Shown in pieces: positions 1-64,000 of a stretch of DNA of 64,000 nt (position 1 is the first letter of the stretch; every line of letters starts with the position of its first letter). The stretch spans positions 62,001-126,000 of the forward strand of contig JAFQAQ010000005.1 in the NCBI GenBank assembly GCA_017399945.1, in the 5' to 3' direction. Under the pieces are notes generated by a model. It was given only the letters and a program-made list of their open reading frames with translations. It was not told where the DNA came from and ran no database searches. Origin of the DNA: Clostridia bacterium. Lineage in GTDB: Bacteria; Bacillota; Clostridia; Christensenellales; Borkfalkiaceae. Made by a program: the position numbers and the translations under genes.

Positions 1-1
1 T

Positions 2-619
2 TTGTGGGCAGTTGCAGACGCAATTAAGGGCAGTAAAATCAAACTTGGCGCTGAAAACGTTGCTTGGGCAGATAACGGTGCGTTTACCGGTGAAATTTCG
101 GCAGATATGCTTAAAGAAATCGGTGTTGAATACGTTATTATCGGTCACAGCGAAAGAAGACAATACTTTGGCGAAACCGACGAAAGCGTTAACGCAAGAT
201 TAAAACAAGCTTTAAAGAAAGAATTAAAACCCATCGTTTGTGTTGGCGAAACCTTAACTGAAAGAGAAAAGAACAAAACTAAAAGAGTTCTTAAAAAACA
301 AGTATTAGACGGATTTAAGGATATTACTGCACAAGATTTTGAAAATATCGTTATTGCATACGAACCTGTTTGGGCTATCGGCACTGGCAAAACCGCTACT
401 GCCGAAGACGCTAACAAAACTATCGGTTATATCAGAAGTTTGGTTAAGAAGACTTGGGGCGCAGAAGTTGCAAAAGCTCTTCGTATCCAATACGGTGGAA
501 GTATGAAACCCGGCAATGCAAAAGAACTTATGGCTATGCGCAACATCGATGGTGGATTAATCGGTGGTGCAGCGCTAAAAGCAGAAGATTTTGCAGGTAT
601 CGTTAACTACAAAAAATAA
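2..619 (+). CDS. tpiA: triose-phosphate isomerase, 5'-truncated by window edge
   Basis: Glycolytic enzyme of the cytosol that interconverts dihydroxyacetone phosphate and glyceraldehyde 3-phosphate. The visible 205 residues hold the electrophilic histidine in GHSERR (His at about residue 49 of the fragment) and the catalytic glutamate in AYEPVWAIGTG (about residue 121), followed by the phosphate-binding end QYGGSMKPGNA and GGLIGGAAL. The family is about 250 residues long, so roughly 45 N-terminal residues with the catalytic lysine lie upstream of the window; the TTG at position 2 is an internal Leu codon, not a start. A terminator follows directly, so tpiA is the last gene of its transcript here. 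Its usual partner gpmI is at 39477. Confidence 0.97.
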   Translation: MWAVADAIKGSKIKLGAENVAWADNGAFTGEISADMLKEIGVEYVIIGHSERRQYFGETDESVNARLKQALKKELKPIVCVGETLTEREKNKTKRVLKKQVLDGFKDITAQDFENIVIAYEPVWAIGTGKTATAEDANKTIGYIRSLVKKTWGAEVAKALRIQYGGSMKPGNAKELMAMRNIDGGLIGGAALKAEDFAGIVNYKK

Positions 620-626
620 ATAATTT

Positions 627-658
627 AAGGGCTTTATAAAAAGCCCTTTTATATTTTT
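627..658 (+). terminator. rho-independent terminator of tpiA
   Basis: A 9-bp stem AAGGGCTTT/AAAGCCCTT (627-635 with 640-648) has a 4-base loop and is followed by TTTTATATTTTT. It closes the glycolytic transcript before the purine operon promoter. Confidence 0.9.
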
Positions 659-709
659 AAAAATATATTGCTATTTATAATTTATATATGTAAATGAGTG
701 TAAAAATCT

Positions 710-738
710 TTGACTTTAAAGTCATAATTTGTTAGAAT
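710..738 (+). promoter_or_regulatory. purine operon promoter with overlapping palindrome
   Basis: TTGACT (710-715), a 17-base spacer and TAGAAT (733-738) form a good vegetative promoter. A perfect 14-bp palindrome TGACTTTAAAGTCA (711-724) covers most of the -35 box and the start of the spacer, the place a repressor operator would occupy. I do not recognise the palindrome as a known PurR box. It is the only strong promoter I see before purE, so it probably drives the whole purine operon. Confidence 0.75.
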
Positions 739-883
739 AAAAAAGTAATTTATTTTTTCTTTCTTGTAGGCGTAATTTTTGTTTCGCCTTGCATCAAAGG
801 TTTGCAAAATATTTGCATTACCGGCGCACTCAGCTTGATAAAAAGTTTCAGTGTGCTTTATGTTTTTTTATAGGAGATTGACG
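739..883 (+). other. 5' leader of the purine operon, unassigned
   Basis: About 140 transcribed but untranslated bases lie between the promoter and purE. Two hairpins are visible: AGGCG/CGCCT (768-772 with 785-789) and GCGCACT/AGTGTGC (824-830 with 850-856). I could not match it to the purine, ZTP, PRPP or T-box consensus as I know them, and there is no terminator-like T-run, so a regulatory role is only a possibility. Confidence 0.4.
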
Positions 884-1372
884 GTGAAAAAAGTTGGCAT
901 AATAATGGGAAGCGATAGTGATTTACCCGTAGTTACAAAAGCCATAAACGTGTTGAAGGAGCTAGATATTCCATATCAAGCTCACGTTTTCTCGGCGCAT
1001 CGTACTCCCGAACAAGTTAGTGAATTTACTAAGAGCGCAAAAGAAAACGGTTATGGTGTAATCATTGCTTTTGCAGGCATGGCGGCTCATCTTGCTGGCG
1101 CGGTTGCTGCAAATACCGTTCTTCCCGTAATAGGCGTTCCCTGTAAATCATCAAACTTAGACGGGCTTGACGCGCTTTTATCGACCGTGCAAATGCCAAC
1201 GGGCATTCCGGTTGCAACCGTTGCGATAGACGGTGGCGCAAACGCAGGGCTTCTTGCCGCTCAAATTATAGCATGCTCGGATGAGGCGTTATACTCTAAA
1301 CTCAAACAAAAAAGGGAAAACGACGCCCTAAAAGTATTAAAAAAAGACGCAGACTTGCAAGAGAAACTGTAA
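884..1372 (+). CDS. purE: N5-carboxyaminoimidazole ribonucleotide mutase PurE
   Basis: Moves the carboxyl group of N5-CAIR to make CAIR in purine synthesis. It has 162 residues, typical of class I PurE, with MGSDSDLP near the N-terminus, the catalytic histidine region FSAHRTPEQ, the glycine-rich [15 protein letters not shown] and the [13 protein letters not shown] segment. I place the start at GTG 884 because TAGGAG lies just upstream; the longer frame from 851 would add eleven residues not found in the family. First gene of the operon. Class I enzymes usually work with PurK, which is not in the window, so either purK lies elsewhere or AIR is carboxylated another way. Confidence 0.95.
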
Positions 1373-1401
1373 AAAGTTGCTCTTAAAGACTCTGCGTCTT
1401 T
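1343..1401 (+). repeat. inverted repeat spanning the purE stop
   Basis: AAAGACGCAGA (1343-1353), inside the end of purE, is perfectly complementary to TCTGCGTCTTT (1391-1401) in the purE-purC gap. A smaller local hairpin AAAGAC/GTCTTT (1385-1390 with 1396-1401) competes for the same 3' arm. No T-run follows, so it is not a terminator. It could be an RNA-processing or stability element, or chance. Confidence 0.45.
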
Positions 1402-1442
1402 ATTAGTTAATAAAGAAAATATTTTTTTTAGGAGATATATAT

Positions 1443-2129
1443 ATGAATAAACTTGTTTACTCTGGCAAAACCAAAGACGTCTTTGAACTTGAAAACGGAA
1501 ATTATTTGCTTAAATTTAAAGATGATTGTACCGGTAAAGACGGTGTGTTTGATCCCGGTGAAAACTCAGTTGGACTTACCATCGAAGGCGTTGGCGACGT
1601 TAACCTTCGCATGTCTATTTATTTTTTTGAAAAGGTAAATAATGCAGGTATAAAAACCCATTACGTTAGTGCTAATCTTAATGATACTACTATGGAAGTA
1701 TTGCCTGCAAAAGTTTTCGGTAAAGGACTAGAAGTAATTTGTAGATACAAAGCAGTTGGTAGTTTCTATCGTCGTTATAGTGATTACGTTGAAGAAGGTG
1801 CTGACCTTCCTGCATACGTAGAGACCACTTTTAAAAATGACGAAAAGGGCGATCCACTAGTTACAAAAGACGGTTTAGTAGACTTAAAGGTTATGACTAG
1901 CGAACAATACGACGCTGTTAAAGACATGACTCAAAAAATCACTAAAATAGTTGCCGACGATTTGAAAGAAAAGGGATTAGACCTTTACGATATTAAATTT
2001 GAATTCGGTTACGACAAAGACGGCAAGGTTATGCTTATAGACGAAATTGCTTCTGGCAATATGCGCGTATATAAAGATGGTCAATACGTTGATCCAATGA
2101 CTCTCTCTAAACTCTTTTTTGCAAAATAA
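1443..2129 (+). CDS. purC: SAICAR synthetase PurC
   Basis: Joins CAIR and aspartate with ATP to give SAICAR. At 228 residues it is the usual bacterial length. It begins with the family signature YSGKTKDVF, has the nucleotide-binding region [13 protein letters not shown], the substrate loop [15 protein letters not shown] and the metal-binding end KFEFGYD...[22 protein letters not shown] sits close before the ATG. The next enzyme, adenylosuccinate lyase PurB, is not in the window. Confidence 0.97.
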
Positions 2130-2159
2130 TTTCGACACGCTAGGTTAGGAGGTATATCC

Positions 2160-3584
2160 GTGGGAGGATTTTTTGGGTGCGTTAGTCGCAAAGATGCCGT
2201 TCCGCAAGTGTTTTATGGAACGGACTACCATTCCCATTTAGGCACGCATAGAGGCGGTATTGCCGTTTGGAATAATCAAATAGGTTTACAAAGAGAAATT
2301 CACAATATTGAGAATTCGCCTTTTAGAACTAAGTTTGAACACGTTTTTGAAAGAATGAAAGGAAGTTCAGGTATCGGTTGTATAAGTGATTTTGATCCAC
2401 AACCACTTCTTATTCGTTCAAGATTCGGCTCGTACGCTATATGTTTCATAGGCGTTATAAACAACTATCAACAACTTGTCGACGAATATTTATCTACCGG
2501 TCACGGGCATTTCGACGCAATGACTGGCGGTGGGGTAAACTCCGCTGAACTTCTATCGGTATTGATAAATTCTAAGGATAACTTCGTAGAGGGTATTAAA
2601 TACGCTCAGGAAAGAATTGAAGGAACTGCTTCGATATTAATTCTTAAGGAAAACGGAAACATTATTGCAGCAAGAGACAAGGTGGGAAGATTACCCGTGG
2701 TTATAGGCAAAAGTGAAGACGGTTATTGCGTTTCCTTTGAAGCCTTTGCGTATCAAAAACTAGGTTACGACAACGAAAGGGAACTAGGCCCCGGTGAAAT
2801 CGTGGAGATTTCAACCGATGAAATAACTACGCTAGCAAAAGCCGGAGATAAAATGCGCGTGTGTGCATTTTTATGGAGTTATTACGGATTTCCAACTTCA
2901 ACTTATGAAGGTGTAAGCGTCGAGATGATGAGATATAGAAACGGCGCTATTATGGCAGAAAACGATAAAATCAATGGAATTGCCGAAGACGTTGACTACG
3001 TTGGTGGTGTTCCAGATTCGGGTACTTCACACGCAATAGGATATGCTAATAAAAGTGGAAAACCCTTTGCAAGGGCGTTTATAAAATACACGCCTACTTG
3101 GGCAAGAAGTTTTATTCCCTCCGAGCAAAAAGATAGAAACAAAGTTGCTAAAATGAAGCAAATTCCCGTTCACGATCTAATTCAAGATAAAAACTTGTTG
3201 TTCGTTGACGATTCTATCGTAAGGGGTACGCAAATAGAAAAAACCGTTGATTTTCTTTACGAAAACGGTGCTAAAAGCGTTCACATGCGCTCGGCTTGTC
3301 CACCCATAATGTATAGCTGTAAGTTCCTTAATTTTTCAAGGTCGACTAATCAAATGGAACTTATTGCACGTAGAGTAATTATGGAACTAGAAGGTGAAGA
3401 AGGGTTTAACCATATAGAAGAATACTCGGACGGAAATACCGAACGTGGTAAGAAATTGAGGGAGTTTATGAGTAAAAAGCTTTCATTAACGTCTCTTGAT
3501 TTTCAAACGTTAGACGGCGTTATTAAAGCGATAGGAATAGATCCGTGTAAGCTTTGTACTTACTGTTGGAATGGAAAGGAGTAA
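2160..3584 (+). CDS. purF: PurF-type amidophosphoribosyltransferase with degenerate glutaminase site
   Basis: PurF makes phosphoribosylamine from PRPP and glutamine, the first step of purine synthesis. The 474 residues show the phosphoribosyltransferase half clearly: PRPP loop LLFVDDSIVRGTQ at about 346-358, and cysteines in SACPPIMYSC and CKLCTYC like the iron-sulfur ligands of B. subtilis PurF. The N-terminal half is odd. The nucleophile that should follow Met is Gly (MGGFFGC instead of MCGI-FG), the oxyanion Asn-Gly is FIGVINN, and the usual Asp before Glu is VNSAELL. This suggests an enzyme that uses free ammonia or borrows it. The GTG start has a perfect AGGAGG eight bases upstream, and no upstream codon could supply the Cys. 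Sits between purC and purM. Confidence 0.85.
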   Translation: MGGFFGCVSRKDAVPQVFYGTDYHSHLGTHRGGIAVWNNQIGLQREIHNIENSPFRTKFEHVFERMKGSSGIGCISDFDPQPLLIRSRFGSYAICFIGVINNYQQLVDEYLSTGHGHFDAMTGGGVNSAELLSVLINSKDNFVEGIKYAQERIEGTASILILKENGNIIAARDKVGRLPVVIGKSEDGYCVSFEAFAYQKLGYDNERELGPGEIVEISTDEITTLAKAGDKMRVCAFLWSYYGFPTSTYEGVSVEMMRYRNGAIMAENDKINGIAEDVDYVGGVPDSGTSHAIGYANKSGKPFARAFIKYTPTWARSFIPSEQKDRNKVAKMKQIPVHDLIQDKNLLFVDDSIVRGTQIEKTVDFLYENGAKSVHMRSACPPIMYSCKFLNFSRSTNQMELIARRVIMELEGEEGFNHIEEYSDGNTERGKKLREFMSKKLSLTSLDFQTLDGVIKAIGIDPCKLCTYCWNGKE

Positions 3585-3587
3585 ATT

Positions 3588-4628
3588 ATGAACAAATCTA
3601 AATCAGATGCATACGCAGCCGCAGGTGTTGATATTACTGCGGGATATAAATCAGTTGAATTAATGAAAGAACATATTGCAAAAACCAAAACGGCTGGTGT
3701 TTGTTCGGGTGTTGGTGGTTTTGGCGGTTTGTTTAGCCTTGATTTAACGGGTATAAAGGAACCAATTTTAGTTAGTGGTACCGACGGCGTTGGAACAAAA
3801 CTAAAACTTGCATTTTTAATGGATAAGCACGATACGGTTGGTATTGACTGCGTTGCGATGTGCGTTAACGACGTTATTTGTTGTGGCGCAAAACCATTGT
3901 TCTTTTTAGACTATATTGCTTGTGGCAAAAACGTTCCCGAACGCATTGCCGATATCGTTAAGGGTGTGTGTGAAGGCTGCGTGCAATCAGGTTGTGCGTT
4001 AATCGGTGGTGAAACAGCAGAAATGCCCGGTTTTTATCCTATTGACGAATACGATTTAGCAGGATACTGCACGGGTATCGTTGATAAGAGTAAAGTTATT
4101 GATAATACAAAAATGCAAGAAGGCGACGTTATTATTGCGCTTGCATCAAGCGGTGTTCATTCAAACGGCTTTTCGCTTGTTAGAAAGGTGTTTGACGTTG
4201 AAAATACCGACTTGAAAGCACCCGTTGCAGAACTTGGTGGCAAATCTTTGGGGGATACTTTACTTGCTCCAACCAAAATCTACGTTAAGTCTGTACTAGC
4301 TTTATTGGAAAAGGTACAAGTCAAGGGTATTTCTCATATAACCGGTGGTGGTTTTTATGAAAATATTCCACGTAGTATTCCGGACGGGCTTTGCGCAAGG
4401 GTTGAAAGATCTTCTGTTAAAGTATTGCCTATATTTAACTATCTTGCAAAAGTTGGTAACGTTACCGAACGTGATATGTTTAATACCTTTAACATGGGTG
4501 TTGGTATGAGTATCGTCGTTCCAAGTCAACAAGTGGACCTTGCGCTTGAAATTTTGAAAGCTAATGGCGAAGATGCTTACGTTATAGGCAAAATCGTTAA
4601 AGGCGACGATAAAATAGAAATTATATAG
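3588..4628 (+). CDS. purM: AIR synthetase PurM
   Basis: ATP-dependent ring closure of FGAM to aminoimidazole ribonucleotide. The 346 residues carry the N-terminal [17 protein letters not shown], the metal and nucleotide loop [45 protein letters not shown], and the C-terminal [13 protein letters not shown] with FNMGVGM. Length and motif order are standard. It starts three bases after the purF stop, with AAAGGAG before ATG, so the two are translationally linked. Confidence 0.97.
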
Positions 4629-4636
4629 TTGGTTTT

Positions 4637-5275
4637 ATGAAAAACAAAAGCATAATAAAAGACTTTTTAGATGGAATAAGCGCAGGTCTATTGATTATAA
4701 TTGGTTGTTCGGTTTATCTCGCGTGCGAAAACAAATACGTTGGAGCAGTTCTATTCTCTATTGCGCTTCTTTGCATCTGTATAAAAGGTTATAACTTGTA
4801 TACTGGCAAAATAGGTTTTATGAAAGAAAATTGCAATAAAAACGGATTTTCAACCTTGTTTTTAGGTCTTTTGGGAAACGCAGTTGCAACAATAATATTT
4901 GGTTATTTAGTGAGTGTTGCTTTGCCCGTATTAAAAGAAAGAGCTGTTATTTTATTCCAAAATAAAACGACGCAAGGATTATGGCAAACGTTAATTAGGG
5001 GTTTGTTTTGTGGCGTGCTTATGTATCTTGCAGTAAGTATTTATAGGGACGGCAAGAGTATAGTTGGTATTTTATTCGCAATCCCTGTATTTATTTTAAG
5101 TGGATTCGAACACTCTATTGCAGATCTTGGATATTTTGCAATATCAAATTGTGTTAGTTTTGAAGCCTTTTTATTTATAATAGTCGTTATACTTGGCAAC
5201 AGCATAGGCTCTCTTATACTTCCATTATTAAAAATTAATAATTCTCCTAAGGAGAGTGAAAATGCAAAAAGTTAA
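4637..5275 (+). CDS. formate/nitrite transporter (FNT) family channel
   Basis: A membrane protein of 212 residues with six predicted helices (about 13-30, 33-52, 68-92, 113-132, 140-158 and 172-198). GISAGLLIIIGCSVYLAC and SGFEHSIADLGY match FNT channels, including the conserved histidine of the second motif. The family usually has 250-285 residues, so this is a compact member. It lies between purM and purN and its stop overlaps purN by 14 bases. Formate import would feed 10-formyl-tetrahydrofolate, the donor for PurN and PurH; that is inference from context. Nitrite or hydrosulfide remain possible substrates. There is no strong ribosome binding site, which suggests coupling to purM. Confidence 0.8.
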   Translation: MKNKSIIKDFLDGISAGLLIIIGCSVYLACENKYVGAVLFSIALLCICIKGYNLYTGKIGFMKENCNKNGFSTLFLGLLGNAVATIIFGYLVSVALPVLKERAVILFQNKTTQGLWQTLIRGLFCGVLMYLAVSIYRDGKSIVGILFAIPVFILSGFEHSIADLGYFAISNCVSFEAFLFIIVVILGNSIGSLILPLLKINNSPKESENAKS

Positions 5276-5882
5276 AATTGCCGTTTTGGTTTCAGGTGGT
5301 GGAACAAACCTTCAGGCCCTTATCGATAGCCAAAACAAAGGCGTTATTAAAAACGGCGAAATTTCGCTAGTAATATCTAACGTTCAAAACGCTTACGCGT
5401 TAACTAGGGCTCAAAACGTAGGTATTAAAACTGCCGTAGTATTAAAAAAACAGTTAGGTAGTCAACAAGCGTTTGAAGACGCCGTTATAAATATCTTGCA
5501 AGAAAATCAAATAGATTTAATCGTTCTTGCTGGTTTTATGAGTATTTTGAGCGAAAGATTTACCTCTACTTTTAGCGATAGAATTATAAACGTTCACCCA
5601 TCGCTTATACCTTCCTTTTGTGGGAAAGGGTATTATGGACTTAAAGTACATGAAGAAGCGCTTAAATACGGTGTTAAAGTAACGGGTGCAACCGTGCATT
5701 TTGTTAATGAAATTCCAGACGGCGGGAAGATAATTATGCAAAAAGCAGTTGCAATAAAAGACGGCGACATGCCCGAAATATTGCAAAAACGCGTTATGGA
5801 ACAAGCAGAATGGAAAATACTGCCACTTTCAACAGAAAAAATTTGTAAACAAATAATAAAACAAAAATGTATCAAGGAGTAA
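5262..5882 (+). CDS. purN: GAR transformylase PurN
   Basis: Transfers a formyl group from 10-formyl-tetrahydrofolate to GAR. The 206-residue product has the N-terminal VLVSGGGTNLQALID, AGFMSILS, the catalytic Asn and His in IINVHPSLIPSF and the Asp region EIPDGGKI. I chose ATG 5262 because AAGGAG lies seven bases upstream; the in-frame GTG at 5256 is too close to that site. The start lies inside the end of the FNT gene. PurN needs a folate-bound formyl group, which is why the formate-type channel next to it makes sense. Confidence 0.96.
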   Translation: MQKVKIAVLVSGGGTNLQALIDSQNKGVIKNGEISLVISNVQNAYALTRAQNVGIKTAVVLKKQLGSQQAFEDAVINILQENQIDLIVLAGFMSILSERFTSTFSDRIINVHPSLIPSFCGKGYYGLKVHEEALKYGVKVTGATVHFVNEIPDGGKIIMQKAVAIKDGDMPEILQKRVMEQAEWKILPLSTEKICKQIIKQKCIKE

Positions 5883-5884
5883 CT

Positions 5885-6604
5885 ATGGATATTTATAAGA
5901 TAAACAAAATAGACGAACTTATTAAAGACAATTCCTACGTTGGACGTGGTATAGTTATCGGGAAAAGTGCCGATGCAAAAAAAGCATGTCTTGCGTATTT
6001 TATTATGGGTAGAAGCGTAAATAGTCGTAATAGAATTTTTACCGAAAAGAACGGTGAAGTTTTTACCGAGCCTTTTGACGCTTCCAAAGTTGAAGATCCA
6101 AGTCTTATTATTTATGCAGCTCTTCGTTCTTATCAAAATAATATTATCGTAACTAACGGAGATCAAACGGATACGGTATATCAAGGATTAAAAGAAGGGA
6201 AGTCTTTCGATTGCGCACTAGCTAGTCGTGAGTTTGAACCTGATTTTCCCAACTTAACGCCTAGAATTAGTGGTTTGCTTACTTTTATCGACGGTGATTT
6301 TGATTATAAAATGAGCATCTTAAAAAGCGCAGACGAAAAGGGAACTGCTTGTAATAGATATGGCTTTCATTATACTTCAATTGCAGGCTTAGGTCACTTT
6401 ATCCATACTTACGTTTGCGACGGTAATCCAATACCTACTTTCCAAGGAGAACCTGAAAGAGTTTATATTCCTAACGATATCGACGAGTTTACGAATACCC
6501 TTTGGGAAGCTTTAGATAAAGATAACAAAATATCTTTATACGTAAGGTATATAGATTTACAAACCAATGAAGTAGAAAATAGATTAATTAACAAGAACAA
6601 ATAG
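5885..6604 (+). CDS. purO: archaeal-type IMP cyclohydrolase PurO
   Basis: Closes the second purine ring, converting FAICAR to IMP. The 239 residues resemble the PurO family first known from methanogens: YVGRGIVIGKSADAKKACLA, YFIMGRSVNSRNRIF, SLIIYAALR, VTNGDQTDTVY and TPRISGLLTF. It is unrelated to the cyclohydrolase half of the usual bacterial PurH. ATG 5885 follows AAGGAG directly after the purN stop; the frame upstream of it only repeats the end of purN. The next gene is a PurH without its cyclohydrolase domain, so the two together replace bifunctional PurH. Confidence 0.9.
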   Translation: MDIYKINKIDELIKDNSYVGRGIVIGKSADAKKACLAYFIMGRSVNSRNRIFTEKNGEVFTEPFDASKVEDPSLIIYAALRSYQNNIIVTNGDQTDTVYQGLKEGKSFDCALASREFEPDFPNLTPRISGLLTFIDGDFDYKMSILKSADEKGTACNRYGFHYTSIAGLGHFIHTYVCDGNPIPTFQGEPERVYIPNDIDEFTNTLWEALDKDNKISLYVRYIDLQTNEVENRLINKNK

Positions 6605-6614
6605 GAGAATAATT

Positions 6615-7799
6615 ATGAACGAATTTCAATTAAAATACGGCTGTAACCCCAACCAAAAACCATCTAGAATTTTTATGAAAAACGGTAAGGATTTACCTGT
6701 TGAAATACTTAACGGTAAACCCGGTTATATCAACTTTTTAGACGCTTTTAATAGTTGGCAATTGGTAAAAGAACTTAAAGAAGCAACCGGCATGCCTTGT
6801 GCTACTTCTTTTAAGCACGTTAGCCCAACTTCTGCTGCGGTTGGTAAAAAATTGTCTCCCGTTCTTAAAAAATCTTGTTTTGTTGACGATATTGAAGGTC
6901 TTGACGATTCTCCTATTGCATGCGCATATGCGAGAGCTAGGGGAACTGATAGAATGAGTTCTTTTGGCGATTGGATTGCTTTATCCGACGAGTGTGACGA
7001 AACTTGCGCAAAGATTATCGTTCGTGAAGTTTCTGACGGCGTAATCGCTCCTTCTTATTCTCCAAAGGCATTAGAAATTCTTAAAAACAAAAGAAAGGGT
7101 ACTTACAACGTTGTTAAAATTGATCCCAACTACGTACCCGAGGAAAAAGAAACTAAGGACGTTTTCGGTATTACCTTTGAACAAGGAAGAAACAACTTTA
7201 AGATTAATAAAGAGCTATTATCTAACGTAGTAACTGCAAACAAAGATATTCCTGAAAGTGCAGTAATCGATATGATAATTGCTTTAATTACCTTAAAATA
7301 CACCCAATCAAACTCCGTATGCTTTGCATACGACGGACAAGCAATCGGTGTTGGTGCTGGTCAACAAAGCCGTATCCATTGCACTCGTCTTGCAGGTCAA
7401 AAAGCCGATTTGTTTATGCTTCGTCAATCTGAAAAGGTTCAAAGCTTACAATTTAATGAAAAACTCGGCAGACCTGATAGAAATAACGTTATCGATATAT
7501 ATCTTTCTGATGATGCGGAAGACGTTATTGGCGATGAAGTATGGCAAAAATATTTTGCAGTTCGTCCTGAACCATTTACTAGAGAAGAAAAGAAGGCTTA
7601 TTTAGCTAAAAATAGTGGCATTACTCTTGCGAGCGACGCCTTCTTCCCATTTAGCGACAACATTGAAAGAGCAAGAAAGAGTGGGGTAAAATACGTTGTT
7701 CAACCCGGTGGATCGGTAAGGGACGACTTAGTTATCAAAGCTTGTGACGATTACGATATGGTAATGGCGTTCACCGGAATGAGACTTTTCCACCACTAA
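6615..7799 (+). CDS. purH: AICAR transformylase, PurH without cyclohydrolase domain
   Basis: Formylates AICAR using 10-formyl-tetrahydrofolate. The 394 residues match only the C-terminal AICAR transformylase part of PurH: QLKYGCNPNQKPSRIF, the catalytic Lys-His pair in SFKHVSPTSAAVG (residues 67-68), DGVIAPSYSPKALEILK, and GQQSRIHCTRLAGQKAD. Normal PurH has about 510-530 residues with an N-terminal IMP cyclohydrolase; that part is absent and no remnant lies upstream. PurO, encoded ten bases before it, supplies the missing step. ATAGGAG precedes the ATG. Confidence 0.93.
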   Translation: MNEFQLKYGCNPNQKPSRIFMKNGKDLPVEILNGKPGYINFLDAFNSWQLVKELKEATGMPCATSFKHVSPTSAAVGKKLSPVLKKSCFVDDIEGLDDSPIACAYARARGTDRMSSFGDWIALSDECDETCAKIIVREVSDGVIAPSYSPKALEILKNKRKGTYNVVKIDPNYVPEEKETKDVFGITFEQGRNNFKINKELLSNVVTANKDIPESAVIDMIIALITLKYTQSNSVCFAYDGQAIGVGAGQQSRIHCTRLAGQKADLFMLRQSEKVQSLQFNEKLGRPDRNNVIDIYLSDDAEDVIGDEVWQKYFAVRPEPFTREEKKAYLAKNSGITLASDAFFPFSDNIERARKSGVKYVVQPGGSVRDDLVIKACDDYDMVMAFTGMRLFHH

Positions 7800-7816
7800 T
7801 TTTTTAGGAGCTTTAT

Positions 7817-9085
7817 ATGAAAGTTATGGTTGTTGGTGGCGGTGGAAGGGAACACGCCATCATAAAAAAACTAAAAGAAAACAAACAGATTACTGAACTT
7901 TATGCCCTTCCGGGCAACGGCGGTATGGCAAATGATGCTACGTTAGTTGCTATCGGTGCAAAAGAACTTGATAAAATCTGCGATTTTGCAGTTGAAAACA
8001 AAATTGATTTTGCAGTTGTTGCTCCCGACGATCCGCTAGTATTAGGTTTAGTTGATAGACTAAATCAGGTTGGAATAGAGTGTTTTGGCCCAACAAAAAA
8101 TGCAGCCATTATAGAAGGAAGTAAAAAGTTTAGTAAAGACTTAATGAAAAAATACGGTATTCCTACCGCAAAATATCAAAGTTTTACCGATTTAGATAAA
8201 GCTTTGTCCTATTTGGACGAACAACAAGCGCCAATAGTCGTAAAAGCAGACGGGCTTGCGCTAGGTAAGGGTGTTATCATTGCTCAAACCATTGAAGAAG
8301 CAAAGCAAGCAGTTGTTGAAATGATGCAAAACGGCAAGTTTGGCGATAGTGGTAACACCGTTGTTATCGAAGAGTTTTTAGAAGGTCCGGAAGTTTCGGT
8401 TTTGGCGTTTACCGATGGTAATATCGTTGTGCCAATGGTTTCTTCTATGGACCATAAACGTGCAAAAGACGGCGACCAAGGTCTAAATACTGGTGGTATG
8501 GGCACTATTGCGCCTAATCCTTATTACACGCAAGAAATTGCAAAACAATGTGATAAACTTATTTTTAAGCCGACTATAGAAGCAATGAAAAAAGAAGGTA
8601 GAACCTTTAAGGGTTGCTTGTATTTTGGTTTAATGATTACTAAAAATGGACCAAAAGTAATTGAATACAACTGCCGTTTTGGTGATCCTGAAACGCAAGT
8701 TGTATTACCATTATTAAAAAGTGACTTGTTAACGATTATGCAAAAGACTGCAAGGGGTACGCTTGATTATTCTGACGTTGAATTTTCGTCGGACAGTGCG
8801 TGTTGCGTTATAATGGCATCAAACGGATATCCTGAAAGTTATCAAAAAGGATACGTTATTGAGCAAAATGACAATATCGACGGAGAGATTTATTATGCCG
8901 GTGCTAAATTAAATCAAGGCAAATTACTTACTGATGGCGGTAGAGTTCTTGGTGTTACTTGCACTGATAAAAATCTTAAATCGGCAATTAAAAAAGCATA
9001 CGAACAAATTGATAAAGTTACCTTTGACAAGGCTTATTACAGAAAAGATATCGGAGCAAGGGCGTTAAAAGCGTTGGAGGACTAA
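7817..9085 (+). CDS. purD: GAR synthetase PurD
   Basis: ATP-grasp enzyme that ligates phosphoribosylamine and glycine. The 422 residues have the N-terminal VGGGGREHAI, the signature LPGNGG, the ATP-grasp lysine region VVKADGLALGKGV, MDHKRAKDGDQG with NTGGMG, and the metal site EYNCRFGDPE. Full length and in the expected frame, with TTTAGGAG before ATG. It receives the unstable product of PurF, so the strength of PurF's ammonia supply matters directly here. Confidence 0.97.
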   Translation: MKVMVVGGGGREHAIIKKLKENKQITELYALPGNGGMANDATLVAIGAKELDKICDFAVENKIDFAVVAPDDPLVLGLVDRLNQVGIECFGPTKNAAIIEGSKKFSKDLMKKYGIPTAKYQSFTDLDKALSYLDEQQAPIVVKADGLALGKGVIIAQTIEEAKQAVVEMMQNGKFGDSGNTVVIEEFLEGPEVSVLAFTDGNIVVPMVSSMDHKRAKDGDQGLNTGGMGTIAPNPYYTQEIAKQCDKLIFKPTIEAMKKEGRTFKGCLYFGLMITKNGPKVIEYNCRFGDPETQVVLPLLKSDLLTIMQKTARGTLDYSDVEFSSDSACCVIMASNGYPESYQKGYVIEQNDNIDGEIYYAGAKLNQGKLLTDGGRVLGVTCTDKNLKSAIKKAYEQIDKVTFDKAYYRKDIGARALKALED

Positions 9086-9086
9086 T

Positions 9087-12000
9087 ATGGTTTATAGAGT
9101 TTACGTTGAGAAAAAGAAATCGGAAGCGTTAGAGGCAAAATCGCTTTTAAATGAAATTAAAGAGTTTTTGGAAATATCTTCGCTTACCGACCTACGTATT
9201 TTTAATAGATACGATGCTGAGAATATAGATAAAGAATTGTTCGACAAGTGTGTTACCACGGTGTTTTCCGAACCACAACTTGATTTAACTTATGAAGAAC
9301 CCGATTATGCGGGTGGGTTAGTATTTGCAGTTGAATATTTGCCCGGACAGTTTGATCAGCGTGCAGATTCAGCTGCACAATGCATACAAATTATTTCTTG
9401 TGGGGAACGTCCTATCGTAAAGACGGCAAAAGTTTACGCTCTATATGGAAATTTGACAGAACAAGAATTTGCACGCATAAAAAGCCACGTAATTAATCCC
9501 GTTGAAGCGAGAGAAGCATCACTAGAAAAACCACAAACCTTGGCGACCGACTACGATATCCCTACAACCGTTGAAACGTTAGAAGGATTTATAAATCTTG
9601 ACAAACATGGTTTGGCTGATTTTGTTAAAAAGTACGGACTTGCAATGGATAACGACGACATTGCTTTTTGCCAAGATTATTTCAAAAAAGAAAACCGTAA
9701 TCCTACCATTACTGAAATTCGTATGATAGATACTTATTGGTCCGATCACTGCCGTCATACCACCTTTTTAACGGTTATTGATGAAGTTAAGTTTGAAGAC
9801 CAACTTTTACAATCGGCATACGATGAATATATTGCTGTAAGAAAATCTCTTAATAGAACTAAACCCATTTGTCTTATGGATTTGGCGACGATAGCAGTAA
9901 AACAACTTAAAAAACAAGGGAAACTCGATAAGCTTGATGAATCGGAAGAGATTAACGCTTGTACTGTAAAAATTGATATTGAAGTTGACGGCAAACCAGA
10001 GAAATGGTTGCTATTATTCAAGAACGAAACACACAATCACCCAACCGAAATAGAACCTTTCGGTGGGGCTGCAACTTGTATTGGTGGTGCAATAAGAGAC
10101 CCACTTTCCGGTAGGTCTTACGTCTACGGTGCGATGCGTGTGACGGGTGCTGCCGATCCACTAAAACCTATTAGTCAAACTATTAAGGGTAAATTACCAC
10201 AAAGAAAGATAGTTACTACTGCTGCCGCAGGATATTCTTCTTATGGTAACCAAATTGGTCTTGCGACGGGTATCGTTGACGAGTTATACCACGATGGATA
10301 TGCAGCAAAACGTATGGAAATTGGCGCAGTCGTTGCAGCAACACCTGCTGAAAACGTTCGTAGAGAACGCCCAGAAGCCGGTGACGTTGTTATTTTGCTA
10401 GGTGGAAGCACGGGTAGAGATGGTATTGGTGGCGCAACAGGTTCATCTAAATCTCACGATTTACACTCAGTAGAAACTTGTGGTGCAGAAGTACAAAAGG
10501 GTAACGCACCCGAAGAAAGAAAACTTCAAAGATTGTTTAGAAACAAACAAGCTTGCCAAATGATAAAACGTTGTAATGACTTTGGTGCTGGTGGTGTATC
10601 AGTTGCTATTGGCGAACTTGCCGACGGTTTAGATATTAACCTTAACGCAGTTCCTAAAAAGTACGAGGGCTTAGATGGTACCGAACTTGCAATAAGCGAA
10701 TCGCAAGAACGTATGGCCGTAGTTGTTGAAAGCAAGGACGTTGAAAAGTTTATAAGTCTTGCAAAAATGGAAAACTTGCAGGCTTGTCCCGTTGCTACCG
10801 TTAAAGCTGATCCGAGACTTACGATGACTTGGAATGGAAATAAAATAGTTGATATTAGTAGGGAATTCTTGAATTCTAACGGTGCAGAAAAGCACGTGTC
10901 TATAACTCCTGAAAACTGTAAAGACTATTCTAAAGATATTCCACAAAGTTTTGAAGAAGGCTATTTTGCGCTTGCTAGTGACCTTAACGTTTGTTCTAAA
11001 CGTGGACTTAGCGAAAGATTTGACTCCACGATTGGCGCTGGTACGGTATTGATGCCATTTGGTGGTAAATACCAATTAACGCCTATTCAAGCTATGGTAC
11101 AAAAAGTTTCAGTAGAAAAAGGGCATACGGACGATTGTTCGGTAATGTCATGGGGTTATAACCCATTCTTAACTGAAAAAAGTCCTTATCACGGCGCGTA
11201 TCTTGCAGTAGTTGAAAGCGTAAGTAAACTTATTGCCACAGGTGCAAGTTTTAACGACGTGTACTTGACCTTCCAAGAATATTTTGAACGTCCTGGAAAA
11301 GACGGCAAACGTTGGGGTAAACCTTTATCTGCGTTACTCGGTGCGTTTAAGGCACAATTAGATTTAGGTATAGGCTCTATCGGTGGCAAGGACTCTATGA
11401 GTGGTTCTTTTGAAAATATAGACGTTCCACCAACGCTAGTATCTTTTGCCGTTACTACAGACAAAACTAAATACGTTTTATCAAACGAATTTAAAAAAGC
11501 AGGTCATAAAGTAATTATCGTTGCTCCCGAATACGACAAAAACGGTCTTCCAACGGCTAAATCGCTTGTTGAGAATTTTGCTTTCGTTAGATCGCTAGTT
11601 GAATCGGGAAGAGCATTTGCTTGTTGGACTCCAACTTATGGCGGCGTAGCAGAAGGCGTTCTTAAAATGTGTATGGGTAACGGACTTGGCTTTAAGTTTA
11701 ACGACGAGTTAACGTTAGATAATTTGTTTGGATACCTATACGGTGGATTTATCGTTGAAGTATCTGACGACGTTGAAGGTAAACTTTTAGGTATTGTAAC
11801 CGATAAAGACGTTATTGAATATAAAAATGATTGCATAAGTCTTGCAAAATTATGCAAATCTTATGAAGACAAGTTGGAAAGTGTATATTCTTGCAACATT
11901 GCATTTGCAAACGAAAGTATTCCTTCTTGTGATTATACTGCAACCGAAAGATATACGACGAATATTAAGGTCGCAAAACCAAAAGTATTAATTCCTGCTT

Positions 12001-12773
12001 TCCCTGGAACTAACTGCGAGTTTGATAGCGCAAAAGCAGTAACTGACGCCGGCGCTCAGGCAGAGATTTTTGTAATAAAAAATCTTTCTGCATCGGATAT
12101 TTCCGAAAGTGTAGAGAAGTTTGCTAAAAAAGTACGTGAATCGCAAATGATATTCGTTCCGGGTGGTTTCTCAGGTGGTGACGAACCGGACGGAAGTGGT
12201 AAATTCATTACTGCATTTTTTAGAAACGACGCTATAAAACAAAGCGTAACCGAACTTCTAGACAAGAGAGACGGTTTGATGTGTGGTATTTGTAACGGTT
12301 TCCAAGCTCTAATAAAATTAGGATTAGTTCCGTTTGGAAAAATAATTGATACGGACGAAAATTGTCCTACCTTAACCTTTAATACCATAGGTAGACACCA
12401 ATCTAAAATCGTTCGTACTAGAATAGCGTCTAACAAGTCGCCATGGCTTGCAAACACAAACGTTGGTGATATATATAACGTTCCAATCTCTCACGGAGAG
12501 GGCAGATTCGTTGCGAATAAAGAACTTTTAGAACAGTTAATTAAAAACGGGCAAATAGCAACTCAATACGTTGATCTTGATGGATATCCTACTTATGACG
12601 TTGCGTTTAACCCAAATGGTTCTACGTTTGCAATTGAAGGTATTACTTCGCCTGACGGTAGGGTGTTTGGTAAGATGGGACACTCTGAAAGAATAGGAAA
12701 CGGCTTGTACAAAAACGTTTATGGAGAATACGATATAAAAATGTTTGCCCAAGCAGTTAAATACTTTAAATAA
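9087..12773 (+). CDS. purL: FGAM synthase, PurL-PurQ single-chain form
   Basis: Makes FGAM from FGAR, ATP and glutamine. The 1228 residues combine the PurS-like N-terminus, the two AIR-synthase-like halves of PurL (SDHCRHTTF near 215-223, NETHNHPTEIEPFGG, TGRDGIGGATGSS, CNDFGAGGVS) and a C-terminal glutaminase (FPGTNCEFD, VPGGFSGGDE, nucleophile Cys1069 in CGICNGFQ, then ISHGEGRF). This is the long form known from proteobacteria, eukaryotes and many Clostridia rather than split PurSQL. The glutaminase looks intact, in contrast to that of PurF in the same operon. It begins two bases after purD and ends the operon. Confidence 0.97.
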   Translation: MVYRVYVEKKKSEALEAKSLLNEIKEFLEISSLTDLRIFNRYDAENIDKELFDKCVTTVFSEPQLDLTYEEPDYAGGLVFAVEYLPGQFDQRADSAAQCIQIISCGERPIVKTAKVYALYGNLTEQEFARIKSHVINPVEAREASLEKPQTLATDYDIPTTVETLEGFINLDKHGLADFVKKYGLAMDNDDIAFCQDYFKKENRNPTITEIRMIDTYWSDHCRHTTFLTVIDEVKFEDQLLQSAYDEYIAVRKSLNRTKPICLMDLATIAVKQLKKQGKLDKLDESEEINACTVKIDIEVDGKPEKWLLLFKNETHNHPTEIEPFGGAATCIGGAIRDPLSGRSYVYGAMRVTGAADPLKPISQTIKGKLPQRKIVTTAAAGYSSYGNQIGLATGIVDELYHDGYAAKRMEIGAVVAATPAENVRRERPEAGDVVILLGGSTGRDGIGGATGSSKSHDLHSVETCGAEVQKGNAPEERKLQRLFRNKQACQMIKRCNDFGAGGVSVAIGELADGLDINLNAVPKKYEGLDGTELAISESQERMAVVVESKDVEKFISLAKMENLQACPVATVKADPRLTMTWNGNKIVDISREFLNSNGAEKHVSITPENCKDYSKDIPQSFEEGYFALASDLNVCSKRGLSERFDSTIGAGTVLMPFGGKYQLTPIQAMVQKVSVEKGHTDDCSVMSWGYNPFLTEKSPYHGAYLAVVESVSKLIATGASFNDVYLTFQEYFERPGKDGKRWGKPLSALLGAFKAQLDLGIGSIGGKDSMSGSFENIDVPPTLVSFAVTTDKTKYVLSNEFKKAGHKVIIVAPEYDKNGLPTAKSLVENFAFVRSLVESGRAFACWTPTYGGVAEGVLKMCMGNGLGFKFNDELTLDNLFGYLYGGFIVEVSDDVEGKLLGIVTDKDVIEYKNDCISLAKLCKSYEDKLESVYSCNIAFANESIPSCDYTATERYTTNIKVAKPKVLIPAFPGTNCEFDSAKAVTDAGAQAEIFVIKNLSASDISESVEKFAKKVRESQMIFVPGGFSGGDEPDGSGKFITAFFRNDAIKQSVTELLDKRDGLMCGICNGFQALIKLGLVPFGKIIDTDENCPTLTFNTIGRHQSKIVRTRIASNKSPWLANTNVGDIYNVPISHGEGRFVANKELLEQLIKNGQIATQYVDLDGYPTYDVAFNPNGSTFAIEGITSPDGRVFGKMGHSERIGNGLYKNVYGEYDIKMFAQAVKYFK

Positions 12774-12810
12774 TATAAATATAAACAATATTGTGTATTA
12801 TTTTTAATCG

Positions 12811-12848
12811 AAAAAAGGCTGACGAATATATTTCGTTAGCCTTTTATT
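12811..12848 (+). terminator. bidirectional terminator of purine operon and tetR
   Basis: An 11-bp stem AGGCTGACGAA/TTCGTTAGCCT (one G-T pair) with a short A/T loop is flanked by AAAAAA upstream and TTTTATTTT downstream, so it can stop transcripts from both the purine operon and the convergent TetR gene. Confidence 0.88.
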
Positions 12849-12895
12849 TTGTTTAAAATTTTTATAAAAACTCTGATTTGATATATTTAATCTTT

Positions 12896-13462
12896 TTATA
12901 TGAGTTTGTTTAATTGTTGTTTTAATAATTTAAGTGCTTGCTCGGACGTGTAGGCTTGCTTGTTTATAAGCATTAAAGTGCCGTACGTAGCTGATAATAC
13001 GTTAAACGATAGTGAAACGTCGTCCGAGGAAGTGTTATTCTTTTTTGCTAGATATTGATTTACTGCATTTTCTATCGGGGTGTCAAAATCTTTCATTAAT
13101 AGGTTGTGGTTTTTATCGTTATTACCTTCGTTTAAAGATAAAACCGACCTAAAATATCCGTTTGCTATCCAAAACTTAACGAATGAAAGACATAGTTCAA
13201 TTATTAATTGTCTATTATTTTGGTTAAATACTTGTTCGATTTGCTTTGCTAGTAACTGCCATCCGTCCTTAACGTAATCTATAATTCCTGCTATAAGTTG
13301 TTCTTTGTCCTTAAAGTGTCTATATGGGGCTGCACAAGACACTTCTGCGTTGATCGCAACCCTTCTTAAAGAAAAATCTTTAACACCGTGATCTTCAAGT
13401 TCTTTTAGACCAGCAAGAATAAGTCTATGTCTTAATCCTGAATCAAATTGACTTGTATCCAT
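12896..13462 (-). CDS. TetR/AcrR-family transcriptional regulator
   Basis: A 188-residue one-component regulator. The N-terminal helix-turn-helix is clear (GLKELEDHGVKDFSLRRVAI, then AEVSCAAPYRHFKDKEQLI); the C-terminal ligand domain is all-helical and not assignable to a known effector. I place the start at the Met encoded at 13462-13460 because AAGGAG precedes it; the 22 extra upstream codons would cross its own promoter and operator. It is divergent from the aromatic operon, and both promoters hold the same GTTAAC-type palindrome downstream of the -10 box, so it probably represses itself and that operon. An aromatic amino acid or pathway intermediate as ligand is inference. Confidence 0.9.
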   Translation of the reverse strand: MDTSQFDSGLRHRLILAGLKELEDHGVKDFSLRRVAINAEVSCAAPYRHFKDKEQLIAGIIDYVKDGWQLLAKQIEQVFNQNNRQLIIELCLSFVKFWIANGYFRSVLSLNEGNNDKNHNLLMKDFDTPIENAVNQYLAKKNNTSSDDVSLSFNVLSATYGTLMLINKQAYTSEQALKLLKQQLNKLI

Positions 13463-13477
13463 AACGCTCCTTATCAA

Positions 13478-13492
13478 GTTAACACTATTAAC
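13478..13492. promoter_or_regulatory. putative TetR operator O1 (tetR side)
   Basis: GTTAACACTATTAAC is an imperfect copy (one mismatch) of the palindrome at 13652-13666. It lies just downstream of the tetR -10 box, over the expected transcription start, where binding would block the regulator's own promoter. Confidence 0.75.
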
Positions 13493-13499
13493 ATTCGAT

Positions 13500-13528
13500 A
13501 TTTTAACATATATTAATAATATTTGCAA
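13500..13528 (-). promoter_or_regulatory. promoter of the TetR-family gene
   Basis: On the - strand TTGCAA (13528-13523), a 17-base spacer and TAAAAT (13505-13500) form a promoter whose start would fall in operator O1. Confidence 0.65.
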
Positions 13529-13606
13529 GCAAAATAATAAAGTATATTTACGACTTGTATTATCAAGAAATTTTCTAGTAAAATATCAATTTTTTTACAT
13601 ATATAC

Positions 13607-13634
13607 TTGACAATCACACGTTTATATGTATAAT
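13607..13634 (+). promoter_or_regulatory. aromatic operon promoter
   Basis: TTGACA (13607-13612), a 16-base spacer and TATAAT (13629-13634) give a near-consensus vegetative promoter. Operator O2 starts 18 bases after the -10 box, so a bound repressor would sit in the initially transcribed region. It is the only strong promoter seen between here and argG, so it should serve nine genes. Confidence 0.85.
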
Positions 13635-13651
13635 AATAATCAAAAGTATAT

Positions 13652-13666
13652 GTTAACACTGTTAAC
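13652..13666. promoter_or_regulatory. putative TetR operator O2 (aromatic operon side)
   Basis: GTTAACACTGTTAAC is a perfect 15-base palindrome around a central C. A near-identical copy lies at the divergent tetR promoter, which supports a shared regulator. Confidence 0.8.
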
Positions 13667-13681
13667 TAAGGAAGGTTTGAA

Positions 13682-14872
13682 ATGATAAATAAAAAGATGC
13701 AAGGACTTGGCGCTAAGAGATCCGTTATAAGAGAACTTTTTGAATATGGAAAGATACGTAAGGCTGAGATTGGGGAAGAAAACGTGTTTGATTTTTCTTT
13801 GGGTAATCCTAGTGTCCCTGCACCTGATTGTGTTAATGAGAATCTTGTGAAATTGCTAAATGAAAGCGATCCTATTAGCGTGCACGGATACACTTCGGCA
13901 CAAGGAGATGCAAACGTTCGTCAATCTATTATAGAATACGTTAACAAAACACATTCCGTTGAATATAGTAAAGATTGCTTGTATATGACCGTGGGGGCAG
14001 CTGCTGCGTTAACTTGTTCGCTTACGGCGCTTGTTAATCAAGGTGAAGAAGTTATTGTTTTAGCTCCATATTTCCCTGAATATAAGGTGTTTATTGAAAG
14101 ATGTGGTGGAGTAGTAAGGGAAGTTTTGTGTGATCAGGTTACCTTTCAACCTGATTTTGATAAACTTGAAAAGGCTATTAATAAAAATACTGCTGCTATT
14201 ATAATCAATTCCCCGAATAATCCAACTGGTGCAGTTATTTCAAAAGAAAACGTGCAAAAACTTTGTGATATGTTTCAAAATGCGCAAGAACGTTATTCTA
14301 AACCCATTTATATTATTTGCGACGAACCGTATAGAGAATTGGTTTACGGGGACGTTAAAGTTGCTTTCGTTCCTAAGTTTTATAATAACACAATCGTTTG
14401 TTATTCTTATAGTAAGTCTTTATCCATACCTGGCGAAAGAATCGGTTACGTGTTAGTGTCGCCTAAGGTAGATAGCTTTTTAGAAGTATATCAAGCAATT
14501 TGTGGCGCGGGTAGGGCTCTTGGGTTTGTGTGTGCGCCTAGTTTATTGCAAAAAGTATTGCCTTATTGTTTAGGAAAGACTTCCGACGTTGACGTTTACG
14601 ATACGAACAGAAAACTATTGCTTAAAAAACTAACTGAATATGGGTTTACGGCAGTAAAACCGGATGGAGCGTTTTATTTATTCTTAAAATCTCCCGTAGA
14701 GGACGCTTACGAATTTTGCGAAAGAGCAAAACAATTTGAAATAATATTCGTGCCGAGTGATGATTTTGGTTGCAAAGGATACGTTAGAATATCTTATTGC
14801 GTTACTACTGAACAAATTGAAAAATCTTTGCCGGCATTTAAAAAACTTGCTGAAAGTTACAATTTAATTTAA
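13682..14872 (+). CDS. class I/II PLP-dependent aminotransferase, likely aromatic
   Basis: Fold type I aminotransferase of 396 residues. PLP-binding features: SPNNPTGAV, CDEPYRELVY and the Schiff-base lysine in SYSKSLSIPGERIGY (Lys245). First gene of the aromatic operon, followed by pheA, so it probably converts phenylpyruvate and hydroxyphenylpyruvate to Phe and Tyr, or prephenate to arogenate. Aspartate aminotransferase activity is equally compatible with the sequence, since these subfamilies are hard to separate by motif. AAGGAAGG lies before the ATG. Confidence 0.85.
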   Translation: MINKKMQGLGAKRSVIRELFEYGKIRKAEIGEENVFDFSLGNPSVPAPDCVNENLVKLLNESDPISVHGYTSAQGDANVRQSIIEYVNKTHSVEYSKDCLYMTVGAAAALTCSLTALVNQGEEVIVLAPYFPEYKVFIERCGGVVREVLCDQVTFQPDFDKLEKAINKNTAAIIINSPNNPTGAVISKENVQKLCDMFQNAQERYSKPIYIICDEPYRELVYGDVKVAFVPKFYNNTIVCYSYSKSLSIPGERIGYVLVSPKVDSFLEVYQAICGAGRALGFVCAPSLLQKVLPYCLGKTSDVDVYDTNRKLLLKKLTEYGFTAVKPDGAFYLFLKSPVEDAYEFCERAKQFEIIFVPSDDFGCKGYVRISYCVTTEQIEKSLPAFKKLAESYNLI

Positions 14873-14882
14873 GGGTGAAATT

Positions 14883-15974
14883 ATGGACGATAGATTACTT
14901 AAAGCTAGAGAAATTATAAACAAAGTTGATAAGCAAATGGCTGACCTTTTCGTTGAAAGAATGGGGGCTGCAAAGTTGGTTGCTGAATATAAAAGCGAAC
15001 ACGGTATGCAAATATTCGATCCTGTTAGAGAACAGGAGGTTATAAAAAGGAATTCCGACTTAGTAGAAGATCCTATATTGCGCGCTTATTACGTTAATTT
15101 TATAAAAAACAACATGGAAGTATCAAGAAATTATCAATCTATGTTGATGGAGGGGGTAAGGGTTGCGTACTCCGGCACGGAAGGGGCTTTTGCTCATATT
15201 GCAGCTTGTAAACTATTTCCAACTGCAAGAAAGATTTCTTATGGCAATTTTGAAAGTGCTTATAGAGCAGTTGAAAAAGGCGAGTGCGAGTGTGTTGTAT
15301 TACCCATTGAAAATAGTTACAACGGCGACGTTGGTCAAGTTAGCGACCTTATGTTTTCCGGTTCACTATATATAAACGAGGTAACGGAACTTAACGTATC
15401 GCATAACCTTATTTGCCATAAGGATGCTAAATTAGAAGATATTAAACAAGTTATTAGTCATCAACAAGCTCTAGGGCAATGTTCTGAATATATAATAAGT
15501 CATGGTTTTTCGCCAATTGAATACACGAATACTGCGCTTGCTGTAAAAAAGGTTGCCGAGCTTAACGATAAATCCGTTGCTGCAATCGGAAGCGTAGAGG
15601 CCGCTGAGATTTTTGGATTAAAGGTATTAGAGAAAAATATTAATTCTAGCGCTAGTAACACAACTAGATTCGTTGTACTGTCAAGGTCTGAAAGTAAACA
15701 TAAGAGAGACGAAATGGGTGTTCATACAATATTGTTGTTTACGGTTAGAAACCAGGCTGGTGCATTGGCAAAGGCAATTGAAGTTATTGGTAGACACGGT
15801 TTTAACATGAGGACCTTGCGTTCTCGTCCGATGAAGGAATTGTTGTGGCAGTATTATTTCTACGTGGAAGCCGAGGGAAATATCAATACCGACGAAGGAA
15901 AGGCAATGATGGAAGACCTTTCTGATTATTGTGATAAATTAAAGGCTGTTGGAACGTATATAAAAAATATTTAA
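14883..15974 (+). CDS. pheA: bifunctional chorismate mutase / prephenate dehydratase
   Basis: Makes phenylpyruvate from chorismate. Domains in 363 residues: AroQ-class chorismate mutase at about 1-85 (KAREIINKVDKQMADLFVER, YKSEHGMQIFDPVREQEV), prephenate dehydratase at about 95-270 (VAYSGTEGAFAH, VLPIENSYNGDVG, SSASNTTRFVVLS), and a C-terminal ACT domain at about 278-360 (NQAGALAKAIEVIGRHGFN) that in known PheA proteins binds phenylalanine. Standard P-protein layout. Ten bases after the aminotransferase. Confidence 0.95.
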   Translation: MDDRLLKAREIINKVDKQMADLFVERMGAAKLVAEYKSEHGMQIFDPVREQEVIKRNSDLVEDPILRAYYVNFIKNNMEVSRNYQSMLMEGVRVAYSGTEGAFAHIAACKLFPTARKISYGNFESAYRAVEKGECECVVLPIENSYNGDVGQVSDLMFSGSLYINEVTELNVSHNLICHKDAKLEDIKQVISHQQALGQCSEYIISHGFSPIEYTNTALAVKKVAELNDKSVAAIGSVEAAEIFGLKVLEKNINSSASNTTRFVVLSRSESKHKRDEMGVHTILLFTVRNQAGALAKAIEVIGRHGFNMRTLRSRPMKELLWQYYFYVEAEGNINTDEGKAMMEDLSDYCDKLKAVGTYIKNI

Positions 15975-15987
15975 CGGGGTTTTTCGA

Positions 15988-17016
15988 ATGGAAAAATTAC
16001 ATTTAAGTCTACCTAGTGGTGGTTATGATATTTTGATTGGCAACTGCTTAATTGATAAAGCTAGCCAATATCTTAATTTAGAAAGAAAAGTTTTGGTTGT
16101 GACAGACAAGGGAGTGCCTAGTGATTATGCAAACTCCGTGCTAAAACAATGCAAACAAGGTAGTCTTGTGTGTGTGGAAGAAGGTGAAAGATCTAAAAGT
16201 TTTGCCACCTTACAAGTTTTACTTGATAAAATGTGTGAACTTAAAATGGATAGGGGTGACTGTGTGGTTGCCGTTGGTGGTGGCGTCGTTGGCGATCTTT
16301 CGGGTTTTGCCGCTTCGTGTTATATGAGAGGGATTGATTTTTATAATATCCCAACCACCTTGCTTTCTCAGGTGGATTCTTCAATAGGTGGCAAAACGGC
16401 AATTAATTTTAACGGTATAAAAAACGTTATAGGTGCTTTTTATCAACCAAAGGCAGTAATCGTTGATATAGATCTTTTAAAAACCTTGCCTAAACGTCAA
16501 ATATTATGTGGGCTTTCAGAAGCTATAAAAATGTCTATGACGAGCGATGAGCATTTGTTCGAATTTTTTGAAAAATCTAGTTATCAAGAAATTATTGATA
16601 ATTTTTTATACGTAATTGCATCTTGTTTAAAAATTAAAAGACACGTTGTTCAAACGGATGAAAAAGAAAATGGACTAAGAAAAGTGCTTAACTTTGGTCA
16701 TACTATTGGGCACGTAATCGAAGCGCAACAAGAAAAGGAAAAGTTGTATCACGGGGAGTGTGTTGCTCTTGGTATGAAAGCAATATCTAACGGAGACGTT
16801 AAAAAACGTTTAGTTTCAGTTTTGCAAAAGGTAGGCTTGCCAACCGATTGCGTTATCGATAAAGAAAAAGTTAATAGTTTTCTTGAACATGACAAAAAGA
16901 TAAAAAACGGTGAAGTTAGCGTAGTTTTAGTTGAAGAAATTGGGAAATTCCGTTTTGCTAAATTTAGCGTTAGCGAACTTGCAAAACTAACTATCGACGA
17001 GTTTAAGGGTGTGTAA
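15988..17016 (+). CDS. aroB: 3-dehydroquinate synthase
   Basis: Cyclises DAHP to 3-dehydroquinate using NAD and a divalent metal. The 342 residues include AVGGGVVGDLSGFAAS, the substrate region NIPTTLLSQVDSSIGGKTAIN, LSEAIKMSM, and the metal-binding histidines of LNFGHTIGHVIE and YHGECVALGM. Length and motif order are normal. Second step of the shikimate route; its substrate is made by the last gene of the same operon. Confidence 0.96.
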   Translation: MEKLHLSLPSGGYDILIGNCLIDKASQYLNLERKVLVVTDKGVPSDYANSVLKQCKQGSLVCVEEGERSKSFATLQVLLDKMCELKMDRGDCVVAVGGGVVGDLSGFAASCYMRGIDFYNIPTTLLSQVDSSIGGKTAINFNGIKNVIGAFYQPKAVIVDIDLLKTLPKRQILCGLSEAIKMSMTSDEHLFEFFEKSSYQEIIDNFLYVIASCLKIKRHVVQTDEKENGLRKVLNFGHTIGHVIEAQQEKEKLYHGECVALGMKAISNGDVKKRLVSVLQKVGLPTDCVIDKEKVNSFLEHDKKIKNGEVSVVLVEEIGKFRFAKFSVSELAKLTIDEFKGV

Positions 17017-17017
17017 T

Positions 17018-18115
17018 ATGAAAAATACGTTTGGTAATTCAATAACTATAACGTTGTTCGGCGAAAGCCACGGAGAACAAATAGGCGCTGTATTAGACGG
17101 CGTGCCTTCCGGAATATTGGTTGATATAGATTATATAAAAAATCAACTTTCAAAAAGAAGACCGTTTGGTTGTATTTCTACCGGTAGAGTGGAAAAGGAC
17201 GAGTTTTCTATTGTGAGCGGTGTTTTTAACGGCTACACGACGGGAACACCAATTTGCTTATTAATACCCAACTCAAATACTAGTAGTAAGGACTACGATC
17301 AACTTAAATACCTGCCACGTCCCTCACATGCCGATTATACTGCAAATATTAAGTATAACGGCTTTCAAGACTATCGTGGTGGCGGGCATTTTTCAGGAAG
17401 AATAACGGCTGCGTTAGTTGCCGTTGGTGCTATTTTACAAAGAGCTCTTGAAGAAAAAGGTATTTACGTTGCTTCTCATATATCTTTGCTTCGCGGTATA
17501 AAAGACAAGTCTATTGACGGACTGGACGACCTTGTGTCCGTTAATTGTAAAGCTTTCCCCGTAATAGATGATGACGTTGCAGTACAAATGCAAAAGGAAA
17601 TTGAAAATGCGGGTGAACAAGGCGATAGCGTTGGTGGGGTTTTAGAAACTGTGGTACTTGGTTTGCCGGCTGGTATCGGGGAACCTTGGTTTGATAGTTT
17701 GGAAAGTTTAATTTCGCACGCAATGTTTTCTATTCCGGGAATAAAAGGAGTAGAGTTTGGCGCGGGGTTTAGTTTTGCAAATGGTTATGGTAGCCAGATG
17801 AACGATGCGTTCGTTCTTGAAGGAGACCAAGTAAGGACAAAAACTAATAACAATGGTGGTATCAATGGTGGAATTTCTAACGGAATGCCAATAGTCTTTC
17901 GTTCGGTAGTTAAACCTACCCCTTCCATTTATAAGGAACAACAAACGGTTAACCTTAATACTATGCAAGAACAAGTGCTTGAAATAAAGGGTAGGCATGA
18001 TCCTGCAATAATCCATAGGGCAAGGGCTGTTGTAAACGCGCTGACGGCGATTACGATTGCAGATGCGCTTGCAGTTAAATTTGGTACGGACTTCTTAAAT
18101 AAAATTAACGGGTAA
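17018..18115 (+). CDS. aroC: chorismate synthase
   Basis: Makes chorismate from EPSP by a 1,4-elimination that needs reduced FMN. The 365 residues have ITLFGESHGEQIGAVLDG, the RRPFGCISTGRVEKDEF segment, YRGGGHFSGRITAALV, and the C-terminal KGRHDPAIIHRARAVVNAL. I use ATG 17018, immediately after the aroB stop, since the residues MKNTFGNSITITLFGESHG match the family start; the GTG nine bases earlier lies within aroB. No separate flavin reductase is visible nearby. Confidence 0.96.
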   Translation: MKNTFGNSITITLFGESHGEQIGAVLDGVPSGILVDIDYIKNQLSKRRPFGCISTGRVEKDEFSIVSGVFNGYTTGTPICLLIPNSNTSSKDYDQLKYLPRPSHADYTANIKYNGFQDYRGGGHFSGRITAALVAVGAILQRALEEKGIYVASHISLLRGIKDKSIDGLDDLVSVNCKAFPVIDDDVAVQMQKEIENAGEQGDSVGGVLETVVLGLPAGIGEPWFDSLESLISHAMFSIPGIKGVEFGAGFSFANGYGSQMNDAFVLEGDQVRTKTNNNGGINGGISNGMPIVFRSVVKPTPSIYKEQQTVNLNTMQEQVLEIKGRHDPAIIHRARAVVNALTAITIADALAVKFGTDFLNKING

Positions 18116-18125
18116 AGGTAGTTAA

Positions 18126-19361
18126 ATGAAATATGGCTTAATAGGAGAAAAACTAGGACACAGTTTTTCTAAGGATATACATAAACTTATTTCTGATTAC
18201 GATTATCAATTAAAAGAATTAACTCCCGAAGACTTTGATAAGTTTATAATCGACAAGGATTTTCTTGGCGTAAACGTGACTATTCCATATAAAAAAAGGG
18301 TAATTGAATTACTTGATTTCGTTGACGAAAAGGCCCTTTCAATTGGTGCTGTAAATACAGTAGTTAACAAAAACGGTAAACTATACGGCTATAATACCGA
18401 TTATTACGGTATGCAAAAACTTATAGAAAATACTGGCATTTCGGTTTGTGGTAAAAACGTTGCTATTTTGGGTACGGGAGGCACTTCGCACACCGCTACG
18501 GCCGTGGTAAAGGATTTGGGCGCTAAAACCATTTATAAGGTAAGCCGAGAGGAAAAGCAAGGTTGTATAGACTACTCTCAGTTATATAAACTTAGTGAGA
18601 AGATAAACGTAATAATAAACACGACTCCTGTGGGGATGTATCCTAACGTTAAGGGAAAGGTTATTGACCTAAAAGGTTTTAATAATTTAAATGGTGTAAT
18701 AGACGCGATTTATAATCCTTTAAGAACTCAGCTTGTAATCGACGCCCAAAGAAAAGGCGTTCCCGCTCAGGGCGGACTTTATATGTTGGTTGCGCAAGCG
18801 GTTAAGGCGTCAGAGTATTTTTGTCAAACTAGTTATAGTGAAGATTTGCTAGATAAAATATATAAAAAGATTTATCTTGAAAAATGCAACCTTGTTTTGA
18901 CGGGTATGCCGTCGTGTGGAAAAACGACGGTCGGTGGTATTCTTGCCGAAAAACTTAATCTTGAAGTAATAGATACGGATAAACTTATCGAACAAAATTC
19001 AGGAAAGAAAGTTAGTGATATTTTTGCTGAAATGGGTGAGAAGATTTTTAGAGAAATGGAATCTAAAACTATTGAAAGTATTAGCTCGTTGTCAGGAAAA
19101 ATTATTGCTACGGGCGGCGGAGCAGTATTAAAGGATAGCAACGTTGACGACTTAAAGCGTAACGGAAAAATAATTTTTATCGATAGACCTTTGGAAGATT
19201 TAACCCCCACTTCGGATAGACCGCTTGCTCTTAACAGGTCTGAGATAGAAAAACGCTATAACGAAAGGTACGATATATATAAAAGAACTTGTGATAACTT
19301 TATCAAAGCAGATTGTTTGCCAGAGATTGTCGCAAATAAAATTATTGGAGAATTGCTATGA
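18126..19361 (+). CDS. aroE: shikimate dehydrogenase - shikimate kinase fusion
   Basis: One 411-residue chain with two steps of chorismate synthesis. Residues about 1-250 are AroE: GLIGEKLGHSFS, GVNVTIPYKK, GAVNTVV, YNTDYYGM, the NADP loop AILGTGGTSHTA and GLYMLVAQAV. Residues about 255-411 are AroK/AroL: P-loop GMPSCGKTTVGG at about 259, DTDKLIEQNSG, FREMES, ATGGGAVL and DRPL. There is no frameshift between the parts, and both look complete. The aroQ ATG overlaps its TGA stop. The fusion should deliver shikimate directly from the reductase to the kinase. Confidence 0.94.
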   Translation: MKYGLIGEKLGHSFSKDIHKLISDYDYQLKELTPEDFDKFIIDKDFLGVNVTIPYKKRVIELLDFVDEKALSIGAVNTVVNKNGKLYGYNTDYYGMQKLIENTGISVCGKNVAILGTGGTSHTATAVVKDLGAKTIYKVSREEKQGCIDYSQLYKLSEKINVIINTTPVGMYPNVKGKVIDLKGFNNLNGVIDAIYNPLRTQLVIDAQRKGVPAQGGLYMLVAQAVKASEYFCQTSYSEDLLDKIYKKIYLEKCNLVLTGMPSCGKTTVGGILAEKLNLEVIDTDKLIEQNSGKKVSDIFAEMGEKIFREMESKTIESISSLSGKIIATGGGAVLKDSNVDDLKRNGKIIFIDRPLEDLTPTSDRPLALNRSEIEKRYNERYDIYKRTCDNFIKADCLPEIVANKIIGELL

Positions 19362-19792
19362 AAATAATGGTGATAAACGGGCCAAACCTTAATATGTTAG
19401 GTGTTAGAGAACCCGACGTGTATGGAAAGACTGATTATAAAACTTTATGTGACAAAATAAACGAGCATTGTAGTCAATTAAACGTTCAAGTAGAAATATT
19501 TCAATCTAATCACGAAGGCGATTTAGTAGATAAAATACAACAAGCATATTTTGATAAATTCGATGGCATAGTGATTAATCCGGGTGCTTATACGCACACA
19601 AGCGTTGCGCTTTTAGATGCAGTAAAAGCTACTAACGTTAAATGTGTGGAAGTTCATATTTCCAAGATTGAAGAAAGGGAAGATTTTAGACAGATAAGTT
19701 ATATTCGTAGGGCTTGCGTTAAAACTATCTCTGGCGAGGGAATAAACGGTTATTTATTGGCAATTGATTATTTAGTAAACGGACAGGAGTAA
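19358..19792 (+). CDS. aroQ: type II 3-dehydroquinate dehydratase
   Basis: Dehydrates 3-dehydroquinate to 3-dehydroshikimate. The 144 residues are those of the small dodecameric type II enzyme: VINGPNLNMLGVREPDVYG, the catalytic Tyr in that stretch, FQSNHEGDLVD, VINPGAYTHTSVAL with the active His, and VEVHISKIEEREDFRQ. It overlaps aroE-K by four bases (ATGA). No type I aroD is present, so this enzyme carries the step. Confidence 0.97.
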   Translation: MKIMVINGPNLNMLGVREPDVYGKTDYKTLCDKINEHCSQLNVQVEIFQSNHEGDLVDKIQQAYFDKFDGIVINPGAYTHTSVALLDAVKATNVKCVEVHISKIEEREDFRQISYIRRACVKTISGEGINGYLLAIDYLVNGQE

Positions 19793-19795
19793 AAG

Positions 19796-21010
19796 ATGAC
19801 TGTAAAAATAAAAAAGGGTATTGCAAAGGGAAGTATAGTATGTCCTCCATCTAAAAGCATGGCTCATAGGATGCTTATTTGTTCGGCTTTGTGCGAGGGG
19901 GAAAGTATAGTTAACGGTATTTCCGATTGTGTTGACGTGTGGGCAACTTTAGACTGTCTGAAAGCACTTGGAGTTAATGCTAGCGTTGACGGTAGTTCGG
20001 TAATGATAATGGGTAAAAACGTTAAACATATGATTCCAAACGACGTATTGTTTTGCAGAGAAAGCGGTAGTACGTTGAGATTTTTAATTCCAATTGCGCT
20101 TGCTATTGGAAAAACCGTAATGTTTAAGGGCTCTAAAACTCTTATGCAAAGACCTATGGACGTTTACGCTAACCTTTGTAAAGAAAGAAAACTTGATTTT
20201 ATAGCCGACGGACAAACTATTACTATAAAAGGGCCGTTAAAGAGCGGAGATTTTACGGTGGTTGGCAACGTGAGTAGTCAATTTATTAGTGGACTGCTAT
20301 TCGTATTGCCTACGATGTGTAAGGATAGTAGAATAAAGATTATTCCACCGGTTGAAAGTCGTTCTTATATAGAAATGACTAGACAAGCCCAATCACATTT
20401 TGGAGTTCAAAGTTATTGGGAGGACGAGCATACGTTATATATCCCTGGGAATCAAAAATATAAGCCGTCCACCGTATTCGTGGAAGGTGATTATTCTGGG
20501 GCTGCTTTTCCAGATGCCTTAAACTTGTTTGGTTCGTCGGTAGCCGTTGAAGGGTTAAATCCTGATAGCATACAAGGGGACGCAGTTTATAAGAAGTATT
20601 TTAAAATGCTTGAATCGGGCGTGCCAACCATTCATATAGGCAATTGTCCTGACTTAGGACCCGTTTTATTTGCCGTTGCTGCCGCGAAAAACGGTGGCGT
20701 TTTTAACGGCACGGCAAGACTTAAAATTAAAGAAAGCGATAGAGCTTCTGCGATGGCGGAAGAACTTAGGAAGTTTGGAACTTCGGTGACCGTATACGAC
20801 GATAAAGTAGTTGTTTATCCAGCAGATTTTCATGCGCCGATAGAAAGTTTGGACGGGCATAACGACCATAGAATAGCTATGTCGCTATCAATTTTATGTA
20901 CCTTAACAGGTGGGGAAATTATAGGAGCTGAGTGTGTAGATAAGAGTTATCCAGCATTTTACGAAGATTTAAGAAAACTAGGTTTAGAGGTGGCTGAATA
21001 TGACGCTTAA
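19796..21010 (+). CDS. aroA: EPSP synthase
   Basis: Transfers enolpyruvate from PEP to shikimate 3-phosphate. The 404 residues show CPPSKSMAHRMLICSAL, the PEP-site motif RESGSTLRFLIP, SSQFISGLLFVLP, DYSGAAFPDAL, the catalytic ESDRASAMAEEL and GHNDHRIAMSL. The first motif lacks the PGDKS form of E. coli and reads PPSKS, as in several class II-like Gram-positive enzymes. The last eleven bases overlap tyrA. Confidence 0.95.
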   Translation: MTVKIKKGIAKGSIVCPPSKSMAHRMLICSALCEGESIVNGISDCVDVWATLDCLKALGVNASVDGSSVMIMGKNVKHMIPNDVLFCRESGSTLRFLIPIALAIGKTVMFKGSKTLMQRPMDVYANLCKERKLDFIADGQTITIKGPLKSGDFTVVGNVSSQFISGLLFVLPTMCKDSRIKIIPPVESRSYIEMTRQAQSHFGVQSYWEDEHTLYIPGNQKYKPSTVFVEGDYSGAAFPDALNLFGSSVAVEGLNPDSIQGDAVYKKYFKMLESGVPTIHIGNCPDLGPVLFAVAAAKNGGVFNGTARLKIKESDRASAMAEELRKFGTSVTVYDDKVVVYPADFHAPIESLDGHNDHRIAMSLSILCTLTGGEIIGAECVDKSYPAFYEDLRKLGLEVAEYDA

Positions 21011-21866
21011 TAAAGATACTGAAATTCTTATTATTGGTCTTGGTGTAATCGGTGGTGGTTACGCTAAGGCGCTTACTAACGCTGGGTACAAGGTTAACTG
21101 TATTACAAAAAATCAAGAAGATATAGACTATGCGTTAAAGAATAAATTTATCTTCTTTGGAACAACCAAATTAGACGCTGAATTAATTGCCAAATGTAAA
21201 TTGATTATTTTTGCAATATATCCGAAAACATTCGTTGAGTGGATAGAAAAAAATCAAAGCTTGTTCTCTGCTGGTACGCTTATTACCGACGTTACGGGTG
21301 TTAAAGCAGGTGTGGTTGATAAAATTCAACCTATTCTCCGAGAGGACGTTGAATACGTTTCGGCTCACCCTATGGCGGGTAGAGAGGCGAGTGGCGTTAG
21401 ATATAGTGATGCTAACGTTTTTAAAGGGGCTAATTTTATTGTTATAAATACACCAAAAAACACAAAAGAAGGCATTGAAACTTGTAAAAAACTAGGTGAA
21501 ATACTAGGCTTTTCTAGGATTTCCGAGTTGTCTATTGAAGAACACGATAAGATGATAGCCTTTCTTTCACAGTTAACGCACTGTATTGCGGTTTCGTTAA
21601 TGACTTGCAATCAAGAGCCGAATTTGGAGAAATACACCGGCGACTCTTTTAGGGATTTAACTAGAATCGCTAAAATAAACGATAGAATGTGGAGCGAGTT
21701 GTTTTCGCTTAACAAAGATTGCTTGCTAGAACAAATGGATCTGTTTATCGACGAGTTTAATAAGCTTAGAGCAATGATTGATAAAGGCGACGAAAAGTCT
21801 ATGCGAGAGATGATGAGAAAAGCTACTGAGAGAAGAATGCTTTTCGACAAACCAACTAAAAAATAA
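21000..21866 (+). CDS. tyrA: prephenate dehydrogenase
   Basis: Oxidises prephenate to 4-hydroxyphenylpyruvate for tyrosine. The 288 residues start with the Rossmann motif IIGLGVIGGGYAKAL, then ITDVTGVKAGVVD, SAHPMAGREASGV with the active His, and LTHCIAVSL. There is no C-terminal ACT domain and no fused chorismate mutase, so feedback would have to act elsewhere or through transcription. The ATG lies inside the end of aroA. Confidence 0.93.
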   Translation: MTLNKDTEILIIGLGVIGGGYAKALTNAGYKVNCITKNQEDIDYALKNKFIFFGTTKLDAELIAKCKLIIFAIYPKTFVEWIEKNQSLFSAGTLITDVTGVKAGVVDKIQPILREDVEYVSAHPMAGREASGVRYSDANVFKGANFIVINTPKNTKEGIETCKKLGEILGFSRISELSIEEHDKMIAFLSQLTHCIAVSLMTCNQEPNLEKYTGDSFRDLTRIAKINDRMWSELFSLNKDCLLEQMDLFIDEFNKLRAMIDKGDEKSMREMMRKATERRMLFDKPTKK

Positions 21867-21883
21867 AAAAGGAAGTAACCGTT

Positions 21884-22915
21884 ATGAATATGCATTTTTA
21901 TAGAAAACTACCTATTCCAAAAGACGTAAAAGAGCAGTTCCCATTAAAACCCGAACTAGCCGTAATTAGAGAAAAACAAATTGAAGAGACTAAGGATATA
22001 TTAAGTGGAAAGTCCGATAAGTTAATGCTAGTTATAGGACCTTGTTCGGCAGATACCGAAGCTCCTGTTTTGGATTATATTTCAAGGCTTAGAAAACTAC
22101 AAGACAAAGTGTCTGATAGGATAGTTATTATTCCACGTGTATATACTAATAAGCCTAGAACGACGTGCGAAGGATATAAAGGTATGTTGCATCAACCCGA
22201 CCCGAATTCTGCGCCCGACTTGCTTAAAGGTATAGTTGCAATAAGATCGTTGCATATGAAGGTTTTAGAAGAAACTGGGTTTGCGTGCGCAGACGAAATG
22301 CTTTATCCTGAAAACCATAGATATCTTTCAGACGTTCTTGCATACGTTGCGGTAGGCGCTCGCTCGACGGAGAATCAACAACATAGACTAGTTGCAAGTG
22401 GTTTAGACGTTCCCGTTGGCTTGAAGAATCCAACGGGTGGTGATCTTAGTGTTATGATTAATTCCATTAAAGCTGCTCAAAGCTCTCATTTGTTTTTATA
22501 TAGGGGGTGGGAAGTAAAATCTGAAGGTAACGAATATTCTCACGCAGTATTGCGTGGTTACGTTGATAAACATGGCAAAACTCATCCTAACTATCATTAC
22601 GAAGACCTTTTAGACGTTTATGATTTATACGCTAAAAACGGGCTAAAAAACCCAGGCGTCGTTATAGACGTGAACCACTCTAACTCAGGAAAACAATTCC
22701 TAGAACAACCAAGAATTTCTAAGGAAGTTATTCATAGTTGCAGGGTGAATTCAGATATTCACAAACTCGTCAAGGGCTTAATGATAGAAAGTTATATTCT
22801 AGACGGAGCGCAACCAAAAGGAGACTGTGGGGTATACGGACAGTCTATAACCGACCCTTGTTTAGGTTGGGAAAAAACCGAGAAATTAGTTCTTGAACTA
22901 GCTGAACTATGGTAA
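21884..22915 (+). CDS. aroF: DAHP synthase, type I (AroG-like)
   Basis: Condenses PEP and erythrose 4-phosphate, the entry step of the shikimate pathway. The 343 residues resemble the AroF/G/H class: VIGPCSADTEAPVLDYI, PRVYTNKPRTTCEGYKGM, ADEMLYPENHRYL, VGARSTENQQHR, VGLKNPTGGD, DVNHSNSGKQ and DGAQPKGDCGVYGQSITD. The class is commonly inhibited by one aromatic amino acid; which one cannot be read here, so the symbol is a family label. Last gene of the operon, AAAGGAAG before ATG. No convincing terminator follows. Confidence 0.93.
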   Translation: MNMHFYRKLPIPKDVKEQFPLKPELAVIREKQIEETKDILSGKSDKLMLVIGPCSADTEAPVLDYISRLRKLQDKVSDRIVIIPRVYTNKPRTTCEGYKGMLHQPDPNSAPDLLKGIVAIRSLHMKVLEETGFACADEMLYPENHRYLSDVLAYVAVGARSTENQQHRLVASGLDVPVGLKNPTGGDLSVMINSIKAAQSSHLFLYRGWEVKSEGNEYSHAVLRGYVDKHGKTHPNYHYEDLLDVYDLYAKNGLKNPGVVIDVNHSNSGKQFLEQPRISKEVIHSCRVNSDIHKLVKGLMIESYILDGAQPKGDCGVYGQSITDPCLGWEKTEKLVLELAELW

Positions 22916-22955
22916 ATTACACTCAAACGTTATCCAAAAACGAATTAATTAATAA

Positions 22956-23005
22956 AATATTCATAAAATCATTCATATAATACTAAAAATATGAATATTT
23001 ATTAA
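22956..23005. promoter_or_regulatory. putative ARG-box region upstream of argG
   Basis: AATATTCATA (22956-22965) and TATGAATATT (22990-22999) form a perfect inverted repeat 24 bases apart. TGAATATTTATTAA (22992-23005) differs by one base from the ArgR half-site pattern TGAATwwwwATTCA. It lies 30 bases upstream of the -35 box, a place compatible with ArgR/AhrC binding. AT-rich sequence makes chance matches easier. Confidence 0.5.
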
Positions 23006-23034
23006 AAAATTTAGCAAATTTAATCTAAAATTGT

Positions 23035-23063
23035 TTGACAAATCTTAATGGTCAAAGTATAAT
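23035..23063 (+). promoter_or_regulatory. argGHF promoter
   Basis: TTGACA (23035-23040), 17-base spacer and TATAAT (23058-23063): full consensus. An inverted repeat TTTGAC/GTCAAA (23034-23039 with 23051-23056) covers the -35 box and spacer. The leader that follows can pair GCGGT with ACCGC before argG, but has no terminator. Confidence 0.88.
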
Positions 23064-23130
23064 TAAACCGTAACGTAAGCGGTGCAAAAACTTTATATAA
23101 ACAAATTCAATAACCGCAAAGAGAGATATT

Positions 23131-24354
23131 ATGGATAAAAGTAAAATTAAAAAGGTAGTTTTAGCATATTCGGGTGGTCTTGATACTTCAATTATCATCC
23201 CTTGGCTTAAAGAGAATTATAACAATTGTGAAGTAGTTGCCGTTGCTGGTAACGTAGGTCAAGCCGATGAGTTGGAAGGATTGGAAGAAAAGGCGTTAAA
23301 AACCGGTGCTTCTAAACTTTACGTTTTAGATCTTACCGAAGAATACGTTAATGATTTTATTATTCCTACCATGAAAGCAGGCGCTTTGTACGAAGAATAT
23401 TTCCTTGGCACTAGCCACGCTCGTCCTTGTATAGCGAAAGGACTTGCTGAAATTGCAATTAAGGAAAATGCAGACGCTATCGTTCACGGTTGTACCGGTA
23501 AGGGAAACGACCAAGTTCGTTTCGAGCTTACCTTAAAGTATTTTGCACCAGATATTCCGATTATTGCTCCTTGGCGTGAATGGAATATTAAATCTCGTGA
23601 AGAAGAAATTGATTACGCAGAAGCTCATAACGTACCATTAAAGATAAATAGAGAAACCAACTACTCCAAAGATAAAAACTTGTGGCATTTATCCCATGAA
23701 GGTTTGGATCTTGAAGATACCGGAAACGAACCTCAATATGAAAAAGAGGGTTTCTTGGAAATGGGCGTTTCTCCAATTCAAGCTCCTGATAAGCCAACTT
23801 ATGTTGAGTTGGATTTTGAAAAAGGCGTTCCCGTTGCGCTAGACAGAAAAAAACTTTCTGCAAAACAAATTATTTTAGAACTTAATAAACTCGGTGGTGC
23901 TAACGGTATCGGCTTACTAGATATCGTTGAAAACCGTTTAGTTGGTATGAAGTGTCGTGGTGTTTATGAAACTCCCGGTGGCGCAATTTTATATAAAGCA
24001 CACAGCGTTTTAGAAAGCATTTGCTTAGACAAGATGACTATGCACGAAAAACAAAAACTAGCAGTTACTTTCGGCGAGTTGGTTTATAACGGTCAATGGT
24101 TTACTCCACTTCGCGAAGCATTGTCTGCTTTCGTTGATAAAACGCAAGAGAAAGTTACCGGTAAGGTTAGATTAAAACTTTACAAGGGCAATATGATAAA
24201 TGCAGGTGTGTGGAGTGATTATTCGCTTTATAGCGAAGAAATTGCTACTTTTGGTGAAAGTGATTACGACCAAAAGGATTCGGCGGGATTCATTAACCTT
24301 TACGGATTGCCGATTAAAGTTCAAGCATTGGTTGATAAGAAAAATAAAAAATAA
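23131..24354 (+). CDS. argG: argininosuccinate synthase
   Basis: Condenses citrulline and aspartate with ATP. The 407 residues have the PP-loop [16 protein letters not shown], the citrulline and aspartate site [32 protein letters not shown] and IIAPWREW. First gene of argG-argH-argF. A short hairpin separates it from argH. Confidence 0.97.
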
Positions 24355-24362
24355 GAATAATT

Positions 24363-24385
24363 GTCCCGTAGTTTACGGGACTTTT
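24363..24385 (+). terminator. weak intercistronic hairpin between argG and argH
   Basis: An 8-bp GC-rich stem GTCCCGTA/TACGGGAC with a 3-base loop is followed by only four T. It may cause partial termination or protect argG mRNA, lowering argH-argF relative to argG. No separate promoter for argH is evident. Confidence 0.55.
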
Positions 24386-24401
24386 ATCGTGAGGGAATTA
24401 T

Positions 24402-25787
24402 ATGGCTAAGATGTGGGAAGGCGTAAGTAACGCTGTTACCGATAAATTGGCAGACGATTTTAACTCGTCTATATCATTTGACTGTAAACTTTATAAGCAA
24501 GATATAACGGGCAGTATGGCTCATGCTTCTATGCTTGGTGTTACTGGGATTATTACACAAGAAGAAGCCGACAAACTTATACAAGGACTTGAAGGAATTT
24601 TAACCGACGTTGAAAGTGGTAAGTTGCCTTTTGATGAAAATTGTGAAGACATACACATGTTTGTTGAACAAGTTCTTACCGAGCGTATTGGTGACGTCGG
24701 TAAGAAATTACATACTGCAAGAAGCCGTAACGACCAAGTTGCATTGGATTTGAGAATGTATTTAAAAGATCAAGTTACAACTATCGTTAATCTTCTTAAA
24801 GAACTAGTGGAAACCGTTACTAACAAAGCAGAAGAATACAAATGCGATATTATGCCGGGATATACCCATCTTCAACGTGCGCAACCAATAACGTTTGGAC
24901 ATCATTTGATGGCATACGCTATGATGTTTTTGCGGGACGTAGAACGCTTTAACGATTGTTATAAAAGGATGAACGTTTGTCCAATCGGAAGTTGTGCTTT
25001 GGCGGGAACTACTTATTTAACCGATAGGGTATACGAAGCTGAAAAACTGGGTTTTGACAAGCCTTGTCTAAATAGTATCGATGGTGTTTCGGATAGAGAT
25101 TTTTGTGTTGAGTTTCTAGCATGCTGTTCGCTAGTAATGGCACACCTATCAAGATTTAGTGAAGAAATCATTCTTTGGGCAAGTTGGGAGTTTAAGTTTA
25201 TTACCTTATCTGATGAATATACCACAGGCTCGTCTATTATGCCTCAAAAGAAAAATCCCGACATGGCTGAACTTTGTAGAGGTAAAACGGGTAGGGTTTA
25301 CGGCGATTTGATGGGAATTCTTACCGTGCTTAAAGGTTTGCCACTTGCATATAACAAGGACATGCAAGAAGATAAAGAATCAGTTTTTGACGGTGCGGAA
25401 ACGGTAATTAAATGTTTAAGTATTTTTAGCAAAATGATTAAAACTCTAACGGCTAATACTGAAAATATGAAAAACGCAGCAAGTAAAGGGTTTATTAACG
25501 CCACCGATATGGCTGACTACTTGGTGAAAAAGGGACTTGCATTTCGTTCCGCATATAAAATATCAGGTCAAATCGTTAAAAAGTGTATAGAAGAAAATAA
25601 AACGTTAGAAACGCTTTCTCTTGAAGAATACAAGCAATTTTCAGACGTTTTTGATAGTGACGTTTATCAAGCAATCGACCTTAAAACTTGTGTTTCAAAA
25701 CGTATAAGTTTAGGTGGAACGTCAGTTTCCTCAGTTGAAATGCAAATAAAAGAAGTTAGAAAAATTTTAGATGATATCAACCTTTAG
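24402..25787 (+). CDS. argH: argininosuccinate lyase
   Basis: Splits argininosuccinate into arginine and fumarate. The 461 residues carry SISFDCKLYKQDITGSMAHA, TARSRNDQVALDLRM, PGYTHLQRAQPITFGHHL, and the fumarase-superfamily signature GSSIMPQKKNPDM with the mobile-loop serine. Normal length. GTGAGGG lies upstream of the ATG. Confidence 0.97.
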   Translation: MAKMWEGVSNAVTDKLADDFNSSISFDCKLYKQDITGSMAHASMLGVTGIITQEEADKLIQGLEGILTDVESGKLPFDENCEDIHMFVEQVLTERIGDVGKKLHTARSRNDQVALDLRMYLKDQVTTIVNLLKELVETVTNKAEEYKCDIMPGYTHLQRAQPITFGHHLMAYAMMFLRDVERFNDCYKRMNVCPIGSCALAGTTYLTDRVYEAEKLGFDKPCLNSIDGVSDRDFCVEFLACCSLVMAHLSRFSEEIILWASWEFKFITLSDEYTTGSSIMPQKKNPDMAELCRGKTGRVYGDLMGILTVLKGLPLAYNKDMQEDKESVFDGAETVIKCLSIFSKMIKTLTANTENMKNAASKGFINATDMADYLVKKGLAFRSAYKISGQIVKKCIEENKTLETLSLEEYKQFSDVFDSDVYQAIDLKTCVSKRISLGGTSVSSVEMQIKEVRKILDDINL

Positions 25788-25808
25788 TATACATTAAGGA
25801 GAGAAAAA

Positions 25809-26792
25809 GTGAATTTAAAAGGCAAAAACTTTTTGAAGATATTAGACTTTACCCCCGAAGAAATTCAAGGACTTTTAGACCTTTCGGCAGATCTTAAAGC
25901 CAAGAAAAAAGCAGGAATAAACCATGCAACGTTTCAAGGTAAAAATATTGCTTTATTATTTGAAAAAACAAGCACTAGAACTCGTTGCGCGTTTGAAGTT
26001 GCTGCCGCTGATTTAGGTATTCATCCGGTATATTTAGACTCACAATCTTCTCAAATGGGGAAGAAAGAAAGTATTGAAGATACGGCAAGAGTTTTAGGTA
26101 GAATGTTCGACGGAATAGAATATCGTGGTTACGGGCAAGAAATAGTTGAAAATCTTGCAAAATATGCGGGAGTACCCGTGTGGAACGGACTTACTAACGA
26201 GTCACACCCTACTCAAATTCTTGCGGATTTTTTAACCATAAAAGAGGTTTTTGGCAAACTCAAAGCAATTAAACTCGTATACATGGGAGATGCCCGTTAT
26301 AATATGGGTAACTCTTTATTGGTTGGTGCTGCAAAGATGGGTATGCACTTTGTAGCGTGTGCACCAAAAGAGTATTTTCCCGATATTAAACTTATTGAAA
26401 AATGTCAGGAAATTGCTAAACAAACGGGTGCTGTGTTGGAGTTTATCGAAGACCCGATGATAGCTACTAAAAATGCAAACGTTATTTATACGGACGTTTG
26501 GGTATCTATGGGTGAACCTGAAGAAGTATGGGAAGAGCGTATTGAAAACTTATCGCCTTATAGAGTGACGAAAAAACTTATAAATAACGGAGCAAAAGAT
26601 TGTAAATTTATGCATTGTTTGCCTGCTTTCCACGATCTTAAAACCACAGTCGGCAAACAAGTTTACGATAAATTTGGCATAGATTGTATGGAGGTTGAAG
26701 ACGAGGTTTTTGAGAGTGATAGTTCGATAGTTTTTGACCAAGCAGAGAACCGTATGCATACTATCAAAGCCGTTATTGCCGCAACTTTATAA
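25809..26792 (+). CDS. argF: ornithine carbamoyltransferase
   Basis: Makes citrulline from ornithine and carbamoyl phosphate. The 327 residues have the carbamoyl-phosphate loop [15 protein letters not shown], the [14 protein letters not shown] segment, [18 protein letters not shown] and the ornithine-site motif MHCLPAF. GTG start with AAGGAG nine bases upstream. It competes with PyrB, 9 kb downstream, for carbamoyl phosphate. No terminator is obvious before the pyr promoter, so some read-through into the pyr leader is possible. Earlier arginine genes (argBCDJ) are not in the window. Confidence 0.96.
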
Positions 26793-26833
26793 TAAAACTT
26801 TTTAAATTAATTTTAAAAGAATACCTTATTAAA

Positions 26834-26862
26834 TTGACAACCTAAAAAGCAGGTGCTATAAT
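26834..26862 (+). promoter_or_regulatory. pyr operon promoter
   Basis: TTGACA (26834-26839), 17-base spacer, TATAAT (26857-26862): perfect consensus. Transcription should begin near 26869, just before the attenuator RNA. Confidence 0.9.
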
Positions 26863-26868
26863 AAATGC

Positions 26869-35600: not shown

Positions 35601-36692
35601 ATGCGTAGAAGTTTAATTGATATTTTGGATTTATCCATTGACGAATTAAATGAGTTAATGGACGTTGCCGTTGATATTGCAGATAACCCAAATAAGTATA
35701 ACGATAGTTGTAAGGGTAAAATACTTGCTACTTTGTTTTTTGAACCTTCTACTAGAACGCGTTTTTCCTTTGAAGCTGCAATGTACGAACTAGGTGGACA
35801 AGTTATCGGTTTTTCCGATGCTAAAAACTCGTCCGTATCTAAGGGTGAAAGTATTGCGGATACTGCAAAAACTATAAGTTGTTATGCTGATATTATCGCA
35901 ATGCGTCATCCACTTGCCGGTGCGCCGTTGGTTGCTGCTCAAAGTGCTTCTGTTCCCGTTATTAACGCGGGCGACGGTGGACATTGTCATCCGACTCAAA
36001 CTCTTGCTGATCTTTTGACTATACGCAGAGAAAAAGGTGGTTTTGACAATTTGGTCGTTGGTTTTTGTGGGGACCTTAAATACGGAAGAACCGTTCATTC
36101 ACTTATAACGGCTCTTGCTAGATATAAGGGTATTAAAATAGTTTTAATTTCGCCCGAAGAGTTAAAACTTCCTTTTTACGTTAAAAGGGAACTTGACTTA
36201 AAAGGTGTTTCGTATCGTGAAACCAATGATTTAGAAAATGCATTGGGAGAACTCGATATTCTTTACATGACGAGAGTTCAAAAAGAAAGGTTTGCTAGTA
36301 TTGAAGAATACGAAAGACTAAAAGATTGTTATATTCTTAACGAGCAAAAGATGAAGTTTGCAAAGCCTGATACTTGCATTTTGCATCCGTTGCCTAGGGT
36401 AAACGAAATAAGTGTTGCTATTGATAACGATCCACGTGCTTGCTACTTTAAACAAGTATTGAACGGGAAATATATGCGTATGGCACTCATTTTAAAACTG
36501 CTTTCAGAAGATAAACCGGTAGACCAATTGGATTACCTTTCTCGTTGTGAAAAGGTGGAAATTAAGGGTGCTGTTTGTTCTAACCCTAAGTGTATTACTC
36601 AAACTGAGCAAGAGTTAGGGCAGTCGTTTAAGTTGGTTGACAAGGAATATAATATTCATCGTTGTGTATACTGCGAAAAGAAAGTTAGATAA
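35601..36692 (+). CDS. pyrB: aspartate carbamoyltransferase fused to the PyrI zinc domain
   Basis: Makes carbamoyl aspartate. Residues about 1-305 are a complete catalytic chain: [13 protein letters not shown], the SKGESIADT loop, [20 protein letters not shown], and [11 protein letters not shown]. After a linker the last 40 residues hold four cysteines in the PyrI zinc pattern (CSNPKC at about 325 and CVYC at about 356). E. coli PyrI has 153 residues, with an N-terminal nucleotide-binding domain before the zinc domain; that allosteric domain is missing here. The protein should therefore keep the zinc domain's structural contact but not classic CTP/ATP control. Last gene of the pyr operon, four bases after pyrE. 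Confidence 0.92.
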
Positions 36693-36719
36693 ATTTTTGG
36701 TTTAAATTCAAAATAGGGG

Positions 36720-36748
36720 TTGAAATTTTTTTAGATGTATGTTAAAAT
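36720..36748 (+). promoter_or_regulatory. uraA-upp promoter
   Basis: TTGAAA (36720-36725), 17-base spacer, TAAAAT (36743-36748). Transcription would start near 36755, only a few bases before the ribosome binding site of the leader peptide. Confidence 0.65.
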
Positions 36749-36766
36749 TTTGCTAATGGTGAAATT

Positions 36767-36856
36767 ATGGTAAATATACGTCAATGTAAAATTTCATATA
36801 CTCGTCATTTTGATATAGGGATATTTTCCCCTTTTTTAGGAAAGAGAGTCTTTTAA
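36767..36856 (+). CDS. putative 29-residue attenuator leader peptide of uraA
   Basis: A short frame of 29 codons starts at ATG 36767, four bases after GGTGA, an extended Shine-Dalgarno match. Its TAA (36854-36856) is the last triplet of the 5' arm of the following terminator. Codons 19-24 (IFSPFL) are encoded by a U-rich tract, ATATTTTCCCCTTTTTTA, preceded by GGG that can pair with the CCC inside it. This is the layout of E. coli pyrL before pyrBI, where a translating ribosome that follows RNA polymerase closely, when UTP is scarce, prevents the terminator. The peptide itself shows no resemblance I recognise. Too short for routine gene calling. Confidence 0.55.
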   Translation: MVNIRQCKISYTRHFDIGIFSPFLGKRVF

Positions 36857-36879
36857 ATGTGTTTTAAAAGACTTTTTTT
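36847..36879 (+). terminator. attenuator terminator in the uraA leader
   Basis: A perfect 10-bp stem AGTCTTTTAA/TTAAAAGACT (36847-36856 with 36864-36873) with a 7-base loop and seven T. It lies between the uraA promoter and uraA, so it controls read-through into uraA-upp; it could also stop transcripts coming from pyrB. Confidence 0.85.
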
Positions 36880-36914
36880 ATACGTTTAGAAAAATTTATT
36901 GGAGGTTTTTACAA

Positions 36915-38351
36915 ATGAACAACGTAAATCTTGTTTACGGCGTTAAGGACAAGCCTGGCTTTTGGAAGACAATACTATTTGCTCTTCAACAAGTTCTAGC
37001 TATTTTGGCTGCAACTATCGTAGTTCCCGTTATTATCAATGGTAACTCTGCTGAAAACGCAGCCGCTGGCATTGGTGTGGCTTCTAACATGTCGCAGTCT
37101 GCTGCGCTTTTCGGAGCTGGTGTAGGTACTATCGTGTATCTATTATTCACCAAATTTAGAAGCCCTGTTTTCCTAGGTTCTTCTTTTGCGTTCTTAGGCT
37201 CTATGACTGCTGCCTTTGCAGGTGCTACTTCTGCTTCCGCAGGATATTTAGGAATTATCGTAGGTGCAGTTTTTGCTGGTCTAGTATACGTGATTATTGC
37301 ATTAGTCGTTAAGTTTGTAGGCGTTAATTGGATTGATAAACTTATGCCCGCCGCAGTAATTGGACCGACCGTTGCCGTTATCGGTTTATCTTTATCCGGT
37401 AATGCGGTTGGTGATTTAACTAAGGGCTATGCATCTTGCAGTCCTTGGGTTGCTTTGCTTTGTGGTTTAGTAACCTTAATAACCGTTATTATTTGTTCGG
37501 TATATGGCAAAAAGATGCTTAAAATTATACCTTTCATAATTGGTATTTTGGCAGGTTATGCCTTAGGTGCTATCTTCACCATAATCGGTACTGTTGCTGA
37601 CGTTCCTGAACTTATCGTTATTAATTTTAGTTTATTTAAGGATATGCAATGGCTTCCTGAATTTACTTTTGTAGAAGTAATTGAAGGTTTTGGTGAAATT
37701 AAGGATTTTGGTTCTTTATTGGTTACCGTTGCAGTTGCTTATATTCCCGTTGCATTCGTAGTATTTGCTGAACACCTTGCTGACCATAAGAACATTTCTT
37801 CTATAATTGGTACCGACTTAACCAAGGATCCTGGTTTGCATAGAACTCTTCTTGGCGACGGTATTGGCTCCATGGCTGGCGCATTCTTTGGCGGTTGCCC
37901 AAATACTACTTATGGAGAATCCGTTGGTTGTGTTGCAATTTCTGGAAATGCTTCTGTCGTTACTATTCTTGGCGCTGCTATCATTTGTATTCTTGCTGCG
38001 TTCTTTGCACCTTTCGTAACCCTACTCGCAACTATTCCATCTTGCGTAATGGGTGGCGTTTGCTTTGCTTTATATGGATTTATCGCTGTATCTGGATTAA
38101 AGATGGTTCAAAAAGTTGATCTTAACGAAAATGGAAATCTCTTTACAGTTTCCACTATCTTAATCGCAGGTGTTGGTGGATTAGTTCTTAATATCGGTAA
38201 AGTTACTTTAACCGCAGTTGCGTGTGCACTTATTCTTGGTATTATCGTTAACTTGATTTCTAAGAAGGGAACTAAAAAAGCTGATTGTGCGGAAGGTTGT
38301 GACGGTTGCTCTGAAGAGGACGTTTGTGTTAAAGACGTTAATGATAAATAA
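36915..38351 (+). CDS. uraA: uracil permease (NCS2 family) with cysteine-rich tail
   Basis: Proton-coupled uracil importer of the inner membrane. The 478 residues have about 12-14 membrane segments, an N-terminal YGVKDKPGFWKTILFALQQ, VFAEHLADHKN (the conserved helix 8 motif) and FGGCPNTTYGESVG (helix 10 half-helix region). After the last helix comes a hydrophilic tail of about 25 residues with four closely spaced cysteines (CAEGCDGC then VC), which I do not know from UraA and which could bind a metal. TTGGAGG before ATG. Followed by upp, so uracil is imported and converted to UMP. Confidence 0.93.
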   Translation: MNNVNLVYGVKDKPGFWKTILFALQQVLAILAATIVVPVIINGNSAENAAAGIGVASNMSQSAALFGAGVGTIVYLLFTKFRSPVFLGSSFAFLGSMTAAFAGATSASAGYLGIIVGAVFAGLVYVIIALVVKFVGVNWIDKLMPAAVIGPTVAVIGLSLSGNAVGDLTKGYASCSPWVALLCGLVTLITVIICSVYGKKMLKIIPFIIGILAGYALGAIFTIIGTVADVPELIVINFSLFKDMQWLPEFTFVEVIEGFGEIKDFGSLLVTVAVAYIPVAFVVFAEHLADHKNISSIIGTDLTKDPGLHRTLLGDGIGSMAGAFFGGCPNTTYGESVGCVAISGNASVVTILGAAIICILAAFFAPFVTLLATIPSCVMGGVCFALYGFIAVSGLKMVQKVDLNENGNLFTVSTILIAGVGGLVLNIGKVTLTAVACALILGIIVNLISKKGTKKADCAEGCDGCSEEDVCVKDVNDK

Positions 38352-38367
38352 TTATTAGGAAAATAGT

Positions 38368-39006
38368 ATGAAAAATTATAATAACGTTTTTATTTTAGAT
38401 CACCCTTTAATTAGACATAAACTAGCTATTATTAGAAATAAAAACACGGATACTAAACAGTTTAGGGAAGTAATTAAGGAATTGGCAACGTTGATGGCGT
38501 ATGAGAGTTTTAAGGACGTTCCAACTCAAGAAATTGAAGTGGAAACTCCTTTGGAAAAAGTTACCCAAACCGTTGTTAAAGAAAATTCTATTGCAATAGT
38601 TCCTATTCTTCGTGCTGGTCTTGGTATGGTTGATGGTATTTTAACCCTTTTCCCAGCGGCTAAGGTTGGGCATATAGGTCTATATCGTGATGAGGAAACT
38701 TTTGAGCCAAAAGAATATTATTGCAAACTTCCCGTTGGAATTGACGAAAAGGTTGTAATGGTAGTTGATCCAATGCTTGCTACGGGTGGAAGTGCGTGTG
38801 ACGCAATCGCAATGCTTAAAAAGCGTGGTTGTAAAAAAATTAAGTTGTTATCTATCATAGGAGCACCCGAAGGTGTTTCTAAGGTTGCAGAAACGCATCC
38901 TGACGTTGAAATTTACGTTTCTACTTTGGATAGAGAACTTAATGAAAATTGTTATATTCTCCCAGGACTTGGAGATGCCGGAGATAGAATTTTCGGTACG
39001 AAATAG
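38368..39006 (+). CDS. upp: uracil phosphoribosyltransferase
   Basis: Converts uracil and PRPP to UMP. The 212 residues have [32 protein letters not shown], the PRPP loop [12 protein letters not shown] and the uracil-binding end [15 protein letters not shown]. Downstream of uraA with 16 bases between, in the usual permease-enzyme salvage pair. AGGAAAATAG before ATG; a strong terminator follows. Confidence 0.97.
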
Positions 39007-39022
39007 TTTTTTAATAAAAAAC

Positions 39023-39053
39023 AAAAAAGGTGGATGTTTATCCACCTTTTTTT
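39023..39053 (+). terminator. bidirectional terminator after upp
   Basis: A stem of up to 13 bp, AAAAAAGGTGGAT/ATCCACCTTTTTT, with loop GTTT. A- and T-runs on both sides let it end upp and the convergent membrane gene. Confidence 0.93.
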
Positions 39054-39061
39054 ATCATTTT

Positions 39062-39331
39062 TTAGTTTCTTTTCTCTTTTAGTAGTTTAACAAAATAAAC
39101 GAATATATTACACGAAACAACGATTAGGTTAAATATATAAATATAAAAAACGTAACTAAAATCACCTTTAATTATTTTAGCGCTTGTTCCTGCAATATAT
39201 CCAAGCGTAATTAAGAGTATAAACCAAATGTTTATGTTTTTATAAGAAGATGCTTTAAGGTTTTTTAATAATGCTACTGGCCAAGATAACCCAAAACAAA
39301 TCAACATAACTGCTTCTAATGCCGTTGCCAT
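39062..39331 (-). CDS. small three-helix membrane protein, SemiSWEET/PQ-loop-like
   Basis: An 89-residue integral membrane protein with three predicted helices (about 5-22, 34-51 and 58-80) and a basic end (KLLKEKRN). The first helix ICFGLSWPVALLKNLKA, followed by a short loop, resembles the triple-helix bundle of SemiSWEET/PQ-loop proteins, which dimerise to move small sugars, but the exact PQ motif is missing. It has its own consensus promoter and CGGAGAG ribosome binding site, so it is a real gene. It is convergent with upp and divergent from gpmI. Function unknown. Confidence 0.75.
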   Translation of the reverse strand: MATALEAVMLICFGLSWPVALLKNLKASSYKNINIWFILLITLGYIAGTSAKIIKGDFSYVFYIYIFNLIVVSCNIFVYFVKLLKEKRN

Positions 39332-39361
39332 ATTCGTCTCTCCGATTTTATAGTTTTTTAT

Positions 39362-39390
39362 AGTATAACAAGGTGACGTTTTTTTGTCAA
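39362..39390 (-). promoter_or_regulatory. promoter of the small membrane gene
   Basis: On the - strand TTGACA (39390-39385), 17-base spacer, TATACT (39367-39362), one base from consensus. Confidence 0.85.
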
Positions 39391-39409
39391 TTTATTGGGT
39401 GAAATATAG

Positions 39410-39438
39410 TTGCTAAAAAAAATAAAAAGATATATAAT
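39410..39438 (+). promoter_or_regulatory. gpmI promoter
   Basis: TTGCTA (39410-39415), 17-base spacer, TATAAT (39433-39438). With the divergent promoter it lies in an AT-rich 145-base gap. Confidence 0.7.
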
Positions 39439-39476
39439 ATTTATATAATTATGAAAAATTTTATGGAGTTAGCTAA

Positions 39477-41051
39477 ATGAAAAAATCTCCCACTTGTTTA
39501 ATTATAATGGATGGCTACGGCTACAATCCGGATAGATGTGGAAACGCTATATGTAAAGCAGACAGCAAGAACGTTAGAGCTTATATGAAGGATTATCCTT
39601 CTTCCTATATTGGTGCTAGTGGTATGGACGTTGGCCTTCCAGAAGGTCAAATGGGCAATTCTGAAGTAGGGCATCTTAACATGGGCGCTGGTAGAATTGT
39701 TTATCAAGACCTTACTAAAATTACCAAGTCCATTGCTGACGGAGATTTCTTTACTAATAAGGCATTACTTAAAGCAGTTGACAATGCAGTTAATAACGGA
39801 AAAAAATTGCATTTATACGGTTTGCTATCAACTGGTGGCGTGCATTCTCATATAACTCACGTTTACGCCTTATTAAAACTTGCTAAGGAAAAGGGCGTAA
39901 AAGAAACTTACGTGCATTGTTTCCTTGACGGTAGAGATACCGATCCGAAATCTGGTGAGGGTTTCGTTGCTGATCTTCAAGCTGAAATTGATAGACTTAA
40001 CTACGGCGTGATTGCCTCGGTTTGTGGCAGATATTACGTAATGGATAGAGACAATAACTGGGATAGAGTAGAAAAAGCATATGATATGCTTACTATCGGT
40101 ACGGGTGTTAAGGTGGATAACGCAATTCGTGCCATAGAAGATAGTTATAAAAAGGGTGTTACCGACGAGTTTATGTTACCTACGAACGTTTGTGTGGACG
40201 GTAAGCCCGTTGGGCTTATTGAAAAGGGCGACTCAGTTATATTCTTTAACTTCCGTCCCGATAGAGCTAGACAAATTACTAGGGCGGTTTCACAAAGCGA
40301 ATTTTCGCCACGTTTTGACGAAAAGGCGGGTAAGAACGTTTACTTTGAAAGAAAAAGTGGTTTTCTTGCTCCTGTATATACTGGATTTGCCGTTTACGAC
40401 TCTTCTTTTAAGGACGTGAACGTTGCGTTCCCTCCGGAAGAACTTAATAACACGTTGCCTCAATATCTTGCAAAAATTGGCAAAACTCAATTGCATATAG
40501 CTGAAACCGAAAAATACGCGCACGTTACTTTCTTCTTTAACGCAAAGTTAGAAGCTCCCGTTGAAGGTGAAACTAGAATAGTAATTCCTTCGCCTGCGGT
40601 TGCAACTTACGACTTAAAACCTGAAATGAGCGCTTATGAAGTGACGGACAAAGTTCTTGAAGAACTTGACAAGGCTTGTTACGACGTTGTTATATTGAAC
40701 TATGCTAACTGCGATATGGTTGGTCATACGGGGGTGTTTGAAGCAGCGGTTAAAGCTGTTGAGGCAGTTGACGAATGCGTTAAAAAGGTAGTAGACAAAG
40801 TGCTTGATATGGGTGGTACGGCAATTATTACTGCCGACCACGGTAACGCGGATAAAATGATGGAAAAGGACGGTTCTCCTTTTACAGCGCATACTACAAA
40901 CGTCGTTCCATTTATTCTTGTTGGAGAGAAGTTTAAGAACGTTTCTATCAAAGAAGGTGGTAGACTTTGTGACGTTGCTCCCACGCTTTTAGAAGTTATG
41001 GGTGTTGAAATACCTTCTGAAATGACGGGAATTTCCTTAATTAATAAATAA
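39477..41051 (+). CDS. gpmI: 2,3-bisphosphoglycerate-independent phosphoglycerate mutase
   Basis: Interconverts 3- and 2-phosphoglycerate with two Mn ions and a phosphoserine intermediate. The 524 residues show the alkaline-phosphatase-type metal sites MDGYGYNP and TADHGNADKM, the phospho-acceptor serine in QMGNSEVGHLNMGAG, HCFLDGRDT and NFRPDRARQ. Normal length. In many Bacillota this gene lies directly after tpiA; here 39 kb of biosynthetic genes come between. TGGAG before ATG. Confidence 0.97.
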   Translation: MKKSPTCLIIMDGYGYNPDRCGNAICKADSKNVRAYMKDYPSSYIGASGMDVGLPEGQMGNSEVGHLNMGAGRIVYQDLTKITKSIADGDFFTNKALLKAVDNAVNNGKKLHLYGLLSTGGVHSHITHVYALLKLAKEKGVKETYVHCFLDGRDTDPKSGEGFVADLQAEIDRLNYGVIASVCGRYYVMDRDNNWDRVEKAYDMLTIGTGVKVDNAIRAIEDSYKKGVTDEFMLPTNVCVDGKPVGLIEKGDSVIFFNFRPDRARQITRAVSQSEFSPRFDEKAGKNVYFERKSGFLAPVYTGFAVYDSSFKDVNVAFPPEELNNTLPQYLAKIGKTQLHIAETEKYAHVTFFFNAKLEAPVEGETRIVIPSPAVATYDLKPEMSAYEVTDKVLEELDKACYDVVILNYANCDMVGHTGVFEAAVKAVEAVDECVKKVVDKVLDMGGTAIITADHGNADKMMEKDGSPFTAHTTNVVPFILVGEKFKNVSIKEGGRLCDVAPTLLEVMGVEIPSEMTGISLINK

Positions 41052-41067
41052 AATTACCCTAAAACAG

Positions 41068-41096
41068 TTGAAAAAATGTTTTTAATATGATACAAT
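41068..41096 (+). promoter_or_regulatory. secG promoter
   Basis: TTGAAA (41068-41073), 17-base spacer, TACAAT (41091-41096), followed by a short leader and AAGGAG before secG. Confidence 0.75.
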
Positions 41097-41147
41097 ACCT
41101 TTGTTTTTAGACGAACAACCTAAATTAAACGGTTAAGGAGAATTTAT

Positions 41148-41453
41148 ATGAATTTATTAGACATGCTTTTAGCGCAAAGCAGTGTGTTCAATAATATATG
41201 GCACAGTGGATTAAAAATTGCTTTATTGGTAATAATGGCTATTTGTGGTTTGTTTATTATCTTAGTAGTTTTATTTCAACCCGGAAACTCTTCTGGTATT
41301 AGTGCTCTCGGTGGAACTACCGAAACTTTTTTAGGCAAGAATAAAAGTAAAACCTTCGAACATAAAATGAAGGTTTTGACTGTTGTAAGTTCTATTATTA
41401 TGGCAGTTTTATGTATTATTTTTGCTATCATTGCAAGCATTTTTGGTGTTTAA
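41148..41453 (+). CDS. secG: preprotein translocase subunit SecG
   Basis: Small SecYEG partner in the cytoplasmic membrane. The 101 residues have two helices (about 23-43 and 77-98) linked by the family's glycine-rich loop: VVLFQPGNSSGISALGG and ETFLGKNKSKT. A short N-terminal extension precedes the first helix. AAGGAG seven bases before ATG. It precedes rnr-smpB-ssrA as in Bacillus. SecY is encoded 21 kb downstream. Confidence 0.93.
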   Translation: MNLLDMLLAQSSVFNNIWHSGLKIALLVIMAICGLFIILVVLFQPGNSSGISALGGTTETFLGKNKSKTFEHKMKVLTVVSSIIMAVLCIIFAIIASIFGV

Positions 41454-41473
41454 TTGATAAAAAGGTTATTTGC

Positions 41474-41501
41474 GGCGGTTCTTTATAGAATCGCCTTTTT
41501 T
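41474..41501 (+). terminator. terminator of secG, abutting the rnr start
   Basis: A 9-bp stem GGCGGTTCT/AGAATCGCC (one G-T pair) with a 4-base loop and six T. Its T-run ends five bases before the rnr ATG. Confidence 0.85.
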
Positions 41502-41506
41502 ATTTT

Positions 41507-43408
41507 ATGAAAAGAAAACTTATTGAAGGAACCATTCAAGGGAACGAAAAGGGTTATGGCTTTTTAATTCCTTTCGATACTGAGTTAGAAGATTTTTTTA
41601 TACCACACGGTGAACTTAGGGGAGCGATGCACAAAGACACCGTTTTATGCGAGGCGACTTCCGAAAAGGGAGAGCGCACTGTTGCGCGCGTTCTTAAAAT
41701 TATAGAGCGTGGTCTTTATGAAATTGTCGGGACGTATACCTCTTCAAGGAGTGGGGGCTTTGTTAAACCAGACGATAAAAAATATTTTTCGGATATCTTT
41801 ATTCCATCGGGAAAAGGGGTAAGGGCTAAAACAGGCGATAAAGTCGTGTGTAAAATTTACGCATTTCCTCATGGAAAATGTCCAGAAGGACTAATTAAGG
41901 AAATTCTAGGCAAAAGATTCACTCGTTTAGCTGAATTAAAAAGCATAGAAAAAGCGTATGGGCTAGAAAACGTTTATCCCAAAAAAGCACAAACGTATGC
42001 TAATGATTTAAAAGCACCAACCGAACAAGACCTTGTAGATAGGTGTGATTATAGAAATCTTTTAACTATGACGATAGATGGAGAAGATTCGCGCGATTTT
42101 GACGATGCCGTTTCAATTGAAAAACATAAAGATGGAAGTTATCTTCTTGGTGTGCATATAGCCGACGTTACTCATTACGTAAAAGAGGGGTGTCCTATTG
42201 ACGTGGAAGCCTATAAACGTGGGACTAGCGTTTATTTTCCTGAATCCGTTATACCTATGCTTCCCGAGAAATTATGTAACGATTTATGTTCGCTTATTAG
42301 TGGGGTTGATAGGCTTACTTTATCTTGCATGATTTCGATTGATAAAAAAGGTAGAGTTTACGATTACACCTTAAAAAAATCCGTTATCAATAGTAAAGCA
42401 AGGCTTACTTATAATAAGGTTCAGGCTATTATTGACGGCGATAAGAAACTAGTTAAAGAATATTCAAAAGTTGCTAGTTCTATATATTTGATGAACGAAC
42501 TTACCGACCTTTTAATTAGATGTAGAGAGAAGAACGGATACGTTAATTTAGACGTTAAGGAAAGTTTGGTGTCCGTTGATCAAAAAGGTCAAATTTCCGT
42601 ATCTGCAACTCCGAGAGATAAGGCGCATAGGATAATAGAGGAGTTTATGATTCTAGCGAACGTATGCATAGCTACGTTTGCTTATGAAAATAAAATTCCA
42701 TTTATATATAGAGTGCATGAAAGACCAGATCAAGCCAAATATGAATTTTTTTTGTCCTTTTTGGCTGGTCTTGGATTAAACGTGAAGTATAACGAAAATC
42801 TTTCATCCGTAGACTATCAAAATATCTTGGATAATACGGTAAATCACCCCGCGTTTAACGTTATAAATCGCGTGATGTTAAGATCTATGCAAAAGGCTAA
42901 ATATAGTGATTTGTGTAAGCAGCACTTTGGACTTGGCGAAGAATACTATTGTCATTTTACTTCGCCTATAAGAAGATATCCTGACCTTTACGTTCATAGA
43001 ATATTAAAGGAATTTTTAGCAAACGGTAAAGACTTTGTGTTTAAAAAGTATTCATCGGTTGCTTCGGCAGTAGCTTTAAAAAGTTCTCAAAACGAACGCA
43101 ACGCCATGGAAGCTGAACGAGCAGTTGACGATTACTATAAAGTACTTTATATAAGCAGTTTTTTGGGAGAACAATTTGAAGGCGTTATCAGTGGCGTTAC
43201 GTCTTTTGGTATTTTTGTTGAGCTTGCAAACGGTATTGAAGGGTTGGTTAAAATTGAAAGTTTAGAAGGCGGGCAATATTCGTTTGACGATAGAAGATTC
43301 GTTTTATCGGATGGAGTTCACAAATATAAACTAGGTGAAAGTGTAACCATAGTGGTTGCTGGGGTGAATATGGCTGAGAAACGCGCTGAATTTACCTTGG
43401 TTTGTTAA
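41507..43408 (+). CDS. rnr: ribonuclease R
   Basis: Processive 3'-5' exoribonuclease that degrades structured RNA and, with SmpB-tmRNA, faulty mRNA. The 633 residues comprise cold-shock-like RNA-binding domains (about 1-150), the RNB catalytic domain with DGEDSRDFDDAVSIE at about 190 and HFTSPIRRYPDLYVHR near 490, and a C-terminal S1 domain (FEGVISGVTSFGIFVELAN, about 555-630). It is shorter than typical 700-800-residue RNase R: no N-terminal helix-turn-helix and no lysine-rich tail. The ATG lies five bases after the secG terminator T-run and has no ribosome binding site; no better in-frame start is visible downstream before the conserved region. Confidence 0.93.
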   Translation: MKRKLIEGTIQGNEKGYGFLIPFDTELEDFFIPHGELRGAMHKDTVLCEATSEKGERTVARVLKIIERGLYEIVGTYTSSRSGGFVKPDDKKYFSDIFIPSGKGVRAKTGDKVVCKIYAFPHGKCPEGLIKEILGKRFTRLAELKSIEKAYGLENVYPKKAQTYANDLKAPTEQDLVDRCDYRNLLTMTIDGEDSRDFDDAVSIEKHKDGSYLLGVHIADVTHYVKEGCPIDVEAYKRGTSVYFPESVIPMLPEKLCNDLCSLISGVDRLTLSCMISIDKKGRVYDYTLKKSVINSKARLTYNKVQAIIDGDKKLVKEYSKVASSIYLMNELTDLLIRCREKNGYVNLDVKESLVSVDQKGQISVSATPRDKAHRIIEEFMILANVCIATFAYENKIPFIYRVHERPDQAKYEFFLSFLAGLGLNVKYNENLSSVDYQNILDNTVNHPAFNVINRVMLRSMQKAKYSDLCKQHFGLGEEYYCHFTSPIRRYPDLYVHRILKEFLANGKDFVFKKYSSVASAVALKSSQNERNAMEAERAVDDYYKVLYISSFLGEQFEGVISGVTSFGIFVELANGIEGLVKIESLEGGQYSFDDRRFVLSDGVHKYKLGESVTIVVAGVNMAEKRAEFTLVC

Positions 43409-43413
43409 TTTGC

Positions 43414-43442
43414 TTGCAAAAACACAAAAAAAGATATAAAAT
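43414..43442 (+). promoter_or_regulatory. putative smpB promoter close to the start codon
   Basis: TTGCAA (43414-43419), 17-base spacer, TAAAAT (43437-43442), the same hexamers as the tetR promoter. Transcription would begin about seven bases on, at the smpB ATG, giving a leaderless mRNA. Confidence 0.55.
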
Positions 43443-43448
43443 TAGATT

Positions 43449-43901
43449 ATGGAAGGAAAAGTTGTCTGTGTCAATAGATCTGCCTCGCATGAGTATTTCA
43501 TTCTTGATAAGATAGAGGCGGGCATAGTCCTTGAGGGGAGCGAAGTTAAATCTTTAAGACAAAATAGTTGTGGTCTTAAAGAAAGCTTTTGTTTGGTTTT
43601 AAATGGAGAGTTGATTCTAAAAAACATGCATATCGCTCTTTACGATAAGGCTGGCGCGTTTAATACTAAGAATTCAAAACGAGATAGAAAACTTTTGCTA
43701 CATAAAAGTCAAATTATTAAATTGTGTTCGCAAGTGAATCAAAAGGGTTTGACTTTGGTACCGTTAAAAGTTTACTTTAAGCAAGCGCTTGTTAAAGTTG
43801 AACTAGGGTTGTGTCAAGGTAAACATACCTATGATAAAAAACGTTCTATTATGGAACGCGACGTGAATAGGGAGAAAGAAAGAGCTTTAAAAAACTATTA
43901 A
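43449..43901 (+). CDS. smpB: SsrA-binding protein SmpB
   Basis: Escorts tmRNA to stalled ribosomes. The 150 residues have NRSASHEYFILDKIEAGIVL, GSEVKSLRQNSCGLKESF, the oligonucleotide-binding barrel, LVPLKVYFKQALVKVELGL and the basic tail GKHTYDKKRSIMERDVNREK that enters the mRNA channel. Normal length. No Shine-Dalgarno precedes ATG, in line with the promoter placed just upstream. The tmRNA gene begins two bases after its stop. Confidence 0.96.
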   Translation: MEGKVVCVNRSASHEYFILDKIEAGIVLEGSEVKSLRQNSCGLKESFCLVLNGELILKNMHIALYDKAGAFNTKNSKRDRKLLLHKSQIIKLCSQVNQKGLTLVPLKVYFKQALVKVELGLCQGKHTYDKKRSIMERDVNREKERALKNY

Positions 43902-43903
43902 TT

Positions 43904-44253
43904 GGGGACGATTCAGTTTCGATTGGGCGACTGGTACTCGTCGTAAGCATACCGAAGGTCCGACTTCGTTAAAACGGAAACTTAAATTTAAATGCTAACA
44001 ATAATCAATTAGCATACGCTGCTTAATTTAGCGTACGTCCTATCCGTTCTCTCCCGTTGGGATGGAATAGGGCGTCAGTTAGACGGGAAACGCGTTTTCG
44101 TTCGTTCGGTGACGAATTTGCGTAATTTAGCCGAATCGATGCGGTAAAGGTGGCCGACGACCATAACGTATTTAAATTTAACCGACGGATAAGTATGTAG
44201 AAGGATTAGTAGAAGCGTTCAAGACCGGAGTGCAACTCTCCGCGTCTCCACCA
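43904..44253 (+). ncRNA. ssrA: transfer-messenger RNA
   Basis: About 350 bases. The 5' end GGGGACGATTCAGTTTCGAT pairs through GGGGACG with CGTCTCC before the encoded 3' ACCA, giving the alanyl acceptor stem (with one G-U), and GTGCAACTC-type T-arm sequence precedes it. The tag frame starts at the resume codon GCT 43994 and ends at TAA 44024-44026, coding for ANNNQLAYAA; the final residues differ from the common ALAA. Several pseudoknot-like repeats follow. It lies directly after smpB, so the two partners are linked, and a terminator follows. Confidence 0.96.
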
Positions 44254-44282
44254 AAAAAGTAAGCGTAACGCTTACTTTTTAT
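44254..44282 (+). terminator. bidirectional terminator after tmRNA
   Basis: A 10-bp stem AAAGTAAGCG/CGCTTACTTT with a 3-base loop starts right after the tmRNA CCA and is followed by T-rich sequence; A- and T-runs on both sides also serve the convergent - strand gene. Confidence 0.9.
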
Positions 44283-44285
44283 CTT

Positions 44286-44813
44286 TTAAAATATCGAAAT
44301 TATTTTATAAGTTCCTAGAAGTATTAACAGTATAGGAGCAATGGCTGATACTTTTTTAATTTTATTACAAATTTTTGACTGTGTTATAGTTACGCTTAAA
44401 CCTATCATAATTCCATGAGCAATTGCTATCGTTAGTGGAACGTAAAACGCGTTTATACCCATTAAGGAAAGGGATAAGTTGGCAAACGCACCGTCTAGCC
44501 CAACTGCAAATCCTGCCGTTATTGATTGAATTATGAATTTTTCATGTTTCACGTTTGAAGGAGTTTCTTTTTTGATTAAATTGTATATCCCTATTGCGAT
44601 AAGAACTATACCACCTAGACCTACGGTTTTTTCGTTAAGAACATTAGTGAACACGTAGGTTGCGTAATTGGTAACGTTACACATCAAATATACGGTTAAA
44701 GTGATAACTAGTACTAGCGGAAATTTTTTTCTGCTGGATAAACTCAAAGAAAATCCACATAAAAACGAATCAACGCTTACGGTAATTGCAGTAATAATTA
44801 AATATAATATCAT
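44286..44813 (-). CDS. MntP/YtaF-like membrane protein
   Basis: A 175-residue integral membrane protein with six predicted helices and an internal duplication: VSVDSFLCGFSLSLSS in the first half and FAVGLDGAFANLSLSLMG in the second, each with an intramembrane Asp as in the MntP manganese exporters and the sporulation protein YtaF. The MntP signature normally has Asp with a nearby Ser/Ala run (LDAFAVS); the match here is partial, so Mn export is plausible but not certain. No convincing ribosome binding site is seen. It stands alone, convergent with ssrA. Confidence 0.7.
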   Translation of the reverse strand: MILYLIITAITVSVDSFLCGFSLSLSSRKKFPLVLVITLTVYLMCNVTNYATYVFTNVLNEKTVGLGGIVLIAIGIYNLIKKETPSNVKHEKFIIQSITAGFAVGLDGAFANLSLSLMGINAFYVPLTIAIAHGIMIGLSVTITQSKICNKIKKVSAIAPILLILLGTYKIISIF

Positions 44814-44927
44814 TAGTAAATCCGTTATAGTTTTTATTTTAGTATATTCTTTTGTGATTTAAATGGTTATTTTTATAAATAAGTAATGAAAAAAGACTTA
44901 TTATTTTAGAAAAATGTTCAAACAGCG

Positions 44928-44956
44928 TTGACATTTGTTAATAATTAGTGTAAAAT
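44928..44956 (+). promoter_or_regulatory. promoter of the surface-protein gene
   Basis: TTGACA (44928-44933), 17-base spacer, TAAAAT (44951-44956). Confidence 0.85.
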
Positions 44957-45003
44957 TATCTAGGTATATTATGTAAGGTGTAGAAGGAGTATTAGGCTGG
45001 ACT

Positions 45004-46911
45004 ATGAATATGGCTAAATCCTATAAATTTTTATTATTAATTGCAACTTTTTTTATTTCCTTAATTCTTGCAATTTGTTCTTTAAACTTTGGGGTAGTTA
45101 AAGCAGAAACTACTTTAGTTCCCACCAACTATTTTTCCGGTTCCAATCAAGGAATGAAGTATTACGACGATAACGTAGTTGTATCCGTTAAACAAGACGA
45201 TACTTTCGTTATTTCTAGGGAACTGGTAATAGACGATTTAAGAATCGTTCTTGACGTTCCTACTGAAATTACCGAACTTATCGTTAAACTTACTGTAAAA
45301 TCTTTTGACGTTAACGGAAACATGCGTCAAGATGGCGAAGAAGTTTATTTTGATAAAAATATTGAATTAGAATATGCTCTTGCGGGTTCTGGCGAAATCA
45401 ATCTTGATTTTGGCGTTAATGAGGATAATTACGTTGTTATTAACGGAAATGTATTAAACGAAGGAAATCCTTATTACAAAGTTAAACACGTTGATAAAAC
45501 CCCTGCTAAAATTCAATTTGTAGCTGCTGCCGTTTCAGGTGATCAAGCCGTTGACCTTTCACTTATTAGTGTCGACCAAAAAAGGTCGGATATCTCTGGT
45601 AAATATAAACAAACTTTTGAACTAAATGCAGATGGCAACGCGCTTAATACCAGAGCGTATCCAAGAGCTGTTATTGCAGAGAATTTCTTTACTGCTACTG
45701 AAAACGGTTACGTATTAAATAAGATCGGTGGTACTGGTTATACTGCAACTATTTCTTCTTATTCGGTTACCAATATGACTCCTAGCGGTAATATGTTTTT
45801 AAGTGCGCAAGACACCGCGGAATATCTTGGTGCAAACGGATATAGTATTTACGTTCCTACTTCAACCGCTGCAAATAAGACGGCTACTTTTTATCTAAAA
45901 CCCGGTGCGTATTCTTCTGAAATGAAGTTTAATATTAGCGCCGACGTTTCTGGGGAAGAAATAATCGTTGAAGAATATCCTGTAACCGTTTACGGCGAAG
46001 ATTATCAAAATACAGCTCCTAGTTATAGAGACCCTGCTACCGTTGCAAGTGAAATTGAAAGTTTTAAGACTGCGTTATACAATGCAACTAAGACAGAAGG
46101 TAAAAATCATTCTATCAATTTAGGTTCTAAAATAACTATTCCTTCGTTAGAAAATTTTGTAATTGACGATATGACTGCTTATAAGGATATGAGTATCGTA
46201 TATCATTACGTAACTCCTTCTAATCAAGAAAAAACTAGTACTAGTACAAAAAGTATTGCATTAGACGAAGCGGGTGAGTATAAACTATACGTAACCTTTA
46301 CTGATAAGCATGGCGATTCTATGGACGCTAAGGACTTCTTTGAAATTAACGACGATCAAACTATTACCGAAGGTAAATATTACCCATACGTATTCAGTTT
46401 TACCATTAACGATGACGCTCCTTTAAGTATAGAGACTATTGATCAAGACGACGGATATATTGGCGTTCGTTACTATGCGGCTGGTTTTGATATAGTTGCT
46501 TCCGGTTATAGTGAAGAATATACTCTTTGGTATAATGCAAACAAGAACGCTGCACCTGATTCTAATGGTTGGGTTCAAATTATTGGATATAAAGATGCTG
46601 GTAGTGATGGCGCAAACGGATATTCTTATGAGCAATTAAAATCTATTGATTACAATGGCAAGTTAACCTTTACTCCCGATAGGGAAGGTTTGTATAAAAT
46701 AGATTGCAAAATCGTTTCCGATAAGTCTTATAGGTACGTTGAGGATAGTATTTTAATTAGAATTGAAAACGAGCCTATAACCGTATCTCCTGCAAACTAT
46801 TGGTTAAGAGACAATTATTTATCCGTTATTTTCCTTGGCGTTGGTACTCTTTGCTTGATTGGAATCGTAGTTCTTCTCTTTGTTAAACCCAAAGACGCTG
46901 ACGAAGACTAG
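45004..46911 (+). CDS. secreted, membrane-anchored protein of unknown function
   Basis: A 635-residue protein with a signal peptide (basic start, hydrophobic residues 10-27, likely cut after VVKA) and a C-terminal helix (about 606-627, SVIFLGVGTLCLIGIVVLLF) before an acidic tail KPKDADED, so most of it lies outside the cell as a type I membrane protein. The ectodomain is rich in Tyr, Asn and beta-strand-like stretches; two parts (about 380-470 and 480-590) look like immunoglobulin-type or bacterial sandwich domains, judged only by strand pattern. No catalytic motif or LPXTG. AAGGAG lies 14 bases before ATG, unusually far. It has its own promoter and terminator. I do not recognise a family. 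Confidence 0.8.
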   Translation: MNMAKSYKFLLLIATFFISLILAICSLNFGVVKAETTLVPTNYFSGSNQGMKYYDDNVVVSVKQDDTFVISRELVIDDLRIVLDVPTEITELIVKLTVKSFDVNGNMRQDGEEVYFDKNIELEYALAGSGEINLDFGVNEDNYVVINGNVLNEGNPYYKVKHVDKTPAKIQFVAAAVSGDQAVDLSLISVDQKRSDISGKYKQTFELNADGNALNTRAYPRAVIAENFFTATENGYVLNKIGGTGYTATISSYSVTNMTPSGNMFLSAQDTAEYLGANGYSIYVPTSTAANKTATFYLKPGAYSSEMKFNISADVSGEEIIVEEYPVTVYGEDYQNTAPSYRDPATVASEIESFKTALYNATKTEGKNHSINLGSKITIPSLENFVIDDMTAYKDMSIVYHYVTPSNQEKTSTSTKSIALDEAGEYKLYVTFTDKHGDSMDAKDFFEINDDQTITEGKYYPYVFSFTINDDAPLSIETIDQDDGYIGVRYYAAGFDIVASGYSEEYTLWYNANKNAAPDSNGWVQIIGYKDAGSDGANGYSYEQLKSIDYNGKLTFTPDREGLYKIDCKIVSDKSYRYVEDSILIRIENEPITVSPANYWLRDNYLSVIFLGVGTLCLIGIVVLLFVKPKDADED

Positions 46912-46929
46912 TTGATATACTTAAATTAT

Positions 46930-46959
46930 AAAAGGACTTCGTATTCGAAGTCCTTTTTG
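46930..46959 (+). terminator. terminator of the surface-protein gene
   Basis: A perfect 11-bp stem AAAGGACTTCG/CGAAGTCCTTT with loop TATT and a T-run. Confidence 0.93.
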
Positions 46960-46977
46960 TAAATAAAGGGAAGATTT

Positions 46978-47787
46978 ATGGAATTTACTGCTAACAAAAA
47001 AGGCAAGCTTTCTAAAATAGCATTAGAACAATGCCAAGATTTATCTTACTCTGCGCTTATGAAACTCCTCAGAAATAAAGACGTTAAGATTAACGATAAA
47101 AGGGTTTCGCAAGACGTAATCGTTGACCAAGGAGACGAGATAATTATCTACTATACTCCGAAAAAACAAGATAAGTATTCGGTTATTTTTCAAGATGAAA
47201 ACGTGCTTGTCGTTTATAAAAAGAGTGGATATACTTCTGAAAGCGTTTTTGAAGACGTTAGTTGCAAATTTAAATCTGCTTTTTTTATTCATCGTCTTGA
47301 TAGAAACACTGCCGGTATTATGGTTTTCGCTCTTAATCAAGTTGCTGAAAAACATCTCTTATTTGGTTTTAAAAACAGGACTTTTAACAAGAAATATTTG
47401 GCGACGGTGTATGGCGTTCCAAGTGTAAAACAAGCAGTATTAACGGCGTACTTAATAAAGGACGCAAATGCTTCTTTCGTTAAGATTTTTGACACTCGTG
47501 TTAATGATTCGGTAAAGATTGTTACGGAATATAGGGTTTTAGAAGAATACGACGACACTAGTTTATTAGAGGTTACCTTGCACACGGGCAAAACCCATCA
47601 AATAAGGGCGCATTTAGCACACGTTGGTCACTTTATTATAGGTGATGGAAAGTATGGGGATAATAGAATTAATAAACAAAAAGGTGTAAAAACACAAAAA
47701 CTTATTGCTTATTATTTGCAATTACGTTTTGAAAAAGACAGTCCGTTATATTATCTTAACGGAAAATCGTTTATTTACAAGGATTAA
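46978..47787 (+). CDS. RluA-family pseudouridine synthase
   Basis: Isomerises uridines in ribosomal or transfer RNA. The 269 residues begin with an S4-like RNA-binding domain (about 14-55, SALMKLLRNKDVKINDKRV), followed by the catalytic domain with HRLDRNTAGIMVFAL (active Asp), a variant of HRLDxxTSGL, then TGKTHQIRAHLAHVG and GDGKYGD. It is closest in layout to the RluC/RluD branch, but the target base cannot be told. AAAGGGAAG before ATG. rqcH follows one base after its stop. Confidence 0.9.
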   Translation: MEFTANKKGKLSKIALEQCQDLSYSALMKLLRNKDVKINDKRVSQDVIVDQGDEIIIYYTPKKQDKYSVIFQDENVLVVYKKSGYTSESVFEDVSCKFKSAFFIHRLDRNTAGIMVFALNQVAEKHLLFGFKNRTFNKKYLATVYGVPSVKQAVLTAYLIKDANASFVKIFDTRVNDSVKIVTEYRVLEEYDDTSLLEVTLHTGKTHQIRAHLAHVGHFIIGDGKYGDNRINKQKGVKTQKLIAYYLQLRFEKDSPLYYLNGKSFIYKD

Positions 47788-47788
47788 T

Positions 47789-49477
47789 ATGCCACAAGAT
47801 GCGTTTACACTTAAATATTTAAGTGCTGAATTGAATAATCTTTTCGCAGGTGGAAAAATTAACAAAATAGTTCAACCTGATAATGATGAAGTGATTTTTA
47901 CTATTTATAACGGGAAAACCACTTATAAATTATCCTTATGCGTTAATCCGTCTTGTCCGCGAATAGGCGTAGTTGACGAAGAAAAGGAATGTCCGTTAAC
48001 AGCGCCTAATTTTTGCATGCTTTTACGCAAACACTTGCTTAATGGAACAATTGAATCTATATCATTAATTGGTTATGATAGAATTGTTAAAATTACTATT
48101 AAACCTTATGCTGAATATTACGATTCTCTAACAAAAGACTTGTACGTTGAGTTAATGGGAAGATACAGTAACGTTATATTAACCGAAGACAACAAGATAC
48201 TTGGCGCCAATAGGGGAATTAACGTTTTTGATAATGGGGTAAGACCACTATTTGTTGGTAAATCTTATCAATTCCCACCCGTTGGAAATAAAATGGAGCC
48301 AAACGATAAGCGTTTGGTAAATTACTTTTCAAGTTGTGATATAAAAGACCTGCCTAGAAGTATTTGTGAAGCAGTTCAAGGGGTTGCCTTATCTACTGCA
48401 ACCGAATTAGTAAGTCAATATTATGATAAATATAATGATTATAATTGCCAGAAATTTTACGATTTTTTAAATCAGTTTTTGTACAGTTCAAAACCTTCTC
48501 CTTGTGTGAGAAAAGTCGATGGGGAATTGGTTGACGTTAGTGTTTTTCCCTATAATAGTTCAGGTGAAATTATCTCTTTTGATTATTTATATCAAGCAGA
48601 AAACTACTATTTTTCACAAAAGGAAATTGTTAAAAAGTTTAATTTAAGTAAGGAAAGATACGTTAACCTTACAAATACGGCATTAAAAAAAGCAAAGAAG
48701 AAACTAAACGCTTTAATATCAAGGGAAAAAGATGCTGAGAGTTGTGAGGATAATAAAATTAAAGGTGAATTAATTCTAGCTAATATATACCGAATAAAAC
48801 AAGGAGATAAGTCTTGTACGGTATACGATTACTATAATGAAAAAGACGTCTGCATAACGCTAAACGAAAACCTTTCGCCTTCTAAAAATGCCGAAAGTTA
48901 TTTCAAGAAATATGCAAAGCAAAAGCGTACTATTGAAGCTATTATTCCACAAAAAAGTAAGATTTTAGAAGACGTTGAATACTTTGAAAATATTCTAGAC
49001 GAATTAAAGTTTGCCGAAGATACTAACGAACTTAATATAATTAAAAACGAATTGATAGATCTTGGAATATTACGTGAAAATACTAAGACTAAAAAACGTG
49101 ATGAAATGGTAAAATTTAGGGAGTATTTAATTGATGGATGTAAGGTTTTAGTAGGAAGAAATAATATTGAAAACGATAGGTTGACTTTTACATCGGCAAG
49201 TGACGACTTGTGGCTTCACGTAAAGGATTACCAGTCCTCTCACGTTATAATTCGTTCTGGTAAAAATCAGCTAAAAGAACAAACCATTATGAAGGCTGCA
49301 AGTATTTGCGCCTATTATTCTAAGTGTAGAAACGAAATTAAAGTCCAAGTAGATTACACACAGAAAAAGCACGTTAAAAAACCGGCTAAAAGTAAGCCCG
49401 GTAAAGTAGTTTATGATAATTTTAAAACAATTGTTGTAAAGCCTAATAAACTGTCGGAATTTTTAAAAAACAACTAA
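47789..49477 (+). CDS. rqcH: RqcH, ribosome quality control NFACT protein
   Basis: Binds 50S subunits blocked by peptidyl-tRNA and recruits tRNA-Ala to add C-terminal alanine tails, marking the chain for proteolysis. From ATG 47789 it has 562 residues: the NFACT-N domain (MPQDAFTLKYLSAEL through LVELMGRYSNVIL), a helical HhH-like middle, a long coiled coil (about 290-440, KKAKKKLNALISREKDAE) and the C-terminal NFACT-R domain with VGRNNIENDRLTF and DDLWLHVKDYQSSHVII. The frame is open further upstream but only overlaps the previous gene. Earlier annotation often calls this family FbpA, a fibronectin-binding protein. AAGGATT before ATG. Confidence 0.92.
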   Translation: MPQDAFTLKYLSAELNNLFAGGKINKIVQPDNDEVIFTIYNGKTTYKLSLCVNPSCPRIGVVDEEKECPLTAPNFCMLLRKHLLNGTIESISLIGYDRIVKITIKPYAEYYDSLTKDLYVELMGRYSNVILTEDNKILGANRGINVFDNGVRPLFVGKSYQFPPVGNKMEPNDKRLVNYFSSCDIKDLPRSICEAVQGVALSTATELVSQYYDKYNDYNCQKFYDFLNQFLYSSKPSPCVRKVDGELVDVSVFPYNSSGEIISFDYLYQAENYYFSQKEIVKKFNLSKERYVNLTNTALKKAKKKLNALISREKDAESCEDNKIKGELILANIYRIKQGDKSCTVYDYYNEKDVCITLNENLSPSKNAESYFKKYAKQKRTIEAIIPQKSKILEDVEYFENILDELKFAEDTNELNIIKNELIDLGILRENTKTKKRDEMVKFREYLIDGCKVLVGRNNIENDRLTFTSASDDLWLHVKDYQSSHVIIRSGKNQLKEQTIMKAASICAYYSKCRNEIKVQVDYTQKKHVKKPAKSKPGKVVYDNFKTIVVKPNKLSEFLKNN

Positions 49478-49493
49478 AAGGTAATCAAAAACC

Positions 49494-49522
49494 TTGCCTT
49501 TTATAAGTTATTATGTTAAAAT
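49494..49522 (+). promoter_or_regulatory. tig promoter
   Basis: TTGCCT (49494-49499), 17-base spacer, TAAAAT (49517-49522), 32 bases before the tig ATG. Confidence 0.65.
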
Positions 49523-49554
49523 TTATTAAGAATTTTAAAGATTAGGAGAATCTT

Positions 49555-50841
49555 ATGAAGTATACGTTTGAAAAAGCAGAAAAAAGTACTGTAAAGGTAA
49601 CTATTAAATTAAATGCAGAAGAATGGAAAGCTGCTATTGACACTGCATATCAAAAGACTAAGAATAAATATTCTATTCCTGGTTTCAGAAAGGGCAAAGT
49701 TCCACAAAAGGTATTAGTAAATGCTTATGGTGAAGGCATCTTTTACGAAGACGCTATTAACTATGCATTTCCTAAATATTACGGCGAAGTTTTGGATAAA
49801 GAAACTTCAATTGAAGCAATTGACGCTCCTGAAATAGACGTTAAAGATTTAAGTGAGAAGGGTATTACCTTAATTGCAATCGTTCCGGTTAAACCCGAAG
49901 TTACTCTTGGCGCAACTACCGGTGTTACTTACAAGAAGAACGTTTATACGGTAGAAGATAAAGACGTTGAAGAAGAATTAACTAGACTTCAAGAACGCAA
50001 TTCTAGAATGGTTGACGTTACTGATAGGGCATGCGAAGCCGGTGATTCGGTTGTTATCGACTATTCTGGTAGTGTTGACGGTGTTAAGTTTGAAGGTGGT
50101 ACTGCTGAAAAACAAACCCTAGTTTTAGGTAGCAAATCTTTTATCCCTGGTTTTGAAGAACAAGTTGTTGGAATGAAAATCGGCGAAGAAAAGGATATTA
50201 ACGTTAAATTCCCCGACGAATATCATGCTGAAGAATTAAAAGGCAAGGATGCTGTTTTTGCAATTAAACTTCACGAAATTAAAAAGAAAGAACTTCCCGA
50301 AATCAACGACGAATTTATTAAAGAATCTGTTGGCGCTGAAAGCGTAGATGCTTATAAGAAGGAAACCAAAGAAAGATTAGAAAAACAAAATGCTGATAGG
50401 GCTGAAAGAGAACTTGAAGACGAAATCGTTAAGAAGATTACCGCTGAAAGCACTATGGAAATTCCTGATGCAATGATTGATAGACAAACTGAAAATATGG
50501 TTCAAGAATTTGCTTATCGTCTTTCTTATCAAGGATTAAAGTTTGAAGATTACTTAAAGTATACTGGCAAGACTGTTGAAGATATGAAAAAAGATTACAA
50601 GGAACAAGCTGAGGGTATTGTTAAAACTCAACTTGTAATCGATAAAATTATCCAAGACGAAAAAATTGACGCTACCGAAGAAGAAATCGAAGCTAAGGTT
50701 GCCGATATGGCTGAAAAACAAGGCAAGAAAGCTCCAGACATTAAAAAGAGCATGGGTTCTCGTCAAGTTGAATATCTTAAGAACGAAATCATTATTAAAA
50801 AGCTTTTCGACATGTTAAAGACAAAAAACGTTATTGAATAA
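49555..50841 (+). CDS. tig: trigger factor
   Basis: Ribosome-bound chaperone and peptidyl-prolyl isomerase. The 428 residues show the N-terminal ribosome-docking signature in YSIPGFRKGKVPQKVL, the FKBP-type isomerase domain at about 160-245 (DSVVIDYSGSVDGVKFEGG, SFIPGFEEQVVGMKIGEE) and the helical C-terminal chaperone arms. Normal length. TTAGGAG before ATG. Followed by clpP-clpX in the common tig-clpP-clpX order. Confidence 0.97.
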   Translation: MKYTFEKAEKSTVKVTIKLNAEEWKAAIDTAYQKTKNKYSIPGFRKGKVPQKVLVNAYGEGIFYEDAINYAFPKYYGEVLDKETSIEAIDAPEIDVKDLSEKGITLIAIVPVKPEVTLGATTGVTYKKNVYTVEDKDVEEELTRLQERNSRMVDVTDRACEAGDSVVIDYSGSVDGVKFEGGTAEKQTLVLGSKSFIPGFEEQVVGMKIGEEKDINVKFPDEYHAEELKGKDAVFAIKLHEIKKKELPEINDEFIKESVGAESVDAYKKETKERLEKQNADRAERELEDEIVKKITAESTMEIPDAMIDRQTENMVQEFAYRLSYQGLKFEDYLKYTGKTVEDMKKDYKEQAEGIVKTQLVIDKIIQDEKIDATEEEIEAKVADMAEKQGKKAPDIKKSMGSRQVEYLKNEIIIKKLFDMLKTKNVIE

Positions 50842-50914
50842 TTAAATTATTTTAACGTTTAGCGAATAATTATCTATATAAAAGTAATAATTTATACCGA
50901 GCGGAGGTCGTTTT

Positions 50915-51508
50915 ATGATTAAGAATACCGTAGTGCCTTACGTAGTTGAACAAACGGGTAAGGGTGAAAGAAGTTACGATATATATTCTCGTCTTTTAGA
51001 AGATAGAATTATCTTTTTAACGGGGGAGATTAACGATGCCGTTGCAGACGCTGTGGTTGCTCAACTGATATATCTTGAAGGAAAAGATCCTAGTAAAGAT
51101 ATTTCACTCTATATTAACAGCCCGGGCGGAAGTGTTACAGCGGGTATGGCTATTTACGATACGATGAATTATATTAAGTGTGACGTAAGTACAATTTGTA
51201 TTGGACTTGCGGCTAGCATGGGTGCGTTTTTGCTATCTAGTGGTGCTAAGGGCAAAAGATATGCACTTGCTAATAGTGAAATTATGATTCATCAACCACT
51301 AGGTGGTGCGCAAGGTCAAGCGAGCGATATTAAAATTCAAGCTGACCACATTATTAAAACAAAGCATCGTTTAAATAAGATTTTATCTGAAAATAGTGGA
51401 AAACCATACGATGTAGTTGAAAAAGATACCGATAGAGATAATTATTTATCGGCAGAAGAAGCTAAAGAATACGGGCTTATCGACCAAATTTTTGTTAAGC
51501 GTCCGTAG
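50915..51508 (+). CDS. clpP: ATP-dependent Clp protease proteolytic subunit
   Basis: Serine protease that forms the tetradecameric chamber for ClpX or ClpC. The 197 residues have the catalytic Ser in [14 protein letters not shown], His in [17 protein letters not shown] and Asp in [13 protein letters not shown], and the N-terminal axial-loop region [25 protein letters not shown] before ATG. I see no CIRCE or clear CtsR repeat in the 73-base gap before it. Confidence 0.98.
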
Positions 51509-51521
51509 ATAGCGGAGATGT

Positions 51522-52754
51522 ATGAAAAATAACGAACAAGAACAACTTTTTTGTTCCTTTTGTGGAAAACCTAAGGAACTTGCCAAACGTTTAATTGCAG
51601 GCCCTAACGGAGTATACATTTGCGACGAATGCGTTGAGATTTGTAGAGACGTGATGCGCGAAGATCAAATAAAGGAGGAAGTAACTGAAAAGGTTGAACT
51701 TCCTAAGCCTGCGGAAATTAAGGCGCGATTAGATGAATATATAGTTGGGCAAGACCAAGCGAAAAGGGTGCTATCCGTAGCAGTTTATAATCACTATAAA
51801 CGTATAAATGCAACCGTTGATAAAGATGGGGTTGAAATAGATAAAAGTAATATTTTGCTTTTAGGTCCAACGGGTAGTGGTAAAACCTTGCTTGCTAAAA
51901 CCTTGGCAAAGATTTTAGACGTTCCTTTTGCCGTTGCCGATGCGACCACTTTAACTGAGGCAGGTTACGTTGGTGAAGACGTTGAGAATATTTTGTTGAA
52001 ACTTATTCAAAACGCTGATTATAACATCGATAAAGCTCAACGAGGAATAGTTTATATAGACGAAATCGATAAGATTGCAAGAAAAAGTGAAAACGTTTCA
52101 ATTACTAGGGACGTTTCTGGTGAAGGTGTTCAACAAGCATTATTAAAAATAATTGAAAGTACCGTTGCGTCCGTTCCTCCACAAGGTGGTAGAAAACATC
52201 CTCAACAAGAGTGTTTGAGAATTGACACTACGAATATTTTATTTATTTGTGGTGGTGCGTTCGTTGGATTAGACGAGATTATTTCGAAAAGAAAGGAAAA
52301 TGCAAGTCTTGGTTTTGGTGGGAACGTTCAAAAGAGTAGTGTTGATTCCTACGATTTTGTAAGAGACGTTCAACCTCAAGACTTAATTAAGTACGGTCTT
52401 ATTCCCGAGTTTGTTGGTAGAATTCCGATTTCCGTCGGATTGCACGCCTTAGATGAAAATGCGTTAGTTAATATATTAACCGAACCAAAAAATGCTCTTG
52501 TAAAACAATATAAAAAGTTAATTGCGTTAGATAACGTTGAACTTGAAGTAACCGATAATGCAGTTTCGGCGGTTGCAAGAAGAGCGATAGAACTTAAAAC
52601 CGGTGCTCGTGGGTTAAGGACTATTTTTGAAAATTTAATTATTGATACAATGTATGATTTGCCTTCGCAAAACGATATTGAAAAGGTTGTGGTGGATGAA
52701 TCGGTTGTATTAGAAGGTAAAAAACCTAAAATTATTAAGAAAAAAATTGCATAA
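51522..52754 (+). CDS. clpX: ATP-dependent Clp protease ATPase subunit ClpX
   Basis: AAA+ unfoldase that feeds tagged proteins, including tmRNA-tagged ones, to ClpP. The 410 residues start with the zinc-binding domain ([14 protein letters not shown] with later CDECVEIC), then Walker [12 protein letters not shown], the pore loop [13 protein letters not shown], Walker [12 protein letters not shown], and sensor region [14 protein letters not shown]. The IGF-type ClpP-contact loop reads LGFGG at about 264. Thirteen bases after clpP, with AGCGGAG before ATG. Confidence 0.98.
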
Positions 52755-52792
52755 AAAAATTAAAAAATTCTTAGAAAATACGTTAAAATCAT

Positions 52793-52822
52793 TTGACAAC
52801 TCATAGACTTATGGCTTATAAT
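52793..52822 (+). promoter_or_regulatory. S10-spc operon promoter
   Basis: TTGACA (52793-52798), 18-base spacer, TATAAT (52817-52822). It should drive the whole ribosomal protein operon; transcription would start near 52829. Confidence 0.9.
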
Positions 52823-52828
52823 ACTTAG

Positions 52829-52994
52829 GCTGTGTAATATGGGTTGATACGGGAAGTTACTTAAATCGTAGCGAAACGATAGATAATTTCCGTTGACAAG
52901 TGTGGGAGCTAGACTCCTGCGACTAACTTCTTATAGAATTAGTAAAGTCATTCGCAGCGACTTAAAAAATTAAGTATCGGCGAATGATTTTTTT
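52829..52994 (+). promoter_or_regulatory. structured rpsJ leader RNA ending in an intrinsic terminator
   Basis: This holds most of the 308-base gap between clpX and rpsJ. Successive helices: GGAAGTTA/TAATTTCC (52852-52859 with 52884-52891) capped by ATCGT/ACGAT (52865-52869 with 52876-52880), GGAG/CTCC (52905-52908 with 52914-52917), ACTAA-TTC/GAA-TTAGT (52922-52930 with 52936-52943), then a terminator TCATTCGC/GCGAATGA (52948-52955 with 52980-52987) with an inner CTTAA/TTAAG stem and seven T. Bases GCGAA in the first apical loop (52871-52875) can pair with TTCGC (52951-52955) of the terminator. A terminator between promoter and first gene points to attenuation, as with L4 in E. coli; the RNA family is not one I know. 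The remaining 68 bases to rpsJ hold only AAAGGAG. Confidence 0.8.
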
Positions 52995-53062
52995 ATTTTA
53001 TTAATTCGACACGCACGGCAAAGTTTACAAAATACACAAAGTTAGGTAAAGGAGAAACAAAA

Positions 53063-53362
53063 ATGGCAAGTCAAAAAATCAGAATTAAGCTTATGTCTTA
53101 TGACGTTGAAATGTTAGACCAAGCTTCTAACAGAATCATCGAAACGATGAAGAAATCGGGTGCGAAAATCAGTGGTCCTATTCCGCTTCCTACCGAAAAA
53201 GAAATAGTTACTATTCTTCGTTCGCCCCATAAATATAAGGATTCTCGTGAACAATTTGAAATTAGAACTCACAAGAGACTTATTGATATCTATTCGCCCA
53301 ACGTTAAACTTTTGGACAGTATTCAACTTCCTGCAGGCGTTGATATTAGAATTAAATTGTAA
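53063..53362 (+). CDS. rpsJ: 30S ribosomal protein S10
   Basis: Small-subunit head protein, also the NusE antitermination factor. The 99 residues have [20 protein letters not shown], the GPIPLPT loop and [12 protein letters not shown]. First gene of the operon, behind the attenuator leader; AAAGGAG before ATG. EF-Tu, which precedes rpsJ in many Bacillota, is not upstream here. Confidence 0.98.
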
Positions 53363-53406
53363 AATTATAAAACATTATATAATATAATCGGAGGTGAACT
53401 TTATCT

Positions 53407-54039
53407 ATGAATAAAGCAATCATTGGAAGAAAGTTGGGTATGACGCAACTTTTCTCAGCAGAAGGCAAAGTTATCCCTGTTACCGTTATTGAGGCTGGTC
53501 CCTGTCCGGTAGTTCAGGTTAAGACTTTGGAAAGAGACGGCTATTGTGCCGTAAAACTCGGTTTTTCCGAAGTGAGTGAAAAGGCTCTTAACAAACCACA
53601 AAACGGTTTGTTCAAGAAAGCTGGCGTTGCTCCTCAAAAGGTTTTGAAAGAATTCAGACTTGAGGGTAGTGATACTATGGAAGTGGGTTCGGTTATCAAC
53701 TGTGACGTTTTCACAGCAGGCGACAAAGTTGACGTTTCCGGCGTTTCTAAAGGTCACGGATTTACCGGTGTTATTAAGAGATGGAACCACCACAGATTAA
53801 AGGAAACTCACGGTGTAGGTCCTGTACACAGAGAAGTTGGTTCTATGGGTGCTATCAGTAATCCTTCAAGAGTATTTAAGGGAAAGAAGATGGCTGGTCA
53901 ATGGGGTGTTGAGAACGTTACCGTTCTTAATCTCGAAGTAGTAAAAGTCGATACTGAAAGAAACGTTATTCTTGTAAAAGGTGCTGTTCCTGGCCCTGTA
54001 AAAGGAATCGTTACTTTGAGAAACAGCGTTAAAGCGTAA
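53407..54039 (+). CDS. rplC: 50S ribosomal protein L3
   Basis: Early assembly protein near the peptidyl transferase centre. The 210 residues have [45 protein letters not shown] and [20 protein letters not shown], whose loop reaches into 23S rRNA. GGAGG before ATG; 44 bases after rpsJ. Confidence 0.98.
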
Positions 54040-54050
54040 GGAGAATTATT

Positions 54051-54677
54051 ATGCCAAACGTAAAATTATACAACATGAAAGCTGAAGAAGTAGGCACTAT
54101 TGAATTACCTGATGCTTTATTCAACGTTGAATATAACCAACCAGTTATTCATCAGGCAGTTGTTGCTAGACTTGCTAACGAAAGACAAGGTACCAAGAGT
54201 ACTCTTACTCGTAGCGAAGTTCGTGGTGGTGGTGCTAAACCTTGGAGACAAAAGGGCACCGGTAGAGCTAGACAAGGTTCTATTAGAAGTCCTCAATGGG
54301 TTAAGGGTGGCGTTGTTTTTGCTCCCAAGTCCAGAGATTTCTCTAAGAAGATTAACGTTAAAACTAAGGAAGTTGCGCTTTTATCCGCTCTTTCTGAAAA
54401 ACTTAGAAATAACGACATCATTTTTATCGACGAGATAAAGGTTGATGCTCCCAAGACCAAGGAAATGGTTGCTTTCTTAAAAGCGTTCAATCTTGAAAAA
54501 ACTGTTCTTATGGTTATGGACAATTCTGATCAAAACGTTTTAAGAGCAAGCTCGAATATCAGTGCTTTAACTACTATTCCTGCAAACCAAATCAATACTT
54601 ACGACGTTGTTAAGAATACTAAAATCGTTATTTCCAAAACCGCTGTTGAACAAATCAAGGAGGTCTACGGAGAATAA
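54051..54677 (+). CDS. rplD: 50S ribosomal protein L4
   Basis: Lines the exit tunnel; in E. coli it also represses its own S10 operon through the leader. The 208 residues have the tunnel loop SEVRGGGAKPWRQKGTGRAR and GGVVFAPKSRDFSKKIN. It is the natural candidate to act on the leader at 52829-52994, though nothing in the sequence proves this. Its stop overlaps rplW by one base. Confidence 0.98.
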   Translation: MPNVKLYNMKAEEVGTIELPDALFNVEYNQPVIHQAVVARLANERQGTKSTLTRSEVRGGGAKPWRQKGTGRARQGSIRSPQWVKGGVVFAPKSRDFSKKINVKTKEVALLSALSEKLRNNDIIFIDEIKVDAPKTKEMVAFLKAFNLEKTVLMVMDNSDQNVLRASSNISALTTIPANQINTYDVVKNTKIVISKTAVEQIKEVYGE

Positions 54678-54967
54678 TGGCTGCACACGATATTATTATT
54701 AAACCGCTTCTTTCTGAAAAGAGCTATGCGGGAATTAAAGATAAGAAATATTACTTTATAGTTGCTAAGGATGCTAACAAAACCCAAATCAAACTTGCTA
54801 TCGAAGAAATCTTCGGTGTAAAAGTCGAAAAGGTTAACACTGCTATCGTTGGCGGAAAGTTGAAGAGACAGGGTAAGTACGAAGGTTATACTTCCGATTA
54901 CAAAAAGGCTGCAGTTCAACTTAAAAAAGACAGTAAGTCTATAGAATTCTTTGACTCGTTGTCCTAA
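54677..54967 (+). CDS. rplW: 50S ribosomal protein L23
   Basis: Sits at the tunnel exit and docks trigger factor and SRP. The 96 residues have IIIKPLLSEKSYAGI, DANKTQIKLAIEEIFGVKV and KRQGKYEGYTSDYKKA. It starts one base into the rplD stop, behind the AAGGAGG at the end of that gene. Confidence 0.97.
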   Translation: MAAHDIIIKPLLSEKSYAGIKDKKYYFIVAKDANKTQIKLAIEEIFGVKVEKVNTAIVGGKLKRQGKYEGYTSDYKKAAVQLKKDSKSIEFFDSLS

Positions 54968-54987
54968 TAGTTTCGGAGGAATGAAAA

Positions 54988-55815
54988 ATGGCTATTAAAA
55001 GATATAAACCGACGTCTGCTGCTCGCCGTTTCATGACGGTTAGTGCTTACGACGAAATTACTGCGGTTAAGCCCGAAAGAAGCCTTCTCGAAGATCAGAG
55101 AAAAACTGGTGGTAGAAACGCTCAAGGTAAAATAACCGTTCGTCACATTGGTGGCGGTAATAGAAGAAAATACCGTATTATCGATTTTAAGCGTTCTAAA
55201 GACGGTATTCCTGCAAAAGTTAAGAGCATTCAATACGATCCAAACCGTAGTGCAAACATCGCACTTTTATACTATGTTGACGGTGCTAAGGCATATATCC
55301 TTGCTCCTGTTGGCTTGAAGGTTGGTGACACCGTATTAAGTGGTGAAACTGCTGATATTAAAGTAGGTAACGCACTTGCTCTTAAAGATATCCCTGTAGG
55401 TACCATGGTTCATAACATTGAAATGCAACCTGGTAAGGGTGGTCAAATTGCTAGAGCTGCTGGTATGAGTGCTCAAATTATGGCAAGAGACGGTAAATAC
55501 GTTACTATCAAGATGCCTAGTGGTGAAATGAGATATATTCTCGCTAACTGCAAAGCAACTATCGGTCAAGTAGGCAACCTAGAACACGAAATCATTAGAA
55601 TTGGTAAGGCTGGTAAAACTAGATATTTAGGTATCCGTCCTTCCGTTCGTGGTGTTGTTATGAACCCATGCGATCACCCACACGGTGGTGGTGAAGGTAA
55701 GTCGCCTATCGGTATGCCAGGACCTGTTACTCCATGGGGTAAACCAGCTCTTGGATACAAGACCAGAAAGCATAAGAAGGCTTCTAACAAGCTTATCATT
55801 ACTAGGATAAATTAA
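54988..55815 (+). CDS. rplB: 50S ribosomal protein L2
   Basis: Needed for subunit joining and peptidyl transfer. The 275 residues have [36 protein letters not shown], and the C-terminal signature [19 protein letters not shown] with the conserved His. GGAGG before ATG. Confidence 0.98.
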
Positions 55816-55825
55816 GGAGATAGAC

Positions 55826-56104
55826 ATGAGTAGAAGTGTTAAAAAAGGTCCTTACGTAGAACCTAAACTCTTAAAGAGAATAGAAGAATTAAACGAAAAG
55901 AACGAAAAGAAAGTTTTGAAAACTTGGTCTAGATCATCCACGATTTTCCCTCAAATGGTAGGTCATACGATTGCTGTTTATGACGGAAGAAAACACGTGC
56001 CTGTATATTGTACCGAAGATATGGTTGGTTGCAAACTCGGTGAATTTGCTCCCACCAGAACCTTCAAGGGACACGCAGGTGATAAGACTACGGGTGCTAG
56101 ATAG
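55826..56104 (+). CDS. rpsS: 30S ribosomal protein S19
   Basis: Head protein next to S13. The 92 residues have [38 protein letters not shown] and [22 protein letters not shown] before ATG, ten bases after rplB. Confidence 0.98.
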
Positions 56105-56115
56105 GAGGCTTTAAG

Positions 56116-56505
56116 ATGGCTAAGAATATGAGAATTAAAGCTGAAAATATTCAGAAAAAGAAAAGTGAAAGACGTCCTAGAGCTGTTGCTAAGCACGTTA
56201 GAATCTCTCCTTACAAGGTAAGAGTTGTGCTCGATATTATTAGAGGCAAGAGCTACGTTCAAGCAGTTGCTATTTTGGAAAACACTCCTAAGGCAGCTTC
56301 TGAACCTATTAAAAAGGTGTTAATGTCCGCTGCTGCTAACGCTGAAAACAATCTTGGCATGAGCAAAGAAAGTTTATACGTTGCAGCTTGCTATGCTGAT
56401 CAAGGTCCCACTCTTAAAAGGGTTATGCCTAGAGCACAAGGTAGAGCGTTTAGAATTTTGAAGCGTACCAGCCACATTACCATTGAGTTGGGTGCAAAGG
56501 AATAG
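56116..56505 (+). CDS. rplV: 50S ribosomal protein L22
   Basis: Its long hairpin lines the exit tunnel and its changes give macrolide resistance. The 129 residues have [40 protein letters not shown] and the hairpin [20 protein letters not shown]. About fifteen residues longer at the N-terminus than E. coli L22 ([16 protein letters not shown]). AGGAGG before ATG. Confidence 0.97.
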
Positions 56506-56515
56506 GAGGTAGTAT

Positions 56516-57181
56516 ATGGGACAGAAAGTTAATCCGCACGGTTTAAGAGTCGGCGTTATTAAAGATTGGGATTCACATTGGTTCGTTGACAAGAAGCATT
56601 TTGCTGAAAACGTTAAAGAAGACAACGTAATCCGTAACATGTTAAAGAAAAAATACTATCAAGCTGCAATTTCTAAGATTTTAATTGAAAAAGCAGCGTC
56701 TAAGATTGTTATTACTATTTTCACTGCACGTCCCGGTGTTCTTATCGGTAAACAAGGTAGCGAAATAGAAGTAATTAAAAAGTCTGTTGCTAAGGTTTGC
56801 AAGGGTAAACAAATTTCCGTTAATATTTCGGAAGTTAGAAAGCCTGATGCGGACGCTCAACTCGTTGCAGAAGGTATCGCTGCTCAATTAGAAAAGCGTG
56901 TTTCCTTCAGACGTGCAATGAAGCAAGCAATTTCTAGATCCACCAGAGGTGGCGTAAAGGGTATTAAAGTTACCGTAAGCGGTAGACTTGACGGTGCAGA
57001 AATTGCACGTAGTGAAAGTTATCACGAAGGTTCTATCCCTCTACAAACTCTTAGAGCTGATATCGAATACGGCTTTGCAGAAGCACACACCACTTTCGGT
57101 GTTATCGGTATTAAGTGCTGGATCTATAAAGGTGAAGTTATTGGCAGCACCAAGAAGAAAGTTAACGGAGGCGAAGTATAA
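56516..57181 (+). CDS. rpsC: 30S ribosomal protein S3
   Basis: Forms part of the mRNA entry site and helicase. The 221 residues have [20 protein letters not shown], a KH domain ([20 protein letters not shown]) and [20 protein letters not shown] with [25 protein letters not shown] before ATG. Confidence 0.98.
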
Positions 57182-57183
57182 TT

Positions 57184-57630
57184 ATGTTGATGCCTAAAAG
57201 AGTTAAAAGAAGAAGAGTTCATCGTGGTAGAATGACTGGTAAGTGCAATAAGGGTAACCAAATTGCTTACGGTGATTTCGGTTTAGTTGCAACCGAACCT
57301 GGTTGGATTAAATCTAATCAAATCGAAGCAGCCCGTGTTGCTATGACTAGATTCATTAAACGTGGTGGTAAAGTATGGATTGATATCTTCCCCCATAAAC
57401 CTGTAACTAAGAAACCTGCCGATAGCCGTATGGGTAGTGGTAAAGGTTCTGTAGAATTTTGGGTTGCAGTTGTTAAGCCTGGCAGAGTACTTTTTGAAAT
57501 GTCGGGCATCCCTGAAGATATTGCTAAGGAAGCTATGAGACTTGCTGGACACAAACTTCCCGTTAAAACGAAGTTTGTTAAGAGAGAGACCGTAGCTGAA
57601 CAAATAAAAGAAGAAGGCGGTGAAGGTTAA
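57184..57630 (+). CDS. rplP: 50S ribosomal protein L16
   Basis: Positions tRNA in the A and P sites. The 148 residues begin [17 protein letters not shown], which matches the family start, so I use ATG 57184 rather than the second ATG at 57190. Later: [11 protein letters not shown]-like [35 protein letters not shown] and [10 protein letters not shown]. The stop overlaps rpmC by one base. Confidence 0.97.
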
Positions 57631-57830
57631 TGAAAACGAAAGAGCTTCACGAATTAACGGTAAACGAATTAAATGCAAAACTTAAGGAACTTTCTGAAGA
57701 GTTGTTTAACCTTCGTTTCCGTCATGCGATTGGTCAATTAGAAGATACGGCATCCCTTAGAGCTTGCAAGAAAGAAATTGCAAAGGTAAAGACCATTCTG
57801 AGAGAAAGAGAACTTGGTGCTAAGGCGTAG
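57630..57830 (+). CDS. rpmC: 50S ribosomal protein L29
   Basis: Small two-helix protein at the tunnel exit beside L23. The 66 residues have ELHELTVNELNAKLKELSEE and LFNLRFRHAIGQLEDTA. Starts on the last base of rplP behind GGCGGTGAAGG. Confidence 0.96.
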   Translation: MKTKELHELTVNELNAKLKELSEELFNLRFRHAIGQLEDTASLRACKKEIAKVKTILRERELGAKA

Positions 57831-57840
57831 GGAGTAGATT

Positions 57841-58095
57841 ATGGAAAGAAATTTAAGAAAAGAAAGAGTAGGAATAGTCGTTTCTGATAAGATGGATAAA
57901 ACCGTTGTTGTTTCTATCGAAGAAAGATATAAACATCCTTTATACAAGAAGACTGTTAAGAAAACTCACAAGTTTAAAGCACACGATGAAAATAATGCAT
58001 GTGGTGTTGGCGATAAGGTATTAATCGTTGAAACCAGAAAGCTTTCCAAGGACAAGAATTGGAGAGTTGCTGAAATTATCGAAAAGGCTAAGTAA
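57841..58095 (+). CDS. rpsQ: 30S ribosomal protein S17
   Basis: Primary 16S-binding protein. The 84 residues have [40 protein letters not shown] and the signature [24 protein letters not shown] lies a few bases before ATG, directly after rpmC. Confidence 0.97.
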
Positions 58096-58106
58096 GGAGG
58101 CGCACA

Positions 58107-58475
58107 ATGATACAACCACTATCCAGATTAAAAGCAGCGGACAACTCCGGTGCAAAAGAATTAATGTGTATTAGGGTGTTGGGCGGCTCGTTTAGAAGAA
58201 CCGGCAACATCGGCGACGTTATCGTTGCAAGTGTAAAGACGGCTACCCCTGGTGGTGCTGTTAAAAAGGGCGACGTTGTTAAGGCTGTTATCGTTAGATC
58301 TACCAGCGGTGTTAGAAGAAAAGACGGCACTTACGTTAGATTCGACGAAAACGCAGCGGTTATCATCGATTCCCAAAAGCAACCCAGAGGAACCCGTATT
58401 TTTGGACCGATTGCAAGAGAATTAAGAGATAAAGACTATATGCGTATTATCTCCCTTGCACCCGAGGTGTTATAA
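58107..58475 (+). CDS. rplN: 50S ribosomal protein L14
   Basis: Intersubunit-face protein. The 122 residues have [40 protein letters not shown] and [27 protein letters not shown] before ATG. Confidence 0.98.
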
Positions 58476-58486
58476 GGAGACGAATT

Positions 58487-58885
58487 ATGAAAATTAAAAA
58501 GAATGATACCGTTTTAGTTATAACCGGAAAAGATAAGAACAATGACCTTGAAAAGGCTTCTAAAGTTATAGCAGTTCTTCCCAAGGAAAACAAAGTTGTT
58601 GTTGAAGGCGTTAACTTGCAAAAGAAACATAAGAAGGCTAGAAGCGCACAAGAAGTAAGTTCTATTCAAACTCAACCCGGTCCTATCGATGCATCTAACG
58701 TTATGGTAGTTTGTCCTACTTGTAAGAAGGCTACTAGAGTTGGTTACAGAGTAGAAGGCGACAAGAAGGTTAGAATTTGCAAGAAGTGTAATGCTGTTCT
58801 CGATGGCGTAAAAGCTAAGGAAGTTAAGAAAACTACCAAGAGAAAGACCAAAAAAGATGCGGCTGAAACGCCTGCTGAAGCATAA
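58487..58885 (+). CDS. rplX: 50S ribosomal protein L24 with basic C-terminal extension
   Basis: Assembly initiator protein with an N-terminal KOW motif (KKNDTVLVITGKDK). Also seen: VEGVNLQKKHKK and a CxxC pair in VCPTCKKATRV and ICKKCNAV. At 132 residues it is about 28 longer than usual; the added tail is rich in Lys, Thr and Ala (KKTTKRKTKKDAAETPAEA). AAGGAG before ATG. Confidence 0.96.
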   Translation: MKIKKNDTVLVITGKDKNNDLEKASKVIAVLPKENKVVVEGVNLQKKHKKARSAQEVSSIQTQPGPIDASNVMVVCPTCKKATRVGYRVEGDKKVRICKKCNAVLDGVKAKEVKKTTKRKTKKDAAETPAEA

Positions 58886-58903
58886 TAACGGAGGTAAACT
58901 GAA

Positions 58904-59497
58904 ATGGCAGTTAAAAAAGCTCAGGTTGCTAACGAAGCTGCAACCGAGAAAACTCCCAATAGAATTAAGGAGTTTTATGATAAGACCGTAGTTCCTGCTT
59001 TGGTCAAGAAATTCAACTATAAAAACGTTAACCAAGTACCTAAGCTTGTTAAAATTACTATTAACTCAGGTTTAGGTGACGTTAAAGACAATGCTAAGAG
59101 TGTTCAACTTGCTCAGGAAGAATTAAAAATTATTTCTGGACAAAAACCCATTCTTACCATGGCTAAGAAGTCTGTTGCTAACTTCAAAATTAGAGAAGGA
59201 CAAAGCGTTGGTATGAAAGTTACTTTAAGAGGAACTAGAATGTATGAGTTCTTTGATAAGTTTATTTCTATCGCTCTTCCTAGAGTTAGAGACTTTAGAG
59301 GTGTTTCTACTAAGTCTTTTGACGGTAGAGGAAACTATGCTATGGGTGTAAAAGAACAACTTATCTTCCCCGAAATTTCCTACGATCAAGTAGAAAAGAT
59401 GAGAGGTTTTGATATTTGTTTTACTACCACTGCAAACACGGACGAAGAGGCTAGAGAATTGCTTGCAATGCTCGGCATGCCCTTTGCAACGAAGTAA
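58904..59497 (+). CDS. rplE: 50S ribosomal protein L5 with N-terminal extension
   Basis: Binds 5S rRNA and contacts the P-site tRNA. The 197 residues include [40 protein letters not shown] and the C-terminal [15 protein letters not shown]. It exceeds the usual 179 residues by an N-terminal [19 protein letters not shown] segment; GGAGG before ATG 58904 supports this start. Confidence 0.97.
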
Positions 59498-59515
59498 GGT
59501 TAAAGGAGATTAAAG

Positions 59516-59701
59516 ATGGCTAAGAAAGCAATGATAAATAAGCAGCAAAAACCTGCTAAATTTTCCACCAGATCTTATACTAGGTGCAGTATTTGTGGAC
59601 GTCCTCATGCAGTTCTCCGCAAGTATGGCATTTGCCGTATTTGCTTCAGAAACCTTGCGTACAAGGGACAAATCCCTGGCGTTAAAAAGGCTAGTTGGTA
59701 A
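59516..59701 (+). CDS. rpsZ: 30S ribosomal protein S14, zinc-binding type
   Basis: Head protein. The 61 residues have the two CxxC pairs CSIC and CRIC around [11 protein letters not shown], so this is the short zinc-dependent form. Many Bacillota also keep a zinc-free copy elsewhere for zinc starvation; none is in the window. AAAGGAG before ATG. Confidence 0.98.
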
Positions 59702-59715
59702 AGGAGGATATTAAA

Positions 59716-60102
59716 ATGACAGACGTTATTGCAGATATGCTTACAAGAATTAGAAATGCTCTTGCTGCTAAGCATGAAACTGTTGAAATTCCTGCATCTA
59801 ATACTAAAAAAGCTATTGCTGACATTCTTCTTAAAGAAGGTTACATCAGCGGTGTTGAAATTATTGAAGGTGTTCAAGGAACTATTAAAATCACTCTTAA
59901 ATATGACGGGAATAACAAAGTTATTACCGGATTAAAGAGAGTTAGTAAACCTGGTCTTCGTGTATACGTTGGTACTGACGAAGTTCCACAAGTATTAGGC
60001 GGACTCGGTATCGCTATTCTTTCTACGTCTAAGGGTATTATGACCGGTAAAGACGCAAAGAAAGCACATCAAGGTGGCGAAGTTCTCGCTTACGTATGGT
60101 AG
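59716..60102 (+). CDS. rpsH: 30S ribosomal protein S8
   Basis: 16S-binding protein, and in E. coli the repressor of the spc operon. The 128 residues from ATG 59716 have [35 protein letters not shown] and the signature [27 protein letters not shown] stands before this ATG; the longer frame from 59695 runs into rpsZ. Confidence 0.98.
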
Positions 60103-60116
60103 GAGGTTAGTGTATT

Positions 60117-60662
60117 ATGTCTAGAATTGGAAATGCACCCGTTGCTATACCTGCCGGTGTTACTATTGAAACTAACAACAATATTTTGACTGTAAAAGGG
60201 CCTAAGGGAACTCTTACTCAAAACTATGATCCCATTATTACCATTAAAGTTGAAGGAACTAACGTTGTTCTTACTAGAGCAAACGATTTAGGACCTACCA
60301 AGGCAAAACACGGCTTGTATAGAGCACTTTGCTTCAATATGGTTAAGGGTGTTACCGAAGGCTTTAAGAAAACCTTAGTTGTTAACGGTGTAGGTTGGAA
60401 AGTTGCTAAACAAGGCAAGAAAGTTGTACTTAACGTAGGCTTCTCTCACCCTGTTGAAATCGAAGAAATCGATGGAATTACCTTAGATTGCCCTTCTATT
60501 ACTGAAATTGTTGTAAATGGTATCGACAAAGATAAAGTTGGTCAATACGCTGCAATGGTTAGAGGTATTAGAGAACCTGAACCTTATCACGGATATGGTA
60601 TTCGTTATAGCGACGAAGTTATCGAGAGAAAGGTTGGTAAGGCTGCCGGTGGTAAAGGCTAA
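60117..60662 (+). CDS. rplF: 50S ribosomal protein L6
   Basis: Lies near the factor-binding site. The 181 residues hold two related domains, starting SRIGNAPVAIPAGVTIET and ending with the signature in REPEPYHGYGIRYSDEVI. TAGGAGG before ATG. A 90-base gap with two hairpins follows, the largest inside this operon. Confidence 0.98.
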   Translation: MSRIGNAPVAIPAGVTIETNNNILTVKGPKGTLTQNYDPIITIKVEGTNVVLTRANDLGPTKAKHGLYRALCFNMVKGVTEGFKKTLVVNGVGWKVAKQGKKVVLNVGFSHPVEIEEIDGITLDCPSITEIVVNGIDKDKVGQYAAMVRGIREPEPYHGYGIRYSDEVIERKVGKAAGGKG

Positions 60663-60682
60663 TATTTAAAGGGCTTTTAGTG

Positions 60683-60726
60683 GACACACTTATGTCGGTG
60701 TGTCTGCTGAGTGCACCTATTGGTGC
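60683..60726 (+). other. two hairpins in the rplF-rplR spacer
   Basis: The spacer (60663-60752) holds GACACAC/GTGTGTC (60683-60689 with 60698-60704) and GCACC/GGTGC (60713-60717 with 60722-60726, loop TATT). Neither is followed by a T-run, so they are not terminators. Most other gaps in this operon are 10-20 bases. Confidence 0.6.
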
Positions 60727-60752
60727 GAAAAGTTATTAAATGGAGAATTAAA

Positions 60753-61121
60753 ATGATTAACAAGATTAATAAAAACAAAGACAGATTAAAAAGGCATAAG
60801 AGAGTTAGGAGAAAAGTTAAAGGCTCTGCCGATACTCCTAGACTTTCCGTATATAGGACTTTAAACCATATATATGCTCAACTTATCGACGACGTAAAAG
60901 GCAACACCTTAGTTACGGCGTCTACGCTCGACAAGGAACTTAAAGGTTCTTTTGAAGGCAAGGACAAGAAGGCTCAGGCTTTTGCTGTTGGTGAATTACT
61001 CGCTAAAAAAGCAAAGGCTAAGAAGATTAAAACCGTTGTTTTTGACCGCGGTGGATATCTTTATACCGGTCGTGTAGCAAATCTTGCTGACGGCGCTAGA
61101 AAGGGCGGACTTGAGTTCTAA
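60753..61121 (+). CDS. rplR: 50S ribosomal protein L18
   Basis: Binds 5S rRNA with L5. The 122 residues from ATG 60753 have [39 protein letters not shown] and [25 protein letters not shown] lies before this ATG; the longer frame from 60711 would start inside the second hairpin. Confidence 0.97.
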
Positions 61122-61144
61122 TAATATAAGGAGAAAACAGAGAT

Positions 61145-61663
61145 ATGGCAAGAGAAAATAGAGCGCCTAGAAAGGCTGAAGAAAATGACGGCTTAGTTAA
61201 AAAGCTGATTGCTGTTAACCGTGTTACTAAGACGGTTAAGGGTGGTAGAAATATGAGATTTGCTGCCCTCGTTGTTGTAGGTGACGGTGCTGGTAAAATC
61301 GGTTGTGCTATGGGTAAAGCTAAAGAAGTTCCAGAAGCAATTGACAAGGCTACTGCACGTGCAAAGAAAAATATGTTCGCTGTTTCCCTTTTAGGAACGA
61401 GTATTCCTCACGAAGTATTGGGTAAATTTGGCAGAGGCTTCGTTCTTATGATGCCCGCTGAAGAAGGTACTGGTGTTATCGCTGGTGGTCCCGTTCGTGC
61501 GGTTATGGAAGCTGTTGGTATTACCAATATCAGAACTAAGTCCCACGGTACTAATAACCCCATTAACTGCGTTAAAGCAGCTATTGCAGGTTTGAAGTCT
61601 TTAAGAACTGCTGAACAAATTGCTGCTATTCGTGGCAAGTCTGTTGAAGAAATTAACGGTTAA
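61145..61663 (+). CDS. rpsE: 30S ribosomal protein S5
   Basis: Accuracy and mRNA-entry protein. The 172 residues have [39 protein letters not shown] and [19 protein letters not shown]. The serine/glycine region altered in spectinomycin resistance (KTVKGGR) looks wild type. AAGGAG lies about twelve bases before ATG. Confidence 0.98.
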
Positions 61664-61677
61664 GGAGGTAACTTAAT

Positions 61678-61881
61678 ATGGCTAAGGCAAAAAAAGCAGA
61701 AGTTGCAAAGATTAAGGTTACTCTCGTTAAAAGCACGATAGCATGTCTTCCCAATCACAAAAAGGTGATTGAGGCACTAGGTCTTAAAAAGATTCGTTCT
61801 TTTAAAATTCACGATGCTACTCCTTCTATCCTAGGTATGATAGATAAGGTTAAGTATCTTGTTAAAGTCGAAAACGTTTAA
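61678..61881 (+). CDS. rpmD: 50S ribosomal protein L30
   Basis: Small protein of 67 residues: IKVTLVKSTIACLPNHKKVI and ALGLKKIRSFKIHDATPSIL, then GMIDKVKYLVKVE. A ten-residue Lys/Ala-rich start (MAKAKKAEVA) precedes the usual beginning. AAGGAGG before ATG. Confidence 0.95.
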   Translation: MAKAKKAEVAKIKVTLVKSTIACLPNHKKVIEALGLKKIRSFKIHDATPSILGMIDKVKYLVKVENV

Positions 61882-61922
61882 GTCTAAGGACAACATTACG
61901 TTATTTTTAAGGAGTAATTAAC

Positions 61923-62369
61923 ATGAAATTGTATGATTTAAAACCTGCAGAAGGCTCTGTTACGCCTGCTAAAAGACTAGGTCGTGGTATCGGCTCAGGT
62001 CTTGGCAAAACCAGTGGTAAAGGTCACAAAGGTCAGTGGGCTAGAAGCGGTGGTGGTGTTCGTCCTGGATTTGAAGGCGGTCAAATGCCTTTAATCAGAC
62101 GTATTCCTAAGCGTGGCTTCAACAATCACTTCAGCAAGGAATACAGCATCGTTAACCTTTCCGTTTTAGAAGGTTTTGAAGCTGGTTCAGTTGTTGATAT
62201 GGCTGTTCTTGCAGAAAAAGGACTTATTAAAGTTGTTAAAGATTGCGCTGGATTAAAAGTTCTTGGTAACGGAACTCTTTCCAAAGCATTAACCGTTAAG
62301 GCTGAACGCTTCTCTGCATCCGCTAAAGAAGCAATTGAAAAGGCTGGCGGTAAGGCTGAACAAATCTAA
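61923..62369 (+). CDS. rplO: 50S ribosomal protein L15
   Basis: Late assembly protein with a glycine-rich N-terminal arm: [20 protein letters not shown] and [20 protein letters not shown], then PKRGFNN. The C-terminal part has the signature [20 protein letters not shown]. 148 residues, AAGGAG before ATG. Confidence 0.97.
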
Positions 62370-62392
62370 ACTAACTTTTTAAGGGAGGCAAA

Positions 62393-63679
62393 ATGTTTCA
62401 AACCATTATTAATGCGTTTAAGATAAAAGAAGTTAGACGCAAAATTTTGATAACAATTGCATTACTGTTTGTATATAGATTAGGGTGCCATATTCCCGTT
62501 CCGGGAGTTAACGTGTTCGATGGGCTTGAAGATTATACTTTTTTGCAAATTATGAGCGCTGTTTCCGGTGGTGCTTTAACCTATGGTACTTTCTTTGCAA
62601 TGGGTATTGGACCATACATCAACGCATCGATTATCGTTCAACTTTTAACGGTAGGTATCCCTGCGCTTGAAAGATTGTCCAAGCAAGGCGAAGAAGGTAA
62701 AAGAAAAATTAATAATATTACCAGAATTGTTACCTTAATACTTGCAATTGCACAAGCAATTGGTATAATTGCAGCTTTTAAGGGATCTATCAATACCAAT
62801 CAAATTTTTGGTAGCGAAGGCTTTACAAGATTTTTAAGTTATGCGTTCTTAGTTGTAATTTACACTGCGGGCGCTTGTCTTACTATGTGGTTAGGTGAGA
62901 GAATTACCGATTATGGTGTAAGTAATGGTATTTCGTTACTCATCTTTGCTGGTATCTTGTCTACTGCTGGTACTGCTATTCTTGGTCTTATTGGTGATTT
63001 GTTTGTTGCTGAAACTGCTCAAAAGGCAGCATGGACTTTGATTTCCTTCGTTATTGCCACTATCGTTATTTTTGCTGCGATAGTTGCTGTTGACTCTGCG
63101 GAAAGAAAGATTCCAGTGCAGTATGCAAAACAAGTTAAAGGTAGAAAAATGTACGGTGGACAATCCACTCATATCCCGATTAAAGTTAATGCTTCTGGCG
63201 TTATGCCTTTAATCTTTGCGTTTGCTATCCTAAGTTTCCCAGACTTAATTATGAATTTAGTAGGGGTAAGTGATAACTGGTGGATTAGAAACATGGGTAG
63301 TGGTTCATGGCCTTACATGGTTATTCTTTGTGTATTTATTCTTTTCTTCTCTTACTTCTATAACCAAATTCAGTTTAACCCTGATGATATTAGTAAGAGT
63401 ATTCAAGGAAACGGTGGTTTTATTCCCGGCACACGTCCCGGTAAGCCTACCGCAGACTATTTAAAGAAGATTTCCAATAGAATTACCTTGTTTGGTGCAA
63501 TCTTCCTTGCATTAGTAGCATTAATTCCTTCAATTGTGTTTAAGGCTATTGGCGGTGAAGGTTTGATGAACGTATTTAGTGCTACTGGTTTATTGATTAT
63601 TGTTTCGGTTGCTCTTGAATTTGATCAAGCGCTTCAGTCTCAAATAATGATGAAAAATTACAAAGGATTTTTAAAATAA
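62393..63679 (+). CDS. secY: preprotein translocase subunit SecY
   Basis: Channel of the Sec translocon in the cytoplasmic membrane. The 428 residues have ten helices, starting after KIKEVRRKILITIALLFVYR; signatures include GCHIPVPGVN, GIGPYINASIIVQLL, GVSNGISLLIFAGI, and the cytoplasmic loop PVQYAKQVKGRKMYGGQSTH that contacts the ribosome and SecA. GGGAGG before ATG. SecG is encoded at 41148; SecE is not in the window. Confidence 0.98.
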   Translation: MFQTIINAFKIKEVRRKILITIALLFVYRLGCHIPVPGVNVFDGLEDYTFLQIMSAVSGGALTYGTFFAMGIGPYINASIIVQLLTVGIPALERLSKQGEEGKRKINNITRIVTLILAIAQAIGIIAAFKGSINTNQIFGSEGFTRFLSYAFLVVIYTAGACLTMWLGERITDYGVSNGISLLIFAGILSTAGTAILGLIGDLFVAETAQKAAWTLISFVIATIVIFAAIVAVDSAERKIPVQYAKQVKGRKMYGGQSTHIPIKVNASGVMPLIFAFAILSFPDLIMNLVGVSDNWWIRNMGSGSWPYMVILCVFILFFSYFYNQIQFNPDDISKSIQGNGGFIPGTRPGKPTADYLKKISNRITLFGAIFLALVALIPSIVFKAIGGEGLMNVFSATGLLIIVSVALEFDQALQSQIMMKNYKGFLK

Positions 63680-63685
63680 AACATC

Positions 63686-64000
63686 ATGAGAATTATATTG
63701 CTTGGAGCACCGGGATGCGGCAAGGGGACTCAAGCTGCAAAGATTTGCGAAAAGTATGACGTTCCACACATATCAACCGGCGATATATTTAGAGAAAACA
63801 TTAAAAATCAAACGGAGTTGGGCATAAAGGTAAAAGCTATTATGGATAGTGGTAATTTATGCCCCGATGACGTTACTTGTGAACTCGTTAAGGACAGACT
63901 TTCTAAGCCTGATTGTGTTAACGGGTATTTGCTTGATGGATTTCCTAGAAATCTTTTTCAGGCGACTGAGTTAGAGAAATTTGCAGCACCTGACGTAGTT
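63686..64000 (+). CDS. adk: adenylate kinase, 3'-truncated by window edge
   Basis: Balances ATP, ADP and AMP. The first 105 residues are present: P-loop [20 protein letters not shown], the AMP site [11 protein letters not shown] and [14 protein letters not shown]. The LID domain and the rest lie beyond 64000. It starts six bases after the secY stop without a clear ribosome binding site (nearest AAAGGA is 18 bases upstream), so translation may depend on coupling to secY. The secY-adk order is standard. Confidence 0.96.

Follow-up and report, generated by a model that had tools for sequence, protein, structure and literature searches.

The closest described counterparts of the element analyzed here come from Escherichia coli. 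The pyrBI operon is preceded by a leader frame (PyrL), a U-rich tract, and an intrinsic terminator, with no antiterminator and with pyrimidine genes downstream; the leader frame reads through the terminator, and at high UTP transcription stutters at the AAUUUG start. The pyrE attenuator lies behind rph, an enzyme gene with its stop codon just before the terminator, and only a closely following ribosome blocks termination there. Attenuation by PyrR (RF00515) serves the same pathway in the bacterial group considered here, including the pyr operon of the genome analyzed, and depends on the PyrR protein and a conserved RNA fold. According to the relevant part of a 2026 review, pyrimidine genes of Gram-positive bacteria rely on PyrR, whereas in Gram-negative bacteria premature termination or the choice of start site is more common (PMC13328217). 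Leader peptides as such are not new in Bacillota: histidine leader peptides represent leader-peptide attenuation in bacilli (PMC2965389, in part), and in the tlrB leader of Bacillus subtilis, as described in portions of PMC6851288, a NusG-dependent pause synchronizes polymerase and ribosome, and the ribosome on the leader peptide prevents termination. No pyrimidine leader-peptide attenuator from Bacillota, whether pyrBI-like or before uraA, was found among the open-licence papers in PubMed Central, a collection outside which most subscription journals lie.

We analyzed a stretch of 64,000 nucleotides (hereafter, the window) from the genome of a Clostridia bacterium of the family Borkfalkiaceae (1.59 Mb in 29 contigs), the nearest named relatives of which are gut Clostridia; Candidatus Gallimonas and Scatosoma are among the more distant UraA matches, and Candidatus Borkfalkia is placed in the Christensenellales by NCBI. 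The region upstream of the uracil permease gene uraA contains the features listed below, together with a PyrR-type element in the same window that provides the contrast.

26873..26991, + strand: contrast element, a PyrR-type attenuator upstream of pyrR, which opens the pyr operon (RF00515, full length, 46.3 bits, E = 1.2e-05, below the gathering score of 54)
36720..36748, + strand: promoter, consisting of a −35 element TTGAAA (36720-36725), a 17-nt spacer, and an extended −10 element TAAAAT (36743-36748)
36758..36762, + strand: Shine-Dalgarno-like GGTGA of the leader frame, read from the sequence
36767..36856, + strand: leader frame of 29 codons, MVNIRQCKISYTRHFDIGIFSPFLGKRVF and stop, from ATG (36767) to TAA (36854-36856), translation predicted
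36797..36841, + strand: U-rich tract, the proposed pause region (last 45 nt 5' of the extended stem, 47% U)
36842..36879, + strand: intrinsic terminator with a 10-bp core stem (36847-36856/36864-36873), extended arms (36842-36878), and a U run
36915..38351, + strand: uraA, uracil/xanthine permease family (PF00860, Pfam match), the putatively controlled gene
38368..39006, + strand: upp, uracil phosphoribosyltransferase (PF14681, Pfam match), presumably co-transcribed with uraA

The promoter ends 18 nt upstream of the leader ATG, and across 29 leaders of the genus the corresponding distance, taken from the end of the best −10 match, is 18-53 nt. The arms of the core stem, AGTCTTTTAA (36847-36856) and TTAAAAGACT (36864-36873), are followed by the U run, and the leader stop codon (36854-36856) forms the final three nucleotides of the 5' arm. 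The promoter, GGTGA, the 29-codon frame, the six U (36832-36837), and the 10-bp terminator with the stop codon in its 5' arm all lie where the preliminary description of this locus had placed them. The GGG/CCC hairpin that it reported is also in place, as GGG..CCCC, but folds no better than shuffled sequences: the body of the window leader has a z score of +0.7, and no conserved pause hairpin is apparent across the 29 leaders (mean z +0.05, 1 of 29 below −2). As the body alone gives no signal, the better-than-shuffled fold of the whole window leader (z −3.79) is attributable to the terminator. Elsewhere in the window, PyrB (PF02729/PF00185; 35601-36692) carries a PyrI metal-binding domain (PF02748) fused to its C terminus, and the PyrB match of only ~300 residues in other genus members suggests an unfused form; carB follows pyrC, with no carA between them (27566-31966). 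The tmRNA gene (43904-44253; RF00023, 145 bits) is the sole match in the window at the Rfam gathering score, and the uraA leader matches no family convincingly at a lax threshold.

We interpret the arrangement before uraA as a ribosome-coupled attenuator, a reading to which, from comparison of sequences, we assign a probability of about 0.9. Transcription from the uraA promoter would meet the terminator before uraA. A first ribosome close behind RNA polymerase would, on reaching the end of the frame, cover the 5' arm, so that no hairpin forms and uraA-upp is read; with polymerase far ahead of the ribosome, the hairpin would form and transcription would end. The U-rich, G-poor end of the frame would slow the polymerase at low UTP (perhaps also CTP) and let the ribosome catch up, so that falling pyrimidine nucleotides would raise uracil import and salvage. 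A closely trailing ribosome thus probably decides whether uraA is read in these Clostridia, with translation of the leader and pausing in the tract as presumed steps. That the attenuator senses UTP, joining the logic of pyrBI to the stop-codon geometry of pyrE, we consider likely; UTP as the signal is suggested by the target genes, the U-rich tract, the exchange with PyrR, and the analogy to pyrBI.

The uraA leader resembles pyrBI in its frame, U-rich tract, intrinsic terminator, lack of an antiterminator, and downstream pyrimidine genes, but it belongs to another phylum, most of its frames end at the edge of the stem, and, apart from a single genome, the genes behind it in those seen serve uptake and salvage. 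With pyrE it shares the stop codon adjoining the terminator, although the uraA leader is a dedicated frame of 22-44 codons rather than an enzyme gene. The proposed mechanism is also akin to tlrB, in which a pause-synchronized leader ribosome prevents termination in a member of the Bacillota; the signal there is the arrest that tylosin causes at an RYR peptide (PMC6851288, in part), whereas the uraA leader peptide varies with little constraint. Histidine leaders sense the amino acid through runs of His codons, none of which were seen in the uraA leaders. In contrast to PyrR attenuation, the conserved fold was not found in the uraA leader, and PyrR itself is often missing.

Searches with UraA and the stretches fetched for them yielded 218 distinct uraA upstream regions, those with identical last 200 nt being counted once (12 pairs); L129 and L174 had no uraA start. 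A readable region was available for 31 of the 44 genomes of the window's genus. We scored as a leader any ATG frame of 22-44 codons with a Shine-Dalgarno-like motif and a stop between −13 and +15 nt relative to the 5' edge of the stem, a rule drawn up after looking at the leaders and applied identically in the null model, where it is satisfied by 0.9% of shuffles of the full region and by 20.6% of those in which the Shine-Dalgarno motif and ATG are kept and the body is shuffled. The preliminary description had held that relatives retaining the terminator with a broken frame would speak against its reading; the opposite was found, as a frame fitting the rule stands at the terminator before uraA in each of the 29 genus leaders that have one, out of 31 loci, the other 2 lacking a terminator. 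The automatic rule alone gives 28 of 31, the terminator of L058 having been set by hand, and L003 and L055 were scored as leaderless by inspection, in agreement with the automatic run. Two genus members, G028 and G003, have no leader before uraA among the 31 readable regions. Both alternative reading frames are closed in 27 of the 29 leaders, and the distance from terminator to uraA start has a median of 44 nt (range 28-162). Over 195 kb of the window's contig, the rule returns 4 cases at 79 terminators, 2 of which precede a gene, one of them uraA. Outside the genus, 19 of 187 uraA upstream regions fit the rule, namely, those of family f3 (12 genomes), f10, f19, f32, f1 (two further genera), L111, and L162 (from a member of the Eubacteriales); the cases of L100 and L102 are weak, and the f3 leaders L279 and L281 are identical. 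A PyrR-like site, according to a pattern of our own, precedes uraA in 26 of the 187 regions outside the genus and in none of the 31 within it.

The last 45 nt upstream of the stem contain 47% U and 66% pyrimidine, versus 30% and 46% in genes, the comparison being between leaders from 29 genomes and 1437 segments of 20 window genes from one genome; the U content exceeds the 95th percentile of gene segments in 21 of the 29 leaders. The first ten leader codons are ordinary (34% U). Runs of at least four U are spread over the three codon phases (17/28/24), which suggests that the bases matter rather than a codon. CUUUAAA is present in 10 of the 29 leaders versus 1.8 expected (the best 7-mer of the shuffles averages 8.3), and the core C-UU(U)(U)-AAA in 16 of 29, at 8.3/kb versus 1.8/kb in window genes. 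UUA is followed by AAC, AAT, AAG, and AAA alike, an interchange of Asn and Lys that again indicates the bases rather than the peptide; the core may be a pause signal or have been inherited in common by a sub-clade. The leaders show no excess of U at fourfold-degenerate third positions (49% vs 51%), and TTNTTT, the NusG pause motif, occurs at its expected count (43 observed, 43.1 expected). The 14 letters after the −10 element contain no consistent U-run near +7 in the 29 leaders, and thus no sign of reiterative transcription of the pyrBI type; the window leader has three U directly after its −10 element.

The suggestion that the neighboring pyr operon uses PyrR is supported by the full-length, if subthreshold, RF00515 match listed above, behind which pyrR (27010) opens the operon. 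RF00515 at E ≤ 0.01 is found at 3 of 20 pyrR loci of the genus. By eye, a PyrR-type element is present wherever pyrR stands first in the pyr operon (11 of 11 heads, L175-L185) and at none of 10 loci where pyrR lies behind another gene (L186-L188, L190-L196). At this second location, pyrR sits directly behind a gene with a signature resembling that of a pseudouridine synthase. PyrR (E below 1e-40) was detected in 22 of the 44 genus genomes, including both leaderless members. The uraA leader had been proposed as a second UTP sensor, which would apply to the window genome and to the leader genomes that carry PyrR as well (11 of 29); it is not only that, since in 18 of the 29 (draft) genomes with a leader PyrR was not found. 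Outside the genus, PyrR was found in none of 17 tested leader genomes (best E 1.5e-07; 17 of the 19 leader regions, L111 and L162 being left out) versus 38 of 59 leaderless controls, hand-chosen at about 90% completeness or better from genomes with a fetched uraA upstream region (Fisher p 1.5e-06), and the difference recurs within f3 (0/12 vs 5/6, p 7e-04) and with the genus added (11/46 vs 40/61, p 3e-05), all p values being indicative because related genomes are not independent. The converse fails, as 21 of the 59 controls have neither leader nor PyrR. The leader is thus associated with genomes lacking PyrR, and the element can be described as a putative pyrBI/pyrE-type attenuator in Bacillota, often where PyrR is missing.

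Uracil salvage is a constant companion of the leader: every one of the 29 genus genomes with a leader contains upp. Thirteen of these 29 lack a PyrB match below E 1e-100, and 12 of the 13 also have no PyrR; some are 58-61% complete, and five of the 12, at 93-98% complete, look like pyrimidine auxotrophs living on salvage. A PyrB-like match in 14 of the 17 leader genomes from outside the genus shows that most of those are not salvage-only. In genus member G037, the UraA of which is 82% identical to that of the window, the leader is followed in one run by uraA-upp-pyrC-carB-pyrK-pyrD-pyrF-pgp-pyrE-pyrB, where pgp is a phosphatase gene; no PyrR was found in this genome, the gap between upp and pyrC contains a perfect hairpin without a U run, and it is the sole genome seen with pyr genes behind the leader. 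We also considered pyrB as the head of its own operon and rejected it: no leader frame precedes pyrB at 28 genus loci, and the gene ahead of pyrB is pyrE in the 7 loci compared. Neither was a leader found before pyrB at 14 loci of outside-genus leader genomes (three without a pyrB start, about five doubtful), nor a leader frame at the PyrR-less pyr operon heads of four genus genomes (G005, G002, G025, and G006) and of six f3 genomes; the device is therefore seen only before uraA. Upstream of pyrC of the PyrR-less operon in G005 (L236), a hairpin and a U run lie directly after the promoter, with no leader frame. In f3 genus g78 (L324, L325, and L328), PyrR-less pyr operons headed by pyrC start at TATAATGGAAAAAATTT(C)AGG; these starts resemble AAUUUG of pyrBI, and by this analogy control of the pyr operons by reiterative transcription is possible.

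A coupled attenuator of this anatomy could also respond to another signal, such as an amino acid, a nucleotide other than UTP, or the overall pace of translation, with the U tract serving only to keep polymerase and ribosome in step. The ordinary frequencies of U at fourfold sites and of TTNTTT, as well as the C-UU(U)(U)-AAA core, would suit such a signal, yet we regard it as unlikely, given that the target is uraA (by design, UraA being the search query) accompanied by upp throughout, that the leader is associated with missing PyrR, and that the Asn/Lys codons after UUA vary, with no codon run common to all leaders detectable by eye and hence no leader of the trp/his type.

The variation of the peptide bears on a second alternative, namely, that the ribosome stalls on a nascent peptide that senses uracil or a nucleotide, as in the arrest leaders TnaC and ErmCL. 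Across most of the genus, the leader peptides are unrelated, likeness being confined to sub-groups. In favor of an arrest peptide, some leaders of the genus have in common a 3' half that reads, by eye, as [S/L]-L-[N/K]-xxx-L-[N/K], but this type was not seen in the remaining leaders. In f3, where amino acids change freely, four leaders of one genus are all 75 nt long, with no indels: one pair has 22 differences, distributed 6/6/10 over codon positions, with 10 amino acid changes; another has 28 (9/10/9), with 12 amino acid changes; and a further pair differs at one base. Together with the interchange of N and K, this makes peptide arrest very improbable. In support of the preliminary description, the frame, the U-rich tract, and the stop at the stem are kept in relatives while the bases and most of the peptide change; judged from these alignments, selection keeps the frame and not the peptide.

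The position of the stop codon separates the leaders from ordinary genes. Measured from the first base of the stop to the stem, the median distance is 1 nt in leaders and 15.5 nt in 34 terminator-bearing ordinary genes of the window's contig (Mann-Whitney p 1.4e-10); the stop overlaps the stem by at least 2 bases in 25 of 29 leaders versus none of the 34 genes, one of which overlaps by a single base and three more of which abut it. Genes, in other words, tend to keep the terminator clear of the last ribosome, whereas leaders tend to place it beneath. From the leader stop, the median distance is 10 nt to the end of the 5' arm (range −4 to 22) and 32 nt to the termination point; given the former, the 5' arm would lie under a ribosome that has reached the frame's end. 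In E. coli, as reported in parts of PMC4824070, a stop codon lying within ~27 nt of a terminator represses it almost fully, the repression fades beyond ~27-30 nt and with uncoupled translation, and pausing sets its steep dependence on distance. Blocking of the terminator by the ribosome is thereby strongly suggested for the uraA leaders. As a third alternative, the frame could be an ordinary short gene that has a terminator, lies upstream of uraA by chance, and regulates nothing; the one other small frame of this kind before a gene in the contig (C10:39688) would be a parallel. We consider this alternative marginally less probable still than peptide arrest: the peptides are mostly unrelated across the genus, ordinary stops hardly overlap the stem, and the best −10 match between terminator and uraA has a −35 match of ≤3/6 in 26 of 29 leaders. 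The spacing of ordinary stops and terminators in this contig is itself short and resembles that of runaway transcription; such spacing, which has been read in portions of PMC7858274 as a sign of uncoupled transcription, speaks against the coupled reading.

No antiterminator was detected, the duplex formed by the 5' arm having a mean z of +0.58, with none of 29 leaders below −2; with no pairing partner for this arm, occupancy by the ribosome is the simplest switch. A divergent PyrR-type or other RNA-fold attenuator is accordingly scarcely conceivable: although PyrR is the top Rfam match of the leader, this match (20.7 bits, E 0.79) is far under the gathering score of 54 and lacks the binding loop, consistent with the earlier view that the uraA leader is distinct from the PyrR site; there is no alternative pairing to the 5' arm, and PyrR was not found in 18 of 29 genus and 17 of 17 outside-genus leader genomes.

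At the level of the order, probably the Christensenellales, we tentatively propose, at somewhat below even odds, that missing PyrR has repeatedly been replaced by ribosome-coupled, UTP-sensing attenuators before uraA, with unrelated peptides, in a setting where the ordinary stop-terminator spacing looks uncoupled, and that in one genome the controlled run includes pyr genes. One bacterial order appears to have both kinds of control and to swap one for the other. About 45 natural leaders, many unrelated in sequence, offer material on what makes polymerase sensitive to UTP. For B. subtilis, runaway transcription has been described (PMC7858274, in part), and the uraA leaders provide a test case for transcription-translation coupling in Bacillota; if the proposed mechanism is true, coupling would arise at particular sites, through a pause that depends on a nucleotide, and would not characterize the cell as a whole.
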